Assembly: GCF_002351485.1 (NCBI RefSeq) | Contig: NZ_NWMW01000002.1 | Location: forward strand, 744,001-808,000 | DNA: 64,000 bases | Reading direction: 5' to 3' | DNA from: Sphingomonas spermidinifaciens | GTDB lineage: Bacteria; Pseudomonadota; Alphaproteobacteria; Sphingomonadales; Sphingomonadaceae | Shown: piece by piece, positions 1-64,000 of the stretch | How positions within the stretch are numbered: the first letter of the stretch is position 1 | How the letters are laid out: each line of letters begins with the position of its first letter | Program-made: the position numbers and the translations under genes | The notes under the pieces: generated by a model | The model's input: only the letters and a program-made list of their open reading frames with translations | What the model was told of the DNA's origin: nothing | Database searches by the model: none

Positions 1-100
1 CATCGAGTGGAACCGATCGGTCCGCTCATGGATTGGAACCAAGTCTCCTCGGCGTCTCGCATACGTCGATGAGCGTGCATCATGCTTCGTCTGAAGCGTT

Positions 101-136
101 CGGCCCCGCATCGTTGGCGCGATGCGGGGCCGTTTT
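101..136 (+). terminator. Rho-independent terminator
   Basis: A perfect 13-bp stem (101-113 with 120-132) and a 6-base loop are followed by TTTT, so it works for rightward transcription. The gene it ends lies at or beyond the left edge. Two forward frames are open from the edge (to stops at 70-72 and 92-94), and I cannot tell which, if either, is coding. It also sits just past the stop of the leftward gene at 147-398 and could serve that gene weakly. Confidence 0.8.
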
Positions 137-146
137 GCTTCGGCGA

Positions 147-398
147 TCAGCCGAAGATGCCGCCGCCGTCCGTGTCCGAGAAGCTGTCGGTCATGTTCGA
201 CAGGATGCTGCCGACGTCGAGGTCCGTGCCGAGCGAACCCGCATTGTAGGACGTCTCCGACGACCCGTCGTCATCAATGCTCTGGTTGTAGCTCTCGAAG
301 CCGGCATCAACCGAACCGACCGCAGTCAGTGCACCGAGCAGGTCGCTGCTGTTGCCGTTTTCACCGTCGCTGCCGAAAAGGCTCGAAAGAATAGCCAT
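147..398 (-). CDS. Small acidic protein of unknown function (83 aa)
   Basis: I do not recognise this family. The product has 83 residues, is rich in Asp, Ser, Gly and Asn, has no cysteine, and shows no membrane segment. It begins MAILSSLFGSD and ends DTDGGGIFG. The start is well supported: AAGGAG lies about nine bases before the ATG. It is read away from the Crp/Fnr gene on its right, and the 262 bases between the two starts hold two FNR-like boxes, so the two genes may be co-regulated. A terminator hairpin follows the stop. That it is a real gene rests on the ribosome site and clean boundaries, not on homology. Confidence 0.65.
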   Translation of the reverse strand: MAILSSLFGSDGENGNSSDLLGALTAVGSVDAGFESYNQSIDDDGSSETSYNAGSLGTDLDVGSILSNMTDSFSDTDGGGIFG

Positions 399-510
399 GA
401 TGTGTCTCCTTTGGTTCGTGCATCATGTGACGCCATCAGGTCACGAAAGCAGAACCCGTCCGGACAATGGTTGGTTGCCGGTAGAGAGAACACGAAAGCC
501 ACCCCTCATC

Positions 511-524
511 ATGATGTTTATCAT
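511..524. promoter_or_regulatory. FNR-like binding box 1
   Basis: ATGATGTTTATCAT is a 14-base near-perfect dyad with the TGAT-N4-ATCA core of Crp/Fnr-superfamily FNR boxes. It lies in the divergent region between the small acidic gene and the Crp/Fnr regulator gene at 661. The match to the core is seen directly; binding by the neighbouring regulator is inferred. Confidence 0.55.
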
Positions 525-587
525 TGGTTTTCGGGCTTCGCAGGAGCGGCGCGGCGATCTGGAAAACTGCGTTCTTGCTGTCAGAGC

Positions 588-601
588 ATGACAAACATCA
601 T
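588..601. promoter_or_regulatory. FNR-like binding box 2
   Basis: ATGACAAACATCAT matches box 1 at the conserved positions except one (TGAC instead of TGAT). Its centre is 77 bases from the centre of box 1. The bases after both boxes are also alike (ATCATTGGTTTTCGGG at 520, ATCATCGGCTTTAGGG at 597), so the two sites may have arisen by duplication. Confidence 0.45.
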
Positions 602-660
602 CGGCTTTAGGGACGGGTCGCAGCAATCGTCCGATAAGCCGAGCGCGTGCTGGTCAGGTC

Positions 661-1518
661 ATGCGGCTAAAGCCGTGGCCCCGGCGTACCTTCGATATGC
701 TGTTTACGGAAAAGCCCGAAAAGGTTCGGTCGCTCTTGTCCACCAAGCTGATGCTGGCGGGCAGGCTGGATCTCGCCGGCGCCGATGTGCTCGATGCGGC
801 GCTGGCGCGTGACGTACGCACCATCGAGGGCGGGATGCCGATCTTCGATCAGGGCGAACGCCCGGATGCGATCGAGGTGATCGTCGACGGCTGGGCGATC
901 CGCGAACGCGTACCCCGGACCGGCAGACGGCAGATCGTCGCCATCCTTTGCGGCGGCGACGTCTGCGATTTCAACGTCTTCATGATGCGGGCGGCGGACA
1001 GTGGCTGCCGGGTGGTGGGGAAGGCACGCGTCGCGCGGATCGGCCGCACCGCGCTCAATCACTTGAACCGGCATCATCCGGCGGTGGGACAGGCGCTTTG
1101 GTGGGAAAGCATGACGGCGACGGCGATCCAGCGCGAATGGAGCGCGAACCTTGCCATGCGCCGCGCGGAGCCGCGCATCGCGGCGCTGCTCTGCATGCTG
1201 TTCGCCCGGATGCGCCTGACTTCGGCGATTGACGCGATGACCATGCCCTGGCCGTTCACGCAAAGCGATCTGGCGAACGCCTGCGGTCTGACGCCGGAGC
1301 ATTGCAATCGAAGTCTCTCCGCGCTGCGAAAGCGCGGATTGGTCGAGATCAAGGACGGGCATGTGACGATCGCCGACCCGCCGGCACTGGCGAGCTATGC
1401 GGCGTTCGATGCCGATGCCCTGCATTGTGACCCGGGGCTTCTGCCTTTTGCGTCCCCTGCCGAATGCGATAAGGGGATCACGCCCGTGATGCTGACGGAG
1501 TTGGCCAACGCGGAGTGA
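661..1518 (+). CDS. Crp/Fnr-family transcriptional regulator
   Basis: A cytoplasmic DNA-binding regulator with a cyclic-nucleotide-type beta-roll at about residues 40-150, a long dimer helix, and a winged helix-turn-helix at about 198-230 (FTQSDLANACGLTPEHCN, then ALRKRGLVEIKDG). At 285 residues it is longer than the usual 220-250, with an N-terminal lead and a 45-residue tail. It lacks the N-terminal cysteine cluster of oxygen-sensing FNR, so its signal is unknown. ATG at 697 (MLFTEKPEKV) is an alternative start; neither has a strong ribosome site. FNR-like boxes lie 60-150 bases upstream, so autoregulation is plausible. Family assignment is firm, function is not. Confidence 0.85.
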   Translation: MRLKPWPRRTFDMLFTEKPEKVRSLLSTKLMLAGRLDLAGADVLDAALARDVRTIEGGMPIFDQGERPDAIEVIVDGWAIRERVPRTGRRQIVAILCGGDVCDFNVFMMRAADSGCRVVGKARVARIGRTALNHLNRHHPAVGQALWWESMTATAIQREWSANLAMRRAEPRIAALLCMLFARMRLTSAIDAMTMPWPFTQSDLANACGLTPEHCNRSLSALRKRGLVEIKDGHVTIADPPALASYAAFDADALHCDPGLLPFASPAECDKGITPVMLTELANAE

Positions 1519-1964
1519 TGCAGCGTTCGGTGAGCCGGGGTTAGCGGTCGAACACTCACCGCGCCCTAAATCCCGTCAGACCTTCGCTACAGCTCTTCAA
1601 AAGCGAATCTGGCCTGATCAGAGCTTGTGCGTTCGGCCAATTCCAAAGCAGCTCTAAGTCGAGGACCAAATAGCGTACCGAGCGTTTTCGGAAATTGCGG
1701 CGGCGTAGCCAAAGATGCCTGTCTGCCTTGATCGCCCGCAGCCAATGAGGTGAACGGACGGCTGAATGCGGGAAGGCAAAAGTCAGCTGCGGATGACCGG
1801 AACTGGGTCATGGCGGACCACTTTGATCGTGCTTAGGCTATATCAACTACGAAGTCGCTTGGTCGTATGTGGCGGTAACAGCGACAGCAGCTCGCAAAGA
1901 AAGAACGGCAGCAATGCCGACCTTAAGCTACGGTGCGGCTTGAGCTCAAGAGCGGAGGACGAGC
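1519..1964. other. 446-base gap without a supported gene
   Basis: No convincing gene. A leftward 74-codon frame (1587-1811) has no ribosome site and no recognisable motif. The stretch is less GC-rich than the DNA after 8.8 kb and shares short motifs such as CGGCTGAATG with the gap at 2346-2801. The promoter of the VOC gene must lie near its right end. Confidence 0.5.
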
Positions 1965-2345
1965 ATGTTGGATCATGTCAGCATCGCGGTAACGGACATC
2001 GCCAAGTCGATCGCATTCTACTCGCAGGCACTCGCGCCGCTCGGCATCACCCGCCTGAAATCCTATGGTGGGACGAACGAGAAGCCGGATCACGTCGGCT
2101 TTGGCAGCGGCCATAAGCCCTATTTGTGGCTCGGCAAGGGGGAGCCGATACGCGGGTATGTTCACATAGCTCTAAGCGTTCCGGACAGAGCGGCTGTTGA
2201 CGCGTTCTACCAAGCAGCCTTGGCAGCAGGCGGTCGCGACAACGGACCGCCGGGTCCACGCCCACACTATCATGAGCGCTACTACGGTGCCTTTGTGCTC
2301 GATCCGGATGGGTGCAACCTCGAGGCTGTTCACCACGGGTTTTGA
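1965..2345 (+). CDS. VOC-superfamily protein (glyoxalase/dioxygenase fold)
   Basis: A compact 126-residue protein of the vicinal-oxygen-chelate superfamily with two beta-alpha-beta-beta-beta units. It opens MLDHVSIAVTDIAKSIAFY and has the second-module phrase FVLDPDGCNLEAVHH. His4, His67 and Glu120 sit where VOC enzymes bind a divalent metal, so a metal-dependent lyase, isomerase or resistance enzyme is possible; the substrate cannot be read from sequence. A GGAGG ribosome site precedes the ATG. It stands alone, with noncoding DNA on both sides, inside the probable integrated region. Confidence 0.85.
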   Translation: MLDHVSIAVTDIAKSIAFYSQALAPLGITRLKSYGGTNEKPDHVGFGSGHKPYLWLGKGEPIRGYVHIALSVPDRAAVDAFYQAALAAGGRDNGPPGPRPHYHERYYGAFVLDPDGCNLEAVHHGF

Positions 2346-2801
2346 ACGGATGTCCGCTTCTAAGTGGCCCCGATCGGCGGCTGAATGGCGCTTTGTGGGT
2401 CTTGCGGCGCAAAGCGGCCCGGCCGGACACGCCCACAAATAGACGTTCGTCACGGGCTGATCGCTCCTCGGAACCGGTCGTTGGTTCATGTCCGGCTGCG
2501 TGGCTGAACCTGGGCCGGAAGCCGGCAGTCTGCTTCAGGAAAGCAAGGCAGCGATAGCTGCCGTCTTCGGCGCAGTCTCGGTTATAGCATTGCCATCGAC
2601 CAACTGTTCCATTTTGGTGCCAACTGACGACGGCGCTGTGAGCTAAACGCTGGTCAGTGCTGTAAACCACTTGCAGCGCCGACCTCGCTGATGCTGTTCG
2701 CCTCATATCGCGATAGAGATTAAATTTTTGTTGGACTGGCAGTTTCTCCCAAAAAGTTCGATACTCCACCGTCCAAATCCCGTTGGCATGGAAATGCTTA
2801 G
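2346..2801. other. 456-base gap with relic-like sequence
   Basis: No gene is supported on either strand. A short hairpin (GGCAGC-GATA-GCTGCC, 2547-2562) is present. The rest looks like decayed intergenic sequence, with an AT-richer stretch at 2700-2790 where the promoter of the nuclease/helicase pair should lie. I could not assign -35 and -10 boxes with confidence. Confidence 0.5.
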
Positions 2802-3656
2802 ATGCCGCTCACATTTAAGACCTCAACGACCCCTGAATGTGATTTCGCTGAGTGGTCAATCAAAAAGAGAAATCGAGCGAAACTAGTGGAAGTCGTTGCC
2901 TTCCTCTATCTTCGGCAAGAGGAAAACGCGCAACGCGTGATTGGCGCGCTCGAACCAAGACGGCGTGTGCCAAAGGGCAAGGTAGCAGAGAATGTCGTGC
3001 GGAAGCTCACGGCGCCGCATGACGATGATGTCGAGCTCTTTCTCAACGGCACTACCAAAGAGAAAAAGGACGCAAAGAATCGAATTCGCACGTCACTTCT
3101 CCATCGAGACGGTCTCTTGTTTCAGCATGTCTCATGGGTCGCAGCGAGAATGGCGCTCCCCAATGGCTATATGACGGCCCCGCATGTGCGGCAGGCTGAC
3201 AAGGGTTTCGATGGGTTCATCGTCGACCTTGATGAGGACGGCAATGAGATCGCTCGTATCGTGGTGTGTGAGGACAAGGCCTCGAAGTCGCCGCGTAGCC
3301 TGATCACGTCGAGTGTCTGGACCGATATCGAGGCGATCCTGCGCGGGGATCGCGACGATGAAATCCTCGCCGACCTAGTAACACTTTTAAAAAGCGTGCC
3401 AGGGATCGACGCTGAAGCCGCAGTCGATGAAGTTTTCTGGGAAGGTGTCCGCGAGTTTCGAGTTGCGGTGGCGACCGGAGAAAATCAGCGCAAGGCTGGC
3501 AATTTTGACCACCTCATTGCCGGATTCGAAGCGGTCGCGGGAGGTGCCAAATCCACTCGTGCTGCAGGCGTGCTCGCTTTCGATGATGTTAGAAGTGGAT
3601 TGGCGCTCCTTGCCGCCGAAGTTGCGGCGAAGGTGAAGGAAATCGCCAATGTTTGA
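2802..3656 (+). CDS. Candidate HamA-like nuclease of a two-gene defence system
   Basis: A 284-residue soluble protein. Residues 135-160 have the pattern of a PD-(D/E)xK nuclease core: Asp137 in GFDGF, then a beta-strand RIVVCEDKAS carrying Glu157 and Lys159. The N-terminal 100 residues are basic and helical. The next gene, a large SF2 helicase, overlaps it by 8 bases, so they are one translational unit. A small ExK nuclease of this size followed by a helicase of about 1,000 residues is the layout of Hachiman (HamA, DUF1837, plus HamB); in that family HamA is the DNA-degrading effector. Assignment to HamA is inferred from architecture and motif, not from alignment; another nuclease-helicase system is possible. 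Confidence 0.55.
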   Translation: MPLTFKTSTTPECDFAEWSIKKRNRAKLVEVVAFLYLRQEENAQRVIGALEPRRRVPKGKVAENVVRKLTAPHDDDVELFLNGTTKEKKDAKNRIRTSLLHRDGLLFQHVSWVAARMALPNGYMTAPHVRQADKGFDGFIVDLDEDGNEIARIVVCEDKASKSPRSLITSSVWTDIEAILRGDRDDEILADLVTLLKSVPGIDAEAAVDEVFWEGVREFRVAVATGENQRKAGNFDHLIAGFEAVAGGAKSTRAAGVLAFDDVRSGLALLAAEVAAKVKEIANV

Positions 3657-6600
3657 TCCCAGTTCGCGCGCGCTCCTTCGCCAAGCGCCAGATTTGCCAG
3701 GTCTCGACCCCGAAATCTTGGACGAGCTTCTCACGGCTGCCCATATTGAACTGGCTACGGCGAGACTGCTTGCCAGCAAAGCTGAACCGGAAACCGTAAG
3801 TAAAACGATCGACCAGGTACGGCGCCTCGCCTCCACCTTCGAAGCCTACGTCGCGCTCGACTTAAGGCCAGAGCAGACGCGGTCCGCAGCCTTTGTCGCT
3901 GCGAGCGCGCATCAGGTGCTAGGCCGTCTCCGAGAAATGGTGCCTGACCGGCCGACAGTCATTTCGAGCGACGCGATCGGCTCCACCGTTTCCGCAACGC
4001 TGCTTTTCCTCATCGCCGATCGAGCCGCCGATGCTGCGGAAGCCGCCGGCCAGCTCAGGGCGAGGGGCGAGCCCCGCGCGGTTCGACGGTCGTTGATACT
4101 TGGCATTCGCGAACTTGCGACGTGTAACCTCGGTCCGCTGGTGGAGCGCGACCTATATGACGATCGCATAGCGCAGGACGACAGCCGCGAAGTTGCCACC
4201 GATTTGCTCTTTCGCGAATGCGCGCATGTCGTTCAGGTTCTCGCTCTCAAGGCACGGGGCCAAGCGACACCCGACTTCGACATCCGAGGTCGGTTGGAGC
4301 AGGTCATCCGCCTCTCCGAAGCTTCGGTGGTCGCAATCGAGAATGACGTAACGGGAGCCGCCCATTACCAATTCGCGGGTCCACACCATCTCGCGTCGCT
4401 TCTTATCCGCCTCGTCGACGGGGTGCAGGAGGCAATGCTCGTCAATATACCGGCACCCTCTGGCGCCAAGGCCGAAGCATGGTCGGACTGGCTACTTTCG
4501 CAGGCGCAGTCCCGGCCGTTTTTGTGGGTCAACCACCTCAAGGCCGTCAAAACAGGTTATCTGAATCGGGGAAGGTCCATGGTCATGACCTCTCCGACGG
4601 GCTCTGGAAAGACTACGCTTTCGATCCTGAAGATCGCCGCGACTTTATGCGCCGGCGAGAGTGTGGTCTACCTCGCGCCGACGCACGCTCTGGTCGATCA
4701 GGTCGAAACGGACATGTCCGCGCAGATCGGCAGCCTTGAAGACGTCAGTGTCGTGGAAGACCTAGCGCTCGAAGAGCTGGGTGACCGGCTGCCGACATTC
4801 TCCGTGATGACCCCGGAGCGGTGTCTGGCACTTATGGGTTTTGCGCCAGAGTTATTCGATAAGGTCGGGCTTCTCGTGTTTGACGAGTTCCACCTCATCA
4901 GTGCCGATGATCCCGCGAGCTCCACGAAGGTGAACGCGCGTGCCATCGACGCAATGCTCGCGCTTCTGACATTCATGCGGCACCGGAAAAAGGCGGATTT
5001 GCTGCTCTTGTCCGCCATGGTCGCCAAGGGCGGCGACATCGCTCGCTGGCTGCGAGGGGTGAGCGGGAGAGAGGTTGAAGCGTTTGACGATCCTTGGAAG
5101 CCAACGCGACAGCTACGCTCCTGTGTAATCTATGATCTCGACGACATCGCTGATGGAGCGACGAAAGCAGCCAAGGAGAAGACCAAGAAGGCGAAGAGCA
5201 GGGTGCCTGCGCGACCGTTCGGACTATTTTCGCTTATCTCTGGCTGGCACCCGAAAAGGCCCGAGAAAATTGTCGTGCAACCGCTGTCCGATCATCGGCC
5301 GCCACTCGTTTGGAATGCGAACCAACGGCTGACATCGAACCGGAATGAAGTCGCTGGTCAATTGGCCGCCGACTATGCCAGCCTCGGGAAGCGAGTGATT
5401 GTCTTCTGCAACGACACGAGGGCATGCGGAAGCGTGGCGGGGCAAATAAATGAGCTGATTGCGCCGGCGACGGTCACGCTCGACGAAACGCAGCTGGAAA
5501 TGAGGGATGCGGTGCTGACCGACGTAGGGTCTCAGGCGGCGACGTTTGACCCATCCGGTTGTCGTGCGGCGGTTCATCATGGCGATCTGCTGCCGATGGA
5601 AAGGAGGCTGGTGGAAAGCGTCTTCCGGGTCAGGCGAGAGGCTGGCGGCGAGGACAAGGGGCTTGATGTCATCGCGGCTACCTCGACGATCGCCCAAGGC
5701 CTAAATCTTCCTTGTGATGTCGTGATTCTCGCGGGGACTGACCGCAGTACTGCAGACGATCCAAACGGAAATCCCCGCACTGACCTTCGCCCGCATGAGA
5801 TTTTGAATGCCTTGGGACGAGCTGGACGCGCTGCCTACGCTGCGACTGGGTTGGCGATCGTCGTGCCAGCAACGCCTATCAAGGTTGAGCTCGACGACCT
5901 TGAGATTCCTGATCAGCAGATTCTACAAACTGTCTTTTCGGAGCAGGACGCCTGCGAGGAAATACATGATCCAATCGAGCTGTTGCTCGACACGGTCGAG
6001 GTTTCGGCCGCCCTCGATGCTAAGGCGCATTCGATCATTCGACGCCTGTCGGCCGTCACGGCCGCTGGTGAAAGCGGCTTCGACGACATCGTCGGGCGGT
6101 CCCTAGGTTTTTTCAGGCGCAAGGAAGCCGATTCCCGAGCTGCAGATCAATGGCTGAAGGGTCGCCGCGTGGCATTGAAGGCTGCGGAAGCGAGCCTTGA
6201 GGATCCTCCGGTCACAGATTGGCAGCGAGAACTCGCGGTCCGCAACGGGGTGCCACCGCATTTTATCGAGCGATTGGTGAGGGCGCTCGACCAGGCGCCC
6301 GTAGATAAAGGGACGACGGAAGACTGGATGACCTGGCTGCTAGGCGTAGTCGCCGAACATCCACAGGACATCAGCATCTTCATGCGGGAGACTGCACTCG
6401 AGTCTGTGTTCGGCCGCGCCTACACGAACTCGACTAAGCCAAAGGCGACGGCACGGCGCACGCTCGGGGCCCTTCGAGATCTGACGGCCATGTGGTGCGG
6501 CGGTCGAACGCTGGTCGAGATCGAAGAGTGGCTGCTCGCATATGTTCGAAAGCATGAAGGCGAGGTCACGAAGAGTGCACCTCGATCGTCAACGGCCCAG

Positions 6601-6933
6601 CGGGCGCGTCGGTTTGCCATCCGAATTGCTCCAGACCTCGGCTTTCTGTGCGGCGTTCTCGGGCAGGTAATTGCTTTCCGAGCCGCCGCCGGAGAGGGTC
6701 CATTGCTTCCCGTTGTTGAGATGCTGCCGCAGATGGTGCGCGCCGGCGACCATGACCGCCATCATACCGCCCTTCGGCAGATGAGAACGGTTGCGTCACG
6801 CGTCGCGACTTATGAAGCGTCAGTAAAGCTAGCCAAACATTTCTCGGCCCTATCGACGGCGGAGATGGACGCGGTCAGAGACGACGTCAACCGCGCGATG
6901 ATAATCGAATCTTTCGATGATTTCGGAGAGTAA
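3649..6933 (+). CDS. SF2 helicase, candidate HamB-like partner
   Basis: A 1,094-residue protein with a helical N-terminal part (1-300) and a two-lobe SF2 motor. Visible motifs are Walker A SPTGSGKT (315-322), motif Ia YLAPTHALVDQ, motif II DEFH (412-415), motif III LSAMV (454-458), motif V ATSTIAQGLNLP (from 675), and motif VI ALGRAGRAA (near 721). The QGLNLP and GRAGR wording is Ski2/HEL308-like. A Lys-rich linker sits near 505-520 and a helical C-terminal region follows the motor. It overlaps the preceding nuclease-like gene by 8 bases. In Hachiman the helicase senses damaged or foreign DNA and restrains HamA; that role is inferred here. DNA is less GC-rich than the genes after 8.8 kb, consistent with transfer. 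Confidence 0.7.
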   Translation: MFDPSSRALLRQAPDLPGLDPEILDELLTAAHIELATARLLASKAEPETVSKTIDQVRRLASTFEAYVALDLRPEQTRSAAFVAASAHQVLGRLREMVPDRPTVISSDAIGSTVSATLLFLIADRAADAAEAAGQLRARGEPRAVRRSLILGIRELATCNLGPLVERDLYDDRIAQDDSREVATDLLFRECAHVVQVLALKARGQATPDFDIRGRLEQVIRLSEASVVAIENDVTGAAHYQFAGPHHLASLLIRLVDGVQEAMLVNIPAPSGAKAEAWSDWLLSQAQSRPFLWVNHLKAVKTGYLNRGRSMVMTSPTGSGKTTLSILKIAATLCAGESVVYLAPTHALVDQVETDMSAQIGSLEDVSVVEDLALEELGDRLPTFSVMTPERCLALMGFAPELFDKVGLLVFDEFHLISADDPASSTKVNARAIDAMLALLTFMRHRKKADLLLLSAMVAKGGDIARWLRGVSGREVEAFDDPWKPTRQLRSCVIYDLDDIADGATKAAKEKTKKAKSRVPARPFGLFSLISGWHPKRPEKIVVQPLSDHRPPLVWNANQRLTSNRNEVAGQLAADYASLGKRVIVFCNDTRACGSVAGQINELIAPATVTLDETQLEMRDAVLTDVGSQAATFDPSGCRAAVHHGDLLPMERRLVESVFRVRREAGGEDKGLDVIAATSTIAQGLNLPCDVVILAGTDRSTADDPNGNPRTDLRPHEILNALGRAGRAAYAATGLAIVVPATPIKVELDDLEIPDQQILQTVFSEQDACEEIHDPIELLLDTVEVSAALDAKAHSIIRRLSAVTAAGESGFDDIVGRSLGFFRRKEADSRAADQWLKGRRVALKAAEASLEDPPVTDWQRELAVRNGVPPHFIERLVRALDQAPVDKGTTEDWMTWLLGVVAEHPQDISIFMRETALESVFGRAYTNSTKPKATARRTLGALRDLTAMWCGGRTLVEIEEWLLAYVRKHEGEVTKSAPRSSTAQRARRFAIRIAPDLGFLCGVLGQVIAFRAAAGEGPLLPVVEMLPQMVRAGDHDRHHTALRQMRTVASRVATYEASVKLAKHFSALSTAEMDAVRDDVNRAMIIESFDDFGE

Positions 6934-7293
6934 TGCTACGAGCGCGCCCTTTGTGATGCTCGGCTGCCGGTGTAGTCTAATTTAAAGATTGACCGATTGA
7001 GCTGCCGAAATTGCGCTCTATCTACATGCCCTGCGAATATCCGCATTAATGAAATTTGATAACCGCTTCGGACTAACAATATTGGGGCGCAGAGCTGCCG
7101 GTCGGCTGAGCCTGAACCAACGGCAGCTTAGCGCTAGAGACGCCCGAAAACGGACAGGCCGCTTCCCTGCCCAATGCGGACATCCGCCCAACAACGTGGT
7201 TCGTCAAAGCGGACAGTCGGTCTGCTGAAAGCGGCGGCTAGGCCTTCAACGAGTGCTACTAGGGCATAGCAGCCTTAACTTGCTCGGTATCGT
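6934..7293. other. 360-base gap between helicase and integrase genes
   Basis: Two genes end here convergently. No coding frame is supported. An inverted repeat AGCTGCCG (7093-7100) / CGGCAGCT (7121-7128) is present, followed by GCGGAC-containing fragments (7150-7240) like relics elsewhere in the window. No strong terminator with a T-run was seen. Confidence 0.5.
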
Positions 7294-8529
7294 CTATCTC
7301 AAGCTCGCCTCAGCGGCTTGGAGCTTAAGCGGCAAGACCTTCGCGCCGTCGCGCAGGAAGTCGAGATGATCAGACCAATGCTGCATCATGCGCACCCGCT
7401 CGTCCCAATACTCGCCGCGGGTGTAGGCGCGCCGGACAGCGTTGTTGTCGCAGTGGGCTAGTTGCCGTTCGATCGCATCGGCGTGCCACAGACCCATTTC
7501 ATTCAGCAGGGTTGCAGCCATTGCCCGGAAACCATGACCGGTCATCTGGTCCTGTGCATAGCCCATCCGCCGCAGAGCGGCATTGATTGTGTTCTCCGAC
7601 ATCGGCCGGTCAGCCGAAGTGCGCGAGGGAAACAGGAAGCCTTTGTCGTCCGCGTCATGCTCAATCGAACGGAGGATCGCGAGCGACTGGCGGGAGAGGG
7701 GGACGCTGTGAGCGCGCCGCATCTTTGTCTTTTGCGCCGGGATCGTCCAGACGGCCTTGTCGAGGTCGATATCCGCCCATTCGGCGAAGCGCAGCTCGCC
7801 AGGGCGCACAAAGACGTGAGGTAGCAGCCGAAGTGCTGCGTGGACATTAGCGCTGTCCTTGAACGCTTCGATCGAACGCAGCAGCGCGCCAGCCTCTCGG
7901 GGCGTCGTGATGGCGGCACGATGGACTGGCTTCGGGACGATCAGGGCACCGCGCAGGTCGCTTGCGACATCCCGGTCGGCACGTGCCGTCGCGATGGCGT
8001 ACCGGAACACCTGCGAACATGTGCTGCGCAGCCTCTTGGCAGTCTCGTAGCGGCCTTTGCCCTCCATCTTTCGGAGCATCAGCAAGAGCTCCTGCGCGGA
8101 GATCGAGGCGATAGGGCGCTTGCCGATCGCTGCGTTAATGAACCCCAGCAGCCAGCGCAGTTTCTTCAGGGTGACGGGCGAGCGTCCTTCCTTCTCGACC
8201 TTGAGAAGCCACTCGCCGGCGACAGCCTCAAAGCTGTTTGAAGCCGCTACCGCCGCCGCGATGCGATCGAGCTTGATCCGCTCGGCGGGATCATCACCCC
8301 GCGCGAGTATCTTTCGCGCTGCGTCGCGCTCGGCGCGCGCCTCGGCCAGCCCGGTTTCGGGCCATACGCCGAACGCCAGTGTCTTTTGTTTGCCGAGATG
8401 TCGGTAGTTCATTCGCCAGTAGCGACCGCCCGTAGGCGTCACGAGTAGATAGAGCCCGTCGCTGTCACTCAGCTTGTAGGTCTTGTTACGACTCTTGGCC
8501 GCTTTGATCGCCGCAACCGACAACGCCAT
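7294..8529 (-). CDS. Tyrosine recombinase, P4-type phage/island integrase
   Basis: A 411-residue site-specific recombinase. Residues 1-90 form the DUF4102-type N-terminal arm-binding domain (KLSDSDGLYLLVTPTG), 95-185 the core-binding SAM-like domain, and 205-400 the catalytic domain. Catalytic residues are visible: Arg242 (VRPGE), Lys267, His332-x-x-Arg335 (GHGFR), His359 and Tyr369 (RAYTRGEY). All are intact, so the enzyme could be active. It reads away from the tRNA-Glu gene 163 bases upstream, the usual layout of islands integrated at a tRNA 3' end. Four TGGTAT repeats flank and overlap its upstream region. Confidence 0.93.
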   Translation of the reverse strand: MALSVAAIKAAKSRNKTYKLSDSDGLYLLVTPTGGRYWRMNYRHLGKQKTLAFGVWPETGLAEARAERDAARKILARGDDPAERIKLDRIAAAVAASNSFEAVAGEWLLKVEKEGRSPVTLKKLRWLLGFINAAIGKRPIASISAQELLLMLRKMEGKGRYETAKRLRSTCSQVFRYAIATARADRDVASDLRGALIVPKPVHRAAITTPREAGALLRSIEAFKDSANVHAALRLLPHVFVRPGELRFAEWADIDLDKAVWTIPAQKTKMRRAHSVPLSRQSLAILRSIEHDADDKGFLFPSRTSADRPMSENTINAALRRMGYAQDQMTGHGFRAMAATLLNEMGLWHADAIERQLAHCDNNAVRRAYTRGEYWDERVRMMQHWSDHLDFLRDGAKVLPLKLQAAEASLR

Positions 8530-8531
8530 GA

Positions 8532-8632
8532 TGGTATCTCCATCGAAGCAACCGGCGACGTGCCATCAGATATACCATCAGGTTGTTGGTATGGAGTGGT
8601 TCATCACCGATCCGAATAGGATGGCTATACCA
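8532..8632. promoter_or_regulatory. Symmetric TGGTAT repeat array upstream of the integrase
   Basis: TGGTAT occurs exactly four times in 101 bases: forward at 8532 and 8587, reversed at 8572 and 8627. The set is mirror-symmetric about 8582, with 40 bases between starts within each forward/reverse pair. The outer two copies extend to TGGTAT-NN-CCATC. It lies between the integrase start and the tRNA 3' end, so arm-type integrase sites, excisionase sites or an autoregulatory operator are likely roles. The function is inferred. Confidence 0.5.
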
Positions 8633-8692
8633 CAAAAAACCGCAGAAAACAGCCGTTTACGGCACGTTTTGGGATGCCCTGGGAAGGCAGCC

Positions 8693-8767
8693 TGGTGACC
8701 CCTACGGGAATCGAACCCGTGTTTCAGCCGTGAAAGGGCCGCGTCCTAACCGCTAGACGAAGGGGCC
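8693..8767 (-). tRNA. tRNA-Glu (anticodon TTC)
   Basis: Read on the reverse strand it begins GGCCCCTTCGTCTAGCGG and ends with GGTTCGATTCC and an encoded CCA. The acceptor stem (GGCCCCT with AGGGGTC, one G-T pair), D-loop TAGCGGTTAGG, anticodon loop with TTC, and T-loop GGTTCGATTCC all fold normally. Length is 75 bases with CCA. Its 3' end faces the integrase gene, so it is the probable attachment site of the island to its left. It lies 61 bases downstream of recJ and could be co-transcribed with it. Confidence 0.95.
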
Positions 8768-8828
8768 GTGAGGCAGGCCGCGCGGATAGAAGAGGGCGGC
8801 GCGGCGGTCAAGTCCGTGACGCACGAAA

Positions 8829-10586
8829 TCAGTCGGCCCAGGCGGCATCGTCGATATGGAGTTCGGCCACGGCCCGCCCGCTCCAGTCGTCGCGCTTGGC
8901 CCGCCCCGCGAGCCAGAGGCGGCGGTGCGGCGGTGCGCCGAGCAGCGCCGCACCGAGTTCGGTATCGGCCATGCGGAACGCCATCGCCTTGAGGCTGCGG
9001 CCGTCCTCGCCCGCGACGATCGCGCGGACATGGCCGTTGCCGACCCGGTCGGCCTTGACGATGCGGACGGGGCCGGCGGCGACGCGCGGGCTCGGCCAGC
9101 CCATGCCATAGGGCCCGCCCGCCTCCATCGCATCGACCAGCTCGGCACAGACGCCGCCGGGGGCGAGCACCGCATCGAGGAGCAGCGACCGATCCTCGCG
9201 TGCGCGGGCGACCGTGGCGGCGAGCTTTTCCTCGAGGAAAGCCGCGAGCGCCGGCACGCCGCCCGGCGCGACGGTGACGCCCGCCGCCGCCGCATGGCCG
9301 CCGCCGGCGATCAACAGTCCGGCTTCCTTGGCGGCGAGCACCGCGGCGCCGAGGTCGACGCCGGGGATCGAGCGGCCCGAGCCCTTGCCGATGCCATCCT
9401 CGCCGATCGCGATGACGAGCGAGGGGCGGCCGAGCTTTTCCTTGAGGCGCCCCGCGACGATGCCTATGACCCCGGGGTGCCAGCCCTCGCCCGAAACGAT
9501 CGCGACGGCGCAATCACCGCCGCACATCGCCTCCGCCGCGGTCTGCACCTCGCCCTCGATCGCGCGGCGCTCCTCGTTGAGGCGGTCGAGCTCCTCGGCG
9601 ATCGCCTTCGCCTCGGCGGGGTCACGGGTGGTGAGGAGGCGGACGCCGAGGTCGGCACGGCCCACCCGGCCGCCGGCATTGATACGGGGTCCGAGCGCGA
9701 AGCCGAGATCGGTGCAGGTCGGCGCCCGGGTGAGCCTCGCCGCGTCGGCGAGCGCGGCGAGGCCCGGATTCGCGCGCCGCGCCATCACCTTCAGCCCCTG
9801 CGCGACGAACGCACGGTTCAGGCCGCGCAGCGCCGCCACGTCGGCGACGGTGCCCAGCGCCACGAGATCGAGCCGGTCGATCAGCTTGGGCTCGGGCCGG
9901 ATCGCGAAAAAACCGCGCGCGCGCAACTCGCGCAGCAGCGCGGCGCACAGGAGAAAGGCGACGCCAACCGCGGCGAGATGGCCGTGCGCGGCACCTTCGC
10001 CCTCGTCGAGGCGGTTGGGGTTCACCACCGCATGTGCTTGCGGCAGCAAGCTCGAGCATTTGTGATGGTCGACGACAACGACGTCGGTGCCCGCCGCGCG
10101 CGCGCTCGCCAAGGCCTCGAACGCCTGTGCGCCGCAATCGACGGTGACGATGAGGCTCGCGCCCTCGCGTCCCAATCGCACGAGCGCTTCGGCGGAGGGG
10201 CCGTAGCCTTCCATCAGCCGGTCGGGGATGTAGGCGCGCGGCTCCAGGCCGAGGTCGCGCAGTACAAGGATCATCAGCGCGGCCGAAGTCGCGCCGTCGA
10301 CGTCATAGTCGCCGAATACCGCGACCGCCTCGCGCTTCTCGACCGCGTCGGCGAGGCGGCGGGCGGCGACGTCCATGTCCCGGAAAATCGAGGGGTCGGG
10401 CATGAAGCCGCGGATCGATGGGCTGCGGTGAAGCTCGATCGCCTCGCGCGGACAGCCGCGAGCAAGGAGCAGCCGCGTCACCAGATCGTCGGCCACGAAC
10501 CCGGCATCGAGCGTGTCGCCGGCAAGCCCGCGCCAATGCCAGGGCTGGCCGAGGATCGATCGGGTGACGTTGCAGACCGGTGACAT
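8829..10586 (-). CDS. recJ: Single-stranded-DNA-specific 5'-3' exonuclease RecJ
   Basis: RecJ degrades single-stranded DNA 5' to 3' in recombination repair, mismatch repair and replication-fork processing. The 585 residues carry the DHH phosphoesterase motifs in order: VFGDYDVDGATSAA near 90, VTVDCG, DHH in VVVVDHHKC near 170, then the DHHA1 region with NAGGRVGRADLG and later GGGHAAAAGVTV. The C-terminal OB-fold is present. Length fits the family. It is monocistronic or reads into the tRNA-Glu gene downstream. The ATG chosen lies close to the first conserved phrase (ILGQPWHWRG), as in relatives. Confidence 0.95.
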   Translation of the reverse strand: MSPVCNVTRSILGQPWHWRGLAGDTLDAGFVADDLVTRLLLARGCPREAIELHRSPSIRGFMPDPSIFRDMDVAARRLADAVEKREAVAVFGDYDVDGATSAALMILVLRDLGLEPRAYIPDRLMEGYGPSAEALVRLGREGASLIVTVDCGAQAFEALASARAAGTDVVVVDHHKCSSLLPQAHAVVNPNRLDEGEGAAHGHLAAVGVAFLLCAALLRELRARGFFAIRPEPKLIDRLDLVALGTVADVAALRGLNRAFVAQGLKVMARRANPGLAALADAARLTRAPTCTDLGFALGPRINAGGRVGRADLGVRLLTTRDPAEAKAIAEELDRLNEERRAIEGEVQTAAEAMCGGDCAVAIVSGEGWHPGVIGIVAGRLKEKLGRPSLVIAIGEDGIGKGSGRSIPGVDLGAAVLAAKEAGLLIAGGGHAAAAGVTVAPGGVPALAAFLEEKLAATVARAREDRSLLLDAVLAPGGVCAELVDAMEAGGPYGMGWPSPRVAAGPVRIVKADRVGNGHVRAIVAGEDGRSLKAMAFRMADTELGAALLGAPPHRRLWLAGRAKRDDWSGRAVAELHIDDAAWAD

Positions 10587-10738
10587 CCGTCCCGATTAGC
10601 GGCGTGGGGGGCGGGGGGATAGGGGCCGATCCACGTTCTCGAGCGCGGCGCCCTAGCAGGGCTGGGCCGCAACTGACTGAACCGGCCGCCCGGCGCCGAT
10701 CGGTCCCGCGTTGTCGAAATGGCTGCGAGAGGTGGAAG

Positions 10739-10776
10739 GGAACGGGGCCGGCGGGGATGGGAGCCGGCCCCGTTCC
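10739..10776 (-). terminator. Terminator hairpin after the small secreted protein gene
   Basis: A perfect 14-bp stem (10739-10752 with 10763-10776) and a 10-base loop lie 11 bases past the stop of the leftward gene at 10787. No clear T-run follows, so a strong hairpin rather than a textbook intrinsic terminator. Confidence 0.6.
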
Positions 10777-10786
10777 TTGCGAGCGG

Positions 10787-11038
10787 TCACTTGGCGACCG
10801 GATCGACACCCTGGTGGCTGATCCAGTCGGCGCGTGTGTCGCAGACTTTGCGAGCAATCAGCGAGCCGGTCAGCTTCGTCTTGACGCAAATCTTCGTGTC
10901 TGGCGCGACGGTCGCGACCGCGGCGGGCTTAGCGGCGACGACTTCCTCGGCGCTGGCCACACCGGCGCAGAAGGTGGTGCCGGCGACGAGGCTGAGGGCG
11001 GCGAAGGCGGTGGTGGTGGCGATCGAACGGACGGTCAT
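10787..11038 (-). CDS. Small secreted protein of unknown function (83 aa)
   Basis: An 83-residue protein with a signal peptide (MTVRSIATTTAFAALSLVAG, cleavage probably after VASA) and a short mature domain holding two cysteines in the pattern CVKTKLTGSLIARKVCDTRADW. That Cys-x-n-Cys-x-TR-x-W pattern resembles short periplasmic proteins common in sphingomonads, with no known function. The start at 11038 is preferred over the frame's first Met because GGGAGAAG precedes it at proper spacing and the signal peptide begins there. It has its own terminator hairpin. Confidence 0.75.
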   Translation of the reverse strand: MTVRSIATTTAFAALSLVAGTTFCAGVASAEEVVAAKPAAVATVAPDTKICVKTKLTGSLIARKVCDTRADWISHQGVDPVAK

Positions 11039-11367
11039 GGTGCTTCTCCCTGCGTTTTCAGGCGGCGTGCCTGGTTGCCGGGAGCTTTGCAGCGAGCATG
11101 CCAAGTTCGAAGAACGTCGGTTTTCTGCGGATTTTCCGGGTAGGAGAGGGCGGATCTGGCAAAACTCGCTATCATAACTGCCATGATGTGGCGCGTTTCA
11201 CTGTTCGCAATCGCGCGGTGGTGTCCGGTTGCGAACGATGGCTCGTAAAGCCGGAAGAGGCGCGCCCTCGGGCAAGCCTGGGTGCAGGCTCATGGAAGAA
11301 GGACCTCGGAAAAGCGCGTCGTCTAGGGTTCGGTCCGCAGTCCGCTTCTTCGTCTTGGCTTCGCGCC
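11039..11367. other. 329-base gap with one inverted repeat
   Basis: No gene supported. A perfect inverted repeat GTTCGCAA (11203-11210) / TTGCGAAC (11229-11236) with an 18-base gap is present and might be an operator or weak hairpin. The promoter of the leftward small-protein gene lies near the left end. Nothing else was recognised. Confidence 0.4.
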
Positions 11368-12054
11368 TCAATCCGCCGCCTTCAGCCAGCGATCCTCGCG
11401 GAACCACTTGGTGAAGATGTATTTGGTGCCTGCCACCACCGCCATCCCCTCGTGCAGGGTCGCGTCGTTGGGGGCGCCGTCGGGCTTCATGTTGTTCCAG
11501 ATCAGCAGCATCCGCTTGCGCGGCGGGATGCGGATGCCGGCGAGCGGGAACCAGGTCGCGCCGCCCTCCTCGACCTCGTTGAGATAGGCCATCGCCGTCC
11601 AGGTGCGCTGGCCGCCCTGGCCTTGCATCGCCGCCCAGTAGGGCTCTCTCTGATGGAAATAGTCGTGGTGGGCGCGGAACTGCTGGCCGGGGGCGTAGCG
11701 CTGGCCCTGCATCGTTTCGCCATGCTCGGGCGCGATGCCGAGCAGGTCGGCGACGCGCTCGTCGATCGGGCGGATAATCGGCGAGTAGCGGTCCATGTCG
11801 CAACTCTCGCTGGTGCGAAAGCCGGGATCGGCCGATTGGCTGAGCAGGGTCGAGGGGCGGCGGCCCGCGTCGATCACCTCGATCAGCACGCGGCACTCGT
11901 CGTCGGTCAGGAAGTCGAGGCAGTAATAGACCTGCGCGGCGTCGAGAGGCACCCGGATGATGCGCGGGTCGGCCTCGAGCTTTTCGGCGACCGCGCGGCC
12001 GATCGCGGCGCGAGTGGCGGAGGGCGGGCCGGGAGATTTTGCTGCGCTTGCCAT
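11368..12054 (-). CDS. Fe(II)/2-oxoglutarate-dependent oxygenase, prolyl 4-hydroxylase type
   Basis: A 228-residue cytoplasmic oxygenase of the prolyl 4-hydroxylase alpha-subunit family, which hydroxylates a substrate using 2-oxoglutarate, O2 and iron. The double-stranded beta-helix carries the iron triad His129-x-Asp131 (AHHDYF) and His201 (TLHEG), with Lys211 placed to bind 2-oxoglutarate. The phrase YAPGQQFRAHHDYF is diagnostic. Bacterial members act on proteins or small molecules; the target here is unknown. It stands alone, between a small secreted protein gene and an RcnB-like gene. Confidence 0.9.
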   Translation of the reverse strand: MASAAKSPGPPSATRAAIGRAVAEKLEADPRIIRVPLDAAQVYYCLDFLTDDECRVLIEVIDAGRRPSTLLSQSADPGFRTSESCDMDRYSPIIRPIDERVADLLGIAPEHGETMQGQRYAPGQQFRAHHDYFHQREPYWAAMQGQGGQRTWTAMAYLNEVEEGGATWFPLAGIRIPPRKRMLLIWNNMKPDGAPNDATLHEGMAVVAGTKYIFTKWFREDRWLKAAD

Positions 12055-12088
12055 GACTTCCTCCTGCCGCAGCGTGCCCGAAATGCAA

Positions 12089-12116
12089 GGGGCCGGCGCG
12101 TCGCCGCACCGGCCCC
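12089..12116 (-). terminator. Terminator-like hairpin after the RcnB-like gene
   Basis: Stem GGGGCCGG (12089-12096) with CCGGCCCC (12109-12116) and a 12-base loop, 19 bases past the stop of the leftward gene. No T-run follows on the transcribed side. Confidence 0.5.
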
Positions 12117-12135
12117 CGGCATCATCTGATCGAGA

Positions 12136-13212
12136 TCACCAGAAGATGTCGTATTCGACGTCGACGACTTCGCCCGTCTCCAGATCGACCAGCAGCGCGT
12201 CGTTATAGTAACGCACCCAGCGATAGGGACCGTAGGCGTCGGGCAGGCGGTAGTTATAGGGGTCGTCGATCCAGTAGTCGGGCGCGAACAGAAGGGTGCT
12301 GAGCGTGAACCCGATCCCGAACCGTCGGTAACCGCCATAGTAACCCTGCGGCGCGTAATAGCGGGGCAGGCGATAGAGGCTGCGGTTCGCCTGGCGATAG
12401 TCGCGCCAGTCGTAGCGCCGGTCGCGCCGCCAGTCCCTGTTCCAGCTGCCGCGATCCCAGCCGCGCCGGTCATAGCCGCCGCGATCGTTCCACCGATCGC
12501 GGTCGCGTCCGACGCGCCAGTTGTTGTCACCGTACCAGCGGCGGTCGCCCTGATTCCACTGCCGGCCATTCCGCCGATCGAAGCGATCGTCGTCGCCGCG
12601 GCGATCGCGCTCGAAGCGGTCGCGGCGGTCGTTGAAATAGCGGTCGCGCTCGGCCGCGGTGCCGGGGCGCTGCCAGCCCCCATCGGGGCGCTGGCCACCG
12701 GCGCCCGGTCGCTGCCAGTCGCCGCGCGGGCGATCGGGGCGCTGGAACCCGCTCCCGGGTCGATCGGGACGCTGCTGCCAGCCCTCGGGCCGTGCGACTT
12801 CGGGCCGCTGGAAGCCGCCCTGTGGTCGGTCAGGCCGCTGCCAGCCGCCACCTGTCGGTCGGTCGGGGCGCTGGAAGCCACCTTGCGGACGGTCGGGCCG
12901 CTGGAAACCGCCCCCCTGCGGGCGATCGGGCCGCTGCCAGCCGCCCCCCTGCGGGCGATCGGGCCGCTGCCAGCCGCCGCGCTGCCCCTCGGGCCGCTGA
13001 AAGCCGGCGCGCGGCTGCGGCGCGGGCCGCTCAATGCGAGCGCCGCCGCCCAGCGACACGCCGCTGTCACGCTGGCGCTCGGCACGGGCCGCGGCGCGCG
13101 CGCCGGCATCCATGCTGCGCTCGGACCGGCCGCGATCCCGATCCTGCGCGAACGCCGCCGCCGGCACGAGCGCGGTGGCGGTGAAAAGCGCGAGCATCCA
13201 CTGACGCTTCAT
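12136..13212 (-). CDS. RcnB-family periplasmic protein with tandem QRPDRP repeats
   Basis: A 358-residue exported protein. Residues 1-22 are a signal peptide ending AAAFAQ. Residues 70-190 hold about ten copies of a 10-12-residue unit based on GG(W/F)QRPDRPQ. An Arg/Asp/Trp-rich spacer follows, and residues 285-358 match the RcnB domain (YRLPRYYAPQGYYGGYRRFG, ending in ALLVDLETGEVVDVEYDIFW). RcnB modulates nickel/cobalt export in enterobacteria; sphingomonad members are mostly uncharacterised, so a metal role is only suggested. The repeats are basic and low-complexity, which suggests a flexible wall- or membrane-contacting region. Stop and terminator hairpin are clean. Confidence 0.85.
   Translation of the reverse strand: MKRQWMLALFTATALVPAAAFAQDRDRGRSERSMDAGARAAARAERQRDSGVSLGGGARIERPAPQPRAGFQRPEGQRGGWQRPDRPQGGGWQRPDRPQGGGFQRPDRPQGGFQRPDRPTGGGWQRPDRPQGGFQRPEVARPEGWQQRPDRPGSGFQRPDRPRGDWQRPGAGGQRPDGGWQRPGTAAERDRYFNDRRDRFERDRRGDDDRFDRRNGRQWNQGDRRWYGDNNWRVGRDRDRWNDRGGYDRRGWDRGSWNRDWRRDRRYDWRDYRQANRSLYRLPRYYAPQGYYGGYRRFGIGFTLSTLLFAPDYWIDDPYNYRLPDAYGPYRWVRYYNDALLVDLETGEVVDVEYDIFW
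12660..13010. repeat. In-gene tandem repeat (about 33-bp units)
   Basis: Imperfect tandem units of about 30-36 bases encode the QRPDRP repeats. Two neighbouring units around 12905-12975 are almost identical (both contain CGCCCCCCTGCGGGCGATCG), a sign of recent unit gain or loss by slippage. Confidence 0.8.
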
Positions 13213-13317
13213 TCGAAGTCCCTCCAGCGGCGCCCTCGAAGAGCCGGGATCGCCGCATGCAACACGAACTATGCCAAATGCGGTGAGCAGTTTCTGAATT
13301 GCGTTGACAGCAATTTG

Positions 13318-13872
13318 TCAGTTTTCGGGGCGACGCCTTGGCGTGGTCAGTGCCGGGACCTGCTTGGCCGCGTTGCGCGCGTCGGTGTCGGGCGAGGCGA
13401 TCGGTTCGACCGTTTCGTCCCCACGCGCGATCGCGGCGGCGCGGCGGACCGCCTCGACCAGCCGCGGCTGGATGCCGCAGCGGCAATGGTGCGACATCGC
13501 CTGGCGGATCGCGTCTTCGTCGGGGTCGCGCACCTCGCGGATCAGCGCCGCGGCGCTCATGACAAGGCCGGGGATGCAATAGCCGCATTGCGATACGTTG
13601 GCGGCAAGGAACGCCTGCTGCACCGGATGGTCGCGGTCGCGCGCCAGCCCCTCGATCGTGGTGACGAAGCTTCCCTCGACCGCGGCGATCGTCACGGCGC
13701 ACGATCGCACCGCGCGCCCGTCGATATCGACCGTGCACGCCCCGCACTCGCCCGTCGAACAGGCGATCTTCGTGCCCGTCAGGTTCGAGGCGTCGCGCAG
13801 CGCGTAGGCGAGCGGGGTATCGGGTGACAGGGCATACTGGATCGGTTGGTTGTTGACGGTCAGGCGGGTCAT
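13318..13872 (-). CDS. (2Fe-2S)-binding small subunit of a xanthine-dehydrogenase-family oxidoreductase
   Basis: A 184-residue protein with two [2Fe-2S] domains. The plant-type ferredoxin part has Cys38, Cys43, Cys46 and Cys58 (CSTGECGACTV); the helical second domain has Cys96, Cys99, Cys130 and Cys132 (QCGYC, HCRCG). All eight ligands are present. Such subunits (IorA/CoxS type) pass electrons from a molybdopterin large subunit to an acceptor. No large subunit lies beside it: an RcnB-like gene is downstream and the divergent leuC is upstream. The C-terminal 30 residues are an extension without a motif. Its partner must be encoded elsewhere. Confidence 0.9.
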   Translation of the reverse strand: MTRLTVNNQPIQYALSPDTPLAYALRDASNLTGTKIACSTGECGACTVDIDGRAVRSCAVTIAAVEGSFVTTIEGLARDRDHPVQQAFLAANVSQCGYCIPGLVMSAAALIREVRDPDEDAIRQAMSHHCRCGIQPRLVEAVRRAAAIARGDETVEPIASPDTDARNAAKQVPALTTPRRRPEN

Positions 13873-13969
13873 GCGGGCGGCTTAGCCCAATCCGACAAGC
13901 CTTCGCCAGCGCGACACAAAGTTGCTCGGCGGCTTGCGATTCGGCAGCAAAAGGTTAAGTGGCCGCGCC

Positions 13970-15409
13970 ATGGCCAGCAAACCGCGCACGCTTTACGAAA
14001 AGATCTGGGCAGACCATGTGGTCGAACGCCGCGACGACGGCACCTGCCTCATCTATATCGACCGCCACCTGATCCACGAGGTGACGAGCCCGCAGGCGTT
14101 CGCCGGCCTCGCTGCCGCGGGGCGCAGGGTGCGCCGGCCCGAGCTGACGCTGGCGGTGCCCGACCACAATCTGCCGACGACAGCTCGCGTCGATGCAGCG
14201 GGACGCCGCCTGCCGATCGCCGACCCGGCGAGCGCGCAGCAACTGGAGATGCTCGAGCGCAACACCGCCGCGTTCGGCATCCGTTATATCGGTGCGACCG
14301 ATGCGGAGCAGGGTATCGTCCATGTCGTGGGGCCGGAACAGGGCTTTACGCTCCCCGGCACGACGCTCGTCTGCGGCGACAGCCATACCTCGGCGCACGG
14401 GGCGCTTGGTGCGCTCGCCTTCGGCATCGGGACGAGCGAGGTCGAGCATGTGCTCGCCACGCAGACGCTGCTTCTAAAGCAGTCGAAGACGATGGAAGTT
14501 CGCGTCGATGGGACGCTTGGCTTCGGCGTCAGCGCGAAGGATGTGATCCTCGCGATCATCGGCCGGATCGGCGCGGCCGGCGGTACCGGCCATGTCATCG
14601 AATATACCGGCGAAGTGATCCGCGCGCTTTCGGTCGAGGGACGGCTGACAATCAGCAACATGTCGATCGAGGGCGGCGCGCGTGCGGGCCTGATCGCGCC
14701 GGACGAGACGACCTTCACCTACCTCAAGGGTCGCCCGATGGCCCCCGCGGGCGAAGATTGGGAACGGGCGGTCGCCTATTGGCGGACGCTGCCGACCGAC
14801 GCGGGCGCGATCTACGACAAGCGCGTGGTGCTGAACGGCGACGAGATCGCGCCCTCGCTGACCTGGGGGACCAGCCCCGAGGACGTCGTGCCGATCACCG
14901 GCGCGGTGCCCGAGCCCGAGAGCTTCGCCGATCCGTCGAAGCAGGCGGCGGCGCGAAAGTCGCTCGACTATATGGGACTGACGCCGGGCACGCGGATGCA
15001 GGATGTGGGCATCGAGCATGTCTTCATCGGCAGCTGCACCAACAGCCGGATCGAGGACCTGCGCGCCGCGGCAAAGGTGGTCGAGGGGCGGCGGGTGGCC
15101 GATCGCATCCGTCAGGCGCTGGTCGTCCCCGGATCGGGCCTCGTCAAGCGTCAGGCGGAAGCCGAGGGGCTCGATCGCATCTTCGTGGAGGCGGGGTTCG
15201 AATGGCGCGAGCCCGGCTGTTCGATGTGCCTGGCGATGAACCCCGACAAGGTGCCGCCCGGCGAACGTTGTGCTTCCACTTCGAATCGTAATTTCGTAGG
15301 GCGGCAGGGACCGGGCGCACGCACGCACCTGGTCTCGCCCGCGATGGCGGCAGCGGCGGCGGTCACGGGGCGTCTGACCGACGTGCGCGAACTGGTCGCG
15401 GGGTCATGA
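13970..15409 (+). CDS. leuC: 3-isopropylmalate dehydratase large subunit LeuC
   Basis: Large subunit of isopropylmalate isomerase, the second step of leucine synthesis. The 479 residues begin [18 protein letters not shown], as in relatives, which selects ATG 13970 over an upstream in-frame ATG at 13922. The [4Fe-4S] ligands are visible in GSCTNSR and in CSMC, and the C-terminus has [12 protein letters not shown] and [16 protein letters not shown]. It heads an operon-like run with a small ORF, an MBL-fold enzyme and leuD. An upstream ribosome site is weak (AAAGG about 16 bases away). Confidence 0.96.
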
Positions 15410-15442
15410 GGGCCGGCAAACATGCCGGGGAGGGTCGTAGTC

Positions 15443-15577
15443 ATGCGTCGAGTGATGGTCCTGCTGATCGCCGGAACCGTGATGAGTGGTTTGGCGGCGG
15501 CTTATGCCGCGTCGGGCAAGGTCCGCGCCAAGGGCGATACGCCCGTTCAGCAGGCGAGCGCGTCGACCGAGGGCTGA
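15443..15577 (+). CDS. Small exported peptide (44 aa), hypothetical
   Basis: An open frame of 45 codons starting 33 bases after leuC. The product starts MRRVMVLLIAGTVMSG, a classical signal peptide or single membrane anchor, followed by a short polar tail (KVRAKGDTPVQQASASTEG). GGGAGGG lies about ten bases before the ATG. It has the same strand and spacing as its neighbours, so it could be translated as part of the leu operon. I know no family. The ribosome site and hydrophobic start make it more likely real than chance. Confidence 0.5.
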   Translation: MRRVMVLLIAGTVMSGLAAAYAASGKVRAKGDTPVQQASASTEG

Positions 15578-15644
15578 AAGCCCGTCGTGACAACGGGTTG
15601 ACGCTCGGGCAGCATCGTCCCCGACCAACAGGGGAATTGATGTC

Positions 15645-16463
15645 ATGCGCCTGATCGCCGCTTCGCTCATCGCGCTCGCCACCGTCGGCGCCGCGCCGCC
15701 GGCGCAGGCACCTGCGACCGTGCGCCTCGCGGCGTTCGAATGCGGGCGGCTGGTCCAGCCCGATCTTGGCCGCTTCAACGACACGATGCTGTTCGCGGGC
15801 GAGCGGCGCGAGTTCGTCGCCGGCTGCTTCCTGATCCGCCACCCCAAGGGCGTGCTCCTATGGGACACGGGCCTGTCGGCCGAGATGGCGGCGGGCGCGC
15901 CCGGTCGGATGACGGCGGGCATCGCGATCGCCGACCGGTTGAAGGCGCTCGGCCTGACACCCGCCGACGTGAAGTTCATCGGCATCAGCCATTATCACGC
16001 CGATCACACCGGCGGCGCCAAAGCCTTTCCCGAGGCCGAATTGCTGATCGGCGCCAAGGACTGGGCGGCCGTACAGGCGATGGGCGGCGACGATCCGCAG
16101 CGCGCGGCGCTCCGCCCCTGGACCGACGGCCCGGCCAAGGCCACGCCCGTCGCCGGCGACCGTGACGTCTTCGGCGATGGCAGCGTGATGATGCTGACGA
16201 TGCCCGGTCACACGCCAGGCCATTCGGCGCTGCTCGTCCGCACCGCCAGCAGCGGCGCGGTGCTGATCTCGGGCGATCAGTATCATTTCCGTGAGAATCG
16301 GCCGGTGCGCGGCGTCCCTACCTTCAACGTCAGCCGCGCCGAAACGTTGGCGAGCCACGACCGGTTCGAGGCGATCGCGAAGAACCTGAAGGCGCGGGTC
16401 GTCATCCAGCACGATCCGCGCGACCTCGCCGCCCTGCCTGCTTTCCCCAAGGAACTCGACTGA
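15645..16463 (+). CDS. Secreted metallo-beta-lactamase-fold hydrolase (AHL-lactonase-like)
   Basis: A 272-residue exported enzyme with a signal peptide ending near residue 20. The zinc motif SHYHADH lies at 115-121 (His116, His118, Asp120, His121), followed by [17 protein letters not shown] and a late His in VIQHDP. This layout is the MBL fold of the N-acyl-homoserine-lactonase/metal-dependent hydrolase group. A lactonase or other ester hydrolase activity is possible; the substrate is not readable. It lies between leuC and leuD and ends only 2 bases before leuD, so it is co-transcribed with leucine genes. Confidence 0.88.
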
Positions 16464-16465
16464 CC

Positions 16466-17098
16466 ATGCGAGCCGTCACCCGCGTCGAGGGGCGCGCCTA
16501 TCCCTTCGGTGCCAAGAATATCGACACGGACATCATCATCCCCGCGCACTGGCTGAAGACCGTGACGCGCGAGGGGCTGGGCAAGGGTGCGTTCGAGGCG
16601 CTGCGGCGCGAGCCCGGCAACGTCTTTGACGACCCGGCCTATGCCGGCAGTCCGATCCTGATCGCGGGCGAGAATTTCGGCTGCGGGTCGAGCCGCGAGC
16701 ATGCCGCCTGGGCGCTGGGTGACATGGGCGTCCGCGCGGTCATCGCGCCGAGCTATTCGGACATTTTCTCGGGCAATGCGGTCAAGAACGGCATCGTCCC
16801 CGTCGTGCTGCCGCAGGACGCGATCGACCGGCTGGTCGAGGTGGCGCGCGAGGGCGCGGCGATCACTGTCGACCTTGAAAGCATGAGCGTCACCACCCCT
16901 TGGCAGGACCGCTTCGTCTTCGAGATGGACCCGTTTCGCCGCCAGTGCCTGATCGAGGGGCTGGACGAGATCGGGATCACGCTGGCAAAGGATACCGCGA
17001 TTTCGAAATACGAGGCGGCCGTCGGTTCGGATCGCCCGTGGATCGCGGGAGGAAGCCGAAATGAGGGCGTTGCTGTCGAGGGTGCCGGGCGGACCTGA
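16466..17098 (+). CDS. leuD: 3-isopropylmalate dehydratase small subunit LeuD
   Basis: Swivel-domain subunit that pairs with LeuC to isomerise 2- to 3-isopropylmalate. The 210 residues carry the family phrases [29 protein letters not shown] and [14 protein letters not shown]. Length is normal. It starts 2 bases after the MBL-fold gene and its last 38 bases overlap the next gene in another frame. Confidence 0.96.
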
Positions 17099-18059
17099 AA
17101 CTCTAGAGATCGCCGAGTTGCCCGACCCGACCCCCGCGCCGGGGCAAGTGTTGGTCGCCGTCCGGGCGTGCGCGATCAACTATCCCGATGTCCTCATGAT
17201 CGAGGATAAGTACCAGTTCAAGCCGCAGCGCCCCTTCGCGCCGGGCGGCGAGATCGCCGGCGTGGTCGAGGCAGTGGGCGAGGGGGGCACGGGCTGGACG
17301 CCCGGCGACCGGGTGATCGCGGTGATCGGCAATGGCGGGTTGGTCGAGAAGGTCGGAGTGCCCGCCGCGCAGCTCCACCGCCTGCCCGAGGGCCGCGATT
17401 TCGCCGAAGGGGCGGCGCTCCTCCTCACCTATGCCACCACCATCCACGCGCTCGCCGATCGCGGGCGCCTTGCCGAAGGGCAGACGCTGCTCGTCCTCGG
17501 CGCGGCGGGCGGCGTCGGGCTGGCGGCGGTCGAGCTCGGCAAGGCGATGGGCGCACGGGTGATCGGCGCGGTCTCGTCCGAAGCGAAGGCGGCGGCGGTG
17601 CGCGAAGCGGGGGCGGACGAGGTGATCGTTTACCCGCGCGGCCCCTTCGACAAGGACGGCTCGAAGGCCTTGGCCGAACAGTTCAAGGCCGCGGTCGGGC
17701 CGAAGGGCGCCGACGTCATCTACGATCCGGTGGGCGGCGACTATGCCGAACCGGCGCTGCGATCGATCGCGTGGGAGGGGCGCTACCTTGTCGTCGGCTT
17801 CCCGGCGGGCATCCCGAAGCTGCCGCTCAACCTGACGCTGCTTAAAAGCTGCGACGTGTGCGGGGTCTTTTGGGGCGCGTTCGCGGCGCGCGATCCGAAG
17901 GCCAATGCGGCGCATGTCGAGCGGCTGTTCGCACTCTGGGCAGAGGGCCGCATTGCCCCGCGCGTGACGCAGCGCTTCCCGCTCGACCACGGCGGCGAGG
18001 CGATCGCCGCGCTGACGACGCGCGAGGCGATCGGCAAGGTGGTTGTCGAAATCGCCTGA
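17061..18059 (+). CDS. NADPH:quinone oxidoreductase family (zinc-free MDR)
   Basis: A 332-residue medium-chain reductase. The N-terminal GroES-like domain begins [15 protein letters not shown]; the nucleotide-binding fold has [22 protein letters not shown], with the AAGGVG motif typical of NADPH-dependent QOR/crotonase-type members. The structural and catalytic zinc cysteines of alcohol dehydrogenases are absent. It probably reduces quinones or enoyl substrates. The start overlaps leuD by 38 bases and GGAGGAAG lies just upstream inside leuD, which supports coupled translation. Confidence 0.92.
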
Positions 18060-18136
18060 AGCCGCCAGCCGTTGCGGAGGCGCAACCGCCCCCCTATCTG
18101 CTTGGTCATCGAGTGCAACGAAGGGGCCGGGAGCAG

Positions 18137-18460
18137 ATGACCACGTTCGACGATCGCGAGCGCGCGTTCGAGGCGAAGTTTGCGCGCGACGAAGATATGC
18201 TCTTCCGCGTCGTCGCCCGCCGCAATCGCCTGCTCGGTCAGTGGGCTGCCGGCCTGATGAAGCTCACCCCCGAAGAGACCGAGGCCTATGCCAAGGCGGT
18301 GGTGCAGGCTGATTTTGAGGAAGCGGGCGAAGAGGATGTGGTGCGTAAGCTCTACGGCGACCTGATCGCTGCCAATGTCGATGTCGACGAAGGCACGGTT
18401 CGCCGAGCGCTCGACGATCAGACGGTCGAGGCGCGCCGCCAGCTGCTCGAGGCGCCCTGA
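18137..18460 (+). CDS. ATP synthase inhibitor zeta subunit (DUF1476)
   Basis: A 107-residue helical protein of the alphaproteobacterial zeta family, which binds F1-ATPase and blocks ATP hydrolysis. It starts MTTFDDRERAFEAKFARDE, the conserved inhibitory N-terminus, and continues with the four-helix body (FRVVARRNRLLGQWAA, TPEETEAYAKAVV). GGGAG precedes ATG 18137. The frame extends upstream but conservation begins at this Met. It is followed after 1 base by bolA, then grxD, a linkage common in alphaproteobacteria. Confidence 0.93.
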   Translation: MTTFDDRERAFEAKFARDEDMLFRVVARRNRLLGQWAAGLMKLTPEETEAYAKAVVQADFEEAGEEDVVRKLYGDLIAANVDVDEGTVRRALDDQTVEARRQLLEAP

Positions 18461-18461
18461 T

Positions 18462-18698
18462 ATGCCAATGGCCGCCGAGGAGATCGAGGCGCTGATCCGC
18501 GCCGAACTGCCCGATGCGGAGGTGACGATCACCGACCTTGCGGGCGACGGCGATCATTATGCCGCGCATGTCGTCTCGGGCGCATTCAAGGGTCTGAGTC
18601 GCGTCAAGCAGCATCAGACCGTCTACGCGGCGCTGGGTGGCCGGATGGGGGGCGTGCTCCACGCACTCCAGCTGACGACCGCCGCGCCCAAGGAGTAA
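18462..18698 (+). CDS. bolA: BolA-family protein (YrbA/BolA2-like)
   Basis: A 78-residue BolA-fold protein that normally pairs with a monothiol glutaredoxin to bind or transfer a [2Fe-2S] cluster. Conserved features are DGDHYAAHVVSGAFKG, with the histidine that co-ligates the cluster, and the KQHQTVYAALGGRM helix. ATG 18462 (MPMAAEEIEALIR) lies 1 base after the preceding stop; ATG 18468 is an alternative. grxD follows after 6 bases, which supports a BolA-Grx complex. Confidence 0.93.
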   Translation: MPMAAEEIEALIRAELPDAEVTITDLAGDGDHYAAHVVSGAFKGLSRVKQHQTVYAALGGRMGGVLHALQLTTAAPKE

Positions 18699-18704
18699 GT
18701 AGAA

Positions 18705-19034
18705 ATGACCGACGAAAGCCAGACGCGCATCCGCGAGATCGTCGATGCCAACGACGTCGTCCTGTTCATGAAGGGCAGTCCGCTGTTCCCTCAGTGCGGT
18801 TTCTCCAGCCGGGCAGTCGCGATCCTCAATCATCTTGGTGCCGACTTCGAGAGCGTCGATGTGCTTCAGGATCAAGGGATACGTCAGGGCATCAAGGCGT
18901 TCAGCGACTGGCCGACCATTCCTCAACTCTATGTGAAGGGCGAGTTCATCGGCGGTTCGGACATCATGATGGAGATGTACGAGACGGGTGAGCTGAAGAC
19001 CCTGTTGGACGAAACCGGCGCGGCCGAGGCCTGA
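18705..19034 (+). CDS. grxD: Monothiol glutaredoxin, Grx4 family
   Basis: A 109-residue glutaredoxin with the monothiol active site CGFS ([13 protein letters not shown]), the substrate loop [16 protein letters not shown] and the C-terminal DIMMEM helix. Grx4 proteins carry a glutathione-bound [2Fe-2S] cluster for iron-sulfur assembly with BolA, encoded just upstream. AAGGAG precedes the start. Confidence 0.96.
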
Positions 19035-19079
19035 CCCTTAGGGGCCGCCGCCCCGCCATAGACAGAAAAGGGGGCATCC

Positions 19080-20384
19080 ATGCTCCAGCAGACCGGCGCC
19101 GCGTTGGCGGCGGAGGCGGACCTGCGTGCGGGTGCGCCGAAGATCCTGTGCGACCTGACGCAGAGCTATTCGCCCGCGGGCGGAGGCGGCATCAGCACCT
19201 ATCTGCGCGAGAAGCGCGACTATGTGCTGCGCGAAACGCCGCACCACCTGCTGCAGATCGTGCCCGGCCCTGAGGATCGGGTGACGGTGAACGGCCGCCA
19301 CATCTTCGCCGAGGTCGGTGCCGATCCGGTCCGCGGCAGCCCCAATTACCGCTTTATCCTGCGCACCGGCGTCGTCCGAGACCTGCTTGCGCAATACCAG
19401 CCCGACGTGATTGAATCGCTCTGCCCCTGGGTACTGCCCTGGACCGCGATCCATCATCGCCGCGCCTTTCCCGAGACGACGCTGATCGCGGGCTATCGCA
19501 CCGACTTTCCCAATGCGCACGTCTATCGCGTCGGCGCGGAGAAGTTCGGCGATACGGTGGCGCGCGGCCTGCGCTGGCTGTCCTATGGCTATGCCGAGAT
19601 CACCTATCGCGATTTCGACTGGGTCTACACGCTGAGCGAGGCGGCGCGCGAGCCGCTGGCGCGGCGCGGAATCCATCAGACCTCGGTGCTGCCGCTCGGT
19701 GTCGCTACGACCTTGTTCAATCCAGGCCGCCGCGATCCCGGCTATCGCGCCGAGCTCGGGTTGCCCGCGGGCGAGGGGCCGCTGTTGATCTACGCCGGCC
19801 GCATCGACAACGAGAAGCGCGCCGACCGGCTGGTCGAGATGTTCCGCCGTTTGCCCGCGTCGCTCGGCGCGGCGATGGTGATGATCGGCGACGGCAAGCT
19901 GCGCGCACCGCTGGCGGCGGCAGCGGCCGACCTGCCGATCGCATTCACGGGGTTCGAGAAGGATCGTGCAGGCCTCGCCCGCGCGCTCGCCTCGTCGGAC
20001 ATCTACGTCTCGGCGATGGCCGACGAGACGTTCGGCGTGTCGGTGCTCGAGGCGCAGGCGGCGGGCCTGCCCGTCGTCGGCGTGAGCGGCGGCGCGATGC
20101 CCGATCGCGTGCCCGGGGGGCTGGGCCTGCTCGGTCCGGTCGACGACGTCGCGGCGATGGCGCGTAACGTTGAGGCGGTCTGGGCCGGCGACCCGCGCGG
20201 CATGGGCCGGCGTGCGCGCGACATGGTCGTCGCGGGCTTCGGCTGGGATCGGACGTTCGCGCGGTTGCTGGGCGACATCTATCCCGCGGCGATGGCGGTC
20301 ACTGCTGATCGCATCGCGCGCCGACACGCGAATCGCTTCGCGTCTGCGCGGCCGTCGCTTCCCGCAGGTCTCGTTGCTGCCTGA
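19080..20384 (+). CDS. Glycosyltransferase family 4-type
   Basis: A 434-residue GT-B glycosyltransferase. The N-terminal domain opens with ILCDLTQSYSPAGGGGISTY, the glycine-rich acceptor loop. The C-terminal donor domain has LIYAGRIDNEKRADRLVEMF, VMIGDGKLR and the E-x7-E motif in ETFGVSVLEAQAAGLPVVG. GT4 enzymes use nucleotide-activated sugars for cell-surface glycans or glycolipids; the acceptor is unknown. It starts 45 bases after grxD but no polysaccharide genes are nearby. A strong terminator follows. Confidence 0.9.
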   Translation: MLQQTGAALAAEADLRAGAPKILCDLTQSYSPAGGGGISTYLREKRDYVLRETPHHLLQIVPGPEDRVTVNGRHIFAEVGADPVRGSPNYRFILRTGVVRDLLAQYQPDVIESLCPWVLPWTAIHHRRAFPETTLIAGYRTDFPNAHVYRVGAEKFGDTVARGLRWLSYGYAEITYRDFDWVYTLSEAAREPLARRGIHQTSVLPLGVATTLFNPGRRDPGYRAELGLPAGEGPLLIYAGRIDNEKRADRLVEMFRRLPASLGAAMVMIGDGKLRAPLAAAAADLPIAFTGFEKDRAGLARALASSDIYVSAMADETFGVSVLEAQAAGLPVVGVSGGAMPDRVPGGLGLLGPVDDVAAMARNVEAVWAGDPRGMGRRARDMVVAGFGWDRTFARLLGDIYPAAMAVTADRIARRHANRFASARPSLPAGLVAA

Positions 20385-20396
20385 AGGGTTCCGGGT

Positions 20397-20428
20397 GGGC
20401 GGGCCGCCCTGGACAAGGCGGCCCGCCC
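20397..20428 (+). terminator. Terminator hairpin after the glycosyltransferase gene
   Basis: A perfect 12-bp GC-rich stem (20397-20408 with 20417-20428) and 8-base loop, 13 bases after the stop. Followed by GGATTTG. Confidence 0.75.
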
Positions 20429-20588
20429 GGATTTGAAGCGTCGGACCAGACGCGCTTCGGAACTGCTAATCGATCTGCATTCCGCATGCCAGTTGGCCGA
20501 AGCGGCGGAAATTCGACGCTTTGTTCGTTAACGCCGCCGGGGCCCCCGAGCCGGCTGTAAGCGCTGCCGACACACCGACTACCCGCTT

Positions 20589-20625
20589 GACTACGCTTGT
20601 AATCGATGCGATTACGTCTGTAGTC
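20589..20625. promoter_or_regulatory. BlaI-type operator upstream of the blaI-like gene
   Basis: A 37-base interrupted dyad: outer arms GACTAC (20589-20594) and GTAGTC (20620-20625), inner arms GTAATCG and CGATTAC about ATG at 20606-20608. GTAGTC/GACTAC arms resemble the TAC-A/T-GTA half-sites of BlaI/MecI operators. It ends 13 bases before the start codon at 20639, where bound repressor would block transcription of both genes. Regulation is inferred. Confidence 0.7.
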
Positions 20626-20638
20626 GAAAGGGTGCGTC

Positions 20639-21007
20639 ATGACCGAGCGAATCAGCGATGCCGAACATGCGGTGATGGAGGTGCTGTGGGATGAAAGCCC
20701 GCTCACCGCGCAGGAAGTGGCCGAGCGGGTGCCCGCCGACCGCGACTGGACGGTCAACACCGTCAAGACGCTGCTCGGCCGGTTGCTTGCCAAGGCGATC
20801 ATCGCGCATGAGGAGGATGGCCGCCGCTATCGCTATCGACCGCTGGTCGCGCGCGAGGACTATGTCTCGGGCGAATCGAAGAAGCTCATCGATCGGCTGT
20901 TCGGCGGCCGGCTGACGCCGCTGGTTGCCCACCTCGCCGAGCGCGACGAACTGACCCGCGATGACATCGCCGAGATCGAGGCGCTGCTGAAGGAACTCAA
21001 GCAATGA
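20639..21007 (+). CDS. BlaI/MecI/CopY-family repressor
   Basis: A 122-residue winged-helix repressor. The N-terminal domain (ISDAEHAVMEVLWDESPLTAQEV, then DWTVNTVKTLLGRLLAKAII) matches BlaI/MecI, and the C-terminal helices (FGGRLTPLVAHLAERDELT) form the dimer and protease-cleavage region. In the model system a BlaR1-type protease inactivates the repressor. The next gene, an M56 protease, overlaps by 4 bases (ATGA), and the upstream dyad is the likely operator. Confidence 0.93.
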   Translation: MTERISDAEHAVMEVLWDESPLTAQEVAERVPADRDWTVNTVKTLLGRLLAKAIIAHEEDGRRYRYRPLVAREDYVSGESKKLIDRLFGGRLTPLVAHLAERDELTRDDIAEIEALLKELKQ

Positions 21008-22545
21008 TCGCCTGGGCCATCGAGACGCTGGTCGCCACGACGCTGCTGATGGGGCTGGTGCTGGCGATCCGCGCGCCGGTGCGGCGCTGGGTGGGGCCGC
21101 AGATCGCCTATGCGCTGTGGGCGATCCCGCTGCTCCGCATGCTGATGCCGCCGATGCCCGCCGAATGGCGCGAGGCAGGGGTGGCGCCGGTCGCGATCGC
21201 GAGCGACGTGCTCGCCCAATATGTCGATCTGCCCGCGGTCACCGACGCGCCGATCGAGGCGGGGCTCCCGTGGGCGGCGATGTTCGTCGCCGTCTGGGCG
21301 CTCGGCGCGCTGGGCTTCGCCGGTTGGCACCTGATCGTCTATTCGCGTTTCTGTGCCCGGATCAAGGCGGGCGCGCGGCGCCAGGCTGCACTGGTCGGCG
21401 GCCGCGTGGCGATGATCGAGAGCGATGCCGCCGCGGGGCCGCTCGCGTTCGGCATCTGGCGCAAGTATGTCGCCTTTCCGGCCGACTTCGCCGAGCGTTA
21501 CGATGATCTGGAGCGTGACCTGGCGCTCGCGCACGAGCTCGGCCACCACGCCCGCGGCGACCTGGCCGCCAACTGGGCGGCGCTGGCGATGCTCGCCTTC
21601 CACTGGTTCAATCCGGTCGCGTGGCGCGCGTTCCGCGCGTTTCGCGCAGATCAGGAAATGGCCTGCGACGCGCTCGTGCTCGCCGGTCGTCACCCGGCGC
21701 TGCGCCACGCCTATGGCCGCGCCATCGTCAAGAGCGCGCATGGGGGCGCGGTCTCGGCGGCTTGTCACCTGCACACGATCAACGAGATCAAAGGGAGGCT
21801 CCGCATGTTGACCCACCACCAGAAGCCCGATCGACGCACGACGCGCGCGGGCCTTGCCGGCATCACCGCACTCGCGCTCACCGGCCTCGCGCTCACCGCC
21901 TCGGGCACCCGCGCGGCCGAGAATCTGAAGGCCAGGGTCGAGGACCGCATCGGCGTCCGCATCGCCGACATCGAGCTGCCGCAGCTGCCGACTCCGCCCG
22001 AGGCGCCGGCAGCACCCGAAGCCCCGCCGGCACCCGCCGCGATCGAGGCGCCCGACGCGCCGCCGGCGCCTGCGGCCTATGTCTACAGGGCGAAGGACGG
22101 CAAGCGGACGATCGTGCTGCGCCGCAACCATCGCATCGACCGGGACGAGCTCAATCGCCTGACCGCCGAGGCGCAGCGGTCAGCCGCCGAGGCCGAGCGC
22201 ATGGCCGCGACCATCCGCGTTCCAGAGATCCGCGAGAAAAGCTGCGGCGGCGACGGGCCGGTGAGCTACAGCGACCGCGCCGCCGACGGGCGGACGATCA
22301 CCCGCACCGTCATCTGCACCGACCGGATCAAGCGGATGGCAGAGCGCGCGCATCACGACGCCGGGCGCGCCCAATATGCCGCGCTGGCCGCGGCCCGCAG
22401 CGGGAAGGCCATCGCGCGCAGCTCGATCAGCACCGCACGCGCGCATGTCGAGGCCGACGGCGAGTTGAGCGAGGCGGAACGGCAGCGCGCGCTCGCCGCG
22501 CTCGACGAGGCGATGGCCGAGCTCGATAGCGAGCACGGCGACTAG
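21004..22545 (+). CDS. BlaR1-like M56 membrane metallopeptidase
   Basis: A 513-residue inner-membrane zinc protease. The first 300 residues hold several membrane segments and the M56 motif HELGH (177-181, in LALAHELGHHARGDL), followed by WFNPVAWRAFRAFRADQEMACDALVL, which carries the third ligand Glu. The C-terminal 200 residues differ from BlaR1: after a membrane segment (TAGITALALTGLALTASG) comes a Pro/Ala-rich stretch and a region with GDGPVSYSDRAADGRTITR, without the SxxK/SxN/KTG motifs of a penicillin-binding sensor. The signal is therefore probably not a beta-lactam bound directly. Co-translated with the repressor. Confidence 0.88.
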   Translation: MIAWAIETLVATTLLMGLVLAIRAPVRRWVGPQIAYALWAIPLLRMLMPPMPAEWREAGVAPVAIASDVLAQYVDLPAVTDAPIEAGLPWAAMFVAVWALGALGFAGWHLIVYSRFCARIKAGARRQAALVGGRVAMIESDAAAGPLAFGIWRKYVAFPADFAERYDDLERDLALAHELGHHARGDLAANWAALAMLAFHWFNPVAWRAFRAFRADQEMACDALVLAGRHPALRHAYGRAIVKSAHGGAVSAACHLHTINEIKGRLRMLTHHQKPDRRTTRAGLAGITALALTGLALTASGTRAAENLKARVEDRIGVRIADIELPQLPTPPEAPAAPEAPPAPAAIEAPDAPPAPAAYVYRAKDGKRTIVLRRNHRIDRDELNRLTAEAQRSAAEAERMAATIRVPEIREKSCGGDGPVSYSDRAADGRTITRTVICTDRIKRMAERAHHDAGRAQYAALAAARSGKAIARSSISTARAHVEADGELSEAERQRALAALDEAMAELDSEHGD

Positions 22546-22566
22546 GCGCGTCACCGCCGGCGGGGC

Positions 22567-22785
22567 TCAACCCTTCCGGCGGTTGCCGCGGTTCGAATAG
22601 ATGAGCGCGGCCGCGAGCGCCGCCGAGCCGATGCCGATGCCCGCGACGGTCGCAATAGGGAATTTCTTTTCCTCGGCGGCGGGCGGCGGGTTGGCGCCCG
22701 TCGCGGAGCGGCGATCCTTGACCGCGCGGGCGTGCTTGGCCGCTTCCATGATCTCGTTGTCGGGCGTGTCGTCGCTGTCGGCCAT
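22567..22785 (-). CDS. Small single-pass membrane protein, hypothetical
   Basis: A 72-residue protein with an acidic N-terminus (MADSDDTPDNEIMEAAKHARAV), a Pro/Ala spacer, and one membrane segment (ATVAGIGIGSAALAAALIY) followed by a basic tail NRGNRRKG, so the tail probably faces the cytoplasm. It starts 15 bases after the tgt stop with GGGAG upstream, so it is likely the second gene of a tgt operon. Function unknown. Confidence 0.75.
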   Translation of the reverse strand: MADSDDTPDNEIMEAAKHARAVKDRRSATGANPPPAAEEKKFPIATVAGIGIGSAALAAALIYSNRGNRRKG

Positions 22786-22800
22786 TGGGGCTCCCTCTTC

Positions 22801-23961
22801 CTAACCCTTCGAAACGCCTGCTGTCGCCGGTCGCTCCGCATAATAGGTCGCTCGAAACGCCGAGGCAAAGTCGCGGAGCGTCCCCGCGCCGATCGCCGCG
22901 CGCAGATCGGCCATCAGCGTCTGGTAGAACCACAGATTATGCTCGGTCATCAGCATCGCGCCGAGGATCTCGCCCGCGCGGACGAGGTGATGGAGATAGG
23001 CGCGGCTCCACGTGGCGCAGACGGGGCAGGGGCAGGCGGGGTCGAGCGGCCCCTGATCCTCCGCGAAGCGCGCGTTGCGAATGTTGATCGGCCCGGCGCG
23101 CGTGAACGCCTGTCCCGTCCGGCCCGAGCGGGTGGGGAGCACGCAGTCGAACATGTCGATGCCGCGCTCGACCGCGCCGACGATGTCGTCGGGCTTGCCG
23201 ACGCCCATCAGGTAGCGGGGCCTGGCGGCATCGAGCTGGCCCGGCGCATAGTCGAGCACGCCGAACATCGCCTCTTGCCCCTCGCCCACGGCAAGCCCAC
23301 CCACCGCATAGCCGTCGAACTCGATCGCCTTCAGCGCATCAGCGGACGCCTTGCGCAGCCCCTCGTCGAGGGCACCCTGCTGGATGCCGAACAGCGCCGC
23401 CCCGGCGGCATGATCCCCACCGGCGTCGAAGGCGTCGCGGCTGCGTTGCGCCCAGCGCATCGAGCGTTCCATCGCCGCGGCCTGTACCTCGCGCGTCGAG
23501 GTCGTGGGCACCAATTCGTCGAACGCCATGACGATGTCGCTGCCCAGCAGGCGCTGGATCTCCATCGACCGCTCGGGGCTGATCAGGTGGCGCGAGCCGT
23601 CGAGATGGCTCTTGAAGGCAACGCCCTCCTCGCTGCGGCTGGTCAGTTCGGCGAGGCTCATCACCTGATAGCCGCCGCTGTCGGTCAGGATCGGGCGATC
23701 CCAGCCCATGAAGCCGTGGAGCCCGCCCAGTCGCGCCACACGCTCCGCGGAGGGCCGCAGCATCAGGTGATAGGTGTTGCCGAGCAGGATGTCGGCGCCC
23801 GACGCGCGCACGTCGGCGGGCTTCATCGCCTTGACCGTCGCGGCGGTGCCGACGGGCATGAAGGCGGGCGTACGGATCGTGCCCCGCCGCATCGCGATCT
23901 CGCCCAGGCGCGCACGACCGTCGGTCGCGTGGATCGTGAAGGTGAAGCGGGGGGGCGTCAT
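22801..23961 (-). CDS. tgt: Queuine/preQ1 tRNA-guanine transglycosylase Tgt
   Basis: Exchanges the wobble guanine of GUN-anticodon tRNAs for preQ1, the start of queuosine formation. The 386 residues hold the base-binding motif [11 protein letters not shown], the nucleophile Asp in [20 protein letters not shown], and the zinc site [16 protein letters not shown]. Length is normal. It reads leftward with the small membrane-protein gene downstream. Confidence 0.96.
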
Positions 23962-24056
23962 GGGGCGCCTCCCATGCCGTGCCGCGCTGCGCTTGCCAAG
24001 CCGCGACGGAGCCTTGGCGAGCGGCGATCGTTGGTCAGGCGAGAGGAAATTTCGCG

Positions 24057-24218
24057 ATGACCGAGCCCTTGCATCCCGGCGACCAGGCCGAACCCGGCAC
24101 CCCCGGCAGCGGCGAGAATCTCTGCCCCGAGTGCGGCGGCTCGGGGCAGGTAGATCGGCGCAACTGTCCCAATTGCGACGGGACGGGCCGGGTGGTCGAG
24201 GGGATCGGCGGCGGCTGA
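24057..24218 (+). CDS. Small DnaJ-type zinc-finger protein (53 aa)
   Basis: A 53-residue protein with one CxxCxGxG pair: [10 protein letters not shown] and [10 protein letters not shown], the zinc-ribbon unit of DnaJ central domains. A Pro/Gly-rich head of about 20 residues precedes it. GAGAGGAAA precedes ATG 24057; the longer upstream frame has no such signal. It lies divergent from tgt with 95 bases between starts. Role unknown; such mini-DnaJ zinc fingers may bind unfolded protein or RNA. Confidence 0.8.
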
Positions 24219-24229
24219 TCTAGCCGCCG

Positions 24230-25132
24230 TCACGGGATGTTCTTGCGCTCGATCGTGAGGCGCGGGTCGCGGCAGAAGCCGCAGTCCGGCCCGGTGAACC
24301 GGCGCGCTGCCGCTTGATCGTACCACAACTGCCATTCCAGCCACGCGCCGACGACCTCGGCCGCGATGCCGCCGTTCGGCTGCATATACGTACCGCCATG
24401 GCCGACCGGGATGTTGACGACCGCCGCAGGGATGCCGCCGATACGCCGGTAATCGTCCATTCCGTTGGCATAGGCGATGTCGGTCGGCCCACCAAGCACG
24501 TAGAGCGCCGAGCCGTGCAGCCGTCCGATCGCGTCCTTGCCGACGCGAATGCCCTCGATCGCACCGGGCTGCTTGTTGAAGACGCCGCTGTTCATGACGA
24601 CGATCGTCCTCACGCGGGGGTCGTCGGCGTTCATCAGCGCCTGAAGCCCGCCGCAGCTGAACCCGGAGATCGCAATACGGTCCGGGTCGATGCGGCCCTC
24701 CAGCGGGCTGCCCGCGCGGCCGTTCTCGGCGATTGCCCAGTCGATCGCTTCCTTGAGCGCCGACGCCGGCGTCGCGGCGGTCAACCGGCCGGGCGGGCCG
24801 CTACGCTGGGGTTCCGGCTTGGACTTGTCGGGGATTGTCCCCGGCGCGATCGCCAGATAGCCGCGTGAGGCGATATCAAGCAGGTGGTTGCGCGAGCTCG
24901 TCCCGTCGGCGCTGCACCCGCCATTGCCGAAGACGTAGATGCCGAGCTTGCGCGCGCCGAGCGTCGACAGGTCGCGCGGGCGATAGACGACGTGGGCGGG
25001 GAGGGCAGGGACCGCTTCGTAGGTCGCGGGCCATTTGCCGGAGCCCGGCGTCGTCACCGGCTCGGGTTTCGACGGCCCCTGCGCGGCGACCGGCGTGGCG
25101 GCGAGCGCCAGCAGCGCAAGCAGGCCTCTCAT
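24230..25132 (-). CDS. Exported alpha/beta hydrolase
   Basis: A 300-residue secreted hydrolase with a signal peptide (MRGLLALLALAATPVAAQ). The nucleophile Ser159 sits in GFSCGG, and a late GHGGTY carries a histidine that could complete the triad. KLGIYVFGNGGCSADG supplies the oxyanion region. Related proteins are esterase-like and often lie in polysaccharide loci; the substrate is unknown. Its ATG overlaps the stop of the upstream carboxylesterase gene by 4 bases, so both are translated together. Confidence 0.85.
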   Translation of the reverse strand: MRGLLALLALAATPVAAQGPSKPEPVTTPGSGKWPATYEAVPALPAHVVYRPRDLSTLGARKLGIYVFGNGGCSADGTSSRNHLLDIASRGYLAIAPGTIPDKSKPEPQRSGPPGRLTAATPASALKEAIDWAIAENGRAGSPLEGRIDPDRIAISGFSCGGLQALMNADDPRVRTIVVMNSGVFNKQPGAIEGIRVGKDAIGRLHGSALYVLGGPTDIAYANGMDDYRRIGGIPAAVVNIPVGHGGTYMQPNGGIAAEVVGAWLEWQLWYDQAAARRFTGPDCGFCRDPRLTIERKNIP

Positions 25133-26808
25133 GCGAGCAACAGCCGGCGCACATTGCCTTCGGGGTCGTCGACCATGCGGCTGCGATTGTCGAACACCAT
25201 CGTCTGACACCGCGTCGGATCGGTGGGCGTCCAGGCGAGGCCCGGCTGGCTGGGATTGCCCGTCCGCGCGAAATTGGCGAAGGCACGTGCGCACTTGGTC
25301 GCAAGCGAGCGTGCCTCGCGCGTGTCGCCGGTCCCCTGCTCGCACCGCTTCGTATTGTCGAAGAAGAAGGCGAGCTCGGCCGTGTGCCACGCGCCCGCCA
25401 CCCCATCGAGCTGAGGCGACTGCCACTGGAAATGGTACTGATAGACGGGCGCGCCGCCCTTTTCGTACTTCAGCTTGACCATCCGCTGGACGTTGTTGCG
25501 CATCGTCAGCCCCTGCACGCCGTAGCTCAGGGTGCGGATCGCCTTTTCGGGATGTGCCTTCTTCATCGCGTCGACGAGTGCGTTCGCCCGATCCGAGCCC
25601 ATCGTCGTCGCCAGCTGCGCGCGCCATTCGGCTTCGGTCGGGTTCTGGCTGAAGCGCATGCCTTCCTCGCTGGTCCCGCCGATGATGACGGGGACTTGGC
25701 GCGAGGCGTCGGGCGCGGCGTCGAAATAGCTGCGGAGCGTGATGAGGCGACCGTCCACCGTCGGTCCCCAGCCGACCCGCGGCGTGGCAGGGGGCGGCGC
25801 GCCGGGGCCGGGCAGGCCGCGCGCGGGGCCGTTGATCTCGCCCGCGACGGCGTTCCCCGCCTCGACAAGCTTCGCCCATTCCATCTTCTGCAGCGCCTCG
25901 AGCGCGGTGCGGCCGGTTCCGATATCGAGCCGCTTGACGACGGCGCGAGCGAAGTCGCGCGACTGTTCGGCGCTCGGGCTGTTGCCGCCGCCGCCCGACA
26001 TGACGATGGCGCGGCCGAACTGACCCTTGGCGCTGTCCATGCCGAGCAGGGTCGTCACCTTCGATCCGCCGCCCGACTGGCCATAGATCATCACCTTGTC
26101 GGGATCGCCGCCGAAGCTCGCGATGTTCTCCTGCACCCATTGAAGCGCGGCGGTGAGGTCGGTCATGCCGACATTGACGCTGTCGGCATAGGCGTCGCCG
26201 CCCAGTTCGGCGACGTCGAAGAAGCCGAGGACGTTGAGGCGGTGGTTGACCGACACCTGCACCACGTCGTGGTTGCGCGCCATCTGCGCGCCCTCGTGGC
26301 TCGGCAGTTCATAGGACGAGCCGAAGGCGAAGCCACCGCCGTGGAAATAGACCATCACCGGGCGATTGCCGCTGAGCGACGGCGTCCAGACGTTGAGCTT
26401 CAGCATGTCCTCGCCGAGGAAGCCGTCGTCCCAGTCCTGAAGGAAGGTATGCTCGATCGCGCGCCAGCTGTGCAGCGTCTGCGGGCAATTGGCGCCGTAG
26501 ACGAGCGCCATATAGGGATCGGTCCAGGGCTTGGGCGGCTTGGCGGGCAGCCAGCGATTGGCGCCGCCGGTGTCGTCGCCGTAAGGGATGCCCTTGAAAT
26601 GGAACACGTCGCCCGCGACGAAGCCGCGGACCGGGCCGTAGCGGGTGCGGGCAATGGCGCTCTTGGGCGTGGCGCAGCCGCCGGGGCCGCTATGCGCGCC
26701 GGTCTTGACGCTGTCTGACGCCGTTGCCGCGGTGCCGCCGCCCGCCAGCATCAGGCCCGCCGGCGCCGCACCGAGCAGCGCGCGCCGATCGAGGTTCACA
26801 CCCTTCAT
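25129..26808 (-). CDS. Exported type-B carboxylesterase
   Basis: A 559-residue carboxylesterase/lipase (COesterase) with a twin-arginine-like leader (NLDRRALLGAAPAGLMLAGG). The oxyanion hole is HGGGF (156-160) and the nucleophile Ser245 lies in YGQSGGGSKV. The rest follows the family (GIPYGDD, LNVWTP, NHRLNVLGF). Such enzymes remove acyl or aryl esters, for example feruloyl or acetyl groups of plant polymers; this is inferred from the locus. GGGAGAG precedes the ATG, and a CTATAG palindrome lies 19-30 bases upstream. Confidence 0.92.
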   Translation of the reverse strand: MKGVNLDRRALLGAAPAGLMLAGGGTAATASDSVKTGAHSGPGGCATPKSAIARTRYGPVRGFVAGDVFHFKGIPYGDDTGGANRWLPAKPPKPWTDPYMALVYGANCPQTLHSWRAIEHTFLQDWDDGFLGEDMLKLNVWTPSLSGNRPVMVYFHGGGFAFGSSYELPSHEGAQMARNHDVVQVSVNHRLNVLGFFDVAELGGDAYADSVNVGMTDLTAALQWVQENIASFGGDPDKVMIYGQSGGGSKVTTLLGMDSAKGQFGRAIVMSGGGGNSPSAEQSRDFARAVVKRLDIGTGRTALEALQKMEWAKLVEAGNAVAGEINGPARGLPGPGAPPPATPRVGWGPTVDGRLITLRSYFDAAPDASRQVPVIIGGTSEEGMRFSQNPTEAEWRAQLATTMGSDRANALVDAMKKAHPEKAIRTLSYGVQGLTMRNNVQRMVKLKYEKGGAPVYQYHFQWQSPQLDGVAGAWHTAELAFFFDNTKRCEQGTGDTREARSLATKCARAFANFARTGNPSQPGLAWTPTDPTRCQTMVFDNRSRMVDDPEGNVRRLLLA

Positions 26809-26826
26809 CCCGCTCTCCCTTACTAT

Positions 26827-26838
26827 ATCCTATAGGAT
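26827..26838. promoter_or_regulatory. CTATAG palindrome upstream of the carboxylesterase gene
   Basis: ATCCTATAGGAT is a perfect 12-base palindrome 19 bases upstream of the start codon. The core TCCTATAGGA recurs exactly at 37301-37310 before another esterase gene. A shared operator is inferred. Confidence 0.45.
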
Positions 26839-26896
26839 CAGCATGACAGAAGCGCGGACGGGATGCCAGCATTGTGTCGGAGTATTCGGTCTGCTT

Positions 26897-26985
26897 CGTT
26901 GCCCCGGACTTGTCCCGGGGCAACGGTTCGCCGAAACATCGCGGCCGCTGCGGTTGCGGCACGATGGACCCCGGAACAAGTCGGG
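26897..26985. repeat. Intergenic palindromic repeat element, copy 1
   Basis: An 11-bp perfect stem CGTTGCCCCGG / CCGGGGCAACG (26897-26907, 26915-26925) encloses ACTTGTC. A reversed unit at 26966-26985 reads CCCGACTTGTTCCGGGGTCC on the other strand, closely matching the arm at 54723. This is the dispersed CCGGACTTG repeat common between genes of sphingomonads. Nothing else of note lies in the 207-base gap. Confidence 0.65.
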
Positions 26986-27015
26986 TGACGAGGTTCGAAC
27001 GGTCGTTCAATCCTC

Positions 27016-28437
27016 TCAGATCGGATAATGCCCGGGCTCGGTTTCGATCGTGATCCAGCGCAGTTCGGTGAAGGCGTCGATCCCCGCCTTGCCGCCGAAC
27101 CGGCCGTAGCCCGAAGCCTTGACCCCGCCGAAGGGCATCTGCGCCTCGTCATGCACGGTGGGGCCATTGACGTGGCAGATGCCCGACTTGATCCGCCGCG
27201 CGACGCGCAGACCCCGCGCGGTGTCGCGGGTGAAGACGGCAGCGGACAACCCGTATTCGGTGTCGTTGGCAAGCTCGATCGCATGATCCTCGTCGCGTGC
27301 GCGGGCGATGCCGACGACCGGGCCGAAGCTCTCGTCGCGGAACAGCTTCATGTCGGGCGTCACCTTGTCGATCACGTGCGCGGGCATCAGGACGCCTTTC
27401 GCTGCGCCGCCATTGACCTGCACCGCGCCCGCCGCCACCGCGTCGTCGATCAGCGACTTCACATGATCGACGGTCTTGCGATCGACCACTGCGCCGAGCG
27501 GTGCCTTGCCCTCGCGCGGGTCGCCGACGGGCATCGAGCCCACCTTGGCCGCGAACTTCTCGACGAAGGCGTCGGCGACCGCGTCGACAACGATGATCCG
27601 CTCGGTCGACATGCAGATCTGGCCCTGGTTCATGAACGCCCCGAACGCCGCCGCCTTCACCGCCTCTTCGAGGTCGGCGTCGTCGAGGACGATCAGCGGC
27701 GCCTTGCCGCCCAGCTCGAGCAGGACGGGCTTCAGATGCTCGGCCGCGCGCTTGGCGATGATGCGACCGACCGCGGTCGATCCGGTGAAGTTGATGCGGC
27801 GCACCGCCGGATGATCGATCAGCGCGCCGACGATCTCGCCGGCATCGGCAGGGGCGTTGGTGACGATCTGGACGACGCCTTGCGGAAGCGCCTCGGCGAA
27901 CGCCTCGGCGATCAGCGAATGGGTGCGCGGGCATTGCTCGCTCGCCTTGAGCACCACCGTATTGCCGCAGGCGAGCGGGACGGCGATCGCGCGGACGCCG
28001 AGGATGATCGGGGCGTTCCACGGCGCGATGCCGAGCATCACGCCAACGGGCTCGCGGATCGCCATCGCGATGCAGCCGGGCTTGTCGGACGGGATCACCT
28101 CGCCGCCGATCTGCGTCGTCAGTGCCGCCGCTTCGCGTACCATGCCGGTCGCCAGCATCAGGTTGAAGCGCGCCCAGCCCTCGGTCGCGCCGATCTCGCC
28201 CATCATCGCCTCGACAAAGGCATCGGCGCGGGCGGCGAGTGCGTCGGCGGCCTTGTTGAGGGCGGCGCGGCGCGCATTGGGGCCGAGCGCGGCCCAGGCG
28301 GGGAAGGCGGCGACTGCGGCCTCGGCGGCGAGGTTCGCGTCGGCGACGGTCGCGGCGGGGGCGGTGGTCGCGACCTCGCCGGTGACGGGATTGACGCGGT
28401 CGAAAGTGCGCGCGGGCGCTTCGGCTAGATCAGTCAT
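27016..28437 (-). CDS. Aldehyde dehydrogenase (vanillin/salicylaldehyde dehydrogenase-like)
   Basis: A 473-residue NAD(P)-dependent aldehyde dehydrogenase. The catalytic Cys lies in NQGQICMSTERI, the general base in LELGGKAP, the cofactor loop in FTGSTAVGR, and the entry motif in APWNAPIILG. The CMSTERI phrase is typical of the vanillin/salicylaldehyde dehydrogenase branch, so an aromatic aldehyde substrate is a reasonable guess. ATG 28437 is chosen because GAGAGG precedes it; the longer frame lacks one. A perfect 6+6 dyad overlaps its promoter region. Confidence 0.92.
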   Translation of the reverse strand: MTDLAEAPARTFDRVNPVTGEVATTAPAATVADANLAAEAAVAAFPAWAALGPNARRAALNKAADALAARADAFVEAMMGEIGATEGWARFNLMLATGMVREAAALTTQIGGEVIPSDKPGCIAMAIREPVGVMLGIAPWNAPIILGVRAIAVPLACGNTVVLKASEQCPRTHSLIAEAFAEALPQGVVQIVTNAPADAGEIVGALIDHPAVRRINFTGSTAVGRIIAKRAAEHLKPVLLELGGKAPLIVLDDADLEEAVKAAAFGAFMNQGQICMSTERIIVVDAVADAFVEKFAAKVGSMPVGDPREGKAPLGAVVDRKTVDHVKSLIDDAVAAGAVQVNGGAAKGVLMPAHVIDKVTPDMKLFRDESFGPVVGIARARDEDHAIELANDTEYGLSAAVFTRDTARGLRVARRIKSGICHVNGPTVHDEAQMPFGGVKASGYGRFGGKAGIDAFTELRWITIETEPGHYPI

Positions 28438-28455
28438 GGATCCTCTCGGCTGTTT

Positions 28456-28470
28456 GTTATGCGTCATAAC
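28456..28470. promoter_or_regulatory. GTTATG-CGT-CATAAC operator candidate
   Basis: A perfect 6-base inverted repeat with a 3-base centre, 19 bases upstream of the aldehyde dehydrogenase start. The size and AT-rich arms fit a MarR- or GntR-type operator. No such regulator gene is adjacent. Confidence 0.5.
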
Positions 28471-28492
28471 TCCCGGCCGGGGGGCTCGCAAG

Positions 28493-28527
28493 AAAAAGGG
28501 TGGCGGCGCCGAAGCGCTGCCACCCTT
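28493..28527 (-). terminator. Rho-independent terminator of the TonB-receptor gene
   Basis: Stem AAGGGTGGC (28496-28504) with GCCACCCTT (28519-28527), extended by inner GC pairs, followed on the transcribed strand by a T-run (AAAAA at 28493-28497 on the plus strand). It lies 25 bases past the receptor stop. Confidence 0.85.
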
Positions 28528-28551
28528 CAAGGTTCGCCGTGCGGCGGGGGC

Positions 28552-31539
28552 TCAGAATTTGAAGCGGACGCCGGCGCGATAGGTGCGCCCGAGCGCGTCG
28601 TAGAGCGCGGGGTTCGAGAAGAAGGGCGACAGCGCCGGATCCTCGTCGAAGAGGTTGTCGACCTTGAAATAGGCGGTGACTTCCTCGGTCAGGTTGTAGG
28701 TGCCGCCGACGTCGAAATAGAAGGCGCCGGGCACGAAATTGTCCTCGGGGCTGATCGTCTGGTTGTTGCCGGTCGAGACGGGGCACGAGCCCGGATTGCA
28801 CTCGACATAATTGTTGTTGATGACGCCCGAGGTGAACCAGCGCTGCTGGAGGAGCAGCGAGAACTGGTCGTTCGAGTAGCTTTGCGTCACCAGCCATTTC
28901 CAGTCGGGCGTGGCACCGAAATTCTGCCCGGCGGAATCGTTGGGGATCGTGCCCGGCAGGCCCGAGTCGCTGACATATTTTGCGACGTGCGTGGCAAGGC
29001 CGCGCAACACGAACTGGCCCGGCAGGCCCAGCGGATTGCGCCACTGATAGCTCGCCTCGATATCGAAGCCTTCGGTCTCGATCGACGCGAAGTTGAACGA
29101 CTGGACGTTGATGAAGTTCGGGCCGTTCGGGTTGTTGAGGTTGAAGGCGTCGCAGGTCTGCGGAAGGATGTTGGTGAAGCAATAGTTGACGATATCGCCC
29201 GCACCCAGGCTCCCGATCACGTCGTCGATCTTGATGTTGTACCAGTCGAACGAGATGTTCAGCCCCGGCAGCCACGAGGGATTGGCAAGTGCGGCGCCGA
29301 GGGTGTTGTAACGTGCGATCTCCGGCGTCAGCTCGGTATTGCCGACGCTGTACTGAAGGGCCAGCACATTGCGGTTGTTGAAGGGGTCGAAGAAGTTCGG
29401 CAGCGTCGTCGTGACGGGCGCCGCGAACAGTTCCGACAGGTTGGGCGCGCGGATGTCGCGCGACGCGACGCCGCGAATGCGGAAGCCGTCGAGCGGCAGA
29501 TCCCAGGTGCCGCCGATCTTCCACGTCCAGACGGTACCCGACGTCGAATAGTCGGTTACGCGCGCCGCGCCGTTGATGTTCGCGCGGCCAAGCCCATCCG
29601 AGTTGATGATCGGAAGATCGACTTCGACATAGGCTTCCCTGACGCTGTAGGCGCCGGTGCCGGGGTAATAATTGCCGGCATACCAGTTGGCACCGCCCGC
29701 CAGCAGCGTCGGGTCGACGGGATAGTTCGCGTTGTCCGGCGCGTTGCCGAAGCCGCCGCCATAGGGATCGCCATAGACCCGGTAGAATTCGTGGCGCGCC
29801 TCGCCGCCGAACGCGACCGAGACGGGGCCGGCCCACAGATCGAACGGCTGACCCGAGAAGTTGAGGCTGACCACATCCTGCGTCTGGCGCGTGCGCTGGA
29901 ACGGGCCGTTCTCGGGCTGGACATAGCGCAGCGCCGCTTCGGACGGATTGCCGCCGATGATGTTGAGCGGCTGGCACCCGTTGGCGCGGGCGACGGGATC
30001 GCGGCAGACGATCTGGCCGTTCAGGGTGATGGCGTCGATCGCGCGGTCGAAGCGGCGCGACAGGTGGATGTTGCTGACCTCGATGTCCGAATAGTTCGTG
30101 CCGTGTTCGAAGTAGATGTCGTAGTTCCAGTCGGTGCCGAACACGGGCGTGCGGCCCTTGGCGCCGGCGACGAAGCGATACTGGCGTCGATCGGTGCGGA
30201 CCTGCGTGCTGCCGAGCGAGGCGTTGCTGGTGCCAAAGCGGAAGCTGGTGATGCCCGCCGCCGCGCACTGGTTGCGCACCAGCTGAGGCACGAACGGATT
30301 TTCGCACTGGATGGTCAGGTTGGGGCGGTTCTGGCCGTTGATCGGCTGGTTCTGCGTGCGGACCTGGCCCAGGTTCACGCTGACATAGAGTTCGTTGTTC
30401 GGCGCGAAGTCCCAGCCGAGGCGGGTATAGGCGTTGAGCCGTTCGATCGACGACTTGAGCGAGCGGCCCGAATCGACGTTGCCCGATACGTCGCCGCCCT
30501 GGCAGAAGCCGAAGTCGCAGCCGATGACCGTGCCCGCGGCATTGCGCGCCGGGACACCGTTCGAGCCATACTCGAAGGCAAAGGGATTGCCCGCTTCGTC
30601 GAACGCAGTGCCCTGCAGCGGGCCGGCGGTGATGAGGCCGAATTTGGTGAAGCCGATCGACTGGGCGAAGTCGCGCAGCACCAGCTGGGGATTGCCGTCG
30701 TTGGTGATGTTGCGGTTGACCAGCGTGCGCTGCACGAACCAGTCGCGGCCTCCCGCCAGGCCGATGCCATAGGGGCCGGGACCGACGCCCGCCTCGTTGC
30801 CGTACTCGGTGCTGACGACGAGGTGGACGGTTTCGTCGAGGAAGCTCGTGCCACCCGCCAGCTGGACGAGGACTGTCTCGTCATCGGCGTAATCGGTAAT
30901 GCTGCCCTGGACGTTGCCCTTGATCCCCTTGAACCGGGTATCGGTGATGAAGTTGACGACGCCGCCGACGGCATCCGAGCCGTAGGAGGCGGAGGCGCCG
31001 CCGTTCACCACGTCGACGCGGCGAATGAGCAGCTGTGGGAAGAGGCTGATGTCGGGCACGCCGGTCACGTTGGCGCCGACGACGCGCTGCCCGTCGAGCA
31101 GCGTCAGCGTGCGGATCGCGCCCACGCCGCGCAGCGAGAAGGAGCTGAGCCCCTGCGCACCCGAGGAGGTCGAGAAGGTGTTGGTCTGCGTACCCGAGGA
31201 CCCCTGGAGCGAGGGCAATTGCGCGATCGTCGTGAAGACGTTGGGCTGGGCATTGGCGGCGATCTGTTCCTCGCCGATCACGGTGGTCGGCGTCGGTGCG
31301 TTGAAGCCGCTGGCCTGAATGCGCGAGCCGGTGACGACGATGTCCTGCGCGCTGGTGGCGATATCGTCGGCCTGATCGGACGGCGGCGTCGCCTGTGGCT
31401 CGGGCAGCGGCGCGGCGGCGGGCGGCGTCTCCTGCGCGAGCGCCGGCGCGGCGAGCAGGCAGGTGGCGAGCGCGGCGAGACTGGCAGCGCCGGTGCGGCG
31501 CCACAACAGACCCGGAACGGTACGATTGCTTGCAGACAT
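28552..31539 (-). CDS. TonB-dependent outer-membrane receptor, probable oligosaccharide importer
   Basis: A 995-residue receptor. Residues 1-36 are a signal peptide ending APALAQ. A linker leads to the TonB box-like DIVVTGSRI, then the plug domain (about 60-190) with FSLRGVGAIRTLTLLDGQRVVG and GGASASYGSDAVGGVVNFIT. The barrel ends in ALYDALGRTYRAGVRFKF with a terminal Phe. This is the long Caulobacter/sphingomonad class used for glycans and siderophores. Its locus (GH43, ExuT-like transporter, esterases) points to plant oligosaccharides. GAGAGAG precedes the ATG; a TATA-rich dyad lies 85-101 bases upstream; an intrinsic terminator follows. Confidence 0.93.
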   Translation of the reverse strand: MSASNRTVPGLLWRRTGAASLAALATCLLAAPALAQETPPAAAPLPEPQATPPSDQADDIATSAQDIVVTGSRIQASGFNAPTPTTVIGEEQIAANAQPNVFTTIAQLPSLQGSSGTQTNTFSTSSGAQGLSSFSLRGVGAIRTLTLLDGQRVVGANVTGVPDISLFPQLLIRRVDVVNGGASASYGSDAVGGVVNFITDTRFKGIKGNVQGSITDYADDETVLVQLAGGTSFLDETVHLVVSTEYGNEAGVGPGPYGIGLAGGRDWFVQRTLVNRNITNDGNPQLVLRDFAQSIGFTKFGLITAGPLQGTAFDEAGNPFAFEYGSNGVPARNAAGTVIGCDFGFCQGGDVSGNVDSGRSLKSSIERLNAYTRLGWDFAPNNELYVSVNLGQVRTQNQPINGQNRPNLTIQCENPFVPQLVRNQCAAAGITSFRFGTSNASLGSTQVRTDRRQYRFVAGAKGRTPVFGTDWNYDIYFEHGTNYSDIEVSNIHLSRRFDRAIDAITLNGQIVCRDPVARANGCQPLNIIGGNPSEAALRYVQPENGPFQRTRQTQDVVSLNFSGQPFDLWAGPVSVAFGGEARHEFYRVYGDPYGGGFGNAPDNANYPVDPTLLAGGANWYAGNYYPGTGAYSVREAYVEVDLPIINSDGLGRANINGAARVTDYSTSGTVWTWKIGGTWDLPLDGFRIRGVASRDIRAPNLSELFAAPVTTTLPNFFDPFNNRNVLALQYSVGNTELTPEIARYNTLGAALANPSWLPGLNISFDWYNIKIDDVIGSLGAGDIVNYCFTNILPQTCDAFNLNNPNGPNFINVQSFNFASIETEGFDIEASYQWRNPLGLPGQFVLRGLATHVAKYVSDSGLPGTIPNDSAGQNFGATPDWKWLVTQSYSNDQFSLLLQQRWFTSGVINNNYVECNPGSCPVSTGNNQTISPEDNFVPGAFYFDVGGTYNLTEEVTAYFKVDNLFDEDPALSPFFSNPALYDALGRTYRAGVRFKF

Positions 31540-31623
31540 CTCTCTCTCCCTGAACCCCCGAGGGGCTTGTCGTGCGGTGCCGTATCCGGCCCGTTTGCCG
31601 CGTTACGCGATCATTGACGCAAT

Positions 31624-31640
31624 ATCGTATACTATATGAT
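31624..31640. promoter_or_regulatory. ATCnTATAnTATAnGAT dyad in the receptor/MFS intergenic region
   Basis: ATCGTATACTATATGAT is a 17-base dyad with only the centre and one pair mismatched, in an otherwise GC-rich genome. It contains ATnGTATACnAT, a pattern seen in FadR-subfamily GntR operators of hexuronate regulons. It sits 85 bases upstream of the receptor start and may also include promoter elements. Confidence 0.4.
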
Positions 31641-31730
31641 CCATGCCGGTGCAAAGGTCTTCGTTGCCGGCCGGCTTGCGCTTGTCGCCGCCGACTCGCC
31701 GACCCTCCTTACCCTCTTATCAAGTGCGAT

Positions 31731-31745
31731 AGATAACGCTACCAT
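31731..31745. promoter_or_regulatory. LacI-type operator candidate upstream of the MFS/GH43 genes
   Basis: AGATAACGCTACCAT has the central CG and the TAnCGnTAnCA layout of LacI-family operators; the right half CGCTACCA is the better half. It lies about 185 bases before the MFS start. The LacI gene at 35188-36243 is the obvious candidate regulator. Inferred. Confidence 0.4.
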
Positions 31746-31783
31746 CCGCTTCATGCGAGCGTGCATTGCACTTGTCAATAGTA

Positions 31784-31795
31784 GGACTATAGTCC
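31784..31795. promoter_or_regulatory. GGACTATAGTCC palindrome upstream of the MFS gene
   Basis: A perfect 12-base palindrome with the same CTATAG centre as the two esterase-promoter palindromes but different flanks, about 135 bases before the MFS start. Confidence 0.35.
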
Positions 31796-31928
31796 CCGCT
31801 CGCAACGGGTTCCGTTCAGGCATTAAGGCACTGAAGAAGCCTGTTTGTACGAAAGAGGGCGCCATCATCGACTCGTCGCACAAAAAGCGGCACGGGCCGG
31901 GCGGATGATGACGTTAACGGGAGGGGTG

Positions 31929-33176
31929 ATGAAGGTCGGACGCATACCGAAGCTGCGCTGGACGATCATCGCGTTGTTCGTCGGCGCGATGGTCATCAAC
32001 TATCTCGCGCGGTCGGTGCTCGGCGTCGCCGCGCCCGTCATCCTTACCGAACAGAATATCTCCAGCGAGCAATATGGCTGGATCACCGGCGCCTTCCAGA
32101 TCGGCGTGATGTTCCAGCCGCTCGCCGGCTACGTGCTCGACGCGATCGGGTTGCGCACGGGCTTCGCGATGTTTGTCGCGGCGTGGTCGATCATCACCGC
32201 GGCGCATGCGCTGGCGAGCGGCTGGATGGGCTTCGCCGTGCTGCGCGGCGCGCTGGGCCTGGCCGAGGGATCGGCGCAGCCCGCGGGGCAGAAGCTGATC
32301 GCCGAGTGGTTTCCCGCCAAGGAGCGCGGGCTTGCGGGCGGCATCTACAATATCGGCGCGTCGTTCGGTGCGGTATTCGCGCCGCCGCTCGTCGCATGGG
32401 CGGTCATGACCCAGAGCTGGCGGCTGGCCTTCATCGTCGCCGGGGGCATCGGGCTGATCTGGGCGGTCTTCTGGTATCTGTGGTTCCGCACGCCGCAGCG
32501 TCATTTCGCGCTGGGTGCGGCCGAGCGCGACTATATCCTGTCGGGGCAGGAGGCGCGGCTGGCCGCGACCGCCGAGCGGCCGCGGATGCTGACCCTGCTG
32601 CGCCGCCGCGACCTGTGGGGCATCGCGCTCCCCCGGATGCTTGCCGACCCGGTATGGGGGATGCTGAGCTTCTGGATGCCGCTCTACCTCGCCCGCGTCC
32701 GTGGCTTCGACCTCGCGCAGATCGCGCTGTTCGCTTGGCTTCCTTTCCTTGCCGCCGACCTCGGCTGCCTTTTCGGGCCGGCGATCGTCGCGGCGCTTCA
32801 GCGGCGCGGCGTCGACCTGATCGACGCGCGGCGCTGGGCCTTCACCACCGGCGCCGTGCTGATGACGGGCATGGCCTTCGTTGGTATCGTTACCAATCCC
32901 TATGCCGCGATCGCACTCCTCTGCCTCGGCGGTTTCGCCCATCAGACGCTGTCGGTTACGGTCATCACCATGGCGAGCGACCTGTTTCGCCGCAACGAGG
33001 TGGCGACTGCTGCAGGCCTGGCGGGCTTCGCGGGCAATCTCGGTGTGCTGGTCTTCTCACTGGTGCTCGGGGGCATGGTCGACGATGTCGGCTATGAGCC
33101 CTTTTTCGTGCTTCTCGGCGTGCTCGACCTGATCGGCGCGCTTCTCCTCTGGACGCTGGTGCGCAAGCCGCGATGA
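31929..33176 (+). CDS. MFS transporter, ExuT-like (hexuronate/oligosaccharide family)
   Basis: A 415-residue inner-membrane transporter with 12 predicted segments. LRWTIIALFVGAMVINYLARSVL and the loop WFPAKERGLAGGIYNIGASFGAVFAPPLV are typical of the anion:cation symporter (ExuT) family. In this locus it probably imports sugars or uronates released by the GH43 enzyme. ATG 31929 is preferred because GGGAGGGG lies just before it and relatives start about ten residues before the first Trp; ATG 31905 or 31908 are alternatives. Its stop overlaps the GH43 start by 4 bases. Confidence 0.9.
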   Translation: MKVGRIPKLRWTIIALFVGAMVINYLARSVLGVAAPVILTEQNISSEQYGWITGAFQIGVMFQPLAGYVLDAIGLRTGFAMFVAAWSIITAAHALASGWMGFAVLRGALGLAEGSAQPAGQKLIAEWFPAKERGLAGGIYNIGASFGAVFAPPLVAWAVMTQSWRLAFIVAGGIGLIWAVFWYLWFRTPQRHFALGAAERDYILSGQEARLAATAERPRMLTLLRRRDLWGIALPRMLADPVWGMLSFWMPLYLARVRGFDLAQIALFAWLPFLAADLGCLFGPAIVAALQRRGVDLIDARRWAFTTGAVLMTGMAFVGIVTNPYAAIALLCLGGFAHQTLSVTVITMASDLFRRNEVATAAGLAGFAGNLGVLVFSLVLGGMVDDVGYEPFFVLLGVLDLIGALLLWTLVRKPR

Positions 33177-34777
33177 CCCTGATCCGCAATCCTATCCTGC
33201 CGGGCTTCAACCCCGACCCGTCGATCGTGCGCGTCGGCGAGGATTTCTACATCGCCACCTCGACCTTCGAATGGTTTCCCGGCGTGCAGATCCATCACAG
33301 CCGCGACCTTCAGCACTGGCGGCTGGCGAGCCGGCCGTTGATGCGTCCCGCGCAGCTCGACATGCGCGGCGATCCCGATTCGTGCGGGGTGTGGGCGCCC
33401 GACCTCTCGCATGCGCATGGCCGCTTCTGGCTCGTCTATACCGACGTCAAGCGTTACGGCACGACGACGGTCGACGGCGCGACGGGCGTGTCGCTGCGCG
33501 ATTTCCGAAACTACCTCGTCACCTGCGAGACGGTGGACGGCGAGTGGTCGGACCCCGTCTTCCTCAACGGCAGCGGGTTCGATCCCGCGCTGTTCCACGA
33601 CGACGACGGGCGGACGTGGCTCGTCAACATGCTCTGGGACCATCGCCCCGGCCACGGCCGTTTCGCCGGGATCGTCGTGCAGGAGTTCGACCACTCTGCA
33701 GGGCGGTTGGTGGGCGAACCCCGCAATATCTTCCCCGGCACCGACCGCGGCTTCACCGAAGCCCCGCACCTCTACAAGCATGACGGCTGGTACCATCTGC
33801 TCGTGGCCGAGGGGGGCACCGGCTGGAACCATGCCGCGGTGATGGCGCGCTCGCGCGATCTGTTCGGGCCGTATGAGGTGCATCCGGATGGCGCGGTGCT
33901 GACCGCGAACGGCCGGCGCGAGGGGGCGTTGACGCGCGCGGGGCATGCCGACCTCGTCCACCTCGCCGACGGGACGCCGTGGATGGCCTATCTCTGCGGT
34001 CGCCCGGTCGCGTCGAGCGAGCGCTGCATCCTGGGGCGCGAGACCGCGATCCAGCCGATGGTCTGGGGCGAGGACGGCTGGCTGCGCACGGTGGCGGGCG
34101 ATGGCGAGCCCGATCCGGCACCGCCCGCGCCGCTGCCCCCCGCGCCGTGGGACGAGCCCGAGTGGGACGGCGGCTTCGACGGCCCCGACCTGCCGCAGCC
34201 GCTGCAATGGCTGCGCAGCCCGTATCCGGAGCGATTGCTCAGCCTGACCGAGCGGCCGGGCTTCCTGCGCCTGTATGGCCGCGACACGGTGGGCAGCCTG
34301 TTCGAGCAGGCGCTGGTCGCGCGGCGGCAGACCGACTTTCGCTATCGAGCCGAGACGCGGCTCGAGTTCGAGCCGCGCGACTTTCAGGCGGCGGCGGGGC
34401 TGATCTGCTACTATAACAGCACCAAGTTCCATTACCTCCACGTCAGCCGCGACGGCGACGCGCGCGTGCTCCAGCGGATGACCGCCAATCCCGAGGACGG
34501 CGCGATCGAGATGGTCTTGCTGGGCGAGTTGCCTGACGGCCCGATCGAGCTGGCGGTCGAGGTCGATGGCGTGGCGCTCCGCTTCTTCTGGCGCGCGGAC
34601 GGGGCCGAGTGGCAGGCGGCGGGCGAGCCGCTCGACGCCAGCATCCTGTCGGACGAGGCGACGCTGCCGGGGCTGCCCAACTTCACCGGCACGTTCGTGG
34701 CGATGGCGTGCCAGGACATGAGCGGGCGGGGCACGCCGGCGGACTTTGCGTGGTTCCGGTATGCGGGGCGGGGGTAG
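33173..34777 (+). CDS. Glycoside hydrolase family 43 (beta-xylosidase/arabinofuranosidase)
   Basis: A 534-residue two-domain enzyme without a signal peptide, so probably cytoplasmic. The N-terminal five-bladed propeller carries the GH43 acids: Asp15 (GFNPDPSI) as base, Asp137 (SGFDPALF) as modulator and Glu196 (FTEAPHLYK) as acid. The phrases FYIATSTFEWFPGVQIHHSRDL and the C-terminal beta-sandwich (from about 330, AAGLICYYNSTKFHYLHV) match the beta-xylosidase XynB type. It would release xylose or arabinose from imported oligomers. Translationally coupled to the MFS gene by an ATGA overlap. Confidence 0.94.
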   Translation: MTLIRNPILPGFNPDPSIVRVGEDFYIATSTFEWFPGVQIHHSRDLQHWRLASRPLMRPAQLDMRGDPDSCGVWAPDLSHAHGRFWLVYTDVKRYGTTTVDGATGVSLRDFRNYLVTCETVDGEWSDPVFLNGSGFDPALFHDDDGRTWLVNMLWDHRPGHGRFAGIVVQEFDHSAGRLVGEPRNIFPGTDRGFTEAPHLYKHDGWYHLLVAEGGTGWNHAAVMARSRDLFGPYEVHPDGAVLTANGRREGALTRAGHADLVHLADGTPWMAYLCGRPVASSERCILGRETAIQPMVWGEDGWLRTVAGDGEPDPAPPAPLPPAPWDEPEWDGGFDGPDLPQPLQWLRSPYPERLLSLTERPGFLRLYGRDTVGSLFEQALVARRQTDFRYRAETRLEFEPRDFQAAAGLICYYNSTKFHYLHVSRDGDARVLQRMTANPEDGAIEMVLLGELPDGPIELAVEVDGVALRFFWRADGAEWQAAGEPLDASILSDEATLPGLPNFTGTFVAMACQDMSGRGTPADFAWFRYAGRG

Positions 34778-34819
34778 GGGCGGTGTATCATAGAATCTAA
34801 AATGTCGGCTTTGGGCAGG

Positions 34820-35119
34820 TTAGGTGCCGTCCGGATTCATCCGGAAATCGTGCCCACACTTGGAGCAGATTGCGTCGGGGATAGGGGTGCCTGCTATGCC
34901 CAGCGGTCCCCAGTTTGGACCAATCGTGTAGGGAGATTTCCCGAATTTGGGGCAAGCGATCGTCAGCCCTAGAAACACCTGCAAGGCGAATCCAGCAGCG
35001 AAGACGAGCTAGCCTTTCATGACATGGTCTTCGTCGGCGACGAAGAACCAAACCACTCCCACGAGAACCAGCATGAGTGGGAGGGACATGACGAAGGAAT
35101 ATGCTCGTATGCGAACCAT
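34820..35119 (-). pseudogene. Small membrane protein with zinc-ribbon-like tail, broken by one amber codon
   Basis: Reading leftward from ATG 35119 gives 36 codons (MVRIRAYSFVMSLPLMLVLV, then GVVWFFVADEDHVMKG), a TAG at 35009-35011, then 62 further in-frame codons to TAA at 34820. The second part continues logically: a membrane segment LVFAAGFALQVFLGLTIA, then CPKFGKSPYTIGPNWGP and a closing CSKCGHDF. The tail resembles a zinc ribbon CxxC...CxxC in which one cysteine is now Phe (CPKF). No frameshift is needed. One point mutation, plus the Cys loss, suggests recent inactivation. No ribosome site is clear. The rest of the gap 34778-35187 holds only relic-like fragments. Confidence 0.65.
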
Positions 35120-35187
35120 GCGTTTGCTTACATGAGGTAGCTCATGTTCGCTATTGGACGAAAGCCGACTTCGCAAAAGTAGCCACC

Positions 35188-36243
35188 TCAGCCCCGCGGC
35201 CCCGCCACCGACTGCCGCTCGACAATCTCGTGGTCGAGGATGCAGTCGCCCGGCTCGCCATGCCCCAGCAGGCGCGCCAGTGCTTCCGCCGCCAGCCGAT
35301 GCACCGGCTGGTGGATCGTCGTCAGCGGCGGCCAGAGCGTGACCGCGGCGGTGGTGTCGTCGAAGCCCGCGACCGACAGCTCGCCCGGCACGTCGAGGTG
35401 GCGGCGGTGCGCGACCGAGACGACGGCGGCGGCCATGTCGTCGTTGCTCGCGAAGATCGCGGTCGGCGGGTTGTCGGCGGCCAGCAGCTGCTCGCCTGCC
35501 GCGAGGCCCGAGGCATAGCTGAAATCGCCCTGCGCGACCCGAACCTCGACTCCGCCCGCCTCGCGCACCGCGGCATAGAAGCCGGCCATGCGCTCGGCGC
35601 TCGCCGCCTGGTCCGGGTTGCCGAGGATGAAGCCGAGCCGGCGATGGCCGAGCGCCAGCAGGTGCCGCGTCATCTCGTACGCCGCCAGCCGGTCGTCGAT
35701 CCGCACGCAGGTCGCGCCCGCCACGCCGTGCGCACCGACCGCCGCGATCGGCACGCCCGCCGCGCGCAGGATCGACAGGACGGGCAGCGCCTCACCGAGG
35801 GGCGGCGTCACGACGACGCCCGCGAGGCCCGAGGCGACCAGCTCCTCGATCGCGGGCAAGGGGGGCGGGTGGCCGTTCTCGCCGCGCAGCAGGATCAGGC
35901 GCGCGCCGCGGGTCGAGGCTTCCTCGAACACGCCGGTCAGGAACTCGCTCATGAACGCGCGACTGGGATTGGAATAAAGGACACCGACACGCAGCTCGGT
36001 CGAGGTGACGAGGCTGCGCGCGGCGACATTCGGGGTGTAATCGAGCGCTTCGATCGCGCGCTGGACGGCGGCGCGCGTCTCTGCGGCGACGCCGCTCTTG
36101 CCGTTGATGACGCGGCTGACCGTCATTGGCGACACCCCCGCCGCCGCCGCCACGTCGATGATCGTCGCGCCCCGCGCGCCGCGTGCCCCGTTCTTCACGG
36201 ATATAGGTGTATCTTTTGTTGGGCTGGAGCGGAAGCGGGACAC
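35188..36243 (-). CDS. LacI-family transcriptional regulator
   Basis: A 351-residue sugar-responsive repressor. The helix-turn-helix (ATIIDVAAAAGVSPMTVSRV, then INGKSGVAAETRAAV) begins near residue 26 after a short basic lead, with the hinge helix at NVAARSLVTS. The periplasmic-binding-like effector domain follows, with DDMAAAVVSVAHRRHLDVPGELSVAGFDDT. It is encoded beside GH43 and esterase genes and is the likely local regulator; a LacI-type site lies upstream of the MFS/GH43 pair. A later start near residue 25 is possible. Confidence 0.93.
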   Translation of the reverse strand: MSRFRSSPTKDTPISVKNGARGARGATIIDVAAAAGVSPMTVSRVINGKSGVAAETRAAVQRAIEALDYTPNVAARSLVTSTELRVGVLYSNPSRAFMSEFLTGVFEEASTRGARLILLRGENGHPPPLPAIEELVASGLAGVVVTPPLGEALPVLSILRAAGVPIAAVGAHGVAGATCVRIDDRLAAYEMTRHLLALGHRRLGFILGNPDQAASAERMAGFYAAVREAGGVEVRVAQGDFSYASGLAAGEQLLAADNPPTAIFASNDDMAAAVVSVAHRRHLDVPGELSVAGFDDTTAAVTLWPPLTTIHQPVHRLAAEALARLLGHGEPGDCILDHEIVERQSVAGPRG

Positions 36244-36276
36244 ATCTCAAGTCCGTCCCTGACTAAGGCGCCGGCT

Positions 36277-36349
36277 GGGCAGGTCCGTGGGGTCGAAACC
36301 ACCCCACCTCGAACCTGCCCACCCCCGGCCCCTCCGTTCCAGGGAGGGG
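36277..36349. repeat. Nested intergenic palindromes
   Basis: Two stacked structures: outer GGGCAGGT / ACCTGCCC (36277-36284, 36313-36320) around inner GTGGGGT / ACCCCAC (36287-36293, 36301-36307), then CCCCTCC / GGAGGGG (36329-36335, 36343-36349). They fill the gap between two leftward genes. They look like REP-type elements and could also end transcription of the esterase gene. Confidence 0.6.
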
Positions 36350-36359
36350 AGAAGTGCCT

Positions 36360-37292
36360 TCAACGCTTCGGTGCGAGATAGCCGTGCATGCCCATCCAGC
36401 GGGTGAAGGCATCGAACCAGCCGGTGCTGGTCGTCGACTTGGGATACATGCCGAAGCCGTGGCCACCCTGTTCGTAGAGGTGGAACTCGACCGGGCGCTT
36501 GGCCGTGCGCCAGGCGTCGATCAGCCCGTACTGCGGCGAGCCGAACAGCGGATCGTCGGCCGCCAGCGCGACGAACATCGGCGGCGCGTCGGCGGGGGCG
36601 GGCATGGCGTTCAGCGGGCCATAGATGTTGCCGATAAAGGCGGGCTTGGCATCGACCCCGTTCAGCGTCGTCGCCATCGTCAGCATCGCGCCTGCGGAAA
36701 AGCCCACCATGCCGATCCGGTCCGGATCTACACGCCATTCCTTGGCCCGGGACCGGATCAGCGCGAAGGCGGCGCGCGCGTCGTCGATCTGCGGCGCGAG
36801 ATTGGCCATCATCGCCGAGGCGTCCGGCCGGCGCGTGGCGCGAGCGGCACCCGAGAACATCGCCGTCATCGAAGCCTCGAACCCGGCCATGTCGGCGGGC
36901 GTCTGGTTGAGGCGATACTTCAGGACGAAGGCAGCGACCCCCTTTGCATTGAGCGCCTTGGCGACGTCCCAGCCCTCATTCTCCATCGACAGCGTGCGAA
37001 AGCCGCCGCCGGGAGTGACGACCACCGCCGCGCCCGTCGCCTTGGCGGGATCGGGGAGAAACGGGGTCAACGTTGCGACGGTGACGTTGCGCGCGAACAC
37101 GCTGCCATACTGGCTGTGCCAGCTCTCCTTGTTCGGCGCGTTCGGCAGCTCGCCCGTATTCAGCAAGATCGCCGTCGGCTGGGCCGGGATCGGAATCGGC
37201 GTCATCTTGTCGTTTTGGGCGTGAAGCGGTGTGACCGCTAACATCGCGAGGCCTGCCGCCATCAGGCGCAGCTTTCGCCATCCTCCCGTCAT
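36360..37292 (-). CDS. Exported esterase, acetyl-xylan-esterase-like
   Basis: A 310-residue alpha/beta hydrolase with a signal peptide ending PLHAQ. The oxyanion region is VVVTPGGGFRTLSMENEGWD, the nucleophile lies in VGFSAGAM, the acid in ALAADDPLFG and the His in QGGHGFGMYP. This order and wording match the BD-FAE/acetyl-xylan-esterase group that removes acetyl groups from hemicellulose. It fits with the GH43 and receptor genes nearby. AGGAG lies before the ATG inside a TCCTATAGGA palindrome, so a bound protein or the palindrome itself could affect expression. Confidence 0.88.
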   Translation of the reverse strand: MTGGWRKLRLMAAGLAMLAVTPLHAQNDKMTPIPIPAQPTAILLNTGELPNAPNKESWHSQYGSVFARNVTVATLTPFLPDPAKATGAAVVVTPGGGFRTLSMENEGWDVAKALNAKGVAAFVLKYRLNQTPADMAGFEASMTAMFSGAARATRRPDASAMMANLAPQIDDARAAFALIRSRAKEWRVDPDRIGMVGFSAGAMLTMATTLNGVDAKPAFIGNIYGPLNAMPAPADAPPMFVALAADDPLFGSPQYGLIDAWRTAKRPVEFHLYEQGGHGFGMYPKSTTSTGWFDAFTRWMGMHGYLAPKR

Positions 37293-37300
37293 AGTCGCTC

Positions 37301-37310
37301 TCCTATAGGA
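37301..37310. promoter_or_regulatory. TCCTATAGGA palindrome overlapping the esterase ribosome site
   Basis: A perfect 10-base palindrome 8 bases upstream of the start codon, identical to the core of 26827-26838. On the coding strand its end forms part of the AGGAG ribosome site. Confidence 0.45.
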
Positions 37311-37418
37311 TTTGCTCCAATACTCCTACTAAGCGTCCGAATGGATGTCACGCGCGATTGCATTGCCCCAAAGCAATTGCGCGAGAAATTTTGGCGTCCG
37401 GCGCAACGAGGCGGCGGT

Positions 37419-38558
37419 TCAATAGAAGCGCGCCGCGTCGTCCGGGTCGGCGGGCGGGGCATCGGCCGGGGTCATGACGAACTTCACCCGATCGATGCAG
37501 CCGCTCCGCCCTTGCGCACTTGGCTTCAGCCTGGCCATGCGCAGCATCTGCGTTGCCTGACGCCCGAAATCGGCGGTCGGCTCTGCCGCCACGACGGTCA
37601 GGTTGCCGATTTCGCCCCACGGCGCGACGTCGTAGCGGACGATTGCCCAGCCCTCGATCCGGCGGCGGCGATAGGGCTCGGGGAAGGTCAGCGTCGGCGC
37701 CTTTGCCCAATCGCGTCCGTCGGGGCAGGTGGGGGAGGGGGCCGCGACCGCGTCGGGCATCGGCGGCGCGGGGAGCGTGTCGGCGGTACGCCAATAGGGA
37801 TAGACGCAGCCTGTCCGCGCGCCGCCCGAGAAGCGCGAGGCGCGCATCGCCTTCACGGACGCCGCGTCGAGCGCGCGGTTGCCCGTACCCTCGACCGCAC
37901 GGACGCCGGTCGGCTTGCCTGCCGCATCGGTGTCATAGGCGACCAGCGACCAGTCCTGTACCCCCGGGGTTCCCGCAATGTTTCGAAAGTCGGGCATGGC
38001 CCGCATCAGCGCGCCGGGCCGCGGTCGGTCGGCGCAGTTGCCCGCCGGGCGGATTCGATCCCAGCCCTCGCGCGGCAGCCGGCCCGACCGCGGGTTGATC
38101 GTGTAAGAGACGAGCTCGGCCACCGGCGCCTCGCCAAGTGGCGTCGAGACCGGCGAATAGGTGATCGAACAATCGCGGCGTGCGGCGGCCGGGAAGCGGC
38201 TTGCGGCGAGGGCAGGGAGCAGGTCGTCCGGATGATAGCGATAGCCGCCCGGCGCCCGATCGATCGAGACCGGCCGGCCGTCGGCGGCGATGGCGAAGCG
38301 AAGCTCGACCGGTGCCTGCGTCGCGGGACCAGAGCCGTAACGGAGCGTGTTTCCCGGCCGCCGGATCGGCGCGGCTTCGACGGGTCCGTCGGCGCAGCGA
38401 ACCGGTCCCGGGACCCAGCGAAGAAGCTCCGGGTCGGGGCGGGGCGGCGTGGCGCCGTCCTGGATGGGCGGCGGCACTGGCGGTGCGGGCGGCGCAACAG
38501 GTACGGCCTGCCCGACTGCGAGGGTGGCAGTCATGGCGACAATGACTGGATTTGACAC
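37419..38558 (-). CDS. Exported protein with repeated TonB-C-like domains, hypothetical
   Basis: A 379-residue protein with a short hydrophobic leader (MTATLAVGQAVPVAPPAPP) and a Pro-rich segment, so probably periplasmic. Three regions of about 90 residues each resemble the TonB C-terminal fold (for example EGWAIVRYDVAPWGEIGNLTVVAAEP and the spaced pair WSLVAYDTDAAGKP / VRAVEGTGNRALDAASVKAMRAS). Paired cysteines are likely disulfide-bonded. It lacks an obvious TonB membrane anchor. The GTG at 38558 is chosen because GGGAGG precedes it; ATG 38534 is an alternative. Function unknown. Confidence 0.7.
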   Translation of the reverse strand: MSNPVIVAMTATLAVGQAVPVAPPAPPVPPPIQDGATPPRPDPELLRWVPGPVRCADGPVEAAPIRRPGNTLRYGSGPATQAPVELRFAIAADGRPVSIDRAPGGYRYHPDDLLPALAASRFPAAARRDCSITYSPVSTPLGEAPVAELVSYTINPRSGRLPREGWDRIRPAGNCADRPRPGALMRAMPDFRNIAGTPGVQDWSLVAYDTDAAGKPTGVRAVEGTGNRALDAASVKAMRASRFSGGARTGCVYPYWRTADTLPAPPMPDAVAAPSPTCPDGRDWAKAPTLTFPEPYRRRRIEGWAIVRYDVAPWGEIGNLTVVAAEPTADFGRQATQMLRMARLKPSAQGRSGCIDRVKFVMTPADAPPADPDDAARFY

Positions 38559-38631
38559 GCAACCTCCCGATTCGACCTCGGTCGGGCAGGCACGCTAATC
38601 TGCGACTATGTGACTGGCCAGCCGCCCCTTT

Positions 38632-39348
38632 TCAGACGCGGCCCTTGAGCGCCTTCTTGAGGCGGGCATGGGCGCTCGCCTTGATCTGACAGATGCGCGC
38701 GGCGCCCACGCCCACCACCTGGCCGATCTCCTCGAGGTTGAGTTCCTCGACATAATAGAGCTGAATGACGAGCGCCTCACGCTCGGGCAGGTCGGCGATC
38801 GCGCGGGCGAGCGCGTCGCGCGTGCCCGCTTCGGCGAGGGCGGAAAAGGCGTCGGCACTGTCGTCGGCGAACCAGGCGGCCTCGTCCGAATAGACCTCGT
38901 CGATCGAATCGAACCGTACCGCCTCGGCGCTGGCATAGTCGGTGCGCAGCTTCTCGATCGTGACGCCCAGCTTCTCGGCGATCTCCTCCTCGCGCGGGGG
39001 CCGGCCGAGGGTGTGGGTCAGCGCGGCGAGCGTTTCGTGATAGTGCCGCCGCCGTTTCATCGCGCCGCGGGTCAGCGTCGCCTGTCGCCGCAGCTCGTCG
39101 ATCATCGCGCCGCGCACGCGCGTCATCGCGAAGTTGCGGAAGCTCGTCTCGCCCCGATCCTCGAAGCTCCTCGCCGCCTCGACCAGCGCGACCATGCCGA
39201 TCTGAATGAGGTCCTCGACCTCGACCAGGCTGCTCATGCTGCCATGGACGTGCCAGGCGACGCGGCGGACCATCGGCAGCTCGGCGCGGACCTGTGCCTC
39301 GACATCGCGGACTGCGGGCGTGGTCGGGCGATAGGTGAAGAGCGTCAT
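38632..39348 (-). CDS. fliA: Flagellar sigma factor FliA (sigma-28)
   Basis: A 238-residue sigma-28 that directs late flagellar and chemotaxis transcription. Region 2 (VEVEDLIQIGMVALVEAARSFE, then FRNFAMTRVRGAMIDELRR), region 3 and region 4 (LPEREALVIQLYYVEELNLEEIGQVVGV) are complete. ATG 39348 lies 5 bases after the flhA stop, so it is the last gene of the flgM-flgN-transglycosylase-flhA-fliA run. Its anti-sigma factor FlgM is encoded at the head of that same run. Confidence 0.95.
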   Translation of the reverse strand: MTLFTYRPTTPAVRDVEAQVRAELPMVRRVAWHVHGSMSSLVEVEDLIQIGMVALVEAARSFEDRGETSFRNFAMTRVRGAMIDELRRQATLTRGAMKRRRHYHETLAALTHTLGRPPREEEIAEKLGVTIEKLRTDYASAEAVRFDSIDEVYSDEAAWFADDSADAFSALAEAGTRDALARAIADLPEREALVIQLYYVEELNLEEIGQVVGVGAARICQIKASAHARLKKALKGRV

Positions 39349-39353
39349 GTCGT

Positions 39354-41435
39354 TCACGCCGGCAATGCCCCCGGCGCGCCGATCACCGCGACGACCTCGA
39401 CCGCCTTGTCCTCGGGCACTTCGAAGAAGCTCATGACCGGCGTGTCGGGCAGGCAGGAGCGAACGAGCTTCCTGATCGCCAGCCGGATCGAGGGCTGGAC
39501 GACGAGCGCAAAGGGCTTGGCCTCGGCCATCAGCGGCTGGGCCGCATTCTGGAGCGCGTCGACGATACGGCGGCCGAGATCGGGCTCGATCGTGTGGCGG
39601 CGGTGGACGTCGGCGCGCATCGCCTGACCGAGCAGCGCCTCGAGCTGCCCCTCGAGCGTCATCACGCGAAGCGGCTCGCGCACGCCGCACAGTTTCTGGA
39701 CAATGAGCGGGCCGAGCTCGGGACGGATCGCCTCGATCAGTTCCTCGGCATCGAGCGTGCGCTGCGCGGCGACGGCGATGGCGGCGGCGATGCGGCGGAA
39801 CTCCTTGAGCGGGATGTTCTCGGCCAGGAGCCCGCGCAGCACCTGCGTCAGCGTGGTGAGCGGCAGCGGCGCGGGGCAGAGCGCCGCGACGAGCGCGCCG
39901 GCGCGTTCCTTGAGCCCGTCGAGCAGCGACTGCACCTCGTCCGGGCCGAGCAGGTCGGCGGCATGCTGGACGAGCTGGTGGTTGAGGTGCGTGGCGATGA
40001 CGGTGCCGGGATCGACCACGAGGTAGCCCATGCCCGTCGCCGCATCGGCATCGCCCGCGGCGATCCAGGTGGCGTCAAGGCCAAAGGTCGGGTCCTTGGC
40101 GGCCTTGCCGCGCAGTTGCCCCACGCCAGTGCCGGTATTGAGCGCCAGCATCTCGTCGGGGCTCACCTGATCCTCGCCGACGACGACGCCGCCGACGACG
40201 ATGCGATAGGTGAAGGGCGCGAGGTTGATGTCGTCCCGCACGCGCACCTGCGGCACGACGAAGCCGAGGTCCTTGGAAAGCTGGCGGCGGACGCCGGTGA
40301 TCCGGCTCATCAGCGGAGAGCCTTTGCGCTCGTCGACCAGGGGGACGAGGCCGTAGCCGATGTCGAGCATCACCTGCATGCCGTCGGTCACTTCCTCCCA
40401 GCCGATGCGCGACAGGTCGGGCGCGGGCGGCGCGGGTTCGGGCGGGGGCGGGCGGTCGGCGGCCTTTTTGAGGCGCCAGGCGCCGTAGCCAGCGGCGGCG
40501 GCGGCGGGCAGGATGACCAGCGTCGGCATGCCGGGCAGCAACGCGAGCAGGCCGAGGATCGCCGCGACCGGAGTCCAGGTACGGTGCGACGCGAACTGGC
40601 TGCCGATCTGGCCAGACAGGTCGTGGGATGAGGTCACGCGGGTGACGATCGCGGCGGCGGCGATCGACAGCATCAGCGCGGGTATCTGCGCGACGAGCGC
40701 GTCGCCGATCGCCAGCATGATGTAGTGGGAGGCGGCTTCGCTCAGCGACAGCGAATGGCTGGCGACCCCGATGATGACACCGCCGACGATGTTGATCGCG
40801 AGGATGAGGAGGCCGGCGACCGCATCGCCCTTCACGAACTTCGACGAACCGTCCATCGAGCCGTAGAAGTCGGCCTCGGTCGAAACCTCGACGCGGCGCG
40901 CGCGGGCTTCGTCGGGGGTGATGAGGCCGGCGTTGAGGTCGGCGTCGATCGCCATCTGCTTGCCCGGCAGTGCGTCGAGTGTGAAGCGCGCGGAGACTTC
41001 GGATACGCGCCCCGCGCCCTTGGTCACGACGATCATGTTGATGATCATCAGGATCGAAAAGACGAGGATGCCGACGACATAGTCGCCGCCGATCAGGAAG
41101 GTGCCGAACGCCTCGATCACATGGCCGGCCGCCGCGCCGCCTTCGTGCCCGTGCACCAACACCACGCGCGTCGAGGCGACGTTGAGGCCGAGGCGGAAGA
41201 GGGTGACGAACAGGAGGACGGTGGGGAAGGACGAGAAGTCGAGCGGCTTCTGCGCGTTCAGGGCCACCATCAGCACCGCGAGGCTGAGCATGATGTTGGC
41301 GATGAAAAAGACGTCGAGCAGCGCGGCCGGAATTGGCACGACCATCAGCACGACGAGAAGCAGGATCGCGCCCGGCAGCGCCATCGAGCGCGATGCGCCG
41401 GCGAGGCCGCCTTTTGTCAGCGAAGCGAGCATCAC
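39354..41435 (-). CDS. flhA: Flagellar export gate protein FlhA
   Basis: The 693-residue export-gate protein of the flagellar type III system. The N-terminal half has eight membrane segments (PGAILLLVVLMVVPIPAALL and others) with the FHIPEP-region phrases RLGLNVASTRVVL, FVKGDAVAGLLI and GDALVAQIPALMLSIAAAAIVTR. The C-terminal cytoplasmic half holds EVTDGMQVMLDIGYGLVPLV and GVREPLRVMTLEGQLEALLG. Its start overlaps the upstream transglycosylase gene by 4 bases. Confidence 0.97.
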   Translation of the reverse strand: MMLASLTKGGLAGASRSMALPGAILLLVVLMVVPIPAALLDVFFIANIMLSLAVLMVALNAQKPLDFSSFPTVLLFVTLFRLGLNVASTRVVLVHGHEGGAAAGHVIEAFGTFLIGGDYVVGILVFSILMIINMIVVTKGAGRVSEVSARFTLDALPGKQMAIDADLNAGLITPDEARARRVEVSTEADFYGSMDGSSKFVKGDAVAGLLILAINIVGGVIIGVASHSLSLSEAASHYIMLAIGDALVAQIPALMLSIAAAAIVTRVTSSHDLSGQIGSQFASHRTWTPVAAILGLLALLPGMPTLVILPAAAAAGYGAWRLKKAADRPPPPEPAPPAPDLSRIGWEEVTDGMQVMLDIGYGLVPLVDERKGSPLMSRITGVRRQLSKDLGFVVPQVRVRDDINLAPFTYRIVVGGVVVGEDQVSPDEMLALNTGTGVGQLRGKAAKDPTFGLDATWIAAGDADAATGMGYLVVDPGTVIATHLNHQLVQHAADLLGPDEVQSLLDGLKERAGALVAALCPAPLPLTTLTQVLRGLLAENIPLKEFRRIAAAIAVAAQRTLDAEELIEAIRPELGPLIVQKLCGVREPLRVMTLEGQLEALLGQAMRADVHRRHTIEPDLGRRIVDALQNAAQPLMAEAKPFALVVQPSIRLAIRKLVRSCLPDTPVMSFFEVPEDKAVEVVAVIGAPGALPA

Positions 41436-42319
41436 GCCCCCAGATTGGCGAGCATGAGATAAGCGAGACGCGCGGTTTCGGGCGTCGGACGATAGGGACT
41501 GACCCGGTCGCCTTGCCCGCGGGGCTGGCTGCGCACGACATTGAGATTGGCGAGCGTGGTCTCGAGCCAGGCATCGTCGCCGCCCTCCGCCTCACTGCCG
41601 AGGATCACGTCGATGCCGGGCAGGCGCGGCGTCGCTTCAGCCTGCGCGAGCTGGATGCCGCCGGGTATCGCGCGTGCAGCGGTCTCGGTGCCGCGATCGA
41701 GCTTGCCGGCGAAGCGATTGTAGATTTCGGAGAGGCTGCGCGGACGCCCGCCTTCGGCATAGAAGATGCTCGAATTGGCGCGGGCGGCTGCGGGGAACAT
41801 GCCCGCGGCGCTGCGGCCCGGGTTGGCCTGCATCTGGGCGAGGAACTTCTTGGCGCCGCCGATGCCCAGGAAATGCGCCATGTAGAGATCGGTGCCGGTC
41901 GCCTCGCGGCCCAGCATGCCTTCCAGCTCGGCCTTGTTGTCGGCCGCGTGTTCGGCGGCCATCAGGCTGGCGGCGCGCGGGTCGGTGCGCAGACCCAGGA
42001 TCGCCTGGCGCGCATTGGGGTCGGTGACATAATAACGGCCATTGCCGCCGCGCTGGATGCGGTCGGCGGCCCAGCCCATGCCGTGCTCGGCGCCGTGCTC
42101 CTTCATCACGCCCAGCCAGCTCTGCTCGATGAACTGATAGAGGCCGGTGGCCGAAGAGGTGCGCGCACGGGCCCCGGCTCGCATGCCGCTCTCGATCTGC
42201 GCCTGGCCGAGCAGATAGGAGAAGTCGATGCCCGTCCGCCGGCTCGCCTCGGCGATCGCCGAGTGCGGGCTCGATGCCGTCATCGGAATGTCTGCCGCGG
42301 CTGCGGCGCGCATGTTCAT
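41432..42319 (-). CDS. Lytic transglycosylase, probable flagellar peptidoglycan opener
   Basis: A 295-residue SLT-type transglycosylase. The catalytic Glu lies in LGQAQIESGMRAGARA, followed by ATGLYQFIEQSWLGVM and the tail motif YMAHFLGIGGAKKFL. No clear signal peptide is seen, so it may be exported by the flagellar system itself. It lies between flgN-like and flhA genes with a 4-base overlap to flhA. Since the FlgJ encoded in the rod operon has no muramidase domain, this protein is the likely replacement. Confidence 0.88.
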   Translation of the reverse strand: MNMRAAAAADIPMTASSPHSAIAEASRRTGIDFSYLLGQAQIESGMRAGARARTSSATGLYQFIEQSWLGVMKEHGAEHGMGWAADRIQRGGNGRYYVTDPNARQAILGLRTDPRAASLMAAEHAADNKAELEGMLGREATGTDLYMAHFLGIGGAKKFLAQMQANPGRSAAGMFPAAARANSSIFYAEGGRPRSLSEIYNRFAGKLDRGTETAARAIPGGIQLAQAEATPRLPGIDVILGSEAEGGDDAWLETTLANLNVVRSQPRGQGDRVSPYRPTPETARLAYLMLANLGA

Positions 42320-42416
42320 TGCAGTCAGGCCCCCGTATTCGGGGACGCAGCAGCAAGGGGCGTGCCAAACAGGCCCGCGCTAGCGCGCGAGCGGAGAGAT
42401 CACCAGATGGGCAGGG

Positions 42417-42722
42417 TCAGGCGTAGACGCCCGCGCGGTATGGCGCGACCGCGGTACCGGCAAGCGATTGCAGCCGGCGGCGGACATTTGCCGCCATCAG
42501 GTTGACATAGATGCGCGCCGTCTCGTTCAGCCGCTGCGCCTCGTGCGCGAGCGCGCGGGTCTCGTCGGTCAGGGGCTCACCCTCGCAGGCGGCGACCGCC
42601 TCGATATGGCCGAGCTTGGCGGCGGTTGCACGTTCGAGCGCGCGGGTGTCGTTCGCCTTCAGTGCCGCGATCTCGGCATGGAGGCAGTCGATCACCTGTA
42701 CGAGAGCGTCACGCCGCGTCAT
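42417..42722 (-). CDS. FlgN-like flagellar export chaperone
   Basis: A 101-residue helical protein. The pattern of a long N-terminal helix (DALVQVIDCLHAEIAALKANDT) and a second helix with LNETARIYVNLMAANVRRRLQSLAG resembles FlgN, the chaperone for FlgK and FlgL. Its ATG overlaps the flgM stop by 14 bases, the usual flgM-flgN order. Sequence similarity is low in this family, so the call rests largely on context. Confidence 0.7.
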   Translation of the reverse strand: MTRRDALVQVIDCLHAEIAALKANDTRALERATAAKLGHIEAVAACEGEPLTDETRALAHEAQRLNETARIYVNLMAANVRRRLQSLAGTAVAPYRAGVYA

Positions 42723-42999
42723 CGGGTTTCCAGTTGAGCTTGAAGGCGAGCAGTCGATCGGCGATCGTCGAGGGGACGATGGGGAATGAGCCGTCCTCGA
42801 CCGCCTTCTTGATCCGCGCGACGCGTTCGGTATCGACGGGCGGCTTGGCGGCCATCTCCCGCGTGACGGCGACCGCCGATGAGCGGACCGTTTCGGCCGC
42901 CTGCGGCGATACCCCGTCGGCGACGCGCGCGACCGGCGCGGTCGGCGTCACCGGGGCGAGGCCGGGCTTGGCAATGGGCTTCGAACCGATCGGGTCCAT
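42709..42999 (-). CDS. flgM: Anti-sigma-28 factor FlgM
   Basis: A 96-residue protein that holds FliA inactive until it is exported through the finished hook. The C-terminal helices VARIKKAVEDGSFPIVPSTIADRLLAF... match FlgM, after a disordered Pro/Ala head starting MDPIGSKPIAKPG. ATG 42999 is preferred to a TTG at 43020. A sigma-28-like promoter lies 37-64 bases upstream, giving the usual FliA feedback. First gene of the leftward flagellar operon. Confidence 0.9.
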   Translation of the reverse strand: MDPIGSKPIAKPGLAPVTPTAPVARVADGVSPQAAETVRSSAVAVTREMAAKPPVDTERVARIKKAVEDGSFPIVPSTIADRLLAFKLNWKPDDAA

Positions 43000-43035
43000 G
43001 ACGATGTCCGCTATCCACAAGGAGAGACATTTCGG

Positions 43036-43063
43036 GTAACGACCCTTGCCGCGCGGGCTTTAG
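43036..43063 (-). promoter_or_regulatory. Sigma-28-like promoter of the flgM operon
   Basis: On the reverse strand: CTAAA, 15 bases, GTCGTTAC. The spacing equals that of the consensus TAAA-N15-GCCGATAA, and five of eight -10 bases match. It faces flgM. Confidence 0.5.
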
Positions 43064-43150
43064 GATTTTTTTCATCTGCCGCGCCGCCGACGATTTGGGC
43101 CGCACCGGCAAGCGCCGCGTTGTCCGCGAGACAGCGAGGAGAAGCGGGCG

Positions 43151-43930
43151 ATGAGCGAGGACCTGACCGGCGCCGAGATCGCGGAGACGGCGCCCGACGT
43201 CTTCGAGGCCAAGGCCGAGGCGCCGCCGCACCGCATGGCGCTGCTCGCGGTGCTGGCGGGCATGTTCATCGCCTTCGGGTCGATCGCCTATCTGGTCGCG
43301 CAGGCAAGCGGCCCGCCGTCGGGCACGACACAGCTTCTCTCGGGCCTCGCCTTTTCGGTCGGTCTGATCCTCGTCACCGTGACAGGAGCCGAGCTGTTCA
43401 CCGGCAACACGATGTTCGTACTCGCCGCCGAAACCGGCGAACTCGGTGCCGCGCGAATGCTGGCGGCGTGGGTGATCGTATGGCTCGGCAATCTGGTCGG
43501 CAGCGTGATCGTGGCAGCGTTATTCGTCGCTGCAGGCGGCGGCGCCGGGATCGAGGGCGCGGTCGCCGACGCGGCGCTATCGACCGCCGCGACCAAGACG
43601 GGGAAGACCACACTCGCGCTCGTGAGCTCCGCCGTGCTCGCCAACATGCTCGTCTGCCTGGCTGTCTGGATGGCGATCGGCGGAAAGTCGCTGCCGGCGA
43701 AGATCCTCGCGATCATCGGCCCGGTGACGGTGTTCGTCGCGGCGGGTCTGGAACATTCGATCGCCAACCAGTCGCTGCTGGCGATCGGCTGGCTGATCCA
43801 GTCGGACGGCGCCATCGGGCTGGCAGCGATCGGCCGCAACCTCGGGCTGACGACGCTTGGCAACATCGTGGGCGGCATGGCGGTCGCGCTTGCGCTCGGC
43901 CATGCGCAGCTGAAGTCACCAGCCGGGTAA
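43151..43930 (+). CDS. Formate/nitrite transporter (FNT) family protein
   Basis: A 259-residue membrane protein with six segments of the FNT pentameric channel family. Visible marks are TGAELFTGNTMFVLA and the later VSSAVLANMLVCLAVWMA, the two half-helix break regions. FNT channels carry formate, nitrite, lactate or hydrosulfide; the central selectivity residue cannot be assigned without alignment. GAGGAGAAG precedes ATG. It is a lone rightward gene inside the flagellar cluster and its last 15 bases overlap flgA convergently. Confidence 0.88.
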   Translation: MSEDLTGAEIAETAPDVFEAKAEAPPHRMALLAVLAGMFIAFGSIAYLVAQASGPPSGTTQLLSGLAFSVGLILVTVTGAELFTGNTMFVLAAETGELGAARMLAAWVIVWLGNLVGSVIVAALFVAAGGGAGIEGAVADAALSTAATKTGKTTLALVSSAVLANMLVCLAVWMAIGGKSLPAKILAIIGPVTVFVAAGLEHSIANQSLLAIGWLIQSDGAIGLAAIGRNLGLTTLGNIVGGMAVALALGHAQLKSPAG

Positions 43931-44428
43931 CGTCACCCGGCCCATGTCGACCGCGACCGCCTGAATCGGCGGCTTGGCGGGATCGACCTTGACCATCAGG
44001 CGGCCACCCTTCGCCGCGTCGCCCATTGCCACGCCGTCGCGCGTGATCGAGAAGCCGGCGGCACCCGCCTCCACCGTCACCGGATCGCCCCGCTTGACGA
44101 CAATCTCGGGCTTGGGCGGGGCGACGGGTACGGCGGCGGCGGCGGCGAGGACAGGTCGCGCCGCTGCAGGGGCCATCTTGACCGGCACATAGATCTTCCA
44201 GACCGGCGCCATGCAGCTGACGACGACGGCGTCCTTGTTTGTGCCCCGCCATTCGAACTGGGGCATCGGGCATTGCGCCAGCTTGAGGCGCGCGTCGACA
44301 CGGGTGACGGCGCCGCCCTCCTCGCCGATCGCGCGGCCGGTGAATTGCTGGACCGCGGTGTCGATCAGCGTCGTCGACTGGAAATCGGGCGCGCCGGCCA
44401 GTGCCAGCATCAGAAGGGCAGGGGTCAT
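43916..44428 (-). CDS. flgA: Flagellar P-ring chaperone FlgA
   Basis: A 170-residue periplasmic protein that helps assemble the FlgI P-ring. The signal peptide MTPALLMLALAGAPDF is short. The SAF domain is visible (PEIVVKRGDPVTVEAGAAGFSITRDGVAM, then GGRLMVKV), preceded by VDARLKLAQCPMPQFEW with one of two cysteines. AGGAG precedes ATG 44428, which overlaps the MotB-like gene by 4 bases. Confidence 0.9.
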   Translation of the reverse strand: MTPALLMLALAGAPDFQSTTLIDTAVQQFTGRAIGEEGGAVTRVDARLKLAQCPMPQFEWRGTNKDAVVVSCMAPVWKIYVPVKMAPAAARPVLAAAAAVPVAPPKPEIVVKRGDPVTVEAGAAGFSITRDGVAMGDAAKGGRLMVKVDPAKPPIQAVAVDMGRVTLPGW

Positions 44429-44982
44429 GGCAAGGCTCCTGAAACAGCGGCAAGCGGCAATTGCCGGGCGGCAAGCACTTGCCGCCCGCCGGCAAAGCCG
44501 ACCGAGAGAAGGACGTGGCGGCCGTTGCTGGCCGGGTCGGTGGAAATGACGATGCGGTCGCGCGAAATGGCGCCACCGCGAACCAAGGTCGCGGCGACGC
44601 CGCGCGCGCGATCGGCGGCGAGGATCGGGGCCGCGCCCGTCAGCGGATCGCGGTCCGCACTGCTGCCGTCGGTCGATCCGGTGACGGTGATCGTGGTGCG
44701 TGGGTCGGCCGCTGCCTCCCGCGCCCAGCCGATCAGGTGACCGAGCGGCGGCGTGGCGGCATCGGCGATCCCGAAGCCGCGCACCGCGGCGCGGTCGAGC
44801 GTGATCGGCTCGGCTTCGGGCAGCGCGCCGTCGAAGCCCTTGCGGATCGCGGCGGCCAGCTGGCGCCGGTCGAGCTGGCTCGACTGCACGAAGACGAAGA
44901 AGCCGACGAGCAGCAGGCACAGGTCGGCAAGCGTCACCAGCCAGAGCGGCCGACTGGGTTCGAGGCCGTCGAAGCGGTTCAT
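44425..44982 (-). CDS. MotB/OmpA-like protein, second stator-type component
   Basis: A 185-residue protein with a short N-terminus, a single membrane segment LWLVTLADLCLLLVGFFVFV that keeps the MotB proton-path Asp, and a short OmpA-like domain (TITVTGSTDGSSADRDPLTG, LAADRARGVAATLV). The peptidoglycan-binding domain is reduced against standard MotB. It pairs with the MotA-like gene upstream (4-base overlap) and flgA downstream. Main motAB lie at 54.9-56.8 kb. It may be a second stator or an accessory of rod assembly. Confidence 0.8.
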   Translation of the reverse strand: MNRFDGLEPSRPLWLVTLADLCLLLVGFFVFVQSSQLDRRQLAAAIRKGFDGALPEAEPITLDRAAVRGFGIADAATPPLGHLIGWAREAAADPRTTITVTGSTDGSSADRDPLTGAAPILAADRARGVAATLVRGGAISRDRIVISTDPASNGRHVLLSVGFAGGRQVLAARQLPLAAVSGALP

Positions 44983-45623
44983 GCGGCCATCCCGGCGCGC
45001 GGCCGCTCGCGCCGGGCGAGGGCGAGGAGCGGTGCCGCCAGCCGCTCGCGCTCGAACGCCTCGGCGCGTGCGAGGCGGCGCAGGCGACCGGCGATGGGCT
45101 GCGCGATCAGGTTGCCGAGGAGCGCGCCGTAGAGTGTGGCGAGCAGCGCGACCGCCATCGAGGGGCCGATGACCGCGGGGTCCTGCATCGCGGTGAACAT
45201 GCGGACGAGGCCGATGATCGTGCCGATCAGGCCGAAGGCGGGCGCCGCCTCTGCAATGCTCGCCCAGACCTCGGCGACGGCGAGGTGACGCTCTATGCGG
45301 GCATCGCGGGCGCGGAGGATCGCGGCCTCCACGGCCTCGGGCGGCTCACCGTCGACGATCAGCCGGACAGCGAGCGCGATGTCGGGATCGTCGATGACCG
45401 AGCGGTCGAGCGCCATCGCCCCGTGCTTGCGCGCGATGCGGCCGAGCGCGGCGATCTGTTCGACTTCCGCATCGAGCCGCGGTGCGCGGCGGCCGAGCAC
45501 GCGCAGCGCGCCGATCGCGCGGATCATCAGGCCAGGTGGAAAACGCACGAGGCTGGCCACCGCAACGCCACCCAGCACGATGGCGGCGGCGACAGAATCG
45601 GCAAAGGTCGCAAGCGGGTTCAT
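44979..45623 (-). CDS. MotA/TolQ/ExbB-family proton-channel protein
   Basis: A 214-residue MotA-like protein, shorter than the main MotA (287). The last two membrane segments match MotA: APAFGLIGTIIGLVRMF and GPSMAVALLATLYGALLGNL, with the conserved prolines. Charged cytoplasmic part DAEVEQIAALGRIARKHG precedes them. Start ATG 45623 is chosen because conservation begins there; the frame is open further upstream but that part overlaps the flg promoter. No clear ribosome site. Confidence 0.82.
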   Translation of the reverse strand: MNPLATFADSVAAAIVLGGVAVASLVRFPPGLMIRAIGALRVLGRRAPRLDAEVEQIAALGRIARKHGAMALDRSVIDDPDIALAVRLIVDGEPPEAVEAAILRARDARIERHLAVAEVWASIAEAAPAFGLIGTIIGLVRMFTAMQDPAVIGPSMAVALLATLYGALLGNLIAQPIAGRLRRLARAEAFERERLAAPLLALARRERPRAGMAA

Positions 45624-45999
45624 GCGCGTGGTTGCAGCAAGAGCCGTGCCAGGGTCGCCGCGTTGCCGCTTTGCCGGCCAGGCGGCAAGATGTTGCCGGT
45701 AGAGCAGTGACTCAGGCTTCACCGGACCTTTGCCTCGCTCGCTGTGAGCGGAAGAAGGAGGACGCGGGACCCGGCTCGCACGGGTACGACGTAGCGCGGG
45801 TTCACGCGAAGGCGCGGAGAGCGCGGAGACGTTGCGCCTGTTGCCGCTTGGCGGCTGACGACGGTGCCCTAACCACGGCGCAGGCCCCCCCGCATCGACA
45901 CCCCCGGCATCTCCAGGCGAAGCCAATGCAAAACTGGCACGCCCCTTGCTGTCATCCTGCCGGGACGATCCCACGCGCAGGGAAAGGAGGCGCGGCGAC
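45624..45999. other. 376-base divergent promoter region of the two flagellar operons
   Basis: Noncoding on both strands. It separates the MotA-like/flgA genes (leftward) from flgB (rightward) and holds the sigma-54 promoter at 45935-45950. The leftward promoter was not identified. Confidence 0.6.
45935..45950 (+). promoter_or_regulatory. Sigma-54 promoter of the flgBCDEFGHIJKL operon
   Basis: TGGCACGCCCCTTGCT matches the -24/-12 consensus TGGCAC-N5-TTGC, with GG and GC exactly 10 bases apart. It lies 50 bases before the flgB start. It implies an NtrC/FlbD-type activator elsewhere in the genome. Confidence 0.88.
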
Positions 46000-46353
46000 A
46001 TGGCGAATGAAGGACTTTTCGGCGTTCACGGCACCGCGCTCCAGGTGCGCTCGCAGCGCATGGGCAAGCTCGCCTCGAACATCGCCAACGCCTCGACCCC
46101 CGGCTACCAGGCCAAGGACATCGACTTCCAGGCGGCGCTGCGCGGGGCCGAGGCGCCCGGCGGCCGTACCGACATGTCGATCACCGCCGCGACCCGCTAT
46201 CGCGTGCCGACCCAGGCCTCGATCGACGGCAATACCGTCGAGCTTTCGACCGAGCAGACCGCCTTTGCCGAGAATGCCGTCGCCTATCAGACGACGCTCG
46301 CGTTCCTCAACGGTCGCATCAACACCATCACCCGCGCGCTGAAGGGCGAATGA
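46000..46353 (+). CDS. flgB: Flagellar proximal rod protein FlgB
   Basis: A 117-residue rod protein, first gene of the rod/hook operon. It has the axial-protein N-terminus LFGVHGTALQVRSQRMGKLASNIANASTPGYQAKDID and the C-terminal helix AYQTTLAFLNGRINTITRALKGE. AAAGGAGG precedes ATG 46000; the longer upstream frame overlaps the promoter. Stop overlaps flgC by 4 bases. Confidence 0.95.
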   Translation: MANEGLFGVHGTALQVRSQRMGKLASNIANASTPGYQAKDIDFQAALRGAEAPGGRTDMSITAATRYRVPTQASIDGNTVELSTEQTAFAENAVAYQTTLAFLNGRINTITRALKGE

Positions 46354-46772
46354 CGATGGCGTTCCAGCAGAACCCGATGAACATCTTCCAGGTCTCCGGC
46401 CGCGCCATGTCGGCGCAGCTCGTGCGGATGAATACCACCGCCTCGAACCTCGCCAATGCCGGCGCCGTGTCGTCGAGCGAGGCCGCCGCCTATCGCACGC
46501 TGAAGCCGGTCTTCCGCACGCATTTCGACGCGGCGAGCCAGATGGCGACCGTCGATGTCGAGCAGGTCAAGACCGCGGGCGAGGCGCCGACCAAGCGCTA
46601 CGATCCCGGCAATCCGCTCGCCGATGCCGAGGGAAATGTCTGGGAAAGCGCCGTCGACGAAACGCGCGAGCTCGTCGACATGATGGAGGCAGCGCGCAGC
46701 TATCAGAACAATGTCGAGGTGATGCAGACGGCCAAGTCGCTCATCACCGAAACCCTCCGGCTGGGACGCTAA
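46350..46772 (+). CDS. flgC: Flagellar proximal rod protein FlgC
   Basis: A 140-residue rod protein with the axial N-terminus FQVSGRAMSAQLVRMNTTASNLANAGA and C-terminal VDMMEAARSYQNNVEVMQTAKSLITETLRLGR. YDPGNPLADAEGNV is the FlgC middle motif. ATG overlaps the flgB stop. flgD follows after 3 bases. Confidence 0.96.
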   Translation: MTMAFQQNPMNIFQVSGRAMSAQLVRMNTTASNLANAGAVSSSEAAAYRTLKPVFRTHFDAASQMATVDVEQVKTAGEAPTKRYDPGNPLADAEGNVWESAVDETRELVDMMEAARSYQNNVEVMQTAKSLITETLRLGR

Positions 46773-46775
46773 GTC

Positions 46776-47459
46776 ATGGCGACGACCTTCGACGGCACGC
46801 TCGCCGGGCTCGGCATCAACCGCACCGGCACGTCGGGCGTGAAGACGATCACCCGCGCCCAGCAGCAGCAGATGGGCCAGGACGATTTCCTGCAGCTGAT
46901 GACCGCGCAGCTCAAGAACCAGGACCCCTTCTCGCCCGTCGACAACACCCAGATGGTCGCGCAGATGGCGCAGTTCTCGTCGCTGGCCGGCATCACCGAG
47001 ATGTCGACGACGCTGAAGTCGATCGCCGACAAGCTCACCGGCACGACGATGGGCGACGCGCTCGGCTGGGCGGGCAAGACCGTGCTGACCGAAGGATCGG
47101 TTGCCTATCCGCGCGCCAGCGGCGGGCTGGAGGGCGCGGTCGAGATCGACAAGGCGGCGACCGACGTCACCGTCACGATCAGCGACATGAACGGCGGCGT
47201 CCTGCGCACGATCCCGCTCGGCGCGCAGAAGCCGGGCACCGCCAATTTCGATTGGGACGGCAAGACCGAGGCGGGCGAAGCCGCCGGCGCCGGCCCTTTC
47301 AAGGTGACGGTCGCCGCCAATGACGGCGCCGCGCCGGTCGCGGCTCGCAGCCTCGTGTGGGCGCCCGTCGCCTCGGTTTCGCTCGTCGAGGGAGAGCCCG
47401 TGCTGACGCTCCCCGGCATCGGTCAGGTCAAGACAAGCGCCGTCCGCTCGGTCGGCTGA
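46776..47459 (+). CDS. flgD: Flagellar hook-cap scaffold FlgD
   Basis: A 227-residue scaffold that caps the growing hook. The N-terminal export and scaffold segment DDFLQLMTAQLKNQDPFSPVDNTQMVAQMAQFSSL is diagnostic; the C-terminal part has the FNIII/Tudor-like FDWDGKTEAGEAAGAGPFKV. Length is typical. Confidence 0.95.
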   Translation: MATTFDGTLAGLGINRTGTSGVKTITRAQQQQMGQDDFLQLMTAQLKNQDPFSPVDNTQMVAQMAQFSSLAGITEMSTTLKSIADKLTGTTMGDALGWAGKTVLTEGSVAYPRASGGLEGAVEIDKAATDVTVTISDMNGGVLRTIPLGAQKPGTANFDWDGKTEAGEAAGAGPFKVTVAANDGAAPVAARSLVWAPVASVSLVEGEPVLTLPGIGQVKTSAVRSVG

Positions 47460-47484
47460 ACTCCGTTTCGCAAAGGAAGAAGCA

Positions 47485-48753
47485 ATGTCCTTTTACACCT
47501 CGCTCAGCGGTCTTCAGGCCAGCCAGAAGGAAATGTCGACGATCAGCCACAACCTGGCCAACGTCGCCACCGACGGCTTCAAGAAGAGCCGCGTCGAATT
47601 TGCCGACGTCATCGCCTCGAGCGTGACGGTCAGCCCCAATGCCCAGGTCGGCTCGGGCGTCGTCACCAAGTCGATTCGTCAGCAGTTCGGCCAGGGCAAC
47701 CTGATTCAGACCGGCGGCGCATTCGACCTCGTCGTGTCGGGCGACGGCTTCTTCATGACCAAGCCCGCGGCCGAGGGCAGCCAGACCACCTATACCCGCA
47801 ACGGCGGCTTCAACGTCGACAACGACCGCTATGTCGTCGACGGCAATGGCAGCAGGCTTCAGGTCTATCCCGTCGACGGGTCGGGCGCGGTGATCGCCAG
47901 CGGCATCGACGGGCTCGCCAGCCTGCGCCTGCCCGAGACGAGCGGCACGCCCAAGGCGACCGGGGCGGTCGCGCTCAACCTCAACATCAATGCCGGTTCG
48001 TCGATCCCGAGCGCGGCGTTCGATCGCCTCGACGCCACGACGTACAACCAGTCGACGCAGACGACGATCTACGACGGCAACGGCAACCCCGTCACCATGA
48101 CCAACTATTTCGTGCGCACCAAGGCGCCGACCGTCGCCGACCCGACCAGCCAGTGGCAGGTGTACAGCTTCGTCGGCGACACCCAGCTGGGCGTCGATCC
48201 CGCCAATCCGCAGCCGGTGACGCTCGATTTCGATACCGCCGGCACGCTGACCGCGCCGACCGCGCCGACCGCGTTCGGTCCGTTCACGCCGCTGGGGTCG
48301 AGCGCCGAGCAGACGCTGAGCCTCGATTTCACGGGCACCGCTCAGTCGGCCTCGCCCTTTGCCGTCGTCAACCGCACTCAAGACGGCGTCGCCGTCGGCA
48401 AGCTGCAGTCGGTCGCGGTGGACGAGAGCGGGATCGTGCGCGCCACCTTCTCGAACGGCGATGCCAAGGCGCTGGGCAAGGTCGCGCTCGCCAATTTCTC
48501 GAACCCCAACGGCTTGCGCCAGCTCGGCAACAGCAACTGGGCCGCCACCGGCGTGTCGGGCCAGCCGACGCTGGGCGAGGCGGGCGCCAATGGCTTCGGC
48601 GGGCTGATGAGCGGCATCGTCGAGGGATCGAACGTCGACATCACCGAGGAGCTGGTCGCGCTGATCGCGGCGCAGCGCAACTTCCAGGCGAATGCGAAGG
48701 CGCTCGATACGTCGAGCCAGATCTCGCAGACGATCTTCAACATCCGCTCGTAA
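47485..48753 (+). CDS. flgE: Flagellar hook protein FlgE
   Basis: The 422-residue hook subunit. N-terminus MSFYTSLSGLQASQKEMSTISHNLANVATDGFKKSRVEF and C-terminus GSNVDITEELVALIAAQRNFQANAKALDTSSQISQTI are the axial coiled regions. The middle (about 130-300) is the hook D1/D2 domain with DGNGNPVTMTNYFVRT. AAGGAAG precedes the ATG. Confidence 0.96.
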   Translation: MSFYTSLSGLQASQKEMSTISHNLANVATDGFKKSRVEFADVIASSVTVSPNAQVGSGVVTKSIRQQFGQGNLIQTGGAFDLVVSGDGFFMTKPAAEGSQTTYTRNGGFNVDNDRYVVDGNGSRLQVYPVDGSGAVIASGIDGLASLRLPETSGTPKATGAVALNLNINAGSSIPSAAFDRLDATTYNQSTQTTIYDGNGNPVTMTNYFVRTKAPTVADPTSQWQVYSFVGDTQLGVDPANPQPVTLDFDTAGTLTAPTAPTAFGPFTPLGSSAEQTLSLDFTGTAQSASPFAVVNRTQDGVAVGKLQSVAVDESGIVRATFSNGDAKALGKVALANFSNPNGLRQLGNSNWAATGVSGQPTLGEAGANGFGGLMSGIVEGSNVDITEELVALIAAQRNFQANAKALDTSSQISQTIFNIRS

Positions 48754-48780
48754 GCGAACGCGGGGGCAGGGGCTTAGGCG

Positions 48781-49527
48781 ATGGACAAGATGGTCTACAC
48801 CGCGCTGTCGGGGCTGAAGAGCCAGATGGCGGCGCAGAGCGTGATCGCCAACAACATCGCCAATGCCTCGACCATCGGCTACCGGCAGGATCGGGTGAGC
48901 TTCGAACGGCTGATGCTGAAGGGGCAGGCGTTCGAGACGCGCTCGCCCGCCGCGGAGGAAGTCGCCGACTTCGACCGCCGGTCGGGCGCGATCGTCTCGA
49001 CCGGCCGCAACCTCGACGTCGCCGTCACCAGCGACTCCTGGATCGCGGTTCAGGCGACCGACGGGACCGAGGCCTATACGCGCCGCGGCGACCTGAAGGT
49101 CGCGCTGTCGGGGGTGCTCGAGACCGGTGACGGCTATCCCGTGATGGGCGAGGCCGGGCCGATCACGATCCCCCCGCACGACCGCATCATGATCGCCGAC
49201 GACGGCGCGATCAGCATCCAGCCCAAGGGCGCCGAACCGGGCGCACCGATGCAGCAGATCGGCCGGCTGAAGCTGGTCAGCGCCGAGGGGTCTAAGACGC
49301 TCAAGGGTCTCGACAACCTGCTTCATGTCGAAAATGGCGGCGTCCTGCCGACCGACATGGCGGCGCGCGTCGCCTCGGGCAGCCTCGAACAGTCGAACGT
49401 GAACCTGACGCAGGCGCTGGTCGACATGATCGAGAACCAGCGAGGTTACGAGGTGCAGGCCAACCTGCTCGCCGAAGCCAAGAAGATGGACGAACAGAGC
49501 GCATCACTGATGCGCATCCAGGGTTAA
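48781..49527 (+). CDS. flgF: Flagellar rod protein FlgF
   Basis: A 248-residue proximal rod protein. It starts MDKMVYTALSGLKSQMAAQSVIANNIANASTIGYRQDRVSF and ends with SNVNLTQALVDMIENQRGYEVQANLL. TRRGDLKVALSGVLETGDGYPVMG is the FlgF/G central motif. The lower length against FlgG and position before flgG support FlgF. Confidence 0.94.
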   Translation: MDKMVYTALSGLKSQMAAQSVIANNIANASTIGYRQDRVSFERLMLKGQAFETRSPAAEEVADFDRRSGAIVSTGRNLDVAVTSDSWIAVQATDGTEAYTRRGDLKVALSGVLETGDGYPVMGEAGPITIPPHDRIMIADDGAISIQPKGAEPGAPMQQIGRLKLVSAEGSKTLKGLDNLLHVENGGVLPTDMAARVASGSLEQSNVNLTQALVDMIENQRGYEVQANLLAEAKKMDEQSASLMRIQG

Positions 49528-49539
49528 GGAGACGCCCCC

Positions 49540-50328
49540 ATGGGTAACGCCGCCATGCACATCGCACGCACCGGGCTCGACGCCCAGGACATGCGGATGC
49601 GCGTCATCTCGAACAACCTCGCCAACGTGAACACCACGGGCTTCAAGCGCGACCGTGCGAGCTTCGAGACGCTGGCCTATCAGGTCGTCACCGCCGCCGG
49701 CTCCGCGAGCACGTCGGAGACGCGCTATGCCACCGGGCTCAACCTCGGCACCGGCGTGCGCGTGCAGGGGACGGCGCGGATGAACACGCAGGGCTCGCTC
49801 CAGACGACGGGTAACAGCCTCGACCTCGCGCTCGACGGCGACGGGTTCTTCCAGGTCCAGATGCCCGGTGGCCAGCTGGGCTATACGCGCGCCGGCAATT
49901 TCGCCCGCTCGCCCGAGGGTCTGCTGGTGACGTCGGAAGGGTATCAGGTCATGCCCGGCATCACGATTCCCGAGGGCGCGACCTCGATCACGATTGGCGG
50001 CGACGGCACCGTGTCGGCGACGATCCCCAACCAGACCGATGCCGCACAGATCGGCCAGATCCAGATCGCCAGCTTCCCCAACGCCGCCGGGCTCCAGGCC
50101 GCGGGCGACAATTACCTGACGGAAAATGCCGCGAGCGGCCCGGTCAATCTCGGCATCGCCGGGCAGGACGGTCGCGGCCAGATCCGCCAGGGGATGCTCG
50201 AAGGATCGAACGTCAACGTCGTCGAGGAACTCGTCGACATGATCGAGACGCAGCGCGCCTATGAGGTCAATTCGAAGATGATCTCGGCCACCGACGAGAT
50301 GCTGAAATATGTCAACCAGAACCTCTGA
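49540..50328 (+). CDS. flgG: Flagellar distal rod protein FlgG
   Basis: The 262-residue distal rod subunit. MHIARTGLDAQDMRMRVISNNLANVNTTGFKRDRASFE and VEELVDMIETQRAYEVNSKMISATDEMLKYVNQNL are canonical FlgG ends, and LGYTRAGNFARSPEGLLVTSEGYQVMPGI the centre. AAGGAG precedes the ATG. Confidence 0.97.
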   Translation: MGNAAMHIARTGLDAQDMRMRVISNNLANVNTTGFKRDRASFETLAYQVVTAAGSASTSETRYATGLNLGTGVRVQGTARMNTQGSLQTTGNSLDLALDGDGFFQVQMPGGQLGYTRAGNFARSPEGLLVTSEGYQVMPGITIPEGATSITIGGDGTVSATIPNQTDAAQIGQIQIASFPNAAGLQAAGDNYLTENAASGPVNLGIAGQDGRGQIRQGMLEGSNVNVVEELVDMIETQRAYEVNSKMISATDEMLKYVNQNL

Positions 50329-50338
50329 GGCGCGCACC

Positions 50339-51064
50339 GTGATCGTTCGCCGCGGCGTCCCCTCGCGCTCGGGCTGGATCGAGTTCGTCGCCGGGCTGGC
50401 GCTCGGCACCGCCGCGCTCTCGATGATCGGCCTCGGCGCCGCGCCGGCGCACGCGCAGCTTTTCGGCAAGAAGCAGCCCAAGGAAGACTATTCGGCGACA
50501 CTGCCCGCCGCTCAGCCCGTGCGGCCGGCCAATGGCGCGATCTTCCAGGCGAGCGATGGATATGCCGCGCTCTACGAAGGGCAGCGCGCGCGCCGAATCG
50601 GCGATCTGCTGACGATCGTACTGGTCGAGCGGACCGCGGCGTCGAAGTCGGCGACCTCGAACCTCGACAGCAAGGGTGGCTTCGGCCTCACCCCGCCGAC
50701 GACAGGTGCGCTCAACCTCTTTAACCAGAGCGACGCCAGCATCAGCGGCAATCGCGGCTTTCAGGGCCAGGGCAGCACCGATCAGGCGAACGCGCTGTCG
50801 GGAGAGGTCAGCGTGACCGTCGCGCAGGTGTTCCCGAACGGCACGATGCTGGTGCAGGGACAGAAGCGCGTGACGCTCAATCGCGGCGACGAGTTCGTCC
50901 AGATCAAGGGCATCGTTCGCACAATCGACGTCGATGCGAACAACCGCGTCGCCTCGACCCGGGTCGCCGATGCCAAGATCAGCTATACCGGCAAGGGCGA
51001 CGTCGCCCGCGCCAGCCGCCAGGGCTGGCTCAGCCGCTTCTTCCAGGTCGTGAGCCCGTTCTGA
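50339..51064 (+). CDS. flgH: Flagellar L-ring protein FlgH without a visible lipobox
   Basis: L-ring protein, with core phrases YEGQRARRIGDLLTIVLVERTAASKSA, FPNGTMLVQGQKRVTLNRGDEFVQIKGIVRT and NRVASTRVADAKISYTGKGDVARASRQGWLSRFF. FlgH is normally an outer-membrane lipoprotein, but this protein contains no cysteine at all: the leader ends GAAPAHAQLFGKKQ, a type I signal peptide. GTG 50339 is chosen because GAGG lies 9-12 bases upstream, just past flgG; ATG 50309 inside flgG is an alternative adding ten residues. Stop and flgI start share one base. Confidence 0.92.
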   Translation: MIVRRGVPSRSGWIEFVAGLALGTAALSMIGLGAAPAHAQLFGKKQPKEDYSATLPAAQPVRPANGAIFQASDGYAALYEGQRARRIGDLLTIVLVERTAASKSATSNLDSKGGFGLTPPTTGALNLFNQSDASISGNRGFQGQGSTDQANALSGEVSVTVAQVFPNGTMLVQGQKRVTLNRGDEFVQIKGIVRTIDVDANNRVASTRVADAKISYTGKGDVARASRQGWLSRFFQVVSPF

Positions 51065-52209
51065 TGAGGGACCTGTCCGCCATGCTGCGCCGTCTCTTTC
51101 CCGCCCGTCCGGTGCCGATCTGGACGCTGATCGCCCTCGCGCTCGTATCGGCGTTCGCCGCGCCTGCCCATGCCGAGCGGATCAAGGACCTCGGCGCCTT
51201 TCAGGGCATCCGTGCGAACCAGCTGACGGGCTATGGCATCGTCGTCGGCCTGCCGGGCACGGGCGACGACAATCTCGAATATACCGTCCAGTCGATGAAG
51301 GGCGTCACCGCGCGCTTCGGCTTTCAGCTGCCCCCCGGGATCAACCCGGCACTCAAGAACGCCGCGGTCGTGATGATCACCGCCGAGCTTCCCGCCTTTT
51401 CCAAGCCAGGCCAGCGGATCGACATCACCGTTGCCTCGATGGGCAAGGCCAAGTCGCTGCGCGGCGGCGCGCTGATCCTGACCCCGCTCTACGGCGCCGA
51501 TGGTCAGATCTATGCGATGGCGCAGGGCAACCTCGCCGTTAGCGGGCTGGGTGCCGAGGGCGCCGACGGGTCGCGGATCGTCGTCAACATCCCCTCCTCG
51601 GGCCGCATCCCCGACGGTGCCACCGTGGAGCGTGCGGTCGATACCGGCTTCGACACCGCGCCGACCCTCACCTTCAACCTCGCCCGCGCCGACTTCACTA
51701 CGGCGCAGCGCGTTGCCGCCGCGATCAACGGCCGTTTCGGCATGATGACCGCGCGCGCGACCGATGCCGTCTCGGTCAGTGTCGCCGCCCCGCCGGGCGC
51801 CGACCTCCGCACGCAGATGATGAGCCAGATCGAGAACCTGCCCGTCGAGGCGGCGGAGGCAGCGGCGCGCGTCATCGTCAACGCCCGTACCGGCACCGTC
51901 GTCATCAACTCCGCCGTGCGCGTCGCGCCCGCCGCGGTAACGCACGGTAAACTTACTGTGCGTATCGACGAGGCGCAGCAGGTGGTTCAGCCCGCGCCGT
52001 TCAGCCAGGGCCAGACCGCGGTCGAGCAGCGCAGCAATGTGGGGGTCGAGGAAGAAGTGAAGCCGATGTTCCTCCTCGAACCCGGCCCCAAGCTGGCCGA
52101 TGTGGTCAAGGCGGTGAACGCGATCGGCGCGTCGCCCGCGGACCTCGTCGCCATCCTCGAAGCGCTCAAGGAAGCTGGCGCGCTCAAGGCCGAGCTGGTG
52201 GTGCTGTGA
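51064..52209 (+). CDS. flgI: Flagellar P-ring protein FlgI
   Basis: A 381-residue periplasmic ring protein. Signal peptide ends AAPAHAERIKDLGAFQGIR; then LTGYGIVVGLPGTGDD, LPPGINPALKNAAVVMITAELP and the C-terminal VKPMFLLEPGPKLADVVKAVNAIGASPADLVAILEALK. Start overlaps flgH by 1 base; stop overlaps the flgJ-like GTG. Confidence 0.96.
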   Translation: MRDLSAMLRRLFPARPVPIWTLIALALVSAFAAPAHAERIKDLGAFQGIRANQLTGYGIVVGLPGTGDDNLEYTVQSMKGVTARFGFQLPPGINPALKNAAVVMITAELPAFSKPGQRIDITVASMGKAKSLRGGALILTPLYGADGQIYAMAQGNLAVSGLGAEGADGSRIVVNIPSSGRIPDGATVERAVDTGFDTAPTLTFNLARADFTTAQRVAAAINGRFGMMTARATDAVSVSVAAPPGADLRTQMMSQIENLPVEAAEAAARVIVNARTGTVVINSAVRVAPAAVTHGKLTVRIDEAQQVVQPAPFSQGQTAVEQRSNVGVEEEVKPMFLLEPGPKLADVVKAVNAIGASPADLVAILEALKEAGALKAELVVL

Positions 52210-52514
52210 CCGATCTGCCGAACCTTCCGGGCGTCAACCTCGCCACCGTGTCGACCGACACGGGGCGGCTGGGCACGCGTGCCAATCTGGAGGCGGCGGG
52301 CAAGAAGTTCGAGGCGATCTTCACCGGCATGATGCTGGGATCGATGCGCAAGGCGAAGCTCGCCGACGGGCTGTTCGAATCGAACGCGCTGACGCAGTTT
52401 CGCGACATGCAGGACCAGCAGCTCGCCAAGTCGATGGCCGAGCATGCGCCGATCGGCATCGGCAAGGCGATGACCGAGTTCCTGGCGAAGAACGCCGGAA
52501 AGACCCTCGAATGA
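52206..52514 (+). CDS. flgJ: Rod-capping protein, FlgJ N-terminal domain only
   Basis: A 102-residue protein equal to the FlgJ rod-cap domain: AAGKKFEAIFTGMMLGSMRKAKLADGLFESNALTQFRDMQDQQLAKSMAE. The C-terminal muramidase of enterobacterial FlgJ is absent. GTG start overlaps the flgI stop (GTGA); stop overlaps flgK by 4 bases. The split arrangement is usual in alphaproteobacteria; the likely wall-cutting partner is the transglycosylase at 41432-42319. Confidence 0.9.
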   Translation: MTDLPNLPGVNLATVSTDTGRLGTRANLEAAGKKFEAIFTGMMLGSMRKAKLADGLFESNALTQFRDMQDQQLAKSMAEHAPIGIGKAMTEFLAKNAGKTLE

Positions 52515-53836
52515 GCGACCTGCTCGCCATCGGTGCGAGCGGCGTGCGTGCCTATCAGGGCGCGCTCGCGACGACGTCGGACAACATCGCCAATGCGGGC
52601 ACCGCGGGCTATGTCCGGCGGACGCCGACGCTGCGCGAGGTGGCGGCGACGGGCAGCACCGGCGGCACGGTCCAGGCGGGCGTCGCGCTCGGGCTGGTCG
52701 ATCGCGCCGCCGACGCTTTTCGCTCGAGCGCGGTGCGATCGAGCGGCAGCGAGCTGGCGCGCAGCGAGACGGGCATGGTCTGGCTCGACCGGATCGAGCA
52801 GACGCTGGACGGCAGCCAGTTGTCGGCGCGACTCGGCGACTTCTTCAACGCGGGCCAGGCGCTTGCCGCCAACCCCGCGGCGGGCGCGCCGCGCGCGGTG
52901 ATGCTGGAGCAGGCGGGCGCGGTCGCGGCGGCGTTTCGCGCGACCGGTGCCTCGCTCGACGAGGCGCAGGCCGATATCGCTACCGCGGCTCAAGGTGCAG
53001 CGGGTGAGCTGACCGCGCAGGCTGCGGCGCTGGCCAAGGTCAACTCGGCGATCGGCCGCTCGACCGGCGCCGCGCCCCCGGCGCTGCTCGACGAGCGCGA
53101 CCGTATCCTCGAATCGATGTCGGCGCTGGTCGACGTGTCGGTCAGCTTCGATGCGGCGGGCCGCGCCACGGTGAAGGCCGGCGCGGCGGGCGGCCCGACG
53201 CTGGTCGCGGGCGACCGGGCGGCCGATGTCGGCGTGTCGCTCAACGGGCAGGGGGCGCTCCAATTCCATCTGCGGCTCGATGGCGAGGTCGCGGTGATTC
53301 CGGCACAGGGCGGGACGCTTGCGGGCATCGTCGACGGCGCGCAGCGGGTTGCCGATGCCAAGGCCTCGCTCGACGAGCTTGCCACCGATTTCATCGACGC
53401 CGTCAACGCCGTCCAAGCGGGCGGCGAGGATCTGAACGGCGCGGCCGGCGGGCCGATGTTCGCCGGCACCGACGCCGCGTCGATGACCGTCGCGCTCACC
53501 GACGGCGCCCAGATCGCCGCGGCGACGCCGGGCGCCGGCAAGCAGGGCAACGGCAATCTTCAGGTGCTGGCGGGCGTGCGCAAGTCGGGCGGGTTCGAGG
53601 ACCGGCTGACGACATTGCAAAGCGCGACCGGCGCGGCGATCGCGGCCCGGCGCAACGTCATCGACGCGCAATCGGCGATCCACGACAACGCCGTCGCCGC
53701 ACGCGACGCGGTGAGCGGCGTCAATCTGGACGAGGAGGCGGTCAACCTCCTCAAGTTTCAGCAGGCCTATCAAGCCTCGGCGCGGGTTATCCAGGTCGCG
53801 CGCGAAACCCTCGATTCGATCTTCGCGATCCGGTGA
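52511..53836 (+). CDS. flgK: Hook-filament junction protein FlgK
   Basis: The 441-residue HAP1. N-terminus LLAIGASGVRAYQGALATTSDNIANAGTAGYVRRTP and C-terminus GVNLDEEAVNLLKFQQAYQASARVIQVARETLDSIF are axial and diagnostic. The middle holds the D1 helices (LARSETGMVWLDRIEQTLDG). Length is on the short side for FlgK. Exported with FlgN chaperone help. Confidence 0.95.
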   Translation: MSDLLAIGASGVRAYQGALATTSDNIANAGTAGYVRRTPTLREVAATGSTGGTVQAGVALGLVDRAADAFRSSAVRSSGSELARSETGMVWLDRIEQTLDGSQLSARLGDFFNAGQALAANPAAGAPRAVMLEQAGAVAAAFRATGASLDEAQADIATAAQGAAGELTAQAAALAKVNSAIGRSTGAAPPALLDERDRILESMSALVDVSVSFDAAGRATVKAGAAGGPTLVAGDRAADVGVSLNGQGALQFHLRLDGEVAVIPAQGGTLAGIVDGAQRVADAKASLDELATDFIDAVNAVQAGGEDLNGAAGGPMFAGTDAASMTVALTDGAQIAAATPGAGKQGNGNLQVLAGVRKSGGFEDRLTTLQSATGAAIAARRNVIDAQSAIHDNAVAARDAVSGVNLDEEAVNLLKFQQAYQASARVIQVARETLDSIFAIR

Positions 53837-53841
53837 GCGCC

Positions 53842-54711
53842 ATGAACCGCATTTCGACCAGCCAGTTCTACTCGCGCAGCCTGACGCAGATGACGGGCCT
53901 GAACGTCCAGGCCGACAAGCTCCAGACGCAGATCTCGACGACGAAGAAGCTGGCGGTCGCGTCGGACGATGCCGCCGGGTTCACGCGGCTCGCGTCGCTC
54001 AAGCGCGGCGCCTCGAACGACAAGGCCGCGGGTGCCAATATCGACCTGGCGCAGGGTATTCTGGCCCAGTCCGAGGCCGCTCTGGGCTCGATCACCGACC
54101 AGTTGCAGCGCGCCAAGGAGCTGGGCGTACAGGCGAATGGCGGCACGCTCAGCGCCGACCAGCGCGCGATCATCGCCAGCCAGATCGACGGCATCATCCA
54201 GGATGTGACCGCGCTCGCCAACCAGAAGGACATTCGCGGGATCGCGATGTTCGGCGGTGGCGGCGATGCGGCGTTCGCCGTGGGCGCGGGCGGTGCAATC
54301 AGCTATGTCGGCGGCACCCGGACGGGCTCGATCCCGACGGGCAACGACACCGACGTCCAGGTGACCGAGGACGGCACGCCGATGCAGGCGGTGTTCGACA
54401 CGCTCGCGGCGCTGTCCGCGGCGGTGAAGAGCGGCGACGGCATCGGTGCCGCCAACGACCAGGTCACCGGCGCGCTCGATACGGTGTCGGCCATGCGCAG
54501 CAGCGTCGGTGCCCGCGCGATGCGCCTCGACATCGAGATGGAGCGGCTCGACGAGGTCGCGCTGGGGCGCGAGGAAGCGCGATCGGCGATCGAGGATACC
54601 GACGTCACCGCCGCGATCACCGAGCTGCAAAAAACGCTGACCATCCTGTCGGCCACGCAGGCGAGCTTTACCAAGCTCACCTCGCTCAGCCTGTTCGACC
54701 AGCTGCGCTAA
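53842..54711 (+). CDS. flgL: Hook-filament junction protein FlgL
   Basis: A 289-residue HAP3 of the flagellin superfamily. It begins MNRISTSQFYSRSLTQMTGLNVQADKLQTQIST and ends with EEARSAIEDTDVTAAITELQKTLTILSATQASFTKLTSLSLFDQLR. ATG 53842 matches relatives; GTG 53833, overlapping the flgK stop, is an alternative. Last gene of the flg operon. Confidence 0.94.
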   Translation: MNRISTSQFYSRSLTQMTGLNVQADKLQTQISTTKKLAVASDDAAGFTRLASLKRGASNDKAAGANIDLAQGILAQSEAALGSITDQLQRAKELGVQANGGTLSADQRAIIASQIDGIIQDVTALANQKDIRGIAMFGGGGDAAFAVGAGGAISYVGGTRTGSIPTGNDTDVQVTEDGTPMQAVFDTLAALSAAVKSGDGIGAANDQVTGALDTVSAMRSSVGARAMRLDIEMERLDEVALGREEARSAIEDTDVTAAITELQKTLTILSATQASFTKLTSLSLFDQLR

Positions 54712-54721
54712 AGCATCGTCA

Positions 54722-54794
54722 TCCCGGACTTGATCCGGGGTCCCGCTTCCTTTCGCCGCCAGAAGAACAAGCGGGACCCGGATCAAGTCTGGGG
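54722..54794. repeat. Intergenic palindromic repeat element, copy 2
   Basis: Arms of about 26 bases (54722-54748 and 54769-54794; CCCGGACTTGATCCGGGG and its reverse) enclose a 20-base loop. It follows flgL and may end the operon. The arm matches the element at 26.9 kb. Confidence 0.75.
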
Positions 54795-54929
54795 CGGCGA
54801 AGATGGATTTAGGCTGGACCAGCGCGATCAAAACCAGCGCTCGGTAACCATTTCTCGACGCTTCGGCGTCACAACATGGGACAGGGCCGCGTGTGTGCGG
54901 TCAGGTGTGAATCCGGGGGCTCCCAGTTC

Positions 54930-55793
54930 ATGTTTCCTGCAATCGGTTTTGTCGTCCTCATCGCGATGGTGTTCGGCGGCTTCGCCATCACCGGCGGTGC
55001 GCTCGGCCCCGTCATGCATGCGCTCCCGCACGAGATGCTCATCATCGGCGGCGCGGCATTGGGCGCGCTCATCATCGGCAATTCGGGCCGCGAATTGAAG
55101 GCGATGGGCGGCGGGGTGATGAAGGTCATCAAGGGGCCGAAATACAAGAAGCAGGACTATCTCGACGTCATCTTCCTCGTTTCCAAGCTGATGAAGATGC
55201 TGCGCGTCGAGGGGCCGATCGCGCTCGAACCGCATGTCGAGGAGCCCAAATCCTCCGCGCTGTTCGCCGAATATCCGCGTATCCTCGCCGACCACGCGCT
55301 GACCGCATTGATCGCCGACACGCTTCGCCTCGTCGTCGTTTCGTCGGGCACGCTCGACGTGCACGCGGTCGAGGAGGTGATGGACAACACGATCAAGACC
55401 CATCATCACGAGGTGCAGGGGCCGCAGACGACGCTGCAGGGGCTGGCCGATGCGCTGCCCGCGCTCGGCATCGTCGCCGCGGTGCTGGGCGTCGTGAAGA
55501 CGATGGGCTCGATCGACAAGCCACCCTCGATCCTGGGCGGGATGATCGGGTCGGCGCTGGTCGGCACGTTTCTGGGTGTGCTGCTCGCCTACGGCATCGT
55601 CGGGCCGCTGGCGACGCGGCTCCAGCAGGTGATCGATGCCGATGCGGCGATCTATCACACCGTCAAGCAGATCATCATCGCCTCGCTCCACGGTCATCCG
55701 CAGCCGCTGGTGATCGAGGCGGCCCGGTCGGGGATCGCGCACCACAACCAGCCCGGCTTCGCCGAGGTATTCGACGGCCTGAGGGGCCGGTAA
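54930..55793 (+). CDS. motA: Flagellar motor stator protein MotA
   Basis: A 287-residue proton-channel subunit. MFPAIGFVVLIAMVFGGFAITGG is the first segment, EMLIIGGAALGALIIGNS the second, then a long cytoplasmic loop and LPALGIVAAVLGVVKTMGSI with the conserved Pro, and GTFLGVLLAYGIVGPLATRL. Start at 54930 fits MotA; the frame is open upstream without support. motB follows after 1 base. Confidence 0.95.
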   Translation: MFPAIGFVVLIAMVFGGFAITGGALGPVMHALPHEMLIIGGAALGALIIGNSGRELKAMGGGVMKVIKGPKYKKQDYLDVIFLVSKLMKMLRVEGPIALEPHVEEPKSSALFAEYPRILADHALTALIADTLRLVVVSSGTLDVHAVEEVMDNTIKTHHHEVQGPQTTLQGLADALPALGIVAAVLGVVKTMGSIDKPPSILGGMIGSALVGTFLGVLLAYGIVGPLATRLQQVIDADAAIYHTVKQIIIASLHGHPQPLVIEAARSGIAHHNQPGFAEVFDGLRGR

Positions 55794-55794
55794 G

Positions 55795-56793
55795 ATGGCC
55801 GCCGCACGGGCGCCGCACGGCAACAACCAGCCGCCCAAGATCATCGTCAAGAAGGTCTATGTCGAGGGACATGGCGGCCATCACGGCGGCGCGTGGAAGG
55901 TCGCCTATGCCGATTTCGTGACGGCGATGATGGCGTTCTTTCTACTCATGTGGCTCCTGGGTGCGACCAACGAGAAGCAGCGCAAGGCGCTGGCCGATTA
56001 TTTCGCGCCGACGCTGATCGAGCTGAAGCAGAAGTCGGCGGGTGCCTACGGGCCGTTCGGCGGTGCGTCGTTGACCGATGTCGACAGCTATCCGAACCGT
56101 TCGGGCCAGACGGGCACGCGCGCGCTGACCGTGCCCGCCGGCGCCGAGGGCGGCACCGACGTTGGCACCGGCGAAAAGGGCTCGCTCAAGGAAACGGCGA
56201 GCATGATGCAGGACCGCAAGAACTTCGCGCGGCTGCGCGCGACGCTGCAGGCCAAGATGAAGCAGGACGGCAAGATGGCGAAGCTCGCCCGCCATGTCCG
56301 CTTCGTCCAGACGCGCGACGGGATGCGCATCGACCTGATGGACGACGCGAACTATTCGATGTTCGACCTCGGCACGACGGTGCTGGTGCCCGAGGCCGAC
56401 CAGCTCGTCGGCATGATCGCGACGAGCATCGGCGGCATGGAAAACCCGATCATGATCCGCGGCCACACCGACGCGCTCGGCTATGGCAATCCCTTGCAGA
56501 TGAACAACTGGATGCTGTCGAGCGGCCGCGCCGAGGCGACGCGCCGCCGACTGGCGCGCGGCGGCGTTCCCGAATCGCACTTCGAGCGGATCGAGGGCGT
56601 GGCCGATCGCCAGCCGATGATCGCCGATAATCCGGGCGACCCGCGCAACCGGCGCGTCGCCATCACGCTGCTCTATCGCCGCGACGGCTTCGGCGGCGAT
56701 GCGCCAACGGGGCCGGTCAAGGCGCTCGATCAGAACAGCTTGCGCAGTTCGAGCCGCACCGACCGGCCGATCGGATCGAGCAAGGCGGGCTGA
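55795..56793 (+). CDS. motB: Flagellar motor stator protein MotB
   Basis: A 332-residue stator anchor. A basic head with HGGHHGGAWKVAYADFVTAMMAFFLLMWLLGATNEKQRK carries the proton-path Asp (YADF). The OmpA-like domain is MIRGHTDALGYGNPLQMNNWMLSSGRAEATRRRL and DNPGDPRNRRVAITLLYR. The middle (NFARLRATLQAKMKQDGKMA) is the plug-to-linker region. Its last 64 bases overlap the 3' end of the leftward TonB-receptor gene. Confidence 0.95.
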   Translation: MAAARAPHGNNQPPKIIVKKVYVEGHGGHHGGAWKVAYADFVTAMMAFFLLMWLLGATNEKQRKALADYFAPTLIELKQKSAGAYGPFGGASLTDVDSYPNRSGQTGTRALTVPAGAEGGTDVGTGEKGSLKETASMMQDRKNFARLRATLQAKMKQDGKMAKLARHVRFVQTRDGMRIDLMDDANYSMFDLGTTVLVPEADQLVGMIATSIGGMENPIMIRGHTDALGYGNPLQMNNWMLSSGRAEATRRRLARGGVPESHFERIEGVADRQPMIADNPGDPRNRRVAITLLYRRDGFGGDAPTGPVKALDQNSLRSSSRTDRPIGSSKAG

Positions 56794-59429
56794 AGCCCCG
56801 GCGGCGTCGCCCCCGTCGCATCGGTCACGCGGATGCGCTGGTCGAGGAGATTGTCGAGGCGGAGCGACACGCGCGCGCCGCGCAGCCAAGCCGTCCGCCG
56901 CGCCACCTGACCCAGATCCGCGAAGGTGCGCAGGTTGAGCGTGAACAGGCTGCCGAAGCGCAGGTCCTCCGCGGCGGTGGCGCCGGTGACGCGCGTCGGC
57001 GACTGCCAATCGGCATTGACGCGCAGGCCCAGGCCGTCGCGCGTGAAGCCGCTGCGCAGTTCGACCTGATGCCGCGGCTGACCACCGCGCCCGCCGATCG
57101 CGTCGCCGCCGAGCAGGTCGAGCTCGGGCAGGCCGTCGCGGATCAGGACCCGATCCTCGAGCCTGAGCGTGTGGAACAGCGCGAATTGGAAGCGGCCGCC
57201 GCCGCCGAAACCGCCGCCGCCACGACCGCCGCCGCCGAAGCCCCGGCGCCCGCCCTGGCCGCGCGGCGGTCCATCCCCCGCCGGTCGCGGTCGGCGCTGC
57301 CCCGCACGGTCACCGAACGCCTCACGAAGGATCGCGCGCGGATCTCCGCCCGCCTCGCGCGCGGCGCGGATGCGGCGCTGGAGCGTGCCGGTGACGGGCA
57401 GCGACAGGTTGAAGCCCCAGCGGAACTGCGACCGCTCGGTTCGCGCGAAGTTGATCGGGCGGGTGTCGATCTGGACCAGCCGCCCGCCCTCGCCGCGGAC
57501 GAAGCGGTCGGGAAAAGCGGCCTGGATCGCGGCCGTCGCGGCGGGGAAGCTGGCGATCGCGTCATCGATCGTGTTGGCGGTATAGTCGGCGCGCAGGTTG
57601 AGATCGAGGTCGGCGACCGGCCGCCAGTTCGCCCCGAGCTTCAGCGCATCGCGCCGATCGGCACGCAGCCCCGGATTGCCGCCCTCGATCGCGATCACGT
57701 CGACCGTAGTACCCAGCACATAGTCGAAGGTGCGCACATTGGGCGTCAGCAGGAACGGCGCGCCGAGCTGCTGCGGGGTCGGTGCGCCCCGCTCATGCGT
57801 GCGCGAGGCGATCAGGCGCAGGCGCGGCGCGGGCGACCAGTTCGCGCCGTATCCCACGGTCGTCAGCGTGCCAAAGTCCGAGAGCTCCTCGACCGCGCCA
57901 TTGAGGTTGACGGTCAGGTCGCCAAGCGGCGCCAGCACGCCGCGCCGGCGGCTGGCGATCGGCAGGTCGAGGTTGAGCTGCGCACCCGCGTTGCGACGGG
58001 TGACGTCGCTCGCCTGCGCGACGCCCGCCCGCAGCGAGCGGCTGTCGAGGTCGCGGCTGCCCAGCCCCAGACGCAGCGTGGTCCCCGCGTCGCCTGCGGG
58101 CAGCTTGAAGAGGTCGCCGCTGACCACGCCGTCGAGTGTCGCCGTGTTGGCGACCGATCGCGCCGTGTCGGGCGCATCGAGCGCGAGCACGGGCAGCTCG
58201 GCGAAGGGATTGACGGTACCGGCGGTGACGCCCGCGCGATAGTCGCCGAGCGACAGGCGTCGCTCGGTCTCGGTATCGGTCGCGGTGTAGTTGTAGCTGC
58301 CGGTCAGCGTCCAGCGCCACTCACCTGACTCGCCATTGGCGCTGAACCCGGCATCGCCGCTTCGCGTCCGCGTCTCGCGGGTCAGTGCGCCAAGCGCACC
58401 GGCATAGCGCAGCACGCGCACATCGGTGTCGAAGGGCGAGAAGGGGCTGGCGCCGGGCAGCGTGACATCGACCACCGGCAGTCCGACCAGCGCCTGGCTG
58501 TCGTTGAGGGTGAAGCCGAGGTTGGCGGTCGCGGCGACGTCGCCCAGGATGTTGCGCGAGTAGACGGCGTTCCCCTCGACCCCGCGCGTGCGCGGACGAA
58601 GCGTGCGGAAGGGCGACAGATCGGTGACGCCGGGCAGGTTGGCACCGGCGGCGAAGTCGGCGAGCGTCGGAATGGCTGACGGGACGGGCGCGGCGGTGAC
58701 GACCTGTCCCGCCAGCGCCGACAGCGCAGGATCGATCTCACCTGCGCCGCTTGCGGCCAGCACATTGCCCGCAAGCGAGGTCGGCAGGCCCGACGGATTG
58801 GGGGCGAGGTCGCGCTCGCGCTCGGTCAGCGCGCTTTCGCCCGAGACCTCCAGGTCGATGTTGAGCCGGCCGTCACGGCGAATGCGCAGATAATTGAGGT
58901 CGACCTCGCCGTTCGCGCTGCCGCCCGCGGTCGGGCCGCCGCCCTCGACCTCGACCGTGATCGCGCGGAAGCGGCGGCGAAGGACGATGTTCACCACGCG
59001 GCTATCGGCGGCGTAGCCATATTTGAGCGCGACTTCCTCGGGCAGGATCTCGACGCGGGCGATTGCCTCGGTCGGGATGTCGCGGATTTCGCGCAGGCTC
59101 GAGATGCGCCGCCCCTCGAGCAGCACGACGGGCGCCTCGCCGCCGCGCCCGCGCCCGCTGCCCGTCTGGGGGGCGAGTTCCGCGAGCAGTTCGGCGATGG
59201 TGCTGACGCCGAAGGCGCGCACGTCGGCGGGCGTCAGCGTCTGTTCGGGCGGTATGTCGCCCTGCACCGATCCGCGCGGACGCTGGCCGGTGACGACAAT
59301 CTCGCCGGAATCGGCCGCCTCGGCCTCGGCCTCGTCCGTGGCCGCATCGGCAAGTGCGCCGGGCGCCGGCTCCTGTGCGAGGGCAGGCGCGGCAACGGCG
59401 ACTAGGGGAAGGACAAGGATACGCATCAT
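56730..59429 (-). CDS. TonB-dependent receptor with Gly/Arg-rich insertion
   Basis: An 899-residue outer-membrane receptor. Leader MMRILVLPLVAVAAPALAQ; TonB-box region GEIVVTGQRPRG; plug with VVLLEGRRISSLREIRDIPTEAIARVEIL and EVALKYGYAADSRVVNIVLRRRF. Unusually, about residues 690-745 are low-complexity (GQRRPRPAGDGPPRGQGGRRGFGGGGRGGGGFGGGG condensed), inserted in the barrel before RFQFALFHTLRLEDRV. The C-terminus LRLELRKLF-like end keeps the terminal Phe. ATG 59429 (GGAG upstream) is chosen. The ligand is unknown. It overlaps motB convergently by 64 bases. Confidence 0.9.
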   Translation of the reverse strand: MMRILVLPLVAVAAPALAQEPAPGALADAATDEAEAEAADSGEIVVTGQRPRGSVQGDIPPEQTLTPADVRAFGVSTIAELLAELAPQTGSGRGRGGEAPVVLLEGRRISSLREIRDIPTEAIARVEILPEEVALKYGYAADSRVVNIVLRRRFRAITVEVEGGGPTAGGSANGEVDLNYLRIRRDGRLNIDLEVSGESALTERERDLAPNPSGLPTSLAGNVLAASGAGEIDPALSALAGQVVTAAPVPSAIPTLADFAAGANLPGVTDLSPFRTLRPRTRGVEGNAVYSRNILGDVAATANLGFTLNDSQALVGLPVVDVTLPGASPFSPFDTDVRVLRYAGALGALTRETRTRSGDAGFSANGESGEWRWTLTGSYNYTATDTETERRLSLGDYRAGVTAGTVNPFAELPVLALDAPDTARSVANTATLDGVVSGDLFKLPAGDAGTTLRLGLGSRDLDSRSLRAGVAQASDVTRRNAGAQLNLDLPIASRRRGVLAPLGDLTVNLNGAVEELSDFGTLTTVGYGANWSPAPRLRLIASRTHERGAPTPQQLGAPFLLTPNVRTFDYVLGTTVDVIAIEGGNPGLRADRRDALKLGANWRPVADLDLNLRADYTANTIDDAIASFPAATAAIQAAFPDRFVRGEGGRLVQIDTRPINFARTERSQFRWGFNLSLPVTGTLQRRIRAAREAGGDPRAILREAFGDRAGQRRPRPAGDGPPRGQGGRRGFGGGGRGGGGFGGGGRFQFALFHTLRLEDRVLIRDGLPELDLLGGDAIGGRGGQPRHQVELRSGFTRDGLGLRVNADWQSPTRVTGATAAEDLRFGSLFTLNLRTFADLGQVARRTAWLRGARVSLRLDNLLDQRIRVTDATGATPPGLQPALLDPIGRSVRLELRKLF

Positions 59430-59511
59430 GACTCCGGCGGCAAACGCTTCACCGGCGACTAGGCCCCGCTTGTCGCAGAACTTTGTCAGCGTCGGTCGGG
59501 CGTTGCGAAGT

Positions 59512-60075
59512 CTAGAGCGCGCGGACGAGGCGGATGGCGAGGCCGAGCCAGGGCGGGTCGGCGACGACGATCTGACGCGCGCCATGTCCCGCGGGCAGCA
59601 GCTGGAGCTTGCCCGCATCGCGATCGATCAGCCGGCCGAACGCAAAGCGGCCGGCCGGACGCGGCACCAGCACGTCCCGGTTGAGCGCGCGGCCGAACCG
59701 GTCGGGCGGCAGCCGCTCGCACCAGAGCTCGTCGCCCGTCCGATAGTCGCCGATCGCCCCTACCACGCGCACCGCGATCAGACCGGGAGCGAGCGCGGGG
59801 GGCACGACATGCTCGGGCCGCTGCGGCGCGCGTGCGCCCTCGCTGCCGAGCAGCGCGGCGACGGGCAGGTCGGGGCGTTCGGGCAGGCGGACGAGGTCGG
59901 CGGCCTCCACTCCCAGCGCCGCGGCGATGCGGTTGAGCCATGCGACCGAGACGGTGCGCGTGCCCGTTTCGAGCCGGCCGATCGTCTGGGCGGTGGTCGG
60001 CGGCACACAGGCGCGCGCGACGTCGTCCAGCGTCATGCCGCGCGCGCGGCGCACCTCTCTGATGGCGGTGATCAT
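59512..60075 (-). CDS. XRE-family helix-turn-helix regulator
   Basis: A 187-residue protein with a Cro/CI-type helix-turn-helix near the start (ITAIREVRRARGMTLDDVARACVPPTTAQTIGRLETGTRTVS condensed; recognition helix in TTAQTIGRLETG) and a C-terminal beta-rich region (LIAVRVVGAIGDYRTGDELWCERL, then FGRLIDRD) that resembles the peptidase-S24-like fold of LexA/CI repressors, without a clear Ser-Lys pair. AGGAGG precedes ATG 60075. Divergent from the DUF6456 gene. Confidence 0.82.
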   Translation of the reverse strand: MITAIREVRRARGMTLDDVARACVPPTTAQTIGRLETGTRTVSVAWLNRIAAALGVEAADLVRLPERPDLPVAALLGSEGARAPQRPEHVVPPALAPGLIAVRVVGAIGDYRTGDELWCERLPPDRFGRALNRDVLVPRPAGRFAFGRLIDRDAGKLQLLPAGHGARQIVVADPPWLGLAIRLVRAL

Positions 60076-60161
60076 CGGCGGCCTCCTAACCGGAACGGTT
60101 TCTTCCATGTCCTACAATCGCGCCGCTGTGGCAAGCGACCGTTGCGATGACAGGAGGCATG

Positions 60162-60632
60162 ATGCGCGATTTGGTGGAACGGGGGTTCGAGGACGGGCGA
60201 CTGACGGGCAGGGCGCCGGCGCGCGGGCGGCGGGCGGTGACCGTGAACCTCGCCGAATCACCGCTCGGCTGGCTCGCCTCGCGCGGGCTGCTGAATGCCC
60301 GGCAGGTCGAGGCGGGCGAGCACCTCCGCGCCGATTACGAGCGCGCGCAGATGGCGCCGTCGCTGACGATGCGCTGGGATGCGGCGCCGACGGGTCGCCA
60401 CGCGCGTGCCGAGGCGCTCGACCCGACGAGCGCGCAAATCGCCGCCAAGCAGCGCTTTGATGCCGCGATCGGGGCGGTGGGTCCGGGGCTGTCCGACATG
60501 CTCTGGCGCGTCGTCTGTGCGTGCGAGGGGGTGCCCGCCGCCGAGCGCGCGATGGGCTGGCCGGCGCGGGCGGGGCGCGTGGTGCTGGGCCTCGCGCTCG
60601 ACCGGCTGGCGGATCATTACGGGCTTGGCTGA
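60162..60632 (+). CDS. DUF6456 domain protein
   Basis: A 156-residue protein of unknown function found in alphaproteobacteria. Conserved wording: VNLAESPLGWLASRGLLNARQVEAGEHLRADYERAQMAPSLTMRW and SDMLWRVVCACEGVPAAERAMGWPARAGRVVLGLALDRLADHYGL. The helical C-terminal part looks like a small DNA-associated domain, but this is a guess. AGGAGG lies 4 bases before ATG 60162; ATG 60159 and 60147 are alternatives. Its 3' end overlaps the next, convergent gene by 16 bases. Confidence 0.82.
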   Translation: MRDLVERGFEDGRLTGRAPARGRRAVTVNLAESPLGWLASRGLLNARQVEAGEHLRADYERAQMAPSLTMRWDAAPTGRHARAEALDPTSAQIAAKQRFDAAIGAVGPGLSDMLWRVVCACEGVPAAERAMGWPARAGRVVLGLALDRLADHYGLG

Positions 60633-63097
60633 GCGGGCCCTTTCAGGAACCGCGTATAGGCCCAGCTGATCGCAATCAGCGTGACGCCGATGCCGAGGAA
60701 GGAGACCACCCGCAGGATCCCTTCCAACGCGATGTCGACGGTGAAAACCTTGAACGCGACGACCATGACGAGGCCAAGCCCCGCGAAGCGCAGGTCACGT
60801 GCCCCGCCGACCAGCCCGCTCCACAGCCAGACGAGCGCGAGCGCCAGCATCGCCGCCGAATATCCCCAGTTCTCGCCGGTGCCGACCGGACCGGTGAGCA
60901 GGCTGCCATGCGCTGCCTGCCTCACTGCCGCGAGCGCGGCGACGAGCATCAGCGCGAGCGCGGGAACGCGCCAGCGCCGCTCGCCCCATGTCCAGAGGAT
61001 CGCAGCGGCCATGCCGGGCAGAAGGACCGCGGCGTTGAGGAGCGGGATCGACCCGACCGCCTGCGCTGCGAAGAGCGGCGACAGCAGCAGCAGGTCGAAC
61101 CAGGCGATGCGCGCGATTGCCAGCGTCGCCAGTGTCCGCGCCGCCACCGGCGCACGCGTCGCCAGCGCGCGGGCGGCGGCGAGCGCGGCGAGCGTGATCG
61201 CTGCGCGCTCGTAGAAGCCGAGGCGCAGGAACGCGTCGGCATCGGCGATCGCCAGCGGCTGCTTCATCAGCGCATAGGCGGTGGCGGCGGCGAGCACGCC
61301 CGCAACGATCGCGGCCGGGCGGCGGGCCGCGCCATAGCCGTCCTTGTGGCGCAGCGGCAGCAGGGCCGCGACGGCAAGCGGCAGGAGGCGGAGGAGCACA
61401 CCGCCGGCTGGCGGCAGCGCGGGGTAGATCAGCTCCTCGCCGGGCAGCGATCGCGCCAGCGCCTCGACCAGCGCGCCGATCTCGCGGTGCGCGGCGAGCA
61501 GGCCGAGCGCGAGCGGTATCGCGGCGCTTCCCGAGAGGGCGCGGGCGCCGAGCCGGCGGGCCACCTCGGCGATCGCGATCAGCGCGGCGGCCAGGGCGAC
61601 ACCTGCCGCATCCTCGCCGAACAGCGCCGCCGCGGCGAGTACGCCTGCACCCGCAGCCGCAAGCGTGCCGCCGATCAGGCCGGTATCGGTTCCCTCGATC
61701 CGATCGCGGTGCCGCCAGGCGAGCCAAGCGGCGGCCGCCAGCACGACGAGGTCGAATGGCGTCCAGGCAGCGCGCGGCAGCAGCTGCGGCGTGCCGAGCT
61801 GCAACACCGCGAGCGGTCCGAGCAGGCCGATAACCGCCATCAGCGCCCAGTCGCGGTGCGCGCGCGAGCGGGTGAGGCCGGGCGCGCCGAAGATCAGCGT
61901 CGCGGCGATGGCGGCCACGCCCGTCGTCCCTGTCGTCGGCGCGGCGGCAAGGAGGACGAGCAGTAGCGCCGCGGCCATCAGCGGCGCGGGCGACAGCACC
62001 GGCTCGCGCCAGGCGAGCGCGACCGCGGCAGCGGCGAGAACGAGGTAGAAGGCCCAGCCAAGCGGCGAGAAATCGAGCGTCGGCGCGAGGACGAACAGCT
62101 GCGCGAGGCCTACGCCAAGCGGAGCGAGGCGCAGCCAGCGCGACCGCGCGCCGCTGGCGGGAAGCGCGAGCGCGGCGCCGATCGACAGCAGGACGACGAA
62201 GCCGCCGACGATCGGTCGCGCCTCGGCCCCCAGCATCAGCGCGAGGAAGCCGGTCCAGCCAAACCCCGCCGCGGCACTCGCGACCGCCAGCCAGCCCCAG
62301 CCGCGGCGCACCGACAGCACGAACAATGCCGCGAGCAGCAGCGCGAGATAGACGAGCAGCGGCGCGGTGCCCGCCGCGTCGTAGCCGGCGACCAGCGGCG
62401 CGAGGAACCCGCCCGCCAGCGCCATGATCGCGGTCGGCGGCCCCTGCCGGAGCGACAGCGCAAGGCCCGCGCCGGTGATCAGGAGCAGCAGCACGAAGGC
62501 GGGCAGCGGCGCGACCAGGTGATAGAGCGCGGCGGCGAGATAGAGCGTCGCATAGAGGCTCGCCACGCCCGCGCCCGCCAGCGCCTGGCCGATGCGCGGA
62601 TCGTCGCGCGTGGCGGGCAGGCGACGCGCGGCCTCGCTCGCGGCGATGAGGACAAAGGCGAGCAGACAGGCGAGCAGCGTCCGCGCGCCCGGCCCGAACC
62701 AGCCGCTGTCGATCGCCGCGCGGACGAGGAAGAAGCCCGCGAGCACCAGCGCCGCGCCGCCGATCCAGACGGGCAGCCGCCCGCCGATCAGGCTCTCGAG
62801 ATCGAAGCCCGCCTTCGCTTGTCCGACACCGGGTGCTTCCGCGGCGGCTCCGGCGGATGCCACGGGTTCGGACGCCGGCGCCGAAAGCGCGGGTTTAGGC
62901 CGTGTTGCAGCGTGAGGCGCGGGACGCGGCGCGAAGGGCGGCGGCGCCCGGCGGACGACGACCTCGAACTCCCTTGGCTCGGGTGCGGCCGCGTCGGCGA
63001 GGTCCTGCAGTCGCGCCTCGGCGCGGGCGAGGCGGCGGCGCGTGTCGGCGAGGACGATCCCCAGCGCGATGACGGCGGCCAGCAGCAACGGCTCCAA
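60617..63097 (-). CDS. Large DUF2339 multi-pass membrane protein
   Basis: An 826-residue inner-membrane protein with more than 20 hydrophobic segments. An N-terminal anchor and coiled part (ADTRRRLARAEARLQDLADA) and Pro/Ala-rich linker lead to the DUF2339 signature FDLESLIGGRLPVWIGGAALVLAGFFLVRAAIDSGW. Its role is unknown; relatives are thought to be envelope proteins. No ATG is near the conserved start; TTG 63097 is chosen because GGAG lies 7 bases upstream and the first membrane segment (LEPLLLAAVIALGIVLA) begins there. Divergent from the DapF-like gene. Confidence 0.87.
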   Translation of the reverse strand: MEPLLLAAVIALGIVLADTRRRLARAEARLQDLADAAAPEPREFEVVVRRAPPPFAPRPAPHAATRPKPALSAPASEPVASAGAAAEAPGVGQAKAGFDLESLIGGRLPVWIGGAALVLAGFFLVRAAIDSGWFGPGARTLLACLLAFVLIAASEAARRLPATRDDPRIGQALAGAGVASLYATLYLAAALYHLVAPLPAFVLLLLITGAGLALSLRQGPPTAIMALAGGFLAPLVAGYDAAGTAPLLVYLALLLAALFVLSVRRGWGWLAVASAAAGFGWTGFLALMLGAEARPIVGGFVVLLSIGAALALPASGARSRWLRLAPLGVGLAQLFVLAPTLDFSPLGWAFYLVLAAAAVALAWREPVLSPAPLMAAALLLVLLAAAPTTGTTGVAAIAATLIFGAPGLTRSRAHRDWALMAVIGLLGPLAVLQLGTPQLLPRAAWTPFDLVVLAAAAWLAWRHRDRIEGTDTGLIGGTLAAAGAGVLAAAALFGEDAAGVALAAALIAIAEVARRLGARALSGSAAIPLALGLLAAHREIGALVEALARSLPGEELIYPALPPAGGVLLRLLPLAVAALLPLRHKDGYGAARRPAAIVAGVLAAATAYALMKQPLAIADADAFLRLGFYERAAITLAALAAARALATRAPVAARTLATLAIARIAWFDLLLLSPLFAAQAVGSIPLLNAAVLLPGMAAAILWTWGERRWRVPALALMLVAALAAVRQAAHGSLLTGPVGTGENWGYSAAMLALALVWLWSGLVGGARDLRFAGLGLVMVVAFKVFTVDIALEGILRVVSFLGIGVTLIAISWAYTRFLKGPAQPSP

Positions 63098-63235
63098 CGA
63101 TACGCTCCGTCCATCGCGCCCCGCGGCGCCCGGATGGCAGCCATAGCGGGGGTACGGCGAAAGTCGAACCTTTCGGACGGTGCGTGCGCACATCGCCCGC
63201 TGGCGCCGCGACCCATGATCCCCTACCTCCGCGGC

Positions 63236-64000
63236 ATGCAATTCGACTTCATCCATTGCCACGGTTCGGGCAACGACTTCCCGCTGATCGATGCGCGCGC
63301 GCTGATGCTGACCGATGGCGAGTGGGCGACGGTGGCGCGCCTGCTCGCCGATCGCGGCGGGCCGGTCGGCGGCGATGGCCTGCTCCTCCTCGTCCCCGGT
63401 CGCGGCGAGACGGCGTTCGGGCAGCGCATGTTCAACCCGGACGGGAGCGAGGCCGAGACCTGCCTCAACGGCCTGCGCTGCGTCGCGCGGGCGGGGTTCG
63501 AAGCGACGGGCCTCGACCGCGCCCGTGTCGGCCTGCCCAAGAGCGATGCGCTCGCCGCGCGCGTGGCCGATATCGCGCCGGGCGTCGTCAGCATCGAGAC
63601 GCGCATCACCTCGATCGACGATACGCCCACCGGCGTCGGCCTGACGGTCGGCGACGCGCCCTTCGTCGAGGCGACGATCCCCGGCTTGCCCAGCAACCGC
63701 CGCTTCACCGCGCTCGCCATGCCGAACCCGCACCTCGTCACCTTCGTCGACGCGATTGACGAGCGCGAGCTGATCGAGCTTGGCGACTGGTGCGAGGCAG
63801 CGCCGCCGCTGATTCCCGGCCGCGCCAATGTCAGCTTCGTGACCGCCGGTCCCGCCGGCTTGTTCGTGCGCACTTATGAACGCGGCGTCGGGCTCACCGA
63901 CAGCTGCGGCAGTGCGATGGCCGCCTCGACCGTGGCGGCGGCGCGGACGGGGCGGATCGGCTGGGGCGAGGCGGTCGTCGTGCGCAATCGCGGCGGCATG
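63236..64000 (+). CDS. dapF: DapF-family epimerase, 3' end cut by window edge
   Basis: The first 255 residues of a diaminopimelate-epimerase-fold protein (lysine and peptidoglycan pathway in the canonical enzyme). The two catalytic cysteines are kept: Cys76 in NPDGSEAETCLNGLRC and Cys224 in GLTDSCGSAMAAS, and Glu215-Arg216 lies in YERGVG. The normal MCGNGxRC is TCLNGLRC here, and ACGTGA is SCGSAM, so it may be a divergent DapF or a paralogue with another substrate. ATG 63215 is an in-frame alternative. It has no stop in the window. Confidence 0.85.
   Translation, partial: MQFDFIHCHGSGNDFPLIDARALMLTDGEWATVARLLADRGGPVGGDGLLLLVPGRGETAFGQRMFNPDGSEAETCLNGLRCVARAGFEATGLDRARVGLPKSDALAARVADIAPGVVSIETRITSIDDTPTGVGLTVGDAPFVEATIPGLPSNRRFTALAMPNPHLVTFVDAIDERELIELGDWCEAAPPLIPGRANVSFVTAGPAGLFVRTYERGVGLTDSCGSAMAASTVAAARTGRIGWGEAVVVRNRGGM

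Follow-up and report, generated by a model that had tools for sequence, protein, structure and literature searches.

What is served by the four copies of TGGTAT that lie between a P4-type integrase gene and a tRNA-Glu gene in the 64-kb stretch of Sphingomonas spermidinifaciens DNA analysed here (hereafter the window), and do all four serve it equally? A sequence-only reading had described them as a non-random mirror of four equal sites for a recombination protein, integrase or excisionase, that would also control int. The sites lie where that reading placed them, at 8532-8537 (+), 8572-8577 (-), 8587-8592 (+) and 8627-8632 (-), and their 40/40 spacing is exact. TGGTAT occurs nine times in the 64-kb window versus 4.24 expected, and none of 5000 dinucleotide shuffles of 8529-8693 contained four copies (0/5000; shuffle mean 0.13), in keeping with the claim that the array is non-random. 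In a fairer test for a word that was picked afterwards, any hexamer, on either strand, occurred four times in 8529-8693 in 9 of 2000 dinucleotide shuffles.

Conservation was assessed in the leaders of related integrase genes, which were deduplicated from 173 to 128 and then grouped into 48 clusters at 75% protein identity, with start codons set by alignment to the query integrase and independently of the repeat. From the 128 deduplicated leaders we drew 51 distinct tRNA-Glu-type leaders, defined by a tRNA-Glu 3' end and an integrase >70% identical to that of the window, whose own leader is included. All four TGGTAT sites are present in 38 of these, and 37 of the 38 (37/51 overall) keep the 40/40 spacing. 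Judged from the sequence, the true repeat unit is GATGGYA(T), and two parts of the array had been missed: a second direct copy, GATGGCA (8561-8567, minus), and the extension of the first site to GATGGTAT (8530-8537), which brings it flush with the int start codon (8527-8529). In int orientation the order is TGGTATA (8632-8626), ATACCA (8592-8587), GATGGTAT (8579-8572), GATGGCA (8567-8561), ATACCATC (8537-8530) and the ATG at 8529, and the unit thus occurs first as an inverted half-site, then as a direct pair with a 12-bp step, and last as an inverted copy flush with the ATG. The features of the locus are as follows.

7294-8529, minus strand: int, P4-type tyrosine integrase, 411 aa, ATG at 8529-8527
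8530-8537, plus strand: arm-site copy 3, inverted GATGGTAT, filling the gap between GGAG and the ATG
8561-8567, minus strand: arm-site copy 2, GATGGCA, second of the 12-bp-period doublet
8572-8579, minus strand: arm-site copy 1, GATGGTAT, first of the doublet
8587-8592, plus strand: accessory inverted half-site, ATACCA in int orientation, kept in 49/51 leaders
8626-8632, minus strand: probable extended -10 box of the int promoter, TGGTATA
8655-8684, minus strand: three direct repeats of 10-bp period (TCCCAGGGCA, TCCCAAAACG, TGCCGTAAAC), candidate excisionase (RDF) sites
8693-8767, minus strand: tRNA-Glu (TTC), its 3' end being the attachment-site core

The integrase reading frame is open, and its product scores above the Pfam cut-offs for Arm-DNA-bind_3, Phage_int_M and Phage_integrase. 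It contains HGFR and a downstream Y, which we take to be the tyrosine-integrase catalytic motif, and the protein is predicted to be catalytically active. Close integrases without the repeats, which would have spoken against the array, did not turn up among the 51 leaders: GATGGYA stands at copy 1 in 50/51 and at copy 2 in 51/51, and TACCATC occupies the place of copy 3 in 49/51.

The sequence-only reading had proposed looking for the same repeats at the other end of the island, and we found them there. A search of the genome with the junction located a 15-bp repeat of the tRNA-Glu 3' end (CCGTAGGGGTCACCA) outside the window, at G000:C2:706818-706832, 45.9 kb to the left of the int-side junction. 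On its island side, this far core copy is adjoined by the doublet TGATGGCATTTACGATGGTA (int orientation), which has the same 12-bp period. The pattern GATGGYAN5GATGGYA matches only twice in the 3.6-Mb genome, at int and at the far island end. Over 33 genomes, which were chosen for carrying a related integrase, it gave 67 matches versus 3 for the reversed control, with at least one in each of the 33. We fetched 20 of the 67 doublets, selected by visual inspection as probable distal or additional copies; these comprised 14 distal ends and 6 int-proximal sites, one of the latter without a recognisable core. At all 14 distal ends, a tRNA-Glu 3' copy of 11-20 bp ends 96-97 nt from the first base of the doublet. 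In the interval from distal doublet to core, 1 of the 14 has an exact match to the IHF consensus (0.14 expected), a count that is uninformative.

Sequence comparison thus makes it very probable that the array belongs to the attachment site of an integrative island of approximately 46 kb in tRNA-Glu (G000:C2 about 706,818-752,693), as its arm on the integrase side. So placed, it fixes both ends of an island that carries the integrase, an AlpA gene (C2:732076-732228), a relaxase, halogenases, TonB receptors and a glucosaminidase-like enzyme. Because the island contains a MobA/MobL relaxase-helicase gene, it is probably a mobilizable element; conjugation genes were sought in 18 island ORFs and the ORFs of the window. 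Its cargo (loci L234 and L235; G000:C2:706400-746000) includes two tryptophan halogenases, TonB receptors, ROK and MFS proteins, an exo-beta-D-glucosaminidase-like GH2 protein, an HlyD/ABC exporter, and a HEPN plus nucleotidyltransferase-like protein.

Four genomes whose int-proximal motif is another one were inspected, and in each of them the distal doublet differs in step with it: GATGGTG stands at both ends at tRNA-Leu in G143 and G144, GACGGTA at both ends at tRNA-Phe in G029, and GWTGGTG at both ends with a tRNA-Leu-like core in G145, where the link between int and distal end is only presumptive because the two stand on different contigs. At the tRNA-Leu distal ends (L173, L174 and L183) the exact tRNA 3' end is absent and a copy one G shorter, TTCTTCTGGCACCA, is present, ending at about +94 in L174 (hand count). 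L195-L198 were covered by reading the loci that overlap them (L174, L183, L173 and L188). A recognisable distal end was found in 1 of 12 genomes of the tRNA-Cys group, with GATGGTA as in its own int leader and a core ending at +96. A GGRCCACG search of six genomes gave int-proximal sites in four and distal ends in none. Five further motif-search matches (L171, L175, L177, L178 and L185) have no tRNA core, and we took them to be chance matches. The tRNA names were assigned directly for L242, L063, L064, L075, L081, L101, L104 and L109, and carried over from an identical 3' end for L077, L080 and L068.

We then compared the island with phage P4, relying on the annotation of its records (NC_001609, X05947). 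The P4 integrase is 40.2% identical to that of the window and belongs to the same family, although P4 is a satellite phage and the element of the window is an island. The annotated P4 attP has six arm repeats: a tandem pair on each side of the core, one inverted repeat at the start of int, and one inside int. P4 and the island are alike in having two tandem 12-bp repeats on each core side and an inverted repeat flush with the Met1-aligned residue, at 689-700 of the P4 locus (L236) and at 8530-8537 in the window. From the first distal unit base to the core end, inclusive, there are 97 nt in P4 and 98 in the island (the unit being counted from two bases before GATGG), and from the core end to the Met1-aligned codon there are 163 nt in both; within the tRNA-Glu group this last distance is 163 in 26 leaders and 164 in 25. 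The spacings of the array therefore match those of P4 within a base or so. The arm motifs differ, GGGGGCAY in P4 and GATGGYAT in the island. The annotated P4 start codon lies 12 nt further upstream, within the inverted repeat, and the -10 given in its annotation (CATAAT) shares bases with the first proximal unit; the -10-like site of the island is ~55 bp further upstream. The inverted half-site at 8587-8592 has no counterpart among the annotated P4 repeats. Since layout and spacings match, and since tandem ~12-bp repeats on both sides, an inverted repeat at the int start and a repeated tRNA 3' core were all found, the array reads as a clear example of the known P4-type design with a different repeat sequence.

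Four further plasmid and phage loci were read for the same plan. Stenotrophomonas phage S1 has all of it: one GGGGTAT doublet stands ~263 nt and another ~49 nt ahead of int, and a further copy is inverted at the ATG. A Xanthobacter plasmid has the proximal doublet. L238 and L240 have no fitting doublet of period 10-13 under an exact 7-mer rule, and repeat-like words are seen before int by eye. Among the systems found, the nearest in motif are the IntS sites of ICEMlSymR7A of Mesorhizobium: the accessible text of PMC11963761 describes five IntS arm sites, with consensus TGKTGGTATC, in a 283-bp attP. The island likewise has five, made up of the distal doublet and copies 1-3, and copy 3 of the window with its neighbours reads TGATGGTATC, with one mismatch to TGKTGGTATC, at the K. 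The paper that mapped these IntS arms is reportedly Verdonk 2019. ICEMlSymR7A stands at tRNA-Phe, according to the accessible part of PMC8627217, and the island at tRNA-Glu.

Together, the doublet at both island ends, the distal motif that follows the proximal one in four genomes, and the P4 layout strongly support the units as probable integrase arm sites. Some points do not sit easily with this: copy 2 is GATGGCA and not GATGGTA, and distal ends are recognisable in only 1/12 tRNA-Cys genomes and 0/6 of the GGRCCACG genomes. The alternative half of the earlier proposal, that the array binds an excisionase (an AlpA-type factor) instead of integrase, appears very improbable. An AlpA gene does lie inside the island, and in ICEMlSymR7A a target of the excisionase RdfS is 40 bp long and covers the intS promoter at the P3 arm site (PMC11963761, accessible text). 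The array, however, combines a 12-bp period with an inverted unit and occurs at both ends, the P4 annotation gives its counterpart as attP arm repeats, and the separate 10-bp-period repeats beside the core suit an excisionase better: RDF sites are described, in the accessible portion of PMC7498355, as direct repeats one helical turn apart. Between core and promoter, the self-match at lag 10 averages 0.394 versus 0.208-0.296 at lags 5-9 and 11-15 in 38 of the 48 clusters, the 10 without CCA in range being left out. Our guess is that AlpA binds these 10-bp-period repeats. A different proposal is that the inverted copies work at the level of the int mRNA, where the doublet would pair with the ATG copy and hide the ribosome-binding site. 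It draws on the inverted copy flush with the ATG in 28/48 clusters, on an excess of RNA-tolerated mismatches over other transitions (13 to 6), and on 10/48 clusters in which no more than 3 of 60 shuffles occlude the start site as much as the native leader does. In the window itself, the lowest-energy fold leaves copies 1 and 3 unpaired (z = -1.08) and start-site occlusion is reached by 27/60 shuffles; on these two results we rejected such a hairpin for the window. Moreover, 33 of 52 mismatches between copies are transversions, which fit neither kind of pair, pairing of copy 2 with copy 3 entails a C-A mismatch, and the doublet is also present at the distal end, where no int leader exists. We regard the mRNA proposal as highly improbable.

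The outermost TGGTAT (8627-8632) does not fit the idea of four equal, mirror-placed sites, which also overlooked the GATGGCA copy. The GA of GATGGTAT is missing from it, the P4 annotation shows no repeat at its place, and in the window's own cluster the motif match there is no better than in shuffles (0.34). TGGTAT is kept at this place in 44/51 tRNA-Glu-type leaders and TGxTA in 51/51, yet 24/28 clusters have no significant copy of their lineage motif there. A -10 box is the more likely reading of this site, and a TATA-like word can be seen by eye at the outer place in L063, L064, L079 and L081 (unclear in L075, L084, L086 and L097). That this site is also bound by integrase, with a functional four-site mirror, is unlikely in our view; in its favour are the 40/40 spacing kept in 37/51 leaders and the 4/28 clusters (L101, L118, L206 and L222) whose lineage motif recurs in forward orientation at -75 to -135. 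With the outermost site read as a -10 box, the exact four-site mirror is partly design and partly coincidence. A strict sigma-70 promoter scan of 8400-8800 found no promoter, and an intrinsic-terminator scan of the same interval no terminator; the int promoter is placed by conservation only, and its overlap with the attachment site depends on that placement.

With the outermost site set apart as a probable -10 box and copies 1-3 as probable integrase arm sites, we propose that the integrase contacts the GATGGYA units through its N-terminal Arm-DNA-bind_3 domain and the tRNA core through its catalytic domain. Integration or excision of the island would take place in a complex in which both arms meet; an AlpA-type factor may join it at the 10-bp-spaced repeats that border the core. 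Integrase on the proximal arm would also repress its own gene, because this arm covers the ribosome-binding site and either closely follows the probable int promoter or overlaps it. Position and published relatives make it likely that the array controls int, as had been suggested. In ICEMlSymR7A, IntS lowers the activity of its own promoter by about 25% (PMC11963761, accessible text), and in KplE1 the attL overlaps the promoter of intS, with autoregulation measured (PMC2951348, in the part available). KplE1 has the arm motif TAAA, unlike the island, and its regulation was measured whereas that of the island is deduced.

We asked how general the copy at the start codon is. A flush copy, defined as at least 7 nt, within 4 nt of the ATG and inverted to an upstream copy, is present in 28/48 integrase clusters. 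In 17 of these 28 the direct copies picked by script have a period of 12, a count in which the script took the outer site in place of copy 2 for the window's cluster. A match of at least 7 nt between the ATG copy and the leader it belongs to is seen in 29/48 clusters versus 11.3% of swapped pairs, and the own-leader mean was reached by 0/2000 permutations. The remaining 20/48 clusters have no flush copy of at least 7 nt at the ATG. Integrases <50% identical to that of the window account for 13 of these 20 and for 14 of the 28 with a flush copy; clusters without one are not simply the remote ones.

From these data we suggest, tentatively and with doubts that outweigh our confidence, that attachment-site geometry is nearly constant across the family (where measured) while arm sequence is lineage-specific, and that the flush inverted copy is perhaps a dedicated operator between Shine-Dalgarno sequence and ATG. 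If true, each family member would have its own readable recognition code for Arm-DNA-bind_3, and integrase would shut off int at the very start of its frame. A rule for finding sites would be to read the flush copy at the int ATG and seek its doublet ~96 nt from a tRNA 3' end, and the lineage motifs, for example GATGGTAT, GACGGTAT, GATGGTG, GGGGCCACG, GGGGGTAT and TGTTGGCC, would be raw data on how the arm-binding domain reads DNA. A literature search found, in the accessible parts of its sources, nothing on this island or on a flush start-codon copy as a family trait.

Further integrases and leaders gave additional observations. The same genome has a second related integrase, of 59% identity, at tRNA-Leu (L242; G000:C1:561509-562696), whose leader carries GTTGGTATTCTTGATGGTAT and an inverted ATACCATC before the ATG. 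This is nearly the same motif as in the array of the window, and since both are in one cell, cross-talk between this element and the island is possible. A third integrase, 31% identical (G000:C2:692429-693911), lies ~13 kb beyond the far end of the island, with an adjoining AlpA gene and GACGGTAT-type repeats upstream. Between tRNA-Leu and int, L081 and L099 have a perfect hairpin with a T run behind it (CGGCAGATTTCTGCCGTTTTTT), which is perhaps an element-borne terminator that ends the tRNA transcript.
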